The notes under the pieces were generated by a model that saw only the letters and a program-made list of their open reading frames with translations, had not been told where the DNA came from and did no database searches. The translations under genes were made by a program, and so were the position numbers. This document shows, in pieces, positions 1 through 33,922 of a stretch of DNA of 33,922 bases. Within the stretch, counting starts at the first letter, position 1. Each line of letters starts with the position of its first letter. The DNA comes from Bacteroidia bacterium (GTDB lineage: Bacteria; Bacteroidota; Bacteroidia; CAILMK01; JBBDIG01), in the NCBI GenBank assembly GCA_040880525.1, contig JBBDIG010000022.1, positions 1-33,922 of the forward strand, given 5' to 3'.

Positions 1-250
1 AAACGAATTAAATCAGCACTTTAGAATTGCGATCTAAAAGCCTATACCTATTAAAGAATATTATACTATCCAAACCGTAATAGTCAAGTATTTTATATTC
101 TAACTCCCGCTTAAAATAGGAAATGTTCAAAAAAAATAAAGAATGCTTCAGGTAATTTGTATTTGGTGCAATGAATATCACTTTGCGCGTGCTTAGTAAA
201 GCGGGCAATGCCTTTCGTAGTTTTGTGGCCTCATAATTCGCATTGTTGCC
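1..250. other. AT-rich leader region, no confident gene
   Basis: This AT-rich stretch precedes the first lipoprotein gene. A minus-strand open frame covers it, but that frame has no start codon outside the neighbouring gene and shows no recognisable domain. The only signal I support is the promoter-like box at 218-225. The end of a gene or a pseudogene from beyond the window cannot be excluded. Confidence 0.4.
218..225 (+). promoter_or_regulatory. Bacteroidota -7 box (TAGTTTTG)
   Basis: The site matches the TAnnTTTG consensus and lies 25 bases before the ATG of the first lipoprotein gene. No good TTG -33 box is present at the expected spacing, so only the -7 half is supported. Confidence 0.45.
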
Positions 251-961
251 ATGAAGATGAAGGTAAAACGATGGGTTTGCCTCTGCTTGTTGCTTGCAGG
301 CTGCGGGCAAACACCTCCTGCTGAAGAAGCCGCACAAAACATTGCAGCCCGGTATGGTTACCACGATTTTGATAAGGTAGAGATGGTTCAATACACCTTC
401 AATTTTCTTGTGGATAATGATACCGTGCAGCGAATCTGGCGCTGGAATCCAGGACTTAACTGGTTTGAATATACCAACCCGGGAGATTCAGTGAAAGGCG
501 GTGGGACGCACCTCGAAGTTTTTCGCGATTCCATACGCAGTGCTGACACGCTAAGCCTGCAGGCCGATATGCGGTTTATAAATGACAATTACTGGCTCTT
601 CTTTCCCTTCCATCTGATGTGGGACGACAACATTTCCCTGGAACTGGATGAAAATGTGGAGATGCCTGTGGGCCAGGAAATAGCGCATCGCCTCACTGTG
701 AGCTACGAGGATTCTGGCGGCTACACACCCGGAGACGTTTATGAGCTCTATTTTAACGATGACCACCTCATACAACAATGGTCATTTCTGCGGGGCGGAT
801 ACGCTGAATATGCCTTCCCGGCAACCTGGGAAAGCAACCAAACGGCAGGCCCGCTGCTCTTTAGCCTTGTCCGTCAAAACCCGGAAGAAAATTTCAGGCT
901 CTGGTTCTCAAACGTGGCCGTGAAAATGAAAGACAGCGGGGACTGGATATTTATTGAGTAA
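251..961 (+). CDS. Hypothetical lipoprotein (236 aa)
   Basis: The protein starts with a short basic, hydrophobic leader ending in a lipobox (LLLAGC, Cys about residue 18), so it should be lipidated and anchored in the envelope. The mature part is acidic and rich in aromatic residues (many Trp, Tyr and Phe), and looks like a soluble beta-rich domain. I recognise no family and see no catalytic motif. It lies behind a TAGTTTTG box and 74 bases before a second lipoprotein gene on the same strand; the two are similar in length but not evidently in sequence. Whether they form an operon is unclear, because the gap is AT-rich and holds no clear terminator. Confidence 0.8.
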   Translation: MKMKVKRWVCLCLLLAGCGQTPPAEEAAQNIAARYGYHDFDKVEMVQYTFNFLVDNDTVQRIWRWNPGLNWFEYTNPGDSVKGGGTHLEVFRDSIRSADTLSLQADMRFINDNYWLFFPFHLMWDDNISLELDENVEMPVGQEIAHRLTVSYEDSGGYTPGDVYELYFNDDHLIQQWSFLRGGYAEYAFPATWESNQTAGPLLFSLVRQNPEENFRLWFSNVAVKMKDSGDWIFIE

Positions 962-1035
962 ATAAACAATTATTAAATTGGCAGTTAATCCTGAATGTTA
1001 AAAAATCAAAATTTAAAACCATCAAATTATTAAGA

Positions 1036-1743
1036 ATGAAAATGAAAAATTATTTAAATATTAAAACAAAGGAAAATAAGAGCACGCTGCGTTCTTTTTC
1101 TTTATTCACATTAATTTTAATAATAAATATAGCAGGATGTAAACCCAGGGAAGAAGCTCCGGAATATCCTCTTCAGCCTGAATTTATGGCCGCCATGTAT
1201 TTCCAGGAAGGAACCTGGTGGGTGTATGAGGATACTGCCAGCGGTGCGTCAGACAGTGCTGTGGTAACATCTGATACCAGGGTGTATGTAGATGAGTACA
1301 ACCGGGATGTTTTGCAATCTAAACGGGAAACTTTTCAATATACTATTGAGCATCCCGCGCTGGGCCGCAGAGACAGAATAACCGGGGAAAGCACTTGCGA
1401 AAGAGGCGAAAGCGGTAAGCGCTGCGGCTTCGCAATTCATACGCGCGAGGACATTTCCTCCGACTGGACCTATCTGTATTTTTATCCTCCGGCAGCCGGC
1501 ACCAGATCAGAAGCTCCCAGCGGTATGTTTGTGACAATCACTGAAATTCTTCCTGTTGTACAGATTGCAGGTCAGGAATTTCATAATGTGATCGAAATAC
1601 ATGATCCCATGAATTCTGTTGAATCCGGCCTCGAAACCTACTACCTGATAGCGCAAGGGACAGGCATCATTCAGAAGCGCATCTTGCAGCCAGGAGGCGA
1701 GTGGCAGGTATGGGAACTGGCAAGATGGAATGTTGTGCAATAA
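1036..1743 (+). CDS. Hypothetical lipoprotein (235 aa)
   Basis: An unusually long polar N-terminus (about 22 residues) precedes a hydrophobic segment and a lipobox (NIAGC, Cys about residue 35). The start could also be the second Met, two codons later. The mature part begins with a charged linker followed by a beta-rich domain of alternating polar and aromatic residues with two cysteines in its middle (ESTCERGESGKRCGF). No family was recognised. It resembles secreted Bacteroidota proteins that are annotated only as hypothetical. It is followed by a 112-base gap with a GC-rich hairpin before the ABC-F gene. Confidence 0.8.
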   Translation: MKMKNYLNIKTKENKSTLRSFSLFTLILIINIAGCKPREEAPEYPLQPEFMAAMYFQEGTWWVYEDTASGASDSAVVTSDTRVYVDEYNRDVLQSKRETFQYTIEHPALGRRDRITGESTCERGESGKRCGFAIHTREDISSDWTYLYFYPPAAGTRSEAPSGMFVTITEILPVVQIAGQEFHNVIEIHDPMNSVESGLETYYLIAQGTGIIQKRILQPGGEWQVWELARWNVVQ

Positions 1744-1761
1744 GCGGTTTGACTGCACGAA

Positions 1762-1792
1762 GCGCCCCGGGATTTCCAACCCTCAGGGGTGC
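1762..1792. repeat. Nested GC-rich inverted repeat
   Basis: GCGCCCC pairs with GGGGTGC (one G-T pair). Inside it, GGG pairs with CCC around ATTTCCAA. No T-run follows, so this is not a standard terminator. It occupies most of the gap between the second lipoprotein and the ABC-F gene. Confidence 0.4.
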
Positions 1793-1855
1793 GTTTCCGG
1801 GAAAATGCACACTTTTTCTCCGTTCCTTTGCACCTCATAAAATCCTTCACACCCC

Positions 1856-3721
1856 ATGTTTTTTTTACAAGCCGAATCCCTGAGCAAACGCTATGGGGAA
1901 AAGCTGCTGTTTCAGGATGTTTCCCTAAGCCTTTACCAGGGAGAAAAGAAAGCACTGGTAGCACGGAATGGTGCAGGCAAAACCTCGCTGCTCAATGTGC
2001 TGGCGGGCGTGGATGGCACCGATTCCGGTATCGTCCGCATTAATAAAGATATTTCCGTGGGCTACCTGCAACAGGAGCCTGCACTCGATCCGGAGCATAC
2101 TATTTTGCAGGCCATACTGCAATCTGACAATCCATTGCTGAACGCTGTGCGCGAATATGAGGAAGCACTGATAACCGGTGTAAACCTACAGCCCGCGATG
2201 GATCAAATGAGCCACCTGCATGCGTGGGATTATGAAGCGCGGGTGCAGGAAGTCCTTACCCGGCTGAAGCTGACCGAGCTGCAACAGAAGACCGGAACCC
2301 TGAGCGGTGGCCAGCGAAAGCGTGTAGCCCTGGCCCGCCTGCTCATAAGCCAGCCTGACCTCTACATCCTGGATGAGCCGACCAACCACCTTGACGTGGA
2401 CATGATTGAGTGGCTGGAGGAATTTCTCTCAGGCCGCAACGTGACGCTCCTGCTCATAACCCACGACCGTTATTTCCTTGACCGGATTACGGATGAGATA
2501 CTGGAACTCAGCAACGGCACACTCTACCGGTACAAAGGCAACTACAGCTACTTTCTTGAGCAAAAAGCCGAACGCCAGGAACAAACTGCAGTCGGGGCAG
2601 AGAAGGCCCGTCAACTTTTGAAAAAAGAACTGGAATGGGCGCGCAGAATGCCCAAGGCCCGCACCACCAAAGCCAAATATCGCCTGGATGCGATTGAAGG
2701 ATTACAGGAAAAAGCACAGGGAGAACAGGAAGAAGCTGCTATCAACCTGCAGGTGAGGAGCCAGCGCCTGGGGAGCAAGATCATTGAGCTAAAGCACATC
2801 GCTAAAAGCTTTGGAGATAAAATGGTGATGCGCGACTTCAGCTACAATTTCCGCAAAGGGGAACGCATTGGCATAGTGGGCGATAACGGCACCGGCAAAA
2901 CCACGTTCCTGAACGTGCTCACCGGATTAATGCCTCCGGATTCGGGCGAAGTAGAAACCGGGGAAACCATCCGCATTGGGTACTACCGCCAGGAAGGCAT
3001 GAAGCTGAAAGCTGACAAAAAAGTGCTGGAGGTGGTGACGGATATTGCTGACATAATCCCTACGGCAAATGGCGAATTGCCGGCTTCGCAATTCCTGCAA
3101 CACTTCGGGTTTGAGCCGCCCAAACAGCATGTATACGTTAGTCAGCTTAGCGGAGGCGAAAAGCGCAGGCTCTACCTGCTCACCGTACTGATGAAAAACC
3201 CCAACTTCCTCATCCTGGACGAGCCCACCAATGATCTGGACATCCTTACGCTCCAGACGCTGGAAGATTTCCTTGGCACTTTTTCCGGCTGCATTATCGT
3301 AGTAACCCACGACCGCTATTTCATGGACAAAGTGGTAGACCATCTCTTCATCTTTGAAGGTGATGGCGAAATCACCGACTTTAACGGAAGCTACAGCCGC
3401 TACCGCGAGCAAAAACTACAGGAAGAAAAAGCTGCCATTACATCCAAAACAAAACCTGCACAAACCGGGGCTACCTCAAAAGAGCCATCGGTTGTCCCGC
3501 CTTCTAAAAGGAAATTGAATTATAAAGAACAAAAGGAATTTGACCTTTTGGAAAAGGAAATAGCCGCTTTAGAAAATGAAAAGAAAAAGCTCACAGAAAA
3601 GATGAACAGTGGCCGGGGAAGCCATGAAGAACTCTCAGAATGGGCAAATCGAATCCAGGTTATTCTTGAAGAAATGGATAGCAAGGAACTGCGCTGGCTG
3701 GAGCTGAGCGAGCGGGAGTAG
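1856..3721 (+). CDS. ABC-F family ATPase, Uup-like
   Basis: This is a soluble twin-ATPase protein of 621 aa with no membrane segments, the ABC-F layout. The first ATPase has Walker A (ARNGAGKT, residues 36-43), signature LSGGQ (149-153) and Walker B/Q-loop ILDEPTNHLD (171-180). The second has GDNGTGKT (342-349), LSGGE (431-435) and ILDEPTNDLD (453-462). The linker between them carries the basic ARTTKAKYR stretch (269-277) typical of the ribosome-reaching arm, and a charged coiled coil closes the protein (about 560-621), as in Uup. ABC-F proteins act on ribosomes or, for Uup, have been linked to DNA and ribosome functions. The exact role here is inferred from the family. Walker A has Ala where Gly is usual. 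The gene converges on the next one with a 2-base gap. Confidence 0.93.
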   Translation: MFFLQAESLSKRYGEKLLFQDVSLSLYQGEKKALVARNGAGKTSLLNVLAGVDGTDSGIVRINKDISVGYLQQEPALDPEHTILQAILQSDNPLLNAVREYEEALITGVNLQPAMDQMSHLHAWDYEARVQEVLTRLKLTELQQKTGTLSGGQRKRVALARLLISQPDLYILDEPTNHLDVDMIEWLEEFLSGRNVTLLLITHDRYFLDRITDEILELSNGTLYRYKGNYSYFLEQKAERQEQTAVGAEKARQLLKKELEWARRMPKARTTKAKYRLDAIEGLQEKAQGEQEEAAINLQVRSQRLGSKIIELKHIAKSFGDKMVMRDFSYNFRKGERIGIVGDNGTGKTTFLNVLTGLMPPDSGEVETGETIRIGYYRQEGMKLKADKKVLEVVTDIADIIPTANGELPASQFLQHFGFEPPKQHVYVSQLSGGEKRRLYLLTVLMKNPNFLILDEPTNDLDILTLQTLEDFLGTFSGCIIVVTHDRYFMDKVVDHLFIFEGDGEITDFNGSYSRYREQKLQEEKAAITSKTKPAQTGATSKEPSVVPPSKRKLNYKEQKEFDLLEKEIAALENEKKKLTEKMNSGRGSHEELSEWANRIQVILEEMDSKELRWLELSERE

Positions 3722-3723
3722 TC

Positions 3724-5040
3724 CTATATTCCCAGCCTTGCTGACTGCCGTGACCGGAATTTCTTCTCCGGATCAAATTTGCTGAGCAACTCGCGGAATT
3801 GCGGCAGATTGGGATAGGTAGCCTCGAAAATCTCCCGGCTCATGCGGGCGTCCTTTGCCAGGTAGATGCGCCCGCCAAAGGCCGCCACTTTTTCATCGAG
3901 CTTATCCAAAAAAGGCAGCAGTGAATCCTCCAGCGGGAAATCCAGCGCCAGGGTATAGCCGCTCATGGGGAATGACATCAGGCCATCCTGCGGGCCAAAT
4001 AGCTTCAGCACCGCAAGGAAGGAACCTCCGCCACGGCCGGCCACCATTTGCAGGATTTCGGAAAGACCGTCATAGCTCTTCTCAAGCGGCAGTACACATT
4101 GATACTGAATAAAGCCCCGGCTGCCATACATTCTGTTCCAGTTTAAGATGCCATCAAGCGGATAGAAAAACGGCTCATACGGCACCACCTGCTTATGCCC
4201 GTGCCTGTGCCGGGCAAAGTATAGCGCGTTAAAAGCCTTGACAGCATAATTATTCAGCACAAAATGCGGCAGCGGGAAAGGAATGTTCAGTTTAAATTTC
4301 TCCTTTATCTGCATCGGTTGCTGTCGGGCACTGGGCGAAAGCTCATCCATCGTAGAATGCTTCCCGGTAAAAAGCACACTCTTGCCCACATCGCTGCCGG
4401 TGGCAAGGCAATCAATCCAGGCCATCGTGTAGGTATCCTGTCGATGTTCTTCAAAAAGCCTGAAAATCTGGTCGAGGTTATGCGCCTTGTAGGTGTGCTG
4501 GCTGATCCAGGCCGTTTCCACCTTCTTCAGCCGGAAAGTCGCTTCGGTGATAATTCCTGTCAGGCCCATCCCGCCTAAAGTCGCAGCAAAGAGTTCCGGG
4601 TTCTCAGTAAGAGAGCAGGTTAGCAACTTACCCTGCGCATCCAGGAGTTTCAGTTCATGGACAAATCTTCCAAATGAACCTTCCTTATGATGATTCTTGC
4701 CATGCACATCGGCCGCTATGGCACCTCCTACTGTAATGTATTTTGTTCCGGGCGTAACCGGCAGAAACCAGCCTTCAGGAAGAATAAGCTTCAGCAAGCT
4801 ATCAAAACTTACTCCTGCCTCACAACGGATGGTCCCCTTTTCACGGTCGAAATCCAGGAAATGGTCCAGCCGGAGTGAAGAAACAATGCGCGGTGCCAGC
4901 GAGGCATCACCATAGCTGCGGCCTAAGCCACGGGCTATCTGACCAGCGCTTCCAATAGCAGCAACAGCATCCTCCCGGCTGAGCGGTGAAACAACATCTG
5001 CATGTACTACCGGGAATCGCCCCCAATTGGTGACTTTCAT
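3724..5040 (-). CDS. DprE1-like FAD-binding oxidase
   Basis: This 438-aa flavoprotein belongs to the vanillyl-alcohol oxidase superfamily. FAD-binding motifs are clear: GLGRSYGDASLAP (38-50) and GGAIAADVHGKNHHKEGSFG (105-124). The latter is very close to decaprenylphosphoryl-beta-D-ribose 2-oxidase (DprE1) and to related sugar-alcohol oxidases. DprE1 works with a DprE2 reductase to make arabinosyl donors in actinobacteria. No DprE2-like gene is next to it here, so the substrate is open; a polyprenyl-sugar or alditol oxidation is the best guess. It has no signal peptide and would be cytoplasmic or peripherally membrane-bound. It is transcribed toward the ABC-F gene with almost no spacer. Promoter sequence upstream is AT-rich without a clear TAnnTTTG box. 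Confidence 0.85.
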   Translation of the reverse strand: MKVTNWGRFPVVHADVVSPLSREDAVAAIGSAGQIARGLGRSYGDASLAPRIVSSLRLDHFLDFDREKGTIRCEAGVSFDSLLKLILPEGWFLPVTPGTKYITVGGAIAADVHGKNHHKEGSFGRFVHELKLLDAQGKLLTCSLTENPELFAATLGGMGLTGIITEATFRLKKVETAWISQHTYKAHNLDQIFRLFEEHRQDTYTMAWIDCLATGSDVGKSVLFTGKHSTMDELSPSARQQPMQIKEKFKLNIPFPLPHFVLNNYAVKAFNALYFARHRHGHKQVVPYEPFFYPLDGILNWNRMYGSRGFIQYQCVLPLEKSYDGLSEILQMVAGRGGGSFLAVLKLFGPQDGLMSFPMSGYTLALDFPLEDSLLPFLDKLDEKVAAFGGRIYLAKDARMSREIFEATYPNLPQFRELLSKFDPEKKFRSRQSARLGI

Positions 5041-5126
5041 TTTAAAAGAATAATTAAGGCATTAAGATTAAAAAAGGAAAAAAATAAATACGGAGAAAAA
5101 AAGTAAACGGCCAAATCACCAACTAA

Positions 5127-5168
5127 TCACTATTTCACTGTTCACTGTTCACTGCTCACTGTTCACTG
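5127..5168. repeat. Heptamer tandem repeat (TTCACTG)x~6
   Basis: Six consecutive 7-base units, TCACTAT then TTCACTG three times, CTCACTG and TTCACTG, lie downstream of the mazG-like gene. Read on the minus strand the unit is CAGTGAA, which contains TGA. Because seven is not a multiple of three, the array places a stop in every frame. The mazG-like gene ends on the TGA of its first unit. Confidence 0.85.
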
Positions 5169-5477
5169 ATTGTATCGGTTCTTATCTCTTGTTGTTTTCT
5201 TTTCAATATTTTTCTTTAATGCTTCTTCCAGATTTACGCCTGTTTGGTTGGCCAGGCACATCAAAACCCAAAGGACATCAGCCATTTCATCTGCCATGTC
5301 AGCCTTTTCCTCTTCGCCAGGTTTGAAGGATTGCTGACCATATTTACGGGCCATTATGCTCGCCAGTTCACCCACCTCTTCCGTCAGGATTGCCATGTTG
5401 GTGAGCTCTGAAAAATAGCGAACACCAATGGTTCTGATCCAAACGTCAACATTTTCCTGTGCTTCGGTAATTGTCAT
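5163..5477 (-). CDS. MazG-like nucleotide pyrophosphohydrolase
   Basis: This small all-helical protein of 104 aa matches the MazG/dCTPase-like fold. The metal-binding helices show EEVGEL (about 33-38) and, after a charged loop, DEMADVLWV (about 63-71), the usual E-x-x-E ... E-x-x-D ligand arrangement. Family members hydrolyse non-canonical or surplus (d)NTPs to the monophosphate; the actual substrate is not visible. It starts 6 bases after the dtd stop codon and is probably co-transcribed with dtd. The C-terminal codons run directly into the heptamer repeat, which provides its stop codon, so the last residues may differ from those of relatives. Confidence 0.88.
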   Translation of the reverse strand: MTITEAQENVDVWIRTIGVRYFSELTNMAILTEEVGELASIMARKYGQQSFKPGEEEKADMADEMADVLWVLMCLANQTGVNLEEALKKNIEKKTTRDKNRYNQ

Positions 5478-5483
5478 AAAATT

Positions 5484-5936
5484 CTATTCTTTATTTTTAG
5501 AATCAATAATAATGGTGACCGGGCCGTCATTTACCAGGCTCACTTGCATGTCAGCCCCGAAAGCGCCAGTCAAAATATCTCTGCCGGATGCAATAGCCAG
5601 CAATGTGATAAATTCCTTATAAAACGTAATTGCGGCATCGGCCGGTGCAGCCCGGTTAAAGCTTGGGCGGTTTCCTTTTTTGGTTGTCGCATGTAGGGTA
5701 AACTGGCTCACTGCAAGCAATTCACCATTCACGTCTTTCACAGAAAAGTTCATGGCTCCTGCGTCATCATTGAATATTCGCAGGTTGGCAATTTTAGAAG
5801 CCATCCACTGCATTTCTTCAGAAGATTCCTCCGCCTCAAAGCCAACCAGGACGAGCAATCCTGCTCCTATTTCCGATTTTATTTCGCCACCGGTTTTTAC
5901 GGCCGCTTCCTGCACACGCTGAATTACAACTTTCAT
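5484..5936 (-). CDS. dtd: D-aminoacyl-tRNA deacylase
   Basis: Full-length Dtd of 150 aa. It removes D-amino acids (and glycine mischarged on tRNA-Ala) from tRNA in the cytoplasm, as a homodimer. Both family signatures are present: SQFTL (77-81) and the cross-subunit NDGPVT motif (about 137-142), and the N-terminus MKVVIQRV is typical. It lies between rsgA (84-base gap) and the mazG-like gene (6-base gap), all on the minus strand. This suggests a small translation and nucleotide hygiene operon, possibly with its own promoter in the AT-rich gap upstream. Confidence 0.95.
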   Translation of the reverse strand: MKVVIQRVQEAAVKTGGEIKSEIGAGLLVLVGFEAEESSEEMQWMASKIANLRIFNDDAGAMNFSVKDVNGELLAVSQFTLHATTKKGNRPSFNRAAPADAAITFYKEFITLLAIASGRDILTGAFGADMQVSLVNDGPVTIIIDSKNKE

Positions 5937-6020
5937 TTTTAACTATTTAAATAATTGAAATTTAATTATTTGCAAATTCAAAGATTCAATTAAGTGAATA
6001 CAATTAAACTTGGGTAAAAC

Positions 6021-6941
6021 TCATCCTTCCACCCCATCATCGTCCAGCATATTAAGATAGCTGGCATACCGCTCCGGATTGATCTGACCCAACTCCAACA
6101 GGCGAAGAATCTTGCACCCCGGCTCATTTATGTGAAGGCAATTATTGAATTTACATTGGCTCAATACGTCTTTCATTTCCGGAAAATAATGGCTGATCTC
6201 TTCCTTTTTAAAATCCACCAAACCAAATTCTTTAATTCCGGGAGTGTCAATTATTCTGGTTTCCGCATTCAGGAAGTGCATCTCTGCGAAGGTTGTCGTA
6301 TGTTTTCCTTTTCCTGACCAATCAGAGAGTACGCCAGTTCGCAATTCCAGCTCGGGGCACAGAAAATTAAGGATCGTGCTTTTACCCGCACCGGAATGGC
6401 CGATAAGCAGGCTGGTTTTCCCATGAAGTTCCTGCCGCAGTTCATCCATGTGCAACCCTGTTTTCGCAGAGGTTTCCAGGCATCCGTATCCCAGCGAATT
6501 GTAGAGCGCCCGCAGTTGTTCCAGCTTTTCCCTTTTCTTGTCTATGGCCAGGTCTTCCTTGTTAAAAATAATTAACGGTGTAATTTCATAAGCTTCAGCG
6601 GTAATGAGAAACCGGTCAATAAATCCTTGTGAAGTCCGTGGATATGCTATGGTTACCACGCAGGCAGCCTGCTCCATGTTTGCCGCAATAATATGGTATT
6701 GGCTGCTGAGGTTGCTGGATTTTCTGATGATATAATTCTGCCGGTCCGCGATTTCCGTTATCTGGTAATCGCCTGTGGCCAGGTCATTCTGCAGTATCAC
6801 AGAATCTCCTACAGCTACAGGATTTGTAGCTTTCATGCCTTTCAGCCGGAACTTCCCTTTAATGCGCGCCTGAAGTTCCTTTCCATCCTCAGTCAGCACC
6901 GTGTACCAACTCCCTGTGGATTTAGCTACTATTCCCTTCAA
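6021..6941 (-). CDS. rsgA: Ribosome small subunit GTPase RsgA
   Basis: RsgA is a circularly permuted GTPase that helps late maturation of the 30S subunit. The order seen is an OB-fold domain (starting LKGIVAKSTGSW), the G4 motif FNKED, the P-loop IGHSGAGKS, G3 DTPG, and a C-terminal zinc-binding CKFNNCLHINEPGC (Cys-x4-Cys-x-His-x5-Cys). I chose the TTG at 6941 as start, giving 306 aa. The family normally begins right there, and a TATATTTG promoter box lies at 6964-6971 just upstream. The upstream ATG at 7052 would lie before that promoter and would translate the hairpin element at 7028-7091. The gene heads the rsgA-dtd-mazG run. Confidence 0.93.
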   Translation of the reverse strand: MKGIVAKSTGSWYTVLTEDGKELQARIKGKFRLKGMKATNPVAVGDSVILQNDLATGDYQITEIADRQNYIIRKSSNLSSQYHIIAANMEQAACVVTIAYPRTSQGFIDRFLITAEAYEITPLIIFNKEDLAIDKKREKLEQLRALYNSLGYGCLETSAKTGLHMDELRQELHGKTSLLIGHSGAGKSTILNFLCPELELRTGVLSDWSGKGKHTTTFAEMHFLNAETRIIDTPGIKEFGLVDFKKEEISHYFPEMKDVLSQCKFNNCLHINEPGCKILRLLELGQINPERYASYLNMLDDDGVEG

Positions 6942-6963
6942 AGTCTCTTGTTTTTCGATTTGG

Positions 6964-6971
6964 CAAATATA
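6964..6971 (-). promoter_or_regulatory. Bacteroidota -7 box for rsgA (TATATTTG)
   Basis: An exact TAnnTTTG match on the minus strand, 22 bases upstream of the TTG start of rsgA. A degenerate TTA -33 triplet lies 18 bases further upstream. The implied leader is only about 15-20 bases. Confidence 0.6.
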
Positions 6972-7027
6972 GAAGGCATATAAAAAATGTAATGTTCGCA
7001 TATTCAATGTAAGTCCCATTATTTTTG

Positions 7028-7091
7028 GGACAAGCCCGGACACGGGCTTCAACGGCTGGGGGATAAGTATTCCGCTGGCGCGGAATTGTCC
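7028..7091. repeat. REPIN-like double-hairpin element
   Basis: Two hairpins face each other in the rsgA-hflX gap. AAGCCCG pairs with CGGGCTT (7032-7049, loop GACA), and ATTCCGC pairs with GCGGAAT (7069-7086, loop TGGC). The outer ends are GGAC (7028-7031) and GTCC (7088-7091), so each hairpin is preceded by GGAC on its own strand. That is the layout of two inverted REP sequences (a REPIN/BIME). No RAYT transposase gene is in the window. Confidence 0.6.
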
Positions 7092-7253
7092 TATAATAAA
7101 TCGGACCTACACGCTAATTTGCAACCGGCAATAAAAAGGTTCATTTCCACGACTTTAAATTTTCTGTTTCCAGACAGATTCAATAAAAATTTTCAGTATC
7201 TGAATTAAACCTGTTTTGCTGCGGCTATTCTAACCTTCATCTTTTTCGTCCGT

Positions 7254-7261
7254 TATCTTTG
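7254..7261 (+). promoter_or_regulatory. Bacteroidota -7 box for hflX (TATCTTTG)
   Basis: An exact TAnnTTTG match 25 bases before the hflX ATG. No TTG is found at the usual -33 spacing, so the promoter call rests on the -7 box and its position. Confidence 0.5.
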
Positions 7262-7286
7262 CAAGTCAGCAACGCGATTTTAATGT

Positions 7287-8471
7287 ATGAAACAACCCAC
7301 AAATCCTGAAAATGTCATTCTGCTGGGAGTAACTACTGCCCATGAAACCGAGGAGGAAACAGAGGAGCATCTTGATGAACTTTCAGCATTGGCTGAGACG
7401 GCCGGAGCAGTGGAATTGAAACGGTTTAGGCAAAAACGGCCACATACCCATCCCCGAACGTTTTTCGGAAGCGGCAAGCTGCAGGAAGTGAAGGATTACA
7501 TCGAGGGCCACGAGGTAGACGTGGCGATCTTTGATGAGGAACTGACGCCATCGCAACTGCGGAATATTGAACGAATACTGGACATCAAGGTGCTGGACCG
7601 CACCAACCTGATCCTGGATATTTTTGCTACGCGTGCCCAAACTGCCCAGGCGAAAACACAGGTGGAACTGGCGCAAAGTGAATACCTGCTGCCGCGCCTC
7701 ACTAAGATGTGGACGCACCTGAGCCGGCAAAAAGGTGGCATCGGGATGAAAGGCCCCGGAGAAACGGAAATTGAGACGGACAGGCGGATCGTTCGCAATA
7801 ATATTTCGCTGCTGAAGAAAAAGCTGGAGCAGATAGATAAACAGAACGTAACCCGCAGAAAGCGCAGAGGCCAGAAAATAAGAGTGGCGCTGGTGGGATA
7901 TACCAATGCCGGAAAATCCACCGTGATGAACCTGCTGGCAAAAGCAACGGTACTGGCGGAGGATAAACTCTTTGCTACGCTGGATACTACAGTACGGGAA
8001 ATTGTGCTGGACCAGGTTTCATTCCTGCTTTCGGATACGGTGGGCTTTATAAGGAAACTGCCACACGGCCTGGTGGAGAGTTTCAAGAGCACACTGGATG
8101 AAGTTCGTGAAGCGGATCTTCTGGTACATGTTGTAGATATTTCACATCCTAAATATCAGCATCAAATCAACACGGTAAACGATACCCTGAAGGAACTGGG
8201 TGCAGGCGGAAAGCCGGTGCTGATGGTTTTCAATAAAATTGATAAGCTGAGCGGGGAATTTTACGGGGAGGAAGAAAAGAAAAAATCGCCTGCGGAAAAG
8301 CTGGAATACCTGAAGGCAAGCTGGCTCAATGAATCCGATAACGAAGCTGTCTTTATTTCAGCCGTCAATAAAACGAACATCAACGAAATGCGGGAGAAAT
8401 TAGTTAGTATGGTGAAGCACCTTTACCAGGAAATTTACCCATTTCAGGTGAAGCATGTACATGACCCATAA
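7287..8471 (+). CDS. hflX: GTPase HflX
   Basis: HflX is a ribosome-associated GTPase that splits stalled or stress-inactivated 70S ribosomes. The 394-aa product has the N-terminal HflX domain with FFGSGKLQE (59-67), the glycine-rich KGPGETEIETDRR linker (155-167), and a G domain with P-loop GYTNAGKS (204-211), DTVGFIRKLP (250-259) and NKID. Its length is usual for Bacteroidota. The ATG at 7287 lies about 20 bases after the predicted transcription start. It is divergent from rsgA, another ribosome-directed GTPase. A 134-base gap follows before the dehydrogenase gene, without a strong terminator. Confidence 0.95.
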   Translation: MKQPTNPENVILLGVTTAHETEEETEEHLDELSALAETAGAVELKRFRQKRPHTHPRTFFGSGKLQEVKDYIEGHEVDVAIFDEELTPSQLRNIERILDIKVLDRTNLILDIFATRAQTAQAKTQVELAQSEYLLPRLTKMWTHLSRQKGGIGMKGPGETEIETDRRIVRNNISLLKKKLEQIDKQNVTRRKRRGQKIRVALVGYTNAGKSTVMNLLAKATVLAEDKLFATLDTTVREIVLDQVSFLLSDTVGFIRKLPHGLVESFKSTLDEVREADLLVHVVDISHPKYQHQINTVNDTLKELGAGGKPVLMVFNKIDKLSGEFYGEEEKKKSPAEKLEYLKASWLNESDNEAVFISAVNKTNINEMREKLVSMVKHLYQEIYPFQVKHVHDP

Positions 8472-8605
8472 AACCTGAATAAAACTAAAAGAAACGGACG
8501 CTGTTTCGCGCACAACAAGTTCTTTTGAACAGAGCCTCTGAGCCTTTGTTTTTTCAACTATATTTCGCTTTTTTTCAAACCATTCATTTTAATACGATCC
8601 AGATT

Positions 8606-10030
8606 ATGTCTCAACAAAGTGGCGGTGCCAAATTTCTGCATGATGTATATGAAACCCTTGATGAAGCCGTAAAATTTACGGACATAGACATGGGGCTATA
8701 CCGGCAGATCAAGATCTGTAACAGCATTTATAAATTCCATTTCCCGGTGCGGATAAACGGGGAAATAAAAGTATTTCAGGGATACAGAGCCCATCACAGC
8801 CACCATAAGCTGCCCACTAAGGGAGGCATACGCTACAGCGAAATGGTGGACGAAGACGAATCGGTAGCGCTGGCCACGCTTATGACCTTTAAATGTGCGG
8901 GAGTGGACATTCCATTCGGAGGTGCAAAAGGAGGTGTAAGGCTGAATCCTGCAAATTATACCGAGGATCAACTGGAAAAGATCACGCGGAGATACACCAC
9001 GGAACTGATCAAGAAGAACTGCATTGGCCCCGGAGTAGATGTGCCTGCGCCAGATTATGGAACCAGCAGCCGGGAAATGGCATGGATAGCGGATACGTAC
9101 GCCACTTTTAAATACGGAGAAAACGAGGCGATGAGCTGCGTTACTGCAAAGCCTTATGGCCAGGGAGGAATAAAAGGACGCACAGAAGCCACCGGCTTAG
9201 GTGTATTTTATGCGCTTCGTGAGATCGTGAATGAAGAAAACTATATGCAGAAGCTCAAACTTCCCCTGGGCATGGAAGGCAAAACCGTCATCATACAGGG
9301 TCTGGGGAATGTCGGCTATCATGCCGCTAAATTTTGCCGCGAGGAAGGTGGCGCCAAAATAATAGGCATTGCAGAATATGAAGGCGGCCTTTACAATAAA
9401 GACGGCCTTGACCCTGACGAGGTAATTGAGCATAGAAATAAAAGCGGGTCAATCATGGATTTTCCTGGCGCAGTCAATGTTCCGCACTCCTCGGAGCTAT
9501 TGGAAACGGAATGCGATATTCTTATCCCGGCTGCCATAGAAAACGTACTGCATGAAGGGAATGCCCCACGGGTGAAAGCCAGAATACTCGCAGAGGCTGC
9601 CAACGGTCCTACTACAGTGGAGGCTCAGAAAATATTGCGCGATAAAGGCGTCCTGATCATTCCGGATATTTATCTGAATTCCGGGGGTGTGATTGTCTCT
9701 TACTTTGAATGGCTGAAGAACCTTTCCCACGTTCGTTTTGGCCGAATGGAAAAACGTTTTGACGAGGTTACCTTCAAGAAATTATCTTCCTCTATACATC
9801 ATATCCTGCAAAAAAGCCCTGATGTGGACCATCATGAACTCGTGGTAAAAGGAGCCGATGAGTTGGACCTGGTGCGCAGCGGCCTTGAAGAAACCATGAT
9901 CCTGGGATATGAGCAGTTGCGCGATCTTTTGGATAACCGGCCCGACATCCCGGATCTGCGAATGGCAGCTTTTGTAAATGGACTTGAGAAAGTAGCTGCC
10001 AGCTATAAGTCGCTGGGCGTATTTCCTTAA
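8606..10030 (+). CDS. Glu/Leu/Phe/Val-family dehydrogenase (glutamate dehydrogenase)
   Basis: This 474-aa cytoplasmic enzyme interconverts an amino acid (most likely glutamate) and its 2-oxo acid with NAD(P). The dimerisation and catalytic domain shows KGGIRYSE (72-79), MTFKCAGVDIPFGGAKGG (93-110, with both catalytic lysines) and GPGVDVPAPDYGTSSREMAW (141-160, with the catalytic Asp). The Rossmann domain shows GLGNVG. I chose the ATG at 8606; an upstream in-frame start at 8525 would add 27 hydrophobic residues with no family resemblance. The protein is about 50 residues longer than many hexameric GDHs, mainly at the C-terminus. Cofactor specificity cannot be read with confidence. Confidence 0.9.
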   Translation: MSQQSGGAKFLHDVYETLDEAVKFTDIDMGLYRQIKICNSIYKFHFPVRINGEIKVFQGYRAHHSHHKLPTKGGIRYSEMVDEDESVALATLMTFKCAGVDIPFGGAKGGVRLNPANYTEDQLEKITRRYTTELIKKNCIGPGVDVPAPDYGTSSREMAWIADTYATFKYGENEAMSCVTAKPYGQGGIKGRTEATGLGVFYALREIVNEENYMQKLKLPLGMEGKTVIIQGLGNVGYHAAKFCREEGGAKIIGIAEYEGGLYNKDGLDPDEVIEHRNKSGSIMDFPGAVNVPHSSELLETECDILIPAAIENVLHEGNAPRVKARILAEAANGPTTVEAQKILRDKGVLIIPDIYLNSGGVIVSYFEWLKNLSHVRFGRMEKRFDEVTFKKLSSSIHHILQKSPDVDHHELVVKGADELDLVRSGLEETMILGYEQLRDLLDNRPDIPDLRMAAFVNGLEKVAASYKSLGVFP

Positions 10031-10133
10031 TTTAAAATTTATTAATGCAAAAAATTGCACGTCTTGGCGAAATGCTTTGGCGTGTCATTTTTTAATACAC
10101 TATAAAATTTTAGCATCTTAGCATTTTGAAAAA

Positions 10134-10664
10134 ATGATGTTATTCAAAAGAATATGGCGGTTGCTTTTCCGGCTTCCTGTTGTGGTCTTTGCCGGGTTTT
10201 TTGTTCAATCCGTTACAGCCTGCGCGCAAAAAACCGAGAAGGAATTTCACGACATGCTGGACAACCGGTTTAGCTACGGAGTGCCCCTCATCAAAGTTGA
10301 CTCGTTGCAGAAACTGCATGATGTAGTATTGCTTGATACCCGCGAAAAAGAGGAGCATGAGGTGAGCCATATCAAGGGAGCCATCTGGGTTGGTTATGAC
10401 GAATTCCAAATCGAGAAATTAGCCGGGATTTCTAAAGATGCTTTTATTGTGACATATTGCTCAGTGGGCTATCGCAGCAATAAGATTGGCGAGAAACTGA
10501 AGAAGACAGGTTATTCAAATGTGCATAACCTTTACGGGAGCATCTTTGAGTGGGTGAACAAGGGATATCCTGTTTATAATAGTTCCGGAGAAGAAACCAT
10601 GCAGGTCCACACATACAACTTTTCCTGGAGCAAATGGCTGCTTCGTGGAGAAAAAGTTTATTAA
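10134..10664 (+). CDS. Rhodanese-domain lipoprotein
   Basis: The product is 176 aa. A basic N-terminus and hydrophobic segment end in a lipobox-like VTAC (Cys30), so it is probably lipid-anchored in the envelope. The rest is a single rhodanese domain: LLDTREKEEHEVSHIKGA (66-83) is the entry half, and YCSVGYRS (108-115) is the active-site loop with catalytic Cys109. Such domains carry a persulfide or simply bind thiols; the acceptor here is unknown. It is followed by an A-rich/T-rich hairpin terminator and appears to be a single gene. Confidence 0.88.
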   Translation: MMLFKRIWRLLFRLPVVVFAGFFVQSVTACAQKTEKEFHDMLDNRFSYGVPLIKVDSLQKLHDVVLLDTREKEEHEVSHIKGAIWVGYDEFQIEKLAGISKDAFIVTYCSVGYRSNKIGEKLKKTGYSNVHNLYGSIFEWVNKGYPVYNSSGEETMQVHTYNFSWSKWLLRGEKVY

Positions 10665-10688
10665 AATAAAATGTATTTTTCCTGAACT

Positions 10689-10712
10689 AAAAAGCAGCCT
10701 TTTTTGCTTTTT
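10689..10712 (+). terminator. Rho-independent-type terminator
   Basis: AAAAAGCA pairs with TGCTTTTT across an 8-base loop, just after the rhodanese gene. The stem has only three G/C pairs, so it is a weak terminator. Confidence 0.5.
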
Positions 10713-10753
10713 AACATCTTTAAGCAACTAAACAATAAATTAAAACAATCCTT

Positions 10754-11791
10754 ATGAAAAAGATTTTACTTTTTGCCGCAGTATTAATGTTCTCAGCATC
10801 AATGGTATTTGCTCAGGATATATCAATGGAAGACCTGACCGCACCGGATGCACCGATTCTCAGGAAGGGCGTTGCCGCCAATCTTTCTGTTCAGATTGTG
10901 AACAATGGACCTAATACCATAAACGGAGGGACCATCATCCCCTTAAAAGTTGAAATTGGAAACAACCCCGTTCAGTCAATAAATTTTCCGCTTGTCAACC
11001 CTTTACCCTCCGGTGACAGCTACAATTTGATGCTGTACCCTACATTTGAAAACGAACCTCTGGGTGCAATAGAAATTTGTATCTGGTCAGAGTATGCTGC
11101 TGATGGAAACAGTGCCAATGACCAAACATGCAGCAACTTTGAGTTGGTTACCTATAAGAGAGATATCGGAATGACAGCCATTCCAATTCCCCTTCCGAAC
11201 TCAATTGTCGAGAAGCAAACTTCCTATTCCTTTACCTTTACACTAAAGAATTTCAGCGATAGTGCAATTTCAGTGAATACCCGTATTCCTTACCAAGTGA
11301 GATTTGGCACAGGTACACCGGAAGAATATTATGTAGACCTGACAACAGACATGCTTCCTAACAGCGAGGCCTCGTATTCTTCTCCCGTAATAGAAGTGCC
11401 GGCAACTGTTCCAAACGGCCCTATTGAGATTTGCTTTGAAACCGCCTGGAGTACCGTTGTTGATGACGTCCAGACGAATAATGAATTCTGCCAGGATTAC
11501 CAGATAGCTCCTTCCGGAATTAAGGAAAATAACTTTGCAGGTTCAGTTGCCATCCAGCCGAACCCATTCGATGAGCAAACACAGATCACCTACGCATTGG
11601 CCACTTCTTCAGAAGTTGTGCTCAAAATCTACACTTTGGCAGGCAAGGAAGTGCAAACGCTGGTGAATGAAAAGCAGGCCGCTGGCAAACATGCTGCGGA
11701 TTTTGATGCTTCAGCGCTTGAAAAAGGAATCTACATTTACCGCCTGCAGTCTGGCGAAGTTTCCAAAACCGGCAGATTGGTGGTGCAGTAA
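10754..11791 (+). CDS. T9SS type A sorting-domain protein (paralogue 1)
   Basis: A 345-aa secreted protein. The signal peptide is MKKILLFAAVLMFSASMVFA, cleaved before QD. Two beta-sandwich modules follow (about 25-130 and 135-250) that resemble CARDB/adhesion-type domains, each with a pair of cysteines near its C-terminal end (ICIW...TCSNF and ICFE...FCQDY). The last roughly 85 residues are a T9SS type A sorting domain with IQPNPF (about 267-272), an A-G-K-E turn and KGIYIYRL. It should pass the outer membrane by T9SS and be released or surface-anchored. Its function is unknown. The downstream gene is a clear paralogue in the same arrangement. Confidence 0.9.
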   Translation: MKKILLFAAVLMFSASMVFAQDISMEDLTAPDAPILRKGVAANLSVQIVNNGPNTINGGTIIPLKVEIGNNPVQSINFPLVNPLPSGDSYNLMLYPTFENEPLGAIEICIWSEYAADGNSANDQTCSNFELVTYKRDIGMTAIPIPLPNSIVEKQTSYSFTFTLKNFSDSAISVNTRIPYQVRFGTGTPEEYYVDLTTDMLPNSEASYSSPVIEVPATVPNGPIEICFETAWSTVVDDVQTNNEFCQDYQIAPSGIKENNFAGSVAIQPNPFDEQTQITYALATSSEVVLKIYTLAGKEVQTLVNEKQAAGKHAADFDASALEKGIYIYRLQSGEVSKTGRLVVQ

Positions 11792-11813
11792 CCACACATT
11801 ACCATAAGATCTT

Positions 11814-11848
11814 AAAGCCGCTTCCATTCAATTGGAAGCGGCTTTTTT
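11814..11848 (+). terminator. Rho-independent terminator
   Basis: A 13-bp stem, AAAGCCGCTTCCA with TGGAAGCGGCTTT, around loop TTCAAT and followed by T residues, after the first T9SS paralogue. The stem core is identical to that of the terminator after the second paralogue. Confidence 0.9.
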
Positions 11849-11935
11849 GGTATAATCCCCAGCACCCCGGACGGTCTACCACTATTTAAGAGAGTTGTTC
11901 CCTGAAGGTAATCTGAACTTTTATCAGAACTAAAA

Positions 11936-11965
11936 TTTGTGAATTCTCCTTAAACATTATCTTTG
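11936..11965 (+). promoter_or_regulatory. Bacteroidota promoter (TTTG-N18-TATCTTTG)
   Basis: A TTTG -33 box (11936-11939) is separated by 18 bases from an exact TAnnTTTG -7 box (11958-11965). It lies 32 bases before the ATG of the second T9SS paralogue, so this gene has its own promoter despite following its paralogue closely. Confidence 0.7.
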
Positions 11966-11997
11966 GACCTTTAATCAACAAAAAACAAATTTCAGTT

Positions 11998-13029
11998 ATG
12001 AAAAGGATTTTACTTTTTGCCGTGGCAGCGATGTTTACAGCTTCCCTGGCATTCGCACAAGATGTTGGAGTTACATCGCTTTTACCAACCGGACCGACTC
12101 TAAAAAAGGGCGTGCCAACACGCTTGCAATTCTATATTACAAATTTGGGTTCGACTGCAATTTCACAAGGCACCCAGATTGCTGTGAATTTCAGCGTTGA
12201 GGGCACTGCCGGTACAGTAAGTAATATACCCGCACCCAGTACTTTGGACCCGGGGGATTCACTTTTGATTTCTCTCACTGCCCTCCGCTCATTTGACAAC
12301 TCTCCTTTGGGCCCAATTCAATTCTGTGCCTGGACTCAGTTTTCCGGTGACATAGATATAAATAATGATACAACATGCACTACCTACCAGCTCATTACAT
12401 ACAAACGAGACGTAGGTGTTTCCGCCATTACTGTGCCCCCGGAAAATTCTACTATTGATATGGGTGTACCCACGCAATTCTCATTTACCTTGAATAATTA
12501 TAGTGATAGTGTAATTGAGGAAGGCATAACCATTCCAATTCAGGTAAGAGTAGGATCCGGTTCTCCATTAAATTTGACCTATACTTTGGAAAATGATCTT
12601 GCTGCCAATAGCGACAGGACAATTTCCACAGGTGGGCTTACTATCAATGCACCACATGGCAATATTGAGATCTGCATTTCTACAAACTGGGGCACAAACG
12701 TGGATGATTTTACGGGCAACGACCAGGATTGTAATGACTATGACTTTAATACAAGCATAGTGGAAAACAACTTCAACGGTGCCGTTACCGTACAACCCAA
12801 TCCTTTCCATAACCAAACTCAGATCACTTATTCTCTGAACACTTCATCAGAAGTAGTGCTGAAAGTATATGATATGAATGGCAAGGAAATCACAACATTG
12901 GTAAACGAAAAACAACCGGCAGGTCTTCATGCTGCTGATTTCAATGCCACAGGCCTCGAAAAAGGCATTTACATTTACCGCCTCCAGGCTGGTGAGATGG
13001 CTAAAACCGGCAAACTGGTGCTGGAATAG
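11998..13029 (+). CDS. T9SS type A sorting-domain protein (paralogue 2)
   Basis: A 343-aa secreted protein with signal peptide MKRILLFAVAAMFTASLAFA. Its architecture is the same as that of the gene before it: two beta-sandwich modules with cysteine pairs (FCAW...TCTTY and ICIS...DCNDY) and a C-terminal T9SS type A domain (VQPNPF, KGIYIYRLQAGE). The two proteins are most alike in the signal peptide, the YKRD(I/V)G hinge and the sorting domain, and have diverged more in the modules. This indicates an older tandem duplication. It has its own promoter and terminator. Function unknown; a paired surface adhesin or structural role is only a guess. Confidence 0.9.
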   Translation: MKRILLFAVAAMFTASLAFAQDVGVTSLLPTGPTLKKGVPTRLQFYITNLGSTAISQGTQIAVNFSVEGTAGTVSNIPAPSTLDPGDSLLISLTALRSFDNSPLGPIQFCAWTQFSGDIDINNDTTCTTYQLITYKRDVGVSAITVPPENSTIDMGVPTQFSFTLNNYSDSVIEEGITIPIQVRVGSGSPLNLTYTLENDLAANSDRTISTGGLTINAPHGNIEICISTNWGTNVDDFTGNDQDCNDYDFNTSIVENNFNGAVTVQPNPFHNQTQITYSLNTSSEVVLKVYDMNGKEITTLVNEKQPAGLHAADFNATGLEKGIYIYRLQAGEMAKTGKLVLE

Positions 13030-13056
13030 TCTAATATCCTAATCCTTTTTCAGATT

Positions 13057-13097
13057 AAAAAAGCCGCTTCCTGATAACCTGGAAGCGGCTTTTTTTT
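13057..13097 (+). terminator. Rho-independent terminator
   Basis: GCCGCTTCC pairs with GGAAGCGGC around a 9-base loop, with an A-run before and eight T after the stem. It ends the second T9SS paralogue. The A-run gives it potential in the other direction for the convergent radical SAM gene. Confidence 0.9.
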
Positions 13098-13126
13098 GGG
13101 CTATTTTCATAGCAAGCCGGGCAGCC

Positions 13127-14200
13127 CTATCCAAAAAGATCCAATTGGCCCTGGCGCTTTCTGCGAAATAAGCTGAAGTTGTATTTAAACGGAGGATCAG
13201 AGTGGATGTATCTCCGTTTGTTAATGGTAAACAACTGCTTTATCATCCCGGCTAAGTGTCCTTCGCCTCTCATGCGGGTACCGAACCGGCTGTCATTGAG
13301 CTTACCATTATGGCAGTCCGCAATCTGGTTCAGCATCTTGTCTGCCCGGTCAGGATAATGCTTACGGGCCCAATCGGTAAATAGCCCCGCTATTTCTCCA
13401 TTCAGACGCACGATTGTGTAGCCTGCACTCCTGGCGCCTCTCGCACCTGCTTCTCTTAAAATTGCCGGGATCTCGGAATCATTGAGCCCCGGAATGATCG
13501 GTGCGGTCATTACCCCGACAGGAACCTTATTGTTGGCCAGTTCCTCCACAACCCTTAGCCGGTTTTTCCCGCTGGCAGTTCGTGGTTCCAGCTTGCGCCT
13601 GATGTCTTCATCAAGAGTGGTGACGCTCACCATGACGTGTACCAGGTCCATTTCGGCCAATTGCTTGAGCAAATCCAGATCACGCAGAATAAGCGAGTTT
13701 TTGGTGATGATGCCCACCGGATGGCGGTATTCGAGAAAAACTTCCAGCATTTTGCGGGTCAACTGTTTTTTGCGTTCAATGGGCTGATAGCAATCCGTAT
13801 TGCCGGAAAGCATAATGGAAGCCGGTATCCATTTAGGGTTCTCCAGGTGCTTCACCAGCAGTTCAGGTGCACTTTCCTTGATGATGATCTTGCTCTCGAA
13901 ATCCAGCCCGGCACTATAGCCCCAATATTGGTGGCTATTGCGCGCGTAGCAATAAATGCATCCATGCTCGCAGCCCTGATAAGGATTGATGGAGAATGCC
14001 GCACCCACATCAGGGCTGGCGACTTTGTTCACGATCTTCTTTGGATGCTCTTTGAAAAATTGAGTTTCGGTCTTTTCCACCTCCCATTCGTCAAGAGCAG
14101 CCCGGTATTCCGCTGACTTTTCCGGTACCTGAAAATGCTTCAGGAATTTGTTCTTGCCGTTAAATTGTGCCCCGCGGCCTTTTATGATTGATTCACCCAA
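13127..14200 (-). CDS. PA0069-family radical SAM protein
   Basis: The 357-aa protein carries the radical SAM cluster motif CEHGCIYCYAR (Cys77-x3-Cys81-x2-Cys84), preceded by INPYQGC and the N-terminal RGRGAQFN signature (about 8-14). This matches the PA0069/Rv2578c family, distantly related to spore photoproduct lyase. The reaction is not known. It should bind a 4Fe-4S cluster and SAM in the cytoplasm. No in-frame ATG precedes the conserved N-terminus. I take the TTG at 14200, which follows an AGGAGG stretch by about 10 bases and sits 6 bases after the stop of the upstream lipoprotein gene, suggesting translational coupling. Confidence 0.88.
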   Translation of the reverse strand: MGESIIKGRGAQFNGKNKFLKHFQVPEKSAEYRAALDEWEVEKTETQFFKEHPKKIVNKVASPDVGAAFSINPYQGCEHGCIYCYARNSHQYWGYSAGLDFESKIIIKESAPELLVKHLENPKWIPASIMLSGNTDCYQPIERKKQLTRKMLEVFLEYRHPVGIITKNSLILRDLDLLKQLAEMDLVHVMVSVTTLDEDIRRKLEPRTASGKNRLRVVEELANNKVPVGVMTAPIIPGLNDSEIPAILREAGARGARSAGYTIVRLNGEIAGLFTDWARKHYPDRADKMLNQIADCHNGKLNDSRFGTRMRGEGHLAGMIKQLFTINKRRYIHSDPPFKYNFSLFRRKRQGQLDLFG

Positions 14201-14206
14201 CGCTAG

Positions 14207-14611
14207 CTATTCCTCCTCATTGTCTCTTGCAAATTCATACGATACGCCTTCCTCCGTAAATATCAGCGTAGAATCCGTAACTTCTTCTATATGATATTTA
14301 CGCTCCGTGCGCTCCCCGTTATTGCCGTTGCCATCATAAATGTAAATAAGATCGCCCTGCTCGTCAATTCTCCAGTTGCCGGAAGATGCGATATTTTCAT
14401 TCGCAAGCTCATAGGTGAAAGTGTTGTCCTTTCTCACATGCATGTAATCTCCGGGGGCAACGCTTCTCACTTCGTTGCCAGCTTCATCATGCACCGTTAC
14501 AAAGCTCCAGCGCCCTGTAATTTCCTCGGTTGGAGCGTTTTTAGGTTTGCATGCTGACAAAAACGTAATGGATACCAAAGCAGCGATCGCAATGTTCTTA
14601 AAAATATTCAT
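14207..14611 (-). CDS. Lipocalin-like small lipoprotein
   Basis: A 134-aa protein with a leader ending in LSAC (Cys about residue 21), so probably lipid-modified. After a short linker comes ITGRWSFVTV and a run of alternating beta-strands (TFTYELA, SGNWRIDEQGDLIYIYD, STLIFTEEGVSYEFA). This matches the small lipocalin-like domain common in Bacteroidota lipoproteins. No ligand can be deduced. The acidic tail (DNEEE) also encodes the AGGAGG that precedes the radical SAM start 6 bases on, so the two genes are likely co-transcribed. Confidence 0.85.
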   Translation of the reverse strand: MNIFKNIAIAALVSITFLSACKPKNAPTEEITGRWSFVTVHDEAGNEVRSVAPGDYMHVRKDNTFTYELANENIASSGNWRIDEQGDLIYIYDGNGNNGERTERKYHIEEVTDSTLIFTEEGVSYEFARDNEEE

Positions 14612-14677
14612 GGCTGTTATTTAAATTAAATCATAAAATTCAAAATTAAAAAAAAGAGCAAGCCCGGGAAAGCCTCT

Positions 14678-14778
14678 AAACTGCCGGGATTGTTAATAAA
14701 TTGACACTGAAACGCCCGTGCTTCGGCAGCATTATTGCCAACGCCCCGGCCTGTACCTACGGGGCAGTTTTTTATTTT
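14678..14778 (+). ncRNA. Candidate 6S-like structured RNA
   Basis: The ends can close into one stem: AAACTGCC (14678-14685) with GGCAGTTT (14763-14770), followed by a T-rich tail. Inside are hairpins TGTTAA/TTGACA (14691-14706) and GGCA/TGCC (14725-14739). A GCCCCG/CGGGGC hairpin (14743-14765) competes with the closing stem. The elongated rod of about 100 nt with internal bubbles, placed just before an M23 peptidase gene, resembles the Bacteroidota 6S RNA (6S-Flavo). Homology is from memory of that family, not from a covariance search. No clear promoter precedes it, and the opposite strand also has a T-rich end, so the strand is likely but not certain. Confidence 0.5.
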
Positions 14779-14780
14779 TG
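14773..14780 (+). promoter_or_regulatory. Bacteroidota -7 box (TATTTTTG)
   Basis: An exact TAnnTTTG match 22 bases before the M23 peptidase ATG. It overlaps the T-rich tail of the candidate structured RNA, so RNA termination and peptidase initiation would use the same bases. Confidence 0.5.
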
Positions 14781-14802
14781 CATTCCATCTAAAGCAAAAT
14801 GC

Positions 14803-15774
14803 ATGGCGAAGGTTAAGTACTTTTTCAATCCTAATAACCTTACCTACGAACAATACAAACCCAACTTCTGGAAACGATTTTCAAAAGTCTTCGGGTTTCT
14901 CTGCACTTCCATCATCTTCGGGATTCTCCTGCTTCTCGGTTTCTACTACTACTTCGATTCACCCAAGGAAAAACAATTAAAACGGGAAATTGAATTCCTG
15001 TCTATGCAAAATGAATTGCTGGGCAGCAAAGTTGACAGGCTGGCAAATGTGCTGGATAATCTTGAGGAGCGCGATGTGGACATTTACCGGGTAATCTTTG
15101 AAGCTGAGCCGCTTCCACGGAGCGTACGGCAGGCCGGCTATGGCGGCATTGAAAAATATCGCAGCCTGGATGGTTATATCAATTCTGAAAGCATAGTTGA
15201 CCTGCACCGGAAAATTGACAAGCTTACCAAGCAAATGTATATTCAGTCAAAGTCGTATGATGATATTGCCGAATTAGCTAAGAAAAAGGTGGAAATGCTG
15301 GCTTCCATTCCAGCCATTCAACCCGTATCAAATAAAGACCTGAACAGGATCGCATCCGGTTATGGATACCGGGTACATCCTATTTACAAAGCCGTTAAAC
15401 TGCATGAAGGCCTTGATTTCTCGGCTCCGCAGGGAACGGAGATCTATGCCACCGGAGATGGATCAGTCGCTGATGTAGACAGAGATGGAAGAGGCTATGG
15501 AAATCATGTAGTGCTCGATCACGGCTTCGGATACCAATCCCTTTACGGCCACATGTACAAAGTGCTGGTAAAAAAAGGACAGAAAGTAAAACGCGGTGAA
15601 CTCATTGGCCTTGTGGGCAATACGGGCCTATCTACTGCTCCGCACCTTCATTACGAAGTGATCAAGAATGGCAAAAAGATCAACCCGATCAACTTCTTTC
15701 ATAATGACCTCAGCCCTGAGGAATACAAAAAGGTGCTGGAACTTGCCAACCAGGCCAACCAATCTTTCGATTAA
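14803..15774 (+). CDS. M23-family envelope peptidase
   Basis: A 323-aa inner-membrane protein with a periplasmic catalytic domain. A cytoplasmic head (1-28) is followed by one membrane segment (about 29-51), a coiled coil (57-92) and a C-terminal lysostaphin-type M23 domain. The zinc ligands are seen as H201 and D205 in LHEGLDFSAP and H283 in HLHYEV, with the supporting H281. An intact zinc set implies an active peptidoglycan endopeptidase or a strong homologue of one. I chose the ATG at 14803; the longer frame would start inside the candidate RNA. The stop codon overlaps the start of the MerR gene (TAATG), so the two are translationally coupled. Confidence 0.92.
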   Translation: MAKVKYFFNPNNLTYEQYKPNFWKRFSKVFGFLCTSIIFGILLLLGFYYYFDSPKEKQLKREIEFLSMQNELLGSKVDRLANVLDNLEERDVDIYRVIFEAEPLPRSVRQAGYGGIEKYRSLDGYINSESIVDLHRKIDKLTKQMYIQSKSYDDIAELAKKKVEMLASIPAIQPVSNKDLNRIASGYGYRVHPIYKAVKLHEGLDFSAPQGTEIYATGDGSVADVDRDGRGYGNHVVLDHGFGYQSLYGHMYKVLVKKGQKVKRGELIGLVGNTGLSTAPHLHYEVIKNGKKINPINFFHNDLSPEEYKKVLELANQANQSFD

Positions 15775-16109
15775 TGTCACCTGCTGAAGAGCAAACCGAA
15801 AAGCTATATTACTCCATCGGAGAAGTATCCCGTATGCTGGATGTAAATTCTTCGCTGATCCGTTTTTGGGAGAAAGAGTTTTCTGTGGTGAAGCCGAGAA
15901 AAAACCGCAAGGGCAACCGGCTCTTCACTGCGAGCGATATAGAAACCCTGAAGCTCATCCACCTGCTAGTAAAAGACCGCGGAATGACGCTGGAAGGTGC
16001 CCGCCAGGCACTAAGCCAGAAACGAAAAAAGGTGGATGCCAGGTTTGAAACCATCCGGCTGCTGGAAGAACTGAAACTGTTGCTTGCCCAAATGAAGAAA
16101 ACGCTTTAA
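15774..16109 (+). CDS. MerR-family transcriptional regulator
   Basis: A 111-aa protein with an N-terminal MerR winged helix-turn-helix: YYSIGEVSRMLDVNSSLIRFWEKEF (about 12-36) and GNRLFTASDIETLKLIHLLVKDRGMTLEGAR (about 44-74). A short C-terminal coiled coil (85-111) serves for dimerisation. It lacks an effector-binding domain and conserved metal-binding cysteines, so it is the minimal type. Its ATG overlaps the stop of the M23 peptidase gene by one base, a linkage I recall as common in Bacteroidota. It may act in envelope homeostasis, but no target site was identified. Confidence 0.9.
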   Translation: MSPAEEQTEKLYYSIGEVSRMLDVNSSLIRFWEKEFSVVKPRKNRKGNRLFTASDIETLKLIHLLVKDRGMTLEGARQALSQKRKKVDARFETIRLLEELKLLLAQMKKTL

Positions 16110-16148
16110 GGCCACCCCGTCCCTATAGCTCCCCATAGCAACTTTCAT

Positions 16149-16156
16149 TAATTTTG
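16149..16156 (+). promoter_or_regulatory. Bacteroidota -7 box (TAATTTTG)
   Basis: An exact TAnnTTTG match 22 bases before the ATG of the DUF6913-like gene. It probably drives that gene together with dapA. No TTG is seen at the usual -33 distance. Confidence 0.5.
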
Positions 16157-16178
16157 CTCCCTGTAATTATCCCCAGCT

Positions 16179-16679
16179 ATGCTCACCCTGTTCCAGAAAC
16201 TGGTCCTGTATTTTGTACATAATAACCGGAAGAAACCGGAGCAGCAACTTGATTTCAGCAAATTCAGCCGCATTGGAATTCTCTACCAGAAACCGGAACA
16301 GGAAGCAGCCGTCCTGTCCTTTGTTGAGAAACTGAAATTGCTGAAAAAAGAAACGAGCCTGCTGGCACTGGATGAGGGTTCAAAAGCTGCCGAAGCCGTA
16401 AAATTACCGCAGGTTTTAACGCAAAAAGATCTGCTGTTCTCCTTTCCGAAAAACGCATCGCTACAGCCGTTCCTCAGCCGCAGCTTCGATCTTATTATTA
16501 ATCTTGGAAAGGACAACTGCTTTCCGCTGCTTTACGTTGCAGCCACGGCAGATGCCCCGGTGAAGGTTGGTCCATATCATCCTGAACTTATGCCTTACTA
16601 CGACCTGATGTTTGACGTTAAGCCACAAGATGGTATTGCTGCATTTATTGCTCAATTCAATCAATTTTTTAAATGCTGA
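16179..16679 (+). CDS. DUF6913-like protein
   Basis: This 166-aa soluble protein has no signal peptide and resembles the DUF6913 family, found in Bacteroidota next to dapA. Its features are a basic N-terminal helix, an alternating strand/helix body (RIGILYQKP, LLFSFPKNASLQPF, FDLIINLGKDNCFPLLYVAA) and a conserved-looking GPYHPELMPYYDLMF near the C-terminus. The alpha/beta pattern suggests a Rossmann-like fold, but no cofactor motif is evident and the function is unknown. Only 10 bases separate it from dapA, so the two genes are almost certainly one operon. Confidence 0.8.
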   Translation: MLTLFQKLVLYFVHNNRKKPEQQLDFSKFSRIGILYQKPEQEAAVLSFVEKLKLLKKETSLLALDEGSKAAEAVKLPQVLTQKDLLFSFPKNASLQPFLSRSFDLIINLGKDNCFPLLYVAATADAPVKVGPYHPELMPYYDLMFDVKPQDGIAAFIAQFNQFFKC

Positions 16680-16689
16680 CAAATAATAT

Positions 16690-17559
16690 ATGAGCCTGAA
16701 TTTAAAAGGTACAGGAGTAGCTGTAGTTACTCCTTTTGATAAAAATGAAAAGCTGGATGCGAACTGCCTTAGCGGTATTCTGAATCACCTTGTGAAAGGC
16801 AGTGTGGAATATCTGGTACTGCTTGGCACTACCGGAGAATCAGTGACGGTAACTGAAGATGAAAAACACGAGATCCTGCGCATCGCGAAGGAGATGGTAA
16901 ACGGCCGGATTCCCCTTATTCTCGGTATTGGGGGAAACAATACGCAAAGTGTCCTTGACAAGATCCGGAGTACGGACTTCAGCGGAATCAGCGGTTTGCT
17001 GTCAGTTGGCCCATACTACAATAAACCTTCACAAACCGGCATTTACCAACATTACATGCGCATTGCCGACCATTCACCTGTGCCTGTCATCCTCTACAAT
17101 GTACCAGCCCGAACTTCCTCTAATATTTCTGCATCCACTACCCTGGCTTTGGCAAAAGACCACAGCAACATAATTGGGATGAAAGAAGCTTCCGGGAATT
17201 TTGATCAATGCATGGAAATTATCAGTGGCAGGCCCGATGGCTTTTTCGTCATCTCCGGAGATGACCTTCTGACCCTCCCGCTCATTGCCACCGGCTTCGA
17301 TGGTGTAATCTCCGTAATTGCCAATGCGTTCCCGCAAGACTTCTCTGATATGACCCGCGCTTCCCTTGCCGGAGACTTTCCACACGCCAGAACGCTCCAT
17401 TACAAGCTGCTGCCTTTTATCAGGGACATATTCGCGGAAGGAAATCCGAGCGGCATCAAGGCGCTGCTCACTGCCATGGATCTGTGCGAGAATCATCTGC
17501 GCCTGCCGATGTCTCCGATCAGCACCGAACTTTATGACAAGATGACCGCAAGATTATAA
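16690..17559 (+). CDS. dapA: 4-hydroxy-tetrahydrodipicolinate synthase
   Basis: DapA condenses pyruvate with aspartate semialdehyde, the first dedicated step of lysine and diaminopimelate synthesis. The 289-aa TIM-barrel protein shows GTTGES (46-51), the proton-relay Tyr136 in ILYNVPART, and the Schiff-base Lys165 in IIGMKEASGN. A second conserved stretch, ISGDD, follows. Its length is normal and all catalytic residues are present. It is in an operon with the DUF6913-like gene. No lysine riboswitch is evident upstream; the leader of the operon is only about 20-25 bases. Confidence 0.95.
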   Translation: MSLNLKGTGVAVVTPFDKNEKLDANCLSGILNHLVKGSVEYLVLLGTTGESVTVTEDEKHEILRIAKEMVNGRIPLILGIGGNNTQSVLDKIRSTDFSGISGLLSVGPYYNKPSQTGIYQHYMRIADHSPVPVILYNVPARTSSNISASTTLALAKDHSNIIGMKEASGNFDQCMEIISGRPDGFFVISGDDLLTLPLIATGFDGVISVIANAFPQDFSDMTRASLAGDFPHARTLHYKLLPFIRDIFAEGNPSGIKALLTAMDLCENHLRLPMSPISTELYDKMTARL

Positions 17560-17590
17560 TCCAACTCCTGCAACCGGTGATGTTGCGCCT

Positions 17591-17613
17591 GTCTCTCAAT
17601 CAGACGTTTGTCT
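17591..17613. promoter_or_regulatory. Candidate operator: GTCT/AGAC half-sites
   Basis: GTCT (17591-17594), AGAC (17602-17605) and GTCT (17610-17613) form two overlapping inverted repeats that cover the -33 box of the S24 regulator gene. This is a plausible autoregulatory site, but the half-sites are only four bases long. Confidence 0.3.
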
Positions 17614-17638
17614 TTTAGTGCATCCATCCTTAGGTTTG
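17608..17638 (+). promoter_or_regulatory. Near-consensus promoter, probably leaderless transcript
   Basis: TTG (17608-17610) is followed after exactly 20 bases by TAGGTTTG (17631-17638), the best promoter match in the window. The regulator's ATG begins only 4 bases later, so the transcript should start at or within a few bases of the start codon. Confidence 0.75.
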
Positions 17639-17642
17639 TAAA

Positions 17643-18416
17643 ATGAAATCTTCAGTGTTTTCTGAGAGCATCAGGCATCTGCGGAAGACTGCCGGAAAAA
17701 CCCAGCAACAGGTGGCTGATGAACTCAAGATCAACAGATCTACTTTGGCTGATTATGAGAGAGGCACCTACGAACCCGACACTGACAAGCTGCGATTATT
17801 CGCAGATTATTTCGGTGTGAGTTTAGATCGTCTCATCAGCAAAGTAGCGTCAAAGCCGGGCAGCAGTCTCAGGGATGAGCAGATCAGAGTGCTGGCCCTT
17901 ACTACCGATGCACAAAACCGGGAAAATATCGAATACGTCCCGGTAAAGGCGCGAGCCGGTTATCTCCTGGGATATGGCGATACCACATTCATCAGTACAT
18001 TACCGCGTTTCCATTTGCCTTATATGACGAGCGGCACCTATCGGGCTTTTGAAATCAGCGGAGACTCTATGCCGCCAATCAACAACGGATTCATCGCGAT
18101 AGGCCGCTATGTTGAAAACTGGCAGGAACTGAAGAACGACAAACGATACATCCTCGTTACGCGCAGCGATGGGATCGTATTCAAGCGCATCCACAAAGTG
18201 GAAACCACGGGATTGGAAAACCAGGGAATTTCCCTCGAACTGCGCAGCGACAATCCGCAGTACGAACCTTATAGTATTCCCATCGAAGAGGTGATAGAAG
18301 CCTGGAGCTTCCATTCCTTTATTGGCCTTGCAGAAAATTACCTCGCCAATCCTTTGGATCAGATCCTGGAGAAACTTGGGGCGATAGAGCGGAAACTAGA
18401 AAATAACATTCTATAA
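17643..18416 (+). CDS. XRE-S24 (CI/LexA-like) transcriptional regulator
   Basis: A 257-aa regulator with an N-terminal XRE helix-turn-helix (residues 6-63: GKTQQQVADEL, INRSTLADYERG) and a C-terminal S24 peptidase-like domain. The self-cleavage set appears intact: Ala105-Gly106 in the linker, nucleophile Ser142 in SGDSMPP and general base Lys181 in GIVFKRI. The spacings are close to those of LexA and CI. Such proteins are repressors that inactivate themselves when RecA filaments form, although many chromosomal S24 regulators in Bacteroidota are not proven to cleave. No phage genes surround it. It has its own strong promoter and stands alone between dapA and the Omp28-like gene. Confidence 0.88.
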   Translation: MKSSVFSESIRHLRKTAGKTQQQVADELKINRSTLADYERGTYEPDTDKLRLFADYFGVSLDRLISKVASKPGSSLRDEQIRVLALTTDAQNRENIEYVPVKARAGYLLGYGDTTFISTLPRFHLPYMTSGTYRAFEISGDSMPPINNGFIAIGRYVENWQELKNDKRYILVTRSDGIVFKRIHKVETTGLENQGISLELRSDNPQYEPYSIPIEEVIEAWSFHSFIGLAENYLANPLDQILEKLGAIERKLENNIL

Positions 18417-18645
18417 TATTGCATCCTGAAAGGATTTTACTACTTTCTACCCAGACAATCGCAATCATAGCTTTCCAATTTGATTCAGGCATTGATATTA
18501 AAATATCCAATGAATTAATTCCTTTAAAATTAAAACCAAACAAATCCAATTTTGAAATTTTAATATTGAATTAAAACAACTTTTTTAACTACCTGATTGG
18601 TTATTTTAAATTGAACGGATGCTTATCACAGATCGTTTAAATTCT

Positions 18646-18653
18646 TAACTTTG
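18646..18653 (+). promoter_or_regulatory. Bacteroidota -7 box (TAACTTTG)
   Basis: An exact TAnnTTTG match 17 bases before the ATG of the Omp28-like gene. A degenerate TTA lies 20 bases upstream of the box. Confidence 0.55.
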
Positions 18654-18670
18654 AAAGTAACAAAAATTCT

Positions 18671-20686
18671 ATGAAGATGAAAACTACATCCCTACTAACT
18701 TTACTTATGTTCCTTGCAGGATTGGGTGTGCATGGGCAAACATTTACTGACGACTTTGAATCCTATAATGCAGGCGACTTACTGGCCCAAAGCAGCAGTG
18801 ACTGGACCACGTGGTCAGGAACTTCAGGCGGGGCTGATGATATGCCGGTAACAAATATCAAAGCGAAAAGCGGCTCCAATTCCCTTTATTTCTCTTCCTC
18901 TCTGGCGAACGGAGGCCCGGATGATATTGTGCTTCCCTTTGGCGGAGAATATAGCTCCGGAACCTTCTCAGTCAGCTTCTGGATATTCGTAGAAACCGGG
19001 AAGAGCGCTTACTTCAACTTGCAGGAATCATCCACCACAGGTGAAGGATGGACCCTGGACGCGGACCTGGGAAGGGATGGAAGTCTCAGCCTCGGCAATA
19101 CCCTGTCAGGTGAGCTGCTTAATACCATCTACCTTCAGAATACGTGGTTCAAATTAGAAATATTGACAGACCTCAACACCAATAGCTGGGAACTCCTGAT
19201 TGATAATGTCTCCAAAGGAACATTCCAGAACAGCTACCGCCAGGTGGCAGCGCTGAACCTCTACCCACCTTCGGGTTCTGGCTTTTATGTGGATGACGTA
19301 AGCTACACATATATTCCATATTCACCTATTGCCCGGAATGGTACCGTTACGTTCATTGATGGTGTAGCTGATCTTCTTGCCGGGCAGCAGGGCAGCCCAG
19401 TGGTGGAAATCCGTAATCTTGGAACCCAGACCATCACCTCCGCTGAAATTGAGGTGAGCTACAATAATAACACACTGACGGAAACTGTAAGCGGTCTTAA
19501 CCTGTCAACTTTTGCCACCCATTCCGTGGCGCTGGATGATGTCATTGAACTGGTGCCCGGAGCGAATGCACTTATTGCCACAATCACCAAAGTAAACGGA
19601 CAGGCTGATGATGATGCCTCTGATGATTCCAAAACGCTCATATTGGATCCTGTGGTACCTGCACCCGCCAAGCTCGTAATTGCAGAAGAAGCCACAGGTA
19701 CATGGTGCGGATGGTGTCCGCGCGGTTCCGTTGCATTAGAGGAACTGGATGCGCTCTATCCGGGCCTTATCCAGTCTATTGCTGTGCACAATGGTGATCC
19801 GATGGCAGATCAGGTCTATGATGATGGGATTGGCCCGCTTATCAGCGGATATCCCTCGGCTGTGGTGGACAGGGGCAACGACATAGACCCTTCGGCCATA
19901 AAGGTTGATTTCCTGAAAAGGATCACGGTCGCTCCGAAGGCAACGATAACCAATGGCGCGGAATATAACAGCATCTCCCGCGAACTCAGGGTAAGCCTCA
20001 CCACTGAGATTTCTGAAGCACTTAGCGGAAACTATAAAATCGCCTGTGTGATCATTGAAGATGATGTTACCGGAACCGATCCTAAATATGCACAGGTAAA
20101 TTATTACGCTGGCGGGGGTAACGGCCCGATGGGTGGATATGAAAATCTGCCTAACCCGGTGCCTCCCTCTCAAATGGTGTATGACCACGTAGCGAGGAGC
20201 ATCTCTCCAAACTTCAGGGGGTTGCCCAATGCTTTCGGAGCTTCCGCTTCCCCCGGCCAGACATTTACCCATAACTTTACTTTTGAACTGAACCCGGAAT
20301 GGAAAAGCGAAAAAATCCATATCATCGCTTTATTTATAGATCCTTCAGGGATGATTGACAATGGATCTTCAACCACCATTGCGGAGGCTGAAACCAATGG
20401 CTATGAAGAGGGAACTACCGTAACGGGTGTGGAAATGCTTTCAACCAATTCTGAAAAGATCCGTGTATTTCCAAATCCGGCCACAGAACAGTTTAATTTG
20501 TTTCTTGGCGATCAGGGACCTTCTGACATCATGATCTATGACATGCATGGAAAACTTACCTACAACCGGGGGCAGGTCAGCGTTGAAGCGCTTTCGATCG
20601 ATGCGCACGAATGGCGTTCCGGCATTTACCTTGTGAAAGTGATACAGAATGGAAAAATGCAGCAATTGAAAATCGTAAAAGATTAG
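18671..20686 (+). CDS. Omp28-like T9SS type A protein
   Basis: A 671-aa secreted protein with a signal peptide cleaved near HGQ (about residue 24). The N-terminal part (25-215) looks like a concanavalin/LamG-type beta sandwich (DDFESYNAGDL, GFYVDDVSYTY). It is followed by a CARDB-like module (220-330), a thioredoxin-like Omp28 domain with TWCGWCPRG (Cys346-x2-Cys349), and a type A sorting domain (VFPNPATEQF, RSGIYLVKV). Omp28-type proteins are surface lipoproteins or cargo in Bacteroidota. The CxxC suggests redox activity or a structural disulfide. The three-part architecture with a front carbohydrate-binding-like domain suggests a role on the cell surface, but the substrate is unknown. Confidence 0.88.
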   Translation: MKMKTTSLLTLLMFLAGLGVHGQTFTDDFESYNAGDLLAQSSSDWTTWSGTSGGADDMPVTNIKAKSGSNSLYFSSSLANGGPDDIVLPFGGEYSSGTFSVSFWIFVETGKSAYFNLQESSTTGEGWTLDADLGRDGSLSLGNTLSGELLNTIYLQNTWFKLEILTDLNTNSWELLIDNVSKGTFQNSYRQVAALNLYPPSGSGFYVDDVSYTYIPYSPIARNGTVTFIDGVADLLAGQQGSPVVEIRNLGTQTITSAEIEVSYNNNTLTETVSGLNLSTFATHSVALDDVIELVPGANALIATITKVNGQADDDASDDSKTLILDPVVPAPAKLVIAEEATGTWCGWCPRGSVALEELDALYPGLIQSIAVHNGDPMADQVYDDGIGPLISGYPSAVVDRGNDIDPSAIKVDFLKRITVAPKATITNGAEYNSISRELRVSLTTEISEALSGNYKIACVIIEDDVTGTDPKYAQVNYYAGGGNGPMGGYENLPNPVPPSQMVYDHVARSISPNFRGLPNAFGASASPGQTFTHNFTFELNPEWKSEKIHIIALFIDPSGMIDNGSSTTIAEAETNGYEEGTTVTGVEMLSTNSEKIRVFPNPATEQFNLFLGDQGPSDIMIYDMHGKLTYNRGQVSVEALSIDAHEWRSGIYLVKVIQNGKMQQLKIVKD

Positions 20687-20720
20687 GTTAATAGCCTATT
20701 CTTTCAGCAATTAAACTTTA

Positions 20721-20767
20721 AAATACAAAAGGCCGGATAACCCAAAATTGTCCGGCTTTTTGTATTT
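20721..20767. terminator. Strong bidirectional-type terminator hairpin
   Basis: A 17-bp stem (20721-20737 with 20751-20767, one G-T pair) has a GC-rich core GGCCGGA/TCCGGC flanked by A- and T-runs. It follows the Omp28-like gene by about 35 bases. Confidence 0.85.
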
Positions 20768-20790
20768 TACTAAAAAATCATAACTCATAA

Positions 20791-21143
20791 AGATTTCGTG
20801 TCAATTCCTATATTTTTAAAGAGATATATTCCAATAACAAAACCTTCGTATCTATCCCTATATTTTAATAATAATCCAACCTTCGGGTCCCTTAGTGCCC
20901 TTCGCGCCTTCGTGTCTATTCCTATTTTTTATATAAAATCAAATTATAAAAACCTTCGTGCCCCTTAGTGCTCTTCGTGCCTTCGTGTCTATTCCTCTTT
21001 TTTATATAAAATCAAATTATAAAAATCTTCGTGCCCCCTTAGTGCTCTTCGTATCTTCGTATCTATTCCTCCTTTTTATATAAAATCAAATTATAAAAAC
21101 CTTCGTGCCCCTTAGTGTTCTTCGCGCCTTCGTGTCTATTCTT
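20791..21143. repeat. 73-bp tandem repeat array (CCTTCGTG family)
   Basis: Copies at 20880-20952 (73 bp), 20953-21025 (73 bp) and 21026-21099 (74 bp) are followed by a partial copy at 21100-21142. Degenerate, shortened copies extend upstream to about 20791. Each unit has a conserved first half beginning CCTTCGTGCCCCTTAGTG and ending CCTTCGTGTCTATTCC, then an AT-rich half (TTTTTATATAAAATC and AAATTATAAAAA). The units abut without spacers. Both strands lack a long open frame. Confidence 0.9.
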
Positions 21144-21146
21144 AAA

Positions 21147-21176
21147 AAAAGCCAGCCCTTTAAAGGACCGGCTTTT
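21147..21176. terminator. Terminator-like hairpin
   Basis: AAAAGCC pairs with GGCTTTT around an imperfect inner stem that includes CCTTTAAAGG. It directly follows the repeat array and faces the end of the 490-aa gene. The A- and T-runs on both sides would let it work in either direction. Confidence 0.6.
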
Positions 21177-21269
21177 CTTGCAGGCACCGCTGCCGTCTCA
21201 CCAGAAATGGTTAACCCGGAGATTCTGTCGCAGCAGTTTTAATTATCGTAATGTATAACCAAATCTAAT

Positions 21270-22742
21270 TTAAGATGCAGCATATTTATATTTAAACGGA
21301 CTTGCCAGTTTCTTAAAGAAAGGCTCATCCAGTTTAATGAATGTCAGCATGCGGTTATCGCCTGTATTCTCCGCATTAAATTCATCCGCCAGCCTCTTCA
21401 GGCGTTTCACCTTTTTGTCAAACTCAGTGCTTTTGAGGGCCGCTTTAATGAACTTGATAAAGATCTTAGCGTGCTCTGAATTTCCCTCCATATCTTTTAC
21501 CTGGCGGTTTACACTGTTTATCAACTGAACACAAAGGTCTTCCTCCCCGGCTATGCAATATTCCATCGCCTGGAAGAGCTTGCATTCTATATCCGTTTTA
21601 ACAAAGTTCCGGAGTGATACTTCATTACGCAGATCATTGATCATCTTGGCAGCTCCAAAATGGTCTTCCTTGTAATGCTTGCATATGGCTTGGTACTGAT
21701 GGAAAACGGTATTATGGTATATCTCATCCCGCTCTATATCCAGGTTCTCCAGAATCTCGTCATTCTTTGCAAAAAGGATTTCAGAGTTTCCTGTGGCGAT
21801 GAAGTGCTGCACCCTGTCACTCAGGAAGGAGAGAATGTAAAAGTTAAATACATGGTGTTTGGAAAGTTCAGGTACCTCTCCGATGATTTTCTTGTAATGA
21901 TGCTCGGCACGCACATAGTTGCCGGTTTTAACGTAGTATCCGTAATAGAGAAAATCTACGATAAATTTCATTTTTTGGTAGAAAGTATCCAGCTCATACT
22001 TCTGAATAATTTCATTAATGCTCTTCAGTATATTTTCGATCTCAATTTCGAGGGAGCGCAATTCCTGCACATCTTCAGTGGTCATTGAAAGATGATAGAT
22101 CCTGACAATATTGTTTAGCACGAACAGGCGGTGAGAGTCATACAATTCCTGGATGTTGTTCAGTTTTCTGCGTACGTCATTCAGTTCCTCCCGGTCTTCT
22201 TCATGTCCGGTGAGCCCATAGTTGCCTATCCTGAAGATGAATGAATAGAAAAGCTTCTGTGCTTTGGTAACGGCAAGTGAAAAAGCCACATGCTTGCTGT
22301 AGAGCATGTCATACTTTTCATACTCTTCATTGTAAAGGTTGAGCCTGGCCAGGGTTTCATACACCACGATAAGCTCGTTGCTCAGGTCATATTCTATAAG
22401 TTGCTTTTCCAGGTCTTTTAATGCCCGGATGGATACAGCCTTGCTGGTGCCATAAAGGGTAGCCGGTACACGCGCTACCTCCTCCATCAATTCACTGATA
22501 GGGTTGTCTACTTTCTTGGAAAGAATGTAAGCCACCTTCGTCTTGAGGCGCGACTTCAAAGTGTAGTAGGTGCTGGGATTGACTTTCAGCATCTCCATCA
22601 TCTCACTGTCAGAGTAATTGTTGTTGCGTGCGGCCGTAAGTACAGCGTATGGCTTGCTGTCTTCACCACCAGGAATTTCGAGGATCAGGTTTTCAAAGTC
22701 CTGCTCGTTAAGTTTTTTAATGGTTTTGTTTAAAACGTCCAT
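21270..22742 (-). CDS. Conserved-looking 490-aa helical protein, HTH-like N-terminus
   Basis: This soluble, almost entirely helical protein has no signal peptide. The first roughly 75 residues include YSDSEMMEMLKVNPSTYYTLKSRLKTKVA, whose helix-turn-helix-like pattern resembles a sigma-factor region 4 or transposase-type DNA-binding segment. The remainder reads as a chain of antiparallel helices with Tyr/Leu-rich pairs (for example YYGYYVKTGNYVRAEHHYKK and FHQYQAICKHYKEDHFGAAKM), consistent with TPR-like repeats. I do not recognise the family. A DNA-binding regulator with a TPR sensor is a reasonable hypothesis only. It has a clear promoter and is divergent from the giant PKD gene. Confidence 0.85.
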   Translation of the reverse strand: MDVLNKTIKKLNEQDFENLILEIPGGEDSKPYAVLTAARNNNYSDSEMMEMLKVNPSTYYTLKSRLKTKVAYILSKKVDNPISELMEEVARVPATLYGTSKAVSIRALKDLEKQLIEYDLSNELIVVYETLARLNLYNEEYEKYDMLYSKHVAFSLAVTKAQKLFYSFIFRIGNYGLTGHEEDREELNDVRRKLNNIQELYDSHRLFVLNNIVRIYHLSMTTEDVQELRSLEIEIENILKSINEIIQKYELDTFYQKMKFIVDFLYYGYYVKTGNYVRAEHHYKKIIGEVPELSKHHVFNFYILSFLSDRVQHFIATGNSEILFAKNDEILENLDIERDEIYHNTVFHQYQAICKHYKEDHFGAAKMINDLRNEVSLRNFVKTDIECKLFQAMEYCIAGEEDLCVQLINSVNRQVKDMEGNSEHAKIFIKFIKAALKSTEFDKKVKRLKRLADEFNAENTGDNRMLTFIKLDEPFFKKLASPFKYKYAAS

Positions 22743-22808
22743 AATGATTCTTTTAGATTAAGAAAATTTACTGATGAATGAGGTTTTTGAATGCAATTTA
22801 CTGTTTCC

Positions 22809-22838
22809 CAAAACTATTCTGCGAAACGGGAGTACAAA
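22809..22838 (-). promoter_or_regulatory. Bacteroidota promoter (TTTG-N18-TAGTTTTG)
   Basis: On the minus strand, TTTG (22838-22835) is followed after 18 bases by TAGTTTTG (22816-22809). It lies about 65 bases upstream of the 490-aa gene's start, giving a leader of roughly 60 bases. Confidence 0.65.
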
Positions 22839-23064
22839 GGAACTTTCAGGGCAACTCAAAACCAACGCAGAAACCGGTCTTATGTCTCATTAGAAATAAC
22901 ACAGGCAAAAGATAGATATTTTCGGCAATATGCATCAAATCCGTCCTCCGAATGCTCAAGAACCTGTTTCATGCACCCTCAAATTTCCTTTCCATAAAAA
23001 TCAATAAATCTTACAACTGCAATGTGCGGCAAGACTTCAACCTGCCTGCCCTCCCCCATCAGGA

Positions 23065-23072
23065 TACTTTTG
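23065..23072 (+). promoter_or_regulatory. Bacteroidota -7 box (TACTTTTG)
   Basis: An exact TAnnTTTG match 32 bases before the ATG of the giant PKD gene. No TTG was found at the expected -33 spacing. Confidence 0.45.
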
Positions 23073-23104
23073 AACCCGGATTCAAGAAGTCTTAATGCAC
23101 TTAT

Positions 23105-26100
23105 ATGAAAAAACAAATTACACCCACGGAAGATCAAGGAAAAGCCGCATCTACAGTACTGTTAGCCAGGCTGCGATCGTCCTTTTCTGTTTCTCTCGCT
23201 GGACTTCTCATTGCCATCATTAATGCAAGCTCAGCGTATGCACAAGCGCCTTCAGCTTCCTTTACCACCCAGGATACGATAGGATGCGTGCCGATGACAG
23301 TGAACTTTTCCAATACATCGGCCAATGCCTCCTCTTATTTCTGGGACTTTGGCAACGGCAATACATCTACTCTGTCCTCCCCTTCTAATGTATACCTGCA
23401 ACCGGGCACCTACCATGTAACGCTCATTGCCAGAGATACTGCCGGAAATAAGGATACCATTATAAAATCCAACTTCATTGAAGTAGTAAGGAATCCTGTG
23501 GCGTCCTTTACAGCAAATGACACGGTTACCTGTCCCGGACTTCCCATCATTTTTACCAACAACTCACTTTATGCCGATAGCTTGGTCTGGGACTTCGGGG
23601 ATGGCAATACCTCCTCTGATTCAGTGCTGGTACACAACTATACCTTACCGGGAAATTACACGGTGAAGCTCATCGCCAAAAGCAGTTATGGATGCAGGGA
23701 TGTGGCAGTAAAAACGTCCTATATCAGCATCCTGCCAAGCCCTGTGGCATTATTCAGTGCTTCCCAAGCTACAGCGTGCGATACCAATACCACGATATAT
23801 TTTTCGAGCAACAGCCATCATTCCTCAAATTATAAGTGGTATTTCGGAGATGGCGATTCAGCCAACACCGCCAACCCCTCTCATCTGTATTCGCAAGAAG
23901 GAAAATATGATGTAACCCTGATCGCATCAAACGGAACAGGATGTTTTGATACGCTTAGGCAGCAAAATTATATTACTATAGAAGTACCTCAGGAACCACA
24001 GATCATAGCAAGTACAACTGAAGGTTGTGCTCCGCAGGAGATACGTTTTGAGGCGAATGCACCTGGCGCTACTGCCTGGTTATGGAACTTTGGCGATAGT
24101 ACTACTTCGACCCGGAGAAAAACGACAAAAACGTACAGTACAACCGATACCTTTTATGTAACACTCAGCATTCAGACTGCAAATGGCTGCTCAGCTACCG
24201 TGGCTCAGCCCACCATGATCGTGATACAACAGCGGCCCACTGCCAGCTTTACCGTTAATGATACACTCGGTTGCGCTCCGTACACTGCCGGCTTTTCAAA
24301 TCTCTCCACGCCTGGTGTCACTTCTTTCTGGAACTATGGGGACGGAGACACCGCCACAGGCCAGAATCCAAATCATATTTATATGGAGGAAGGCACTTAT
24401 GACGTAACACTTGAAGTAACGGCTCCTAATGGATGCACAGCAGAAAGCACTATCAATGAGGCTGTTAAAGTGAATAAATTGTCCGCTGCATTTTCAGCAT
24501 CACCACGGTCAGGTTGCATTCCGATGACGGTGAATTTCAACTCGAAGACCACAGATGCCGATACCTGGTATTGGGATTTTGGAAACGGAGATACTTCGGG
24601 TGCTGCCAATCCGCAATACATTTATAAGAAACCCGGCAGCTATGATGTCAGCCTGATTGTGAATACCGCCACCGGCTGCACGGATACGCTGGTAAAAGAA
24701 AACTTTATTTCTACCACTAATATTCAAACGAATTATACCACTCCAGCGGTAAAAATTGGCTGCGCTCCTTTTACTGTGGATTTTAATGATGCTACCTCCG
24801 GAAGTACAGCATGGTCATGGAATTTCGGAGATGGGAATACCAGTACGGACCGTAATCCCAGCCATACTTACACCGAACCCGGCACTTATGACGTTTCCCT
24901 CGTTACCACGAAACAAGGCGGTTGTGAGCAATACATTGAAGTATATGAAAGAATACAGGTTACCGGTGCATTGGCTGAATTCTCTTACACTTATGAAGCA
25001 TGTCCACCTTATGATGTGCAGTTCCATGATTCCACTGTGGGGGCCGTTACCTGGCTTTGGAAATTTGATGACGGAACCACATCCACCGAACAGCATCCCA
25101 CCAAAAGCTTTAATACTTCCGGTTATCACAGCGTGTCTTTAACCATCACCACAGCCGATAGCTGCAGCCATACCACTTATGCGAACAATGCTATTTATTT
25201 TGTGCCGCTGAGTGCCGCGCTGAAGGCTGAGCAACTGGATACGGTTTTCCCTAAACGTGTGCAGTTTAGCGCTGAAGTGGATGGTGCCGACAGTTGGGAA
25301 TGGGATTTCGGAGACGGGAGTTTTTCCAATCAACTCAGCCCGCTGCACACTTATCAAACAGACTCTACTTACCTGATCCGGTTCACGATAATGAATGACC
25401 GCTGTACTACTGTCTACGAGGGAATGTTGCAGGAAATCATACCGCTTCCACAAATCGGAGGCGTGAAACCGCCAAACACTGGCGACACCAGCGCAATGCC
25501 GGAACCCATCACGGGTTGTCCGCCACTAACTGTAGAACTGAACGATACGACTTCAGGCGCTACCGCCTGGCAATGGATCCATGGAAATGGTGATACCTCC
25601 TATACACAAAAGGCCAGAGGCGTGTATGATGCTCCGGGTGAATATGACATTGTGCTCATTGTAACCAAGCCGGGTGGCACCGATACTATCCATTATAATA
25701 ATATGGTGCGGGTACCGGAGGTGAAAGCCCGTTTTTCGCTAATGCAGCAATATTTCTGTGATAAAACCGGGGTTTCTTTCCAGGATCAGTCAACCAATGC
25801 CTCTCAATGGATATGGAGCTTTGGTGATGGCGACAGTGCTTTTTCCCAAAATCCTTTACATTACTATGACGCCTCGCTGGATGCATTTACCGTCAGGCTG
25901 AGAGTTGTGGATACTTTTGGTTGCAAAAGCTCTGTCAGCAGAACACTGCACCGCATCACACCTGACGTCATTTCATCTGATGTTTCAGAGATCTGCTATA
26001 ATGATACAGTCCGGTTTGATAAAGCATTAAACGGAAACTATTCCTGGTTCTGGGATTTTGGAGATGGCAACTCCTCCAATGATGCGACCCCTGCCCATGT

Positions 26101-29100
26101 TTATACACAAGGCGGCAGCTACAACGTGATGCTCGTGATGCGGGATAACAGCAATAATTGCAGGGATACTTTCAATTTTGCAACGCAGGTGAACGTTACC
26201 CAACCGGTAGCTGATTTTACGTTGGACACTGACTCTGTAGCCTGTGACAGACTCAATGCGGAGTTCACCAATGCAAGCACCTCAGCAAATTCTTACAGGT
26301 GGCATTTTGGCGATAACGGCACCAGCCACAACCGGCATCCGGATTATACCTATAAAAAAGAGGGAACTTTTGATGTTACTCTGATAGCATCCATGAATGG
26401 ATGTTATGATACCGTAACAGTACCCCAACTGGTAACCATAAATAAAGCTGTGGCCGGATTTGCCATGTCGCAACAAAACGACTGTTTCCCGATCACGGCT
26501 ACTTTTACCGATACAAGCACAAACCCGGTTTCCTGGTTGTGGAAGTTCCAGGATGGAACCACCTCTGCGGTGCAGCACCCACAGCATGTGTTTACGGATA
26601 AACCTGCTTCGGGCACAACCCTGAAGATCACCGATACCAACGGTTGCGAAAAAACAGTGAAAGGGTCAAGAATTGATTTCGTGAGTGCCGACTTTAAAGC
26701 CAGCACCACCAACGGCTGCGCTCCTCAGGTGATCAGTTTCACCGATCAGTCGCACCAGGCTACGAGCTGGTTATGGGAATTTGGTGATGGAGATACTTCA
26801 ACGCTTCAAAACCCAACGCATGTTTATGCACAAAACGGCACATATACCGTAACGCTCATCATTGCTTCTTCCGGCAATTGCCATGATACCCTGGTGATGG
26901 AAGACTACATCGAAATTTCGCGTCCGTGGGCTGATTTCCATACCACATCAGCGGCTACCTGTGCACCTTCCAATGTGCAGTTCTTCAGCACCTCTTCAGA
27001 CGCTAAAAAGTGGCTTTGGAGCTTCGGAGACGGATCATCCTCAACCGTTGAAAATCCTGCACACATCTATGCGCAACCCGGCTTTTACACCGTAAAACTT
27101 AAAATTGAAAACAAGCAAGGATGTATTGATTCTATTATAAAAGATCGCTATATCCGCGTACTCGGCCCCATCAGTTCTTTTTCAGCATCGTCTCAGGATG
27201 TTTGTAATCCTGCCACGGTGGTATTTTCAGATTCTACTCAGGGCGCCATTTCATGGGAATGGAATTTTGGCGATGGCGCGGAATCCACGCAACGGCATCC
27301 AACGCACCTGTACGATTCTTCAGGCAACTATACCGTTTCACTGATCACCAAAGATTCTTTTAACTGCCAGGCGCTCTATGTGCTGCCATCCAAAATTAAC
27401 GTTACGCCCACTCCGCGGGCAAGTTTTTCGCTGGATCGTGACCTTTCCTGCGTAGGCGATACCATTCCATTCAGCAATCAATCAACAGATGGAACATTGT
27501 GGAACTGGGATTTTGGTGACGGAAAATCTTCCTCTAAAAAGAATCCCAACCATATATATACAGCTCCGGGCATTTATACGGTAACGCTCATCGCCTCCAC
27601 GCAGGCCGGCTGTGCCGATACGGTTATAAAGAAATCCATTCTACGGATCACCGGCCCGGTTGCCGACTTTACGCTGGATGATTCTTCGGGCTGTCAGCCT
27701 GTAACAGTTGAGTTCGGCCATCCCTCGGCAAATGCCTACTCCTGGAACTGGAATTTTGGCGATGGAAATACTTCTGACAGCAAAGACCCGCAACACCGGT
27801 ACGACAGCGCAGGCATCTACACCGTAACGCTGGAGGTTACCGATTCATTCAATTGCCTGGTAAAAATTGAAAAGCCACAGATAATATCCGTTTATCGCAT
27901 GCCCGAAGCGAAATTTTCAAGCGATCCTACGGAAGGCTGCGCACCTTTCGAAGTGAATTTCCACAACGAATCAAAATTTTATGACCATTCCGTCTGGAAG
28001 TTTGAAGATGATCTGAATATCGTGGGAAGGGACATTTTTATCAATTCTCAGGACGCATCTTACACCTACCAGAACAAAGGTGCCTACGGAGTGCAACTGG
28101 TAGTGAGCACGGACGAGGGTTGTTTTGACACAACCTCCTTCAATCCCGTTATTGTGAACCCCACTCCTGCTCCTGATTTTACCGCTGATAAAACCCAGGG
28201 TTGCAATCCTTCCATCATTCAGTTCCAAAACAAAACGCCTGATGATAGTACCTACAGCTACCAATGGCTTTTGGAGAACGACACCCTATCCGGCTCTGAC
28301 CCGGCTTATGAATTCGATCAATCAGGATTTTTCGATGTATCGCTGGTTGCCACTTCTTTAGAAGGCTGCAACGATACGCTTACTAAGACGGACTTCATCG
28401 AGATCTTTGACCAGGTTCCTCCTCCGGCTTCTGACCTTCATGCCGTATCGGTTCTTAATAACAATAGCGTGGAGATGAGCTGGAAACCCAGCAAGGCAAG
28501 CGACTTCAGCCACTATAATGTGTATCTGAGAAATAACGTTTCCGGCAACTATCAGCAAATCGCACAAATGAACCAGCGCCATGACACGAGCTTTTCTTCG
28601 ACCGGACTGAATACGCTGAAAAACGTCTACACTTTTATAGTGCAAACAGAAGACATCTGCGGACAAAGCCTGGAAATGGACAAACACCAACCGCACTCCA
28701 CCATAGAACTGAAAGCCGTTCCACAAGGAGATATGGTGAAACTGAACTGGAACCCTTATGCAGGCTGCGGAATACAGAGCTACAAAGTTTTCCGCCTTGC
28801 ACCGGGAGCCAGTACACCGGAGTTATTGGATGAGCTCCCACCCAACAGTTTTGAATTTTTAGATGAAACGGCTTGTCCCCGTCTTTACAGTTATCGCATT
28901 CAGGCTACCCGGCTATGTGGAGAAACCTATCACTCATTTAGTGATACCGCTGTTGCCAAACCGGCTGATTCAATTACCACTCTGACTGTGGATATTGTGC
29001 GAAGTACTGTGATAGACGACCGGGCTGTGCTTACCGAATGGGCAAAACCCTCGGTAGCTTCAGCCAAAGTTTCGGGATTCACCATATTCCGCTCCGTTGA

Positions 29101-29434
29101 CAGCAGTTTCTTTGAAGAGATTGCCGAACTTCCTGCCGAGGCTACCAGCTATGTGGACCATACGGCTTACGTGAAATCACAGAATTACTATTACCTTGTA
29201 CGGGCTGACAATCGTTGTGATATAGAAGGCAAACAAGGAAATCCCGGATCTTCAATCCTGCTTTCTGCTGAAAATACGGAAGATCACAATGTGCTCCTGA
29301 AATGGTCAGACTATCATCATTGGAAAAATGGTGTGGAATATTTCATTATTGAGAAAATGGATGAATATGGCACCTGGCAATATCTGGAAAAGGTAAAAGG
29401 AAATGAGAACAGCTTTATAGACAAGGAAGAATAG
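23105..29434 (+). CDS. Giant PKD-repeat surface protein, C-terminally truncated
   Basis: A 2109-aa protein with an extended signal peptide (basic region to about 28, hydrophobic core SVSLAGLLIAII, cleavage near AYAQA). About 21 PKD modules follow in tandem, each around 80-90 residues. Each has a W-x-W/F-x-FGDGxTS core and a GTYDVTL-type strand, and most carry a cysteine at the start (GCxPxxVxF) and another near the end (GCxDT). From about residue 1780 come fibronectin type III-like modules. The last one stops at a TAG in the middle of the domain. The type B sorting domain normally found at the end of such proteins is absent. Family knowledge suggests a secreted adhesin or gliding-type protein. 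Without the sorting domain it may not be exported across the outer membrane. Confidence 0.88.
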   Translation: MKKQITPTEDQGKAASTVLLARLRSSFSVSLAGLLIAIINASSAYAQAPSASFTTQDTIGCVPMTVNFSNTSANASSYFWDFGNGNTSTLSSPSNVYLQPGTYHVTLIARDTAGNKDTIIKSNFIEVVRNPVASFTANDTVTCPGLPIIFTNNSLYADSLVWDFGDGNTSSDSVLVHNYTLPGNYTVKLIAKSSYGCRDVAVKTSYISILPSPVALFSASQATACDTNTTIYFSSNSHHSSNYKWYFGDGDSANTANPSHLYSQEGKYDVTLIASNGTGCFDTLRQQNYITIEVPQEPQIIASTTEGCAPQEIRFEANAPGATAWLWNFGDSTTSTRRKTTKTYSTTDTFYVTLSIQTANGCSATVAQPTMIVIQQRPTASFTVNDTLGCAPYTAGFSNLSTPGVTSFWNYGDGDTATGQNPNHIYMEEGTYDVTLEVTAPNGCTAESTINEAVKVNKLSAAFSASPRSGCIPMTVNFNSKTTDADTWYWDFGNGDTSGAANPQYIYKKPGSYDVSLIVNTATGCTDTLVKENFISTTNIQTNYTTPAVKIGCAPFTVDFNDATSGSTAWSWNFGDGNTSTDRNPSHTYTEPGTYDVSLVTTKQGGCEQYIEVYERIQVTGALAEFSYTYEACPPYDVQFHDSTVGAVTWLWKFDDGTTSTEQHPTKSFNTSGYHSVSLTITTADSCSHTTYANNAIYFVPLSAALKAEQLDTVFPKRVQFSAEVDGADSWEWDFGDGSFSNQLSPLHTYQTDSTYLIRFTIMNDRCTTVYEGMLQEIIPLPQIGGVKPPNTGDTSAMPEPITGCPPLTVELNDTTSGATAWQWIHGNGDTSYTQKARGVYDAPGEYDIVLIVTKPGGTDTIHYNNMVRVPEVKARFSLMQQYFCDKTGVSFQDQSTNASQWIWSFGDGDSAFSQNPLHYYDASLDAFTVRLRVVDTFGCKSSVSRTLHRITPDVISSDVSEICYNDTVRFDKALNGNYSWFWDFGDGNSSNDATPAHVYTQGGSYNVMLVMRDNSNNCRDTFNFATQVNVTQPVADFTLDTDSVACDRLNAEFTNASTSANSYRWHFGDNGTSHNRHPDYTYKKEGTFDVTLIASMNGCYDTVTVPQLVTINKAVAGFAMSQQNDCFPITATFTDTSTNPVSWLWKFQDGTTSAVQHPQHVFTDKPASGTTLKITDTNGCEKTVKGSRIDFVSADFKASTTNGCAPQVISFTDQSHQATSWLWEFGDGDTSTLQNPTHVYAQNGTYTVTLIIASSGNCHDTLVMEDYIEISRPWADFHTTSAATCAPSNVQFFSTSSDAKKWLWSFGDGSSSTVENPAHIYAQPGFYTVKLKIENKQGCIDSIIKDRYIRVLGPISSFSASSQDVCNPATVVFSDSTQGAISWEWNFGDGAESTQRHPTHLYDSSGNYTVSLITKDSFNCQALYVLPSKINVTPTPRASFSLDRDLSCVGDTIPFSNQSTDGTLWNWDFGDGKSSSKKNPNHIYTAPGIYTVTLIASTQAGCADTVIKKSILRITGPVADFTLDDSSGCQPVTVEFGHPSANAYSWNWNFGDGNTSDSKDPQHRYDSAGIYTVTLEVTDSFNCLVKIEKPQIISVYRMPEAKFSSDPTEGCAPFEVNFHNESKFYDHSVWKFEDDLNIVGRDIFINSQDASYTYQNKGAYGVQLVVSTDEGCFDTTSFNPVIVNPTPAPDFTADKTQGCNPSIIQFQNKTPDDSTYSYQWLLENDTLSGSDPAYEFDQSGFFDVSLVATSLEGCNDTLTKTDFIEIFDQVPPPASDLHAVSVLNNNSVEMSWKPSKASDFSHYNVYLRNNVSGNYQQIAQMNQRHDTSFSSTGLNTLKNVYTFIVQTEDICGQSLEMDKHQPHSTIELKAVPQGDMVKLNWNPYAGCGIQSYKVFRLAPGASTPELLDELPPNSFEFLDETACPRLYSYRIQATRLCGETYHSFSDTAVAKPADSITTLTVDIVRSTVIDDRAVLTEWAKPSVASAKVSGFTIFRSVDSSFFEEIAELPAEATSYVDHTAYVKSQNYYYLVRADNRCDIEGKQGNPGSSILLSAENTEDHNVLLKWSDYHHWKNGVEYFIIEKMDEYGTWQYLEKVKGNENSFIDKEE

Positions 29435-29469
29435 GAATACCGCGCTGAAAAAGCTGGCTGCGCATAGCA

Positions 29470-29497
29470 CCTTCGTGCCCCTTAGTGTCCTTTGAGC
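29470..29497. repeat. Dispersed CCTTCGTGCCCCTTAGTG copy
   Basis: This single, partial copy of the first half of the 73-bp unit lies some 8 kb from the array. It begins three bases after the second stop codon downstream of the PKD gene. Confidence 0.8.
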
Positions 29498-29522
29498 TTT
29501 TATATCTAAATTTTGGTTCATC

Positions 29523-29561
29523 AAAAAACTCCACTTCGCTGATTGCAGAGTGGAGTTTTTT
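29523..29561. terminator. Bidirectional terminator
   Basis: AAAAAACTCCACT pairs with AGTGGAGTTTTTT (13 bp) around a 13-base loop. It lies between the convergent PKD and lpdA genes and can serve both. Confidence 0.88.
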
Positions 29562-29589
29562 AATTTATCAGCAGAACTATTTTGCCATG

Positions 29590-30978
29590 CTAAATATGAA
29601 TCACTTCGCCATAGGCGGCAGCCGCTGCTTCCATGATGGCTTCGCTCATAGTGGGATGCGGATGTACGCTCTTGATGATCTCATGGCCGGTGGTTTCCAG
29701 CTTACGGGCGACTACCGCCTCTGCAATTAATTCCGTAACGTTCATGCCGATCATGTGGGCGCCAAGCCACTCTCCGTATTTCGCATCGAAGATCACCTTC
29801 ACAAAACCATCGGGTGCTCCCGCAGCCTTCGCCTTACCTGATGCCGTAAAGGGAAACTTTCCAACCTTAAGTTCATAGCCCGCTTCTTTCGCAGCCTTTT
29901 CTGTGTAGCCAACTGATGCCACCTCTGGAATGCAATAAGTGCAGAAAGGCAGGTTGTTATAATTAAGTGGTTCCGGTTTCTGGCCTGCTAGTTTCTCCAC
30001 GCAAATAATTCCCTCAGCCGAAGCCACGTGGGCCAGTGCAGGACCTTTCGTTACATCGCCAATAGCGTAGATATTATCTACATTGGTTTTATAATATTCG
30101 TCCGTAACGATGATACCACGGTCCGTTTTAATCTTCAAATCTTCCAATCCTATATTCTCAATGTTGGGCTGAATTCCGGTAGCCGAAAGCACCACATCGC
30201 ATTCCAGCGTTTGCTCCTTGCCGTCTTTCTTATACGTAACCTTGCACTTGCTGCCAGATGTATCCACTTTCGTTACTTCCGCACCTGTTGACACTTCCAT
30301 GCCCTGCTTTTTAAAAATACGCAAAAGCGCCTTGCTCACCTCCTCATCCTCGTTGGGAACAATTTGCGGCAGGTACTCCAGCATCGTCACCTTAGTTCCA
30401 ATGGCATTATAAAAGTATGCGAACTCCGTCCCGATAGCACCGGAACCTATCACCACCATTGTCTCCGGTTGTTTTTCCAGCGACATCGCCTTGCGGTATT
30501 CAATGATCTTTTTGCCGTCTATTTTTATTCCGGGCAGTTCCCGCGCACGTGCTCCTGTCGCAATGATGATATTCTTAGCCTCATAAGTCTGCTTCTTTCC
30601 GTCATTGTCCGTCACTTCAACTTTCTTGTCCTTCGTCAGTTTGCCTGTGCCCATGAGCGCATCCACCTTGTTCTTCTTAAAAAGGAACTGGATTCCGTTT
30701 GCCATGGCCCCGGCTACGCTGCGCGACCGTTTAATCATAGCCGGAAAATCAGCCTTTGCATCAGAAACGCTGATGCCATAATCCTGAGCATGCTGAATAT
30801 ACTCAAACACCTGGGCGGACTTCAGCAGGGCTTTGGTAGGGATGCAACCCCAGTTGAGGCAGATGCCGCCCAGGCTCTCACGCTCCACCACGCCTACCTT
30901 CATACCAAGCTGTGCAGCACGAATAGCCGCCACATAGCCGCCAGGCCCACTGCCAATAATGATCAGATCATACTTCAT
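29590..30978 (-). CDS. lpdA: Dihydrolipoyl dehydrogenase
   Basis: LpdA is the E3 flavoprotein of the pyruvate and 2-oxoglutarate dehydrogenase complexes and of glycine cleavage. It reoxidises dihydrolipoamide with FAD and NAD. The product has 462 aa from the ATG at 30978, with FAD motif GSGPGG (9-14), redox disulfide CLNWGC (Cys40, Cys45), the NAD motif GSGAIGTEFA, the second FAD motif YAIGDV and the C-terminal active-site HPHPTMSE. An in-frame ATG 33 bases upstream would add 11 residues not seen in the family, and it lies close to the predicted transcription start. The genes for the E1 and E2 subunits are not nearby, so this is a stand-alone copy. Confidence 0.96.
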   Translation of the reverse strand: MKYDLIIIGSGPGGYVAAIRAAQLGMKVGVVERESLGGICLNWGCIPTKALLKSAQVFEYIQHAQDYGISVSDAKADFPAMIKRSRSVAGAMANGIQFLFKKNKVDALMGTGKLTKDKKVEVTDNDGKKQTYEAKNIIIATGARARELPGIKIDGKKIIEYRKAMSLEKQPETMVVIGSGAIGTEFAYFYNAIGTKVTMLEYLPQIVPNEDEEVSKALLRIFKKQGMEVSTGAEVTKVDTSGSKCKVTYKKDGKEQTLECDVVLSATGIQPNIENIGLEDLKIKTDRGIIVTDEYYKTNVDNIYAIGDVTKGPALAHVASAEGIICVEKLAGQKPEPLNYNNLPFCTYCIPEVASVGYTEKAAKEAGYELKVGKFPFTASGKAKAAGAPDGFVKVIFDAKYGEWLGAHMIGMNVTELIAEAVVARKLETTGHEIIKSVHPHPTMSEAIMEAAAAAYGEVIHI

Positions 30979-31018
30979 TTGTCCGGATAATTTTTTGGGT
31001 TGAAATTTCAATCGGCTG

Positions 31019-31026
31019 CAAAAATA
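31019..31026 (-). promoter_or_regulatory. Bacteroidota -7 box for lpdA (TATTTTTG)
   Basis: An exact TAnnTTTG match on the minus strand, 40 bases upstream of the lpdA ATG. No TTG was found at the -33 spacing. Confidence 0.5.
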
Positions 31027-31096
31027 AGAGGAAGATTTGGGTTGGGCAGGAAAGGAGGGGTTTCTGTGCCAGTGTGCTGATTACATGAAAAGAAAA

Positions 31097-31913
31097 CTAA
31101 TTAATTTTTAAATTTTTTCCTGTAGAGGTCCAGCTAAAGGGTTTTGCCCTTTCTTCGCTGTAGGTTTTAATGTATTCCAGCAATTGGTCAAATTAACTGT
31201 TTTTTTGGAGGTCCAGATACCTCCTTTTAAAACGTCCTTTGTAAAAATGTTAAACCATATCTCAATTTGATTTAACCAAGAAGAATAATAAGTAGGTGTA
31301 AAATGAATCTGGATCTTTACTTTTCTTTGAAAGCCATTCCTTTATTGATTTATGTTTGTGAACAGCTAAATTATTAATGATAATGTGAAGTTTTATATGC
31401 CTATTAAGTCCTATCAAGCGTTTTTAAGAATTTCAGGAAATTTTCCGCATTATTAGTATCAATTGTTTTCCCTGTAATTTCTCCGGTATGAACAGCAAGT
31501 GCTGCAATCAATCCTACTGTCCCGTTTCTTTTATAGGTAGCGGTTTGTCTCTTTGGATTTCCAGAGCGAAGTGGCAGTTCTGGCCGGGTTCGGTCCAAAG
31601 CTTGAATTTGTGTTTTTTCATCCACGCAAATAACAAGGGCATTTTCAGGTGGATTCATATAAAGGCCTCCAATTTCAGTCATCTTTTTTCAAACTCAGGA
31701 TCAGGACTTTTTCCACACCAGTATACAATCTTGTGGGGGCTTCAAATCGGCTTCTTTTAATATTTTATGAACCTCACTTTGACTGATACCAACTTCCTTT
31801 GCAATCCGTCTTTGAGATATATCCCCGCTCTCGCTCCGCCTTTTAGCGGAGTGTGAACTATCCCCAGGCGTCCCGCCTGCGGTGATTGCAATAATTGTTT
31901 CATCCATTCGCAA
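31097..31913 (-). pseudogene. Decayed IS630-family transposase
   Basis: Pieces of one transposase can be read in order across shifting frames. They are an HTH (RRIAKEVGISQSEVHKILKEADLKP), the link IVYWCGKSPDPEFEK, the first catalytic Asp in VICVDEKTQIQALDRT, a second block LHIIINNLAVHKHK, and the final block HFTPTYYSSWLNQIEIWF with the catalytic Glu, ending near KPFSWTSTGKNLKIN. At least five frame breaks are visible, at the G-run 31735-31739, the T-run 31684-31689, about 31410, the T-run 31200-31206 and 31190-31192. The second catalytic Asp is Asn (INN for the usual VDN). The N-terminus is missing or scrambled by a hairpin insertion. It cannot encode an active enzyme. Clear terminal inverted repeats were not found. 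Confidence 0.88.
31820..31879. repeat. GC-rich double-hairpin element inside the IS remnant
   Basis: CTCCGC pairs with GCGGAG (31834-31851) and CAGGCG pairs with CGCCTG (31865-31879, loop TCC). Two copies of TATCCCC lie at 31820-31826 and 31859-31865. The GC-rich block interrupts the otherwise AT-rich transposase remnant, and its layout resembles the element at 7028-7091. Confidence 0.55.
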
Positions 31914-31922
31914 AAGCTGGAA

Positions 31923-33922
31923 CTACTTCACCACCGTCACATTCCCTTTGAAAAAATGCGGAGCAGAAGTATCGTCTGTGGCCTTTAGCAAATACAGGTA
32001 AACACCTTCTGGTACCATTGCTCCGCCTGAAGTGCCATTCCAGCCTTCATTTTCTCCTTTCCAGATTTGCTCGCCCCATCGGTTGTAAATGGTGAGTTGG
32101 TAGTGCGCTATGGCGGTGGTGACGGGCGTAAAGGTTTCATTCAGTCCGTCATTGCCGGGGCTGAAGGCGTTGGGCAGGTGGATGCGGATGAGGTCACGGA
32201 TGATGATGGTGCGGCTGTAGGTGGAGGTGCAGTGAGCATTGGTGGCGGTGAGCATGACGGTGTAGCGGCCCGTGTCGGGGTAAGTGTGGATTGTCTCGTA
32301 ATTTCCTGCCTCCGTGGCGCCATCCCCAAAATCCCATTCTATAAAATCTGCATCAGTGACATTCGCTGAAAAGGTGATGGTGGTATTGGGAATTCGTGTG
32401 GGCTGGGGTGCGGCTGTGAAATTGGCGGTGGGCGTAGCATGGACGATAATGGTTTGGCTGCTGCTGTCGGTACAGCCCGCTTTGGTGATGATACTGAAGT
32501 AAGGATGATAAATGCCCGGCTGACGGTAGGTGTGTTGCGGAATTATGGTTTCTGACGTATCGCCCTCGCCTGCGGTGAATTGCGCCCATTCCCAGCCGCT
32601 GCCTGTGGACTGAAATGCTACGGTCAGTGGCGCGCAGCCTTCCGTGGGTGTGGCCGTGAAAGCCGCATCTGCTGCGGGATTGACGATGATTTCAATGCTA
32701 TCAATAAATGCGTTGCTACACCCATCCTCTAATTTTAGATTTACCATTTTGGATGTTATGTTTTCCTGGTGAAGAAAAGCAGGATTTCCGGTGACCAATA
32801 CAGTTCCTGCTGAATCCGTCCATGTAAAGGTATAGTGGCCGGTGTCGCCTTTTACATCGGTTGCTTCCAGCCGGAAGGAATCGCCTGGGCAGACGAAAAG
32901 CTGACCAGGCAGCGTGGCAAAGAGCGGTGGGCTGACGGCTATGAAAACATCATCCGTATCGCGGCAGCCTTGCTGGTTGCTGGTGATGAGCCAGTAGCGG
33001 ATGCTATCGGGAGGTGTGGCGTTGGGATTGGCGACAAAAGCATTGTCCAAGTGGTCAGGCGGCTGCCAGGTGTAGGTGATGCCGCCTTCGCCCTGCAACG
33101 TTATCGTCTGTCCGAAGCAGATGGCTGAATCAGGCCCGGCACTGGTTTTTGGCAGCGGATAATGGCTGATGTGGATGGTGTCCAAATCCACACAACCTCC
33201 GGCATCGGCTACGCGGACGCGGTATTGGCCCTCCTGCTGTGTAAAGATTTGCTGCGCTTTCACCGTATCGCCACCGGGCAAATACCAGTTGAAGTTCACG
33301 GCATGGGTTCCTGCATTAAGCAAAGTGCTGTCGTATGGGCAAATTTCTTTGTCCGGGCCGAGGTCTACCAGGAAGTTTTGCAGGAAGGTGGCCTGCATGG
33401 TATCTGAACTCACACAGCCGCCTTTGCTGATCTGTACCCAGATTTTGTGCATACCAGGCGCTTTGCTGAAGTTCACCACGGGCGTAGTATCTCCGGTGCT
33501 CCACAGGAAGCGACATTGTGGGCTGGTGTTGGTGGGAAGGCCGTTTACAAGGCGCGCATCTATCGTGAGCTTTGTACCAAAACAGAGCGTGGTGTCACCG
33601 GGCAGTTGAGCCGTGGGCTGGAAGTTGGTGCAGATGGTTTTTTGGGAGAATGGTAAATTCCGTACTGTGAGCATGACGTCTTGCTCTGTAAGACCACCTT
33701 CCTGAATTATTAGGTCATAGTTGGAAAATTTTGGCTCAAGATTAAGCACGGTCACATCTAAGTCCTTCTCGAAACAGCCAGAACTGCCGAGGGAATCAGT
33801 TTTTAAAAGATAGGAGGCATAAGCATTGATACCCGTTCCTCTAATATTACCTGCTGATAAGGTTCCGTTGGGTGTGTAATCGGAACTCTGTCCGGGCAGC
33901 TTCCTGGGCGGGGGCGCCCCCG
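31923..33922 (-). CDS. T9SS type B PKD/Ig-repeat protein (partial)
   Basis: The frame stays open to the window end, so the N-terminus is missing; at least 666 residues are present. In order: a segment with LLKTDSLGSSGCFE (a motif seen in Bacteroidota delta-60/SBBP-type proteins); several Ig-like modules with paired cysteines (DKEICPYDSTLL, DSAICFGQTITL, GGCVDLDTI, QGCRDTDDV); two PKD modules (WAQFTAGEGDTS and WDFGDGATEAG); and a C-terminal type B sorting domain (LPNAFSPGNDGLNETF, IYNRWGEQIW, PEGVYLYLLKA). It should be a T9SS-exported surface protein. The GTG at 33755 is an internal codon of this frame, not its start. The stop codon abuts the IS630 remnant. Confidence 0.9.
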   Translation of the reverse strand, partial: GAPPPRKLPGQSSDYTPNGTLSAGNIRGTGINAYASYLLKTDSLGSSGCFEKDLDVTVLNLEPKFSNYDLIIQEGGLTEQDVMLTVRNLPFSQKTICTNFQPTAQLPGDTTLCFGTKLTIDARLVNGLPTNTSPQCRFLWSTGDTTPVVNFSKAPGMHKIWVQISKGGCVSSDTMQATFLQNFLVDLGPDKEICPYDSTLLNAGTHAVNFNWYLPGGDTVKAQQIFTQQEGQYRVRVADAGGCVDLDTIHISHYPLPKTSAGPDSAICFGQTITLQGEGGITYTWQPPDHLDNAFVANPNATPPDSIRYWLITSNQQGCRDTDDVFIAVSPPLFATLPGQLFVCPGDSFRLEATDVKGDTGHYTFTWTDSAGTVLVTGNPAFLHQENITSKMVNLKLEDGCSNAFIDSIEIIVNPAADAAFTATPTEGCAPLTVAFQSTGSGWEWAQFTAGEGDTSETIIPQHTYRQPGIYHPYFSIITKAGCTDSSSQTIIVHATPTANFTAAPQPTRIPNTTITFSANVTDADFIEWDFGDGATEAGNYETIHTYPDTGRYTVMLTATNAHCTSTYSRTIIIRDLIRIHLPNAFSPGNDGLNETFTPVTTAIAHYQLTIYNRWGEQIWKGENEGWNGTSGGAMVPEGVYLYLLKATDDTSAPHFFKGNVTVVK
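33909..33922. repeat. Perfect GC palindrome at the window end
   Basis: The last 14 bases form a perfect palindrome, CGGGGGC followed by GCCCCCG. It lies inside the open frame of the type B protein (encoding Pro-rich residues). It may be a contig-end artefact. Confidence 0.5.

Follow-up and report, generated by a model that had tools for sequence, protein, structure and literature searches.

Domain architecture of the giant protein

The stretch of DNA analysed here (the window, 33,922 nucleotides) is the whole of contig C22 of a 3.80-Mb Bacteroidia genome in 60 contigs, and it holds a long open reading frame for a PKD/Fn3 protein, referred to below as the giant, together with the following features.

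23105-29434, plus strand: giant PKD/Fn3 protein without a C-terminal sorting domain (CTD), the probable large half of a bipartite protein; 2109 aa; Pfam PKD_4 and fn3
23105-23242, plus strand: N-terminal signal peptide of the giant (residues 1 to about 46), its n-region being long; judged by eye and from the N-termini of relatives
23246-28400, plus strand: PKD array of about 20 repeats; Pfam PF18911 (PKD_4), 21 stretches, E 1.8e-252
28401-29251, plus strand: three complete Fn3-like modules; Pfam fn3 at residues 1774-1855, alignment, and AlphaFold2 for the third
29252-29431, plus strand: fourth Fn3-like module, with strands up to E only; alignment, AlphaFold2, profile, and dN/dS of relatives
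29432-29434, plus strand: TAG, the natural conserved stop of the giant; same end in the family
29435-29467, plus strand: in-frame codons past the stop (EYRAEKAGCA, then a stop); unconserved and outside the protein
11555-11788, 12796-13023 and 20465-20680: type A tails of other window proteins; tail search of the genome
31932-32180: type B tail of another window protein; type B search of the genome

The PKD array is presumably a long stalk. Alignment of the giant with 21 paralogues carrying PKD, Fn3 and type B sorting domains on one chain (one-piece paralogues) demonstrated that its last module ends after the E strand (...NENSFIDKEE, then the stop), strands F and G alone being missing. The same end is found in an AlphaFold2 model of the last two modules, built from an alignment of eight sequences (mean pLDDT 75, pTM 0.49), where the third Fn3 module is complete and the fourth ends after strand E; the last strands of the model, at residues 106-110, 122-128, 134-141 and 146-149, were interpreted as strands B, C, C' and E. 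In a fold search the third module (model residues 1-81) reached Z values of about 8-10 with Fn3 domains, and tandem Fn3 structures aligned along the whole model and ended before their own C-termini, as with residues 669-835 of the 196-residue chain of 6pok; since the rmsd over both modules was large (about 12-20 Å), the third module alone is considered well matched. The fourth module of the giant is conserved and open, a putative acceptor.

Neither a type A nor a type B sorting domain (TIGR04131/PF13585 for type B) was found in the 2109 residues of the giant with Pfam and NCBIfam. A first, sequence-only reading of the window had described a 2109-aa PKD protein ending in the middle of an Fn3 module without a sorting domain, and the open reading frame, the alignment, the AlphaFold2 model and the domain searches bear this out; the TAG, the ten in-frame codons behind it and the second TAG are likewise present in the sequence as described. 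That all other T9SS-type secreted proteins of the window keep their C-terminal domain holds for the four with type A or type B tails; as a statement about every such protein it goes further than the search, which covered tail-bearing proteins.

A divergent gene for a 490-aa protein (21270-22742, minus strand) is placed before the giant; neither Pfam, at its curated cut-offs, nor NCBIfam gave a match to it, and in the relatives G002, G011 and G033 an open reading frame of like length (488-494 aa) and orientation occupies the same place. Small open reading frames with one Fn3-like module, as judged by eye, lie beside the giant in G034 (L086:4945-5352) and G033 (L083:4545-5171).

Conservation of the truncated end

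With the last 320 residues of the giant as a query against 60 genomes (its own and those of relatives), twelve proteins in ten genomes were found to stop where the giant of the window stops, and the one-piece paralogues that were followed to their end continue through strands F and G into the type B domain (two further ones, L072 and L040, extend past the edge of the locus). In a wider set of 395 genomes of the class all 46 family members read, from 39 genomes, end at this same point, and none of the 46 contains the sorting-domain motif looked for. Orthologues with the same natural end, which the sequence-only reading had named as evidence that would speak against it, are the rule in this family. 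The same giant end was found in seven named metagenome-assembled genome records, some of which bear titles of lake or pond samples; four of the seven (L229, L230, L232 and L233) duplicate genomes included in the counts above. The dN/dS ratio of the truncated module was examined in nine close pairs, three of which were saturated; ω was 0-0.07 in five of the six computable pairs, and 0.70, from four changes only, in the pair G392/G076. By these ratios, purifying selection acts on the truncated module in every computable pair except G392/G076. The stop of the giant is a conserved natural end, and the protein is whole.

It is on these data that two accounts of the missing tail can be judged, both of which had been put forward in similar form from the sequence of the window. 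According to one, the giant is a truncated pseudogene or the product of an assembly error that has lost its tail, or, in the wording of the sequence-only reading, a non-exported remnant; the end in mid-domain and a dispersed repeat just downstream of it speak in its favour. A pseudogene would end unlike its intact orthologues, and here 46 of 46 members in 39 separate genomes share the end. With purifying selection added, this common natural end refutes the remnant, and we regard loss of the tail by decay or misassembly as exceedingly improbable. According to the other account, programmed readthrough or a frameshift supplies the tail, and the in-frame 'YR' behind the stop in the genome of the window and in G002 was counted for it; the codons past the stop had indeed been taken for a plausible continuation of the domain. 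That motif occurs within 16 codons past the stop in these two alone of the 46 giants, however, and the downstream peptides are unlike one another except between close relatives. The stop codon itself varies (TAA in 33, TGA in seven and TAG in six of the 46), no sorting-domain motif was seen by eye in the three forward frames of up to 400 bases behind the stop at 12 loci, and the following codons are not conserved; completion by readthrough is refuted because of this variation and lack of conservation, and a recoding event of either kind has hardly any probability left.

The repeat mentioned above is an intergenic element of about 73 bp (AACCTTCGTGCCCCTTAGTG...), present as a 3.6-copy tandem at 20878-21141 of the window, with a similar stretch at 29469-29514 just behind the stop of the giant; elsewhere in the genome, contigs C17, C37 and C49 are among those with partial matches. 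Its insertion as the cause of the truncation was rejected, because genomes with unlike downstream DNA share the end of the giant. In G002 and G011 a 23-bp exact match lies directly behind the stop (GATTATCGCGTAATTCTCTCGCG; L080:12278-12300 and L081:1804-1826), and the coding part before it has saturated synonymous sites.

A small adaptor carrying the missing strands and a type B domain

The missing part was first seen in three relatives directly upstream of the giant, as a small gene whose product has a signal peptide followed by 'YRVTA...SN...'. The corresponding protein of the genome of the window, here called the adaptor, is encoded on another contig (G000:C30:24126-24572, minus strand; MEKGKLLFLV...AQASDDGKMRYRITAVQSGNEDVWSMSNIAEVIPAMTVFVPNAFSPNEDG...SGSVTLLR). 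It comprises about 150 residues, made up of a signal peptide, Fn3 strands F-G and a T9SS type B sorting domain, the latter assigned by CHU_C (E 5.6e-19) and TIGR04131 (66.9 bits, cut-off 35). Forty adaptors were read, one from each of 40 genomes, and all have a common build: a signal peptide (by eye, in some behind a longer N-terminal stretch), a short linker, an F strand with [YF]-[RK], a G strand with S-N, and the type B domain. The F-G part had ω values of 0.04-0.17 in seven of seven pairs. An AlphaFold2 single-sequence model of an adaptor reached a pLDDT of 36.6 and was left out of the evidence. The sequence-only reading had proposed to look for the missing type B domain elsewhere in the genome or in orthologues, and this check succeeds: the domain was found in the genome of the window and in each other genome where the giant was found. 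Of the three readings offered there, only the use of another anchor survives; it comes closest to what was found, strands F-G and the type B domain residing on a separate small protein.

A profile of the last Fn3 module and the type B domain (199 positions), made from the 21 one-piece paralogues only, is tiled by the two proteins. All 46 giants match it up to positions 61-74 (the giant of the window to about 72), and all 38 adaptors given match it from positions 59-83 to 197-199 (that of the genome of the window from about 78 to 199), with a median step between the halves of 7.5 positions over 44 pairings. Thirty-eight of the 40 adaptors entered this test and the trees described below, G240 and G337 being left out. 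As judged from the profile, the split between giant and adaptor is in the E-F loop of the Fn3 domain.

Several short type B frames were considered as adaptors and rejected. Three in the genome of the window (L101, L111 and L120), examined as unpaired adaptors, are without the signal peptide and F-G build; the type B search of that genome listed further short frames of 69 aa (C16), 87 aa (C11), 128 aa (C7), 210 aa (C38), 296 aa (C14) and 304 aa (C2). The short frames on G004:C188, G007:C143, G312:C168, G009:C126, G004:C144 and G004:C210 are pieces of one-piece proteins at contig edges. Among solved structures, the sole strong match of the adaptor profile was the 5898-aa Aureispira grappling hook protein (9flp and others).

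Co-occurrence, gene order and evolutionary relatedness

When the 60 genomes were searched with a profile from four adaptor proteins, the ten best matches (frames of 150-173 aa) fell in exactly the ten genomes that hold a giant. In the 395 genomes of the class a first tier of matches (adaptor E ≤1.5e-45, giant E ≤6.8e-100; the tiers were chosen after the gap in the match lists was visible) gave the adaptor in 37 genomes and the giant in 36, and all 36 genomes with a giant hold an adaptor. The one first-tier adaptor without a giant match, in G095, has a frame-broken giant beside it, and the more diverged G308, G148 and G340 have both genes. At most nine adaptor and five giant candidates were scored per genome in these searches, so members may have been missed, G095 being one such case. 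Holders of both genes belong to 12 sampled families; in four of these (f3, f8, f24 and f37) the two genes are present in some members and, at the thresholds used, both absent from other sampled ones. The counts of co-occurrence are raw and include shared ancestry. The giant is paired with the adaptor, and the presence of the two genes together wherever either was found suggests that giant and adaptor join in order to get to the cell surface.

In 25 of 40 genomes the genes of adaptor and giant are neighbours on one strand, the adaptor gene lying upstream in 24 of these and downstream only in G340. Among the 24 upstream cases there are 23 in which the frame of the giant opens between -151 and +141 bases from the end of the adaptor, and in G016 one open reading frame lies between them; in G013, G034, G127, G186, G264 and G240 the start of the giant follows the adaptor, with the C-terminus of the giant on another contig. 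In the other 15 genomes, that of the window included, the stretches read on either side of the adaptor contain no giant. Two giants and a single adaptor are among the listed matches of seven genomes, which suggests that the adaptor is shared; together with the 15 cases just named, this means that strict one-to-one pairing is not general.

The evolutionary relatedness of each half to the 21 one-piece paralogues was analysed in unrooted trees whose bootstraps had not settled. The 46 giants lie together on one side of a branch from the one-piece paralogues (support 99/83), the long-branch giants G148, G340 and G308 being unsurely placed, and the 38 adaptors lie likewise on one side of such a branch, with weak support (79/82). 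The trees and the gene linkage are consistent with one old split followed by joint inheritance of the two halves. The neighbours of the adaptor are often two-component-like genes, by eye response regulators, histidine kinases and NtrC-like regulators; they were seen in the genome of the window (L224:1175-8387, on C30) and in G002, G011, G034, G095, G143, G201, G252, G297 and G317.

A probable bipartite T9SS type B surface protein

The genome of the window encodes the SprA translocon (TIGR04189, 2549 bits) and has six PorP/SprF (PF11751) matches, none of which lies on the contigs of the giant (C22) or the adaptor (C30). It is rich in tails of both types: at least 150 matches were obtained for type A (150 of 202 candidates were scored, and all matched) and 46, at E ≤0.01, for type B. 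In the parts of the literature at hand, type B substrates are known or predicted adhesins that exit the translocon on PorP/SprF-like carriers, by which they are then anchored at the surface (PMC9143113, PMC12618676, PMC10994853). According to the portions seen of two papers, type B secretion requires more than 200 C-terminal residues, that is, more than the conserved domain (PMC10202324, PMC12618676), which would fit a role for the domain that precedes the tail. In the available part of one of these sources a Sec-exported fusion without a CTD served as the negative control for T9SS secretion (PMC12618676). The simplest account, as far as that source goes, is therefore that the type B domain of the adaptor carries and anchors the pair.

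Given the split of one domain at a defined place, with a co-inherited partner and selection on either side of it, giant and adaptor most probably form a bipartite T9SS type B surface protein in which an Fn3 domain is completed in trans and the adaptor exports and anchors the giant. We infer the reassembly of the halves, their co-export and their anchoring at the surface, together with the binding, the compartment and the order of events, which may be pictured as follows. Both proteins would cross the inner membrane by Sec, each with its own signal peptide (by eye), and would most likely come together in the periplasm; there the adaptor would complete the open Fn3 domain of the giant with its F-G hairpin, by strand complementation. 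Through its type B domain the adaptor would then engage SprA, as the translocon, and a shuttle of the PorP/SprF kind, and the giant would thereby cross the outer membrane and be held on the surface through the adaptor. There is about an even chance, in our estimate, that the pair represents a two-partner branch of the T9SS, in which a small 'socket' with the signal for export and anchoring and with two β-strands receives giant stalks with an open Fn3 domain and licenses their export, one socket serving more than one giant.

Pili assemble at the outer membrane, and this known case lends some weight to an arrangement in which the halves complete each other only after export, the adaptor leaving alone by means of its type B domain and the giant, brought to the surface by another route or kept in the periplasm, docking there; the present data suit either compartment. 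Against it, Pfam and NCBIfam revealed no further known signal for outer-membrane export in the giant, and Sec cargo without a CTD is the very negative control cited above from the part of the source at hand (PMC12618676), so that docking after export appears rather unlikely. Quite doubtful, and more so than docking, is that the adaptor is a small secreted protein in its own right, with F-G strands it merely inherited, the giant being anchored otherwise and without it. The adaptor could fold around its type B domain alone, and the 15 of 40 genomes with no giant in the flanks read would suit such independence; the co-occurrence without exception among the genomes found, the adjacency in 25 of 40, the exact tiling and the selection acting on each of the two pieces of the divided domain are against it. 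Export of the giant through its adaptor remains the preferred reading.

Comparison with known systems

With the described T9SS type B adhesins (TIGR04131/PF13585; SprB-SprF and PG1035-PorP) the pair shares the PKD/Fn3 stalk and the type B domain, and with their genomes the presence of SprA and PorP/SprF-like genes. In contrast to these adhesins, which in the parts of the literature at hand have the sorting domain on the same chain, the domain here is on a second protein, probably joined through the split Fn3 domain, and the adjacent PorP/SprF-like gene that is usual, though not universal, for type B substrates is lacking in the genome of the window. The one-piece paralogues of the same genome (for example, L032-L038) match the pair in the order of their domains and are homologous to it in the Fn3 and type B parts; they differ in being single chains that fall outside the clade of the giants and outside that of the adaptors.

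Donor-strand complementation occurs in chaperone-usher and type V pili, and the proposed mechanism may be said to resemble it without being filed under it. In both, an open Ig-like fold would be completed in trans by strands of another protein, and the giant does have an open Ig-like fold lacking strands (alignment, AlphaFold2 and profile) for which partner strands exist. Unlike in the pili, a whole F-G hairpin is missing, with the split between E and F, the donor bears a T9SS export signal, and no polymerisation is implied. A likeness may also be drawn to Tat hitchhiker export, where, in the part seen of one paper, a signal-less subunit of PaoABC crosses in complex with a signal-bearing one (PMC4273604), just as the giant, without an export signal for the outer membrane, would cross with its signal-bearing partner. 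As far as that source allows the comparison, membrane and machine are different, and both halves of the present pair have Sec signals (by eye), only the outer-membrane signal being supplied in trans.

The full-text literature searched, with few subscription papers and no bioRxiv preprints, contained no report of a T9SS cargo whose sorting domain is a protein of its own, nor of an Fn3 domain divided in this way in such a setting. The cargo described in those parts of the literature that were examined carries the sorting domain on its own chain, and a natural trans pair would, if true, mean export as a complex. Counts of T9SS cargo that are based on the CTD would then miss large proteins, and the pair would constitute a natural split-domain coupler open to genetic tests. 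It also makes testable why type B signals require more than the conserved last ~100 residues.

Among the one-piece genes, a tandem pair of nearly alike PKD-Fn3-type B genes was seen at G000:C50:50928-57687 (frames of 1735 and 1746 aa), with one difference across the last ~260 residues.
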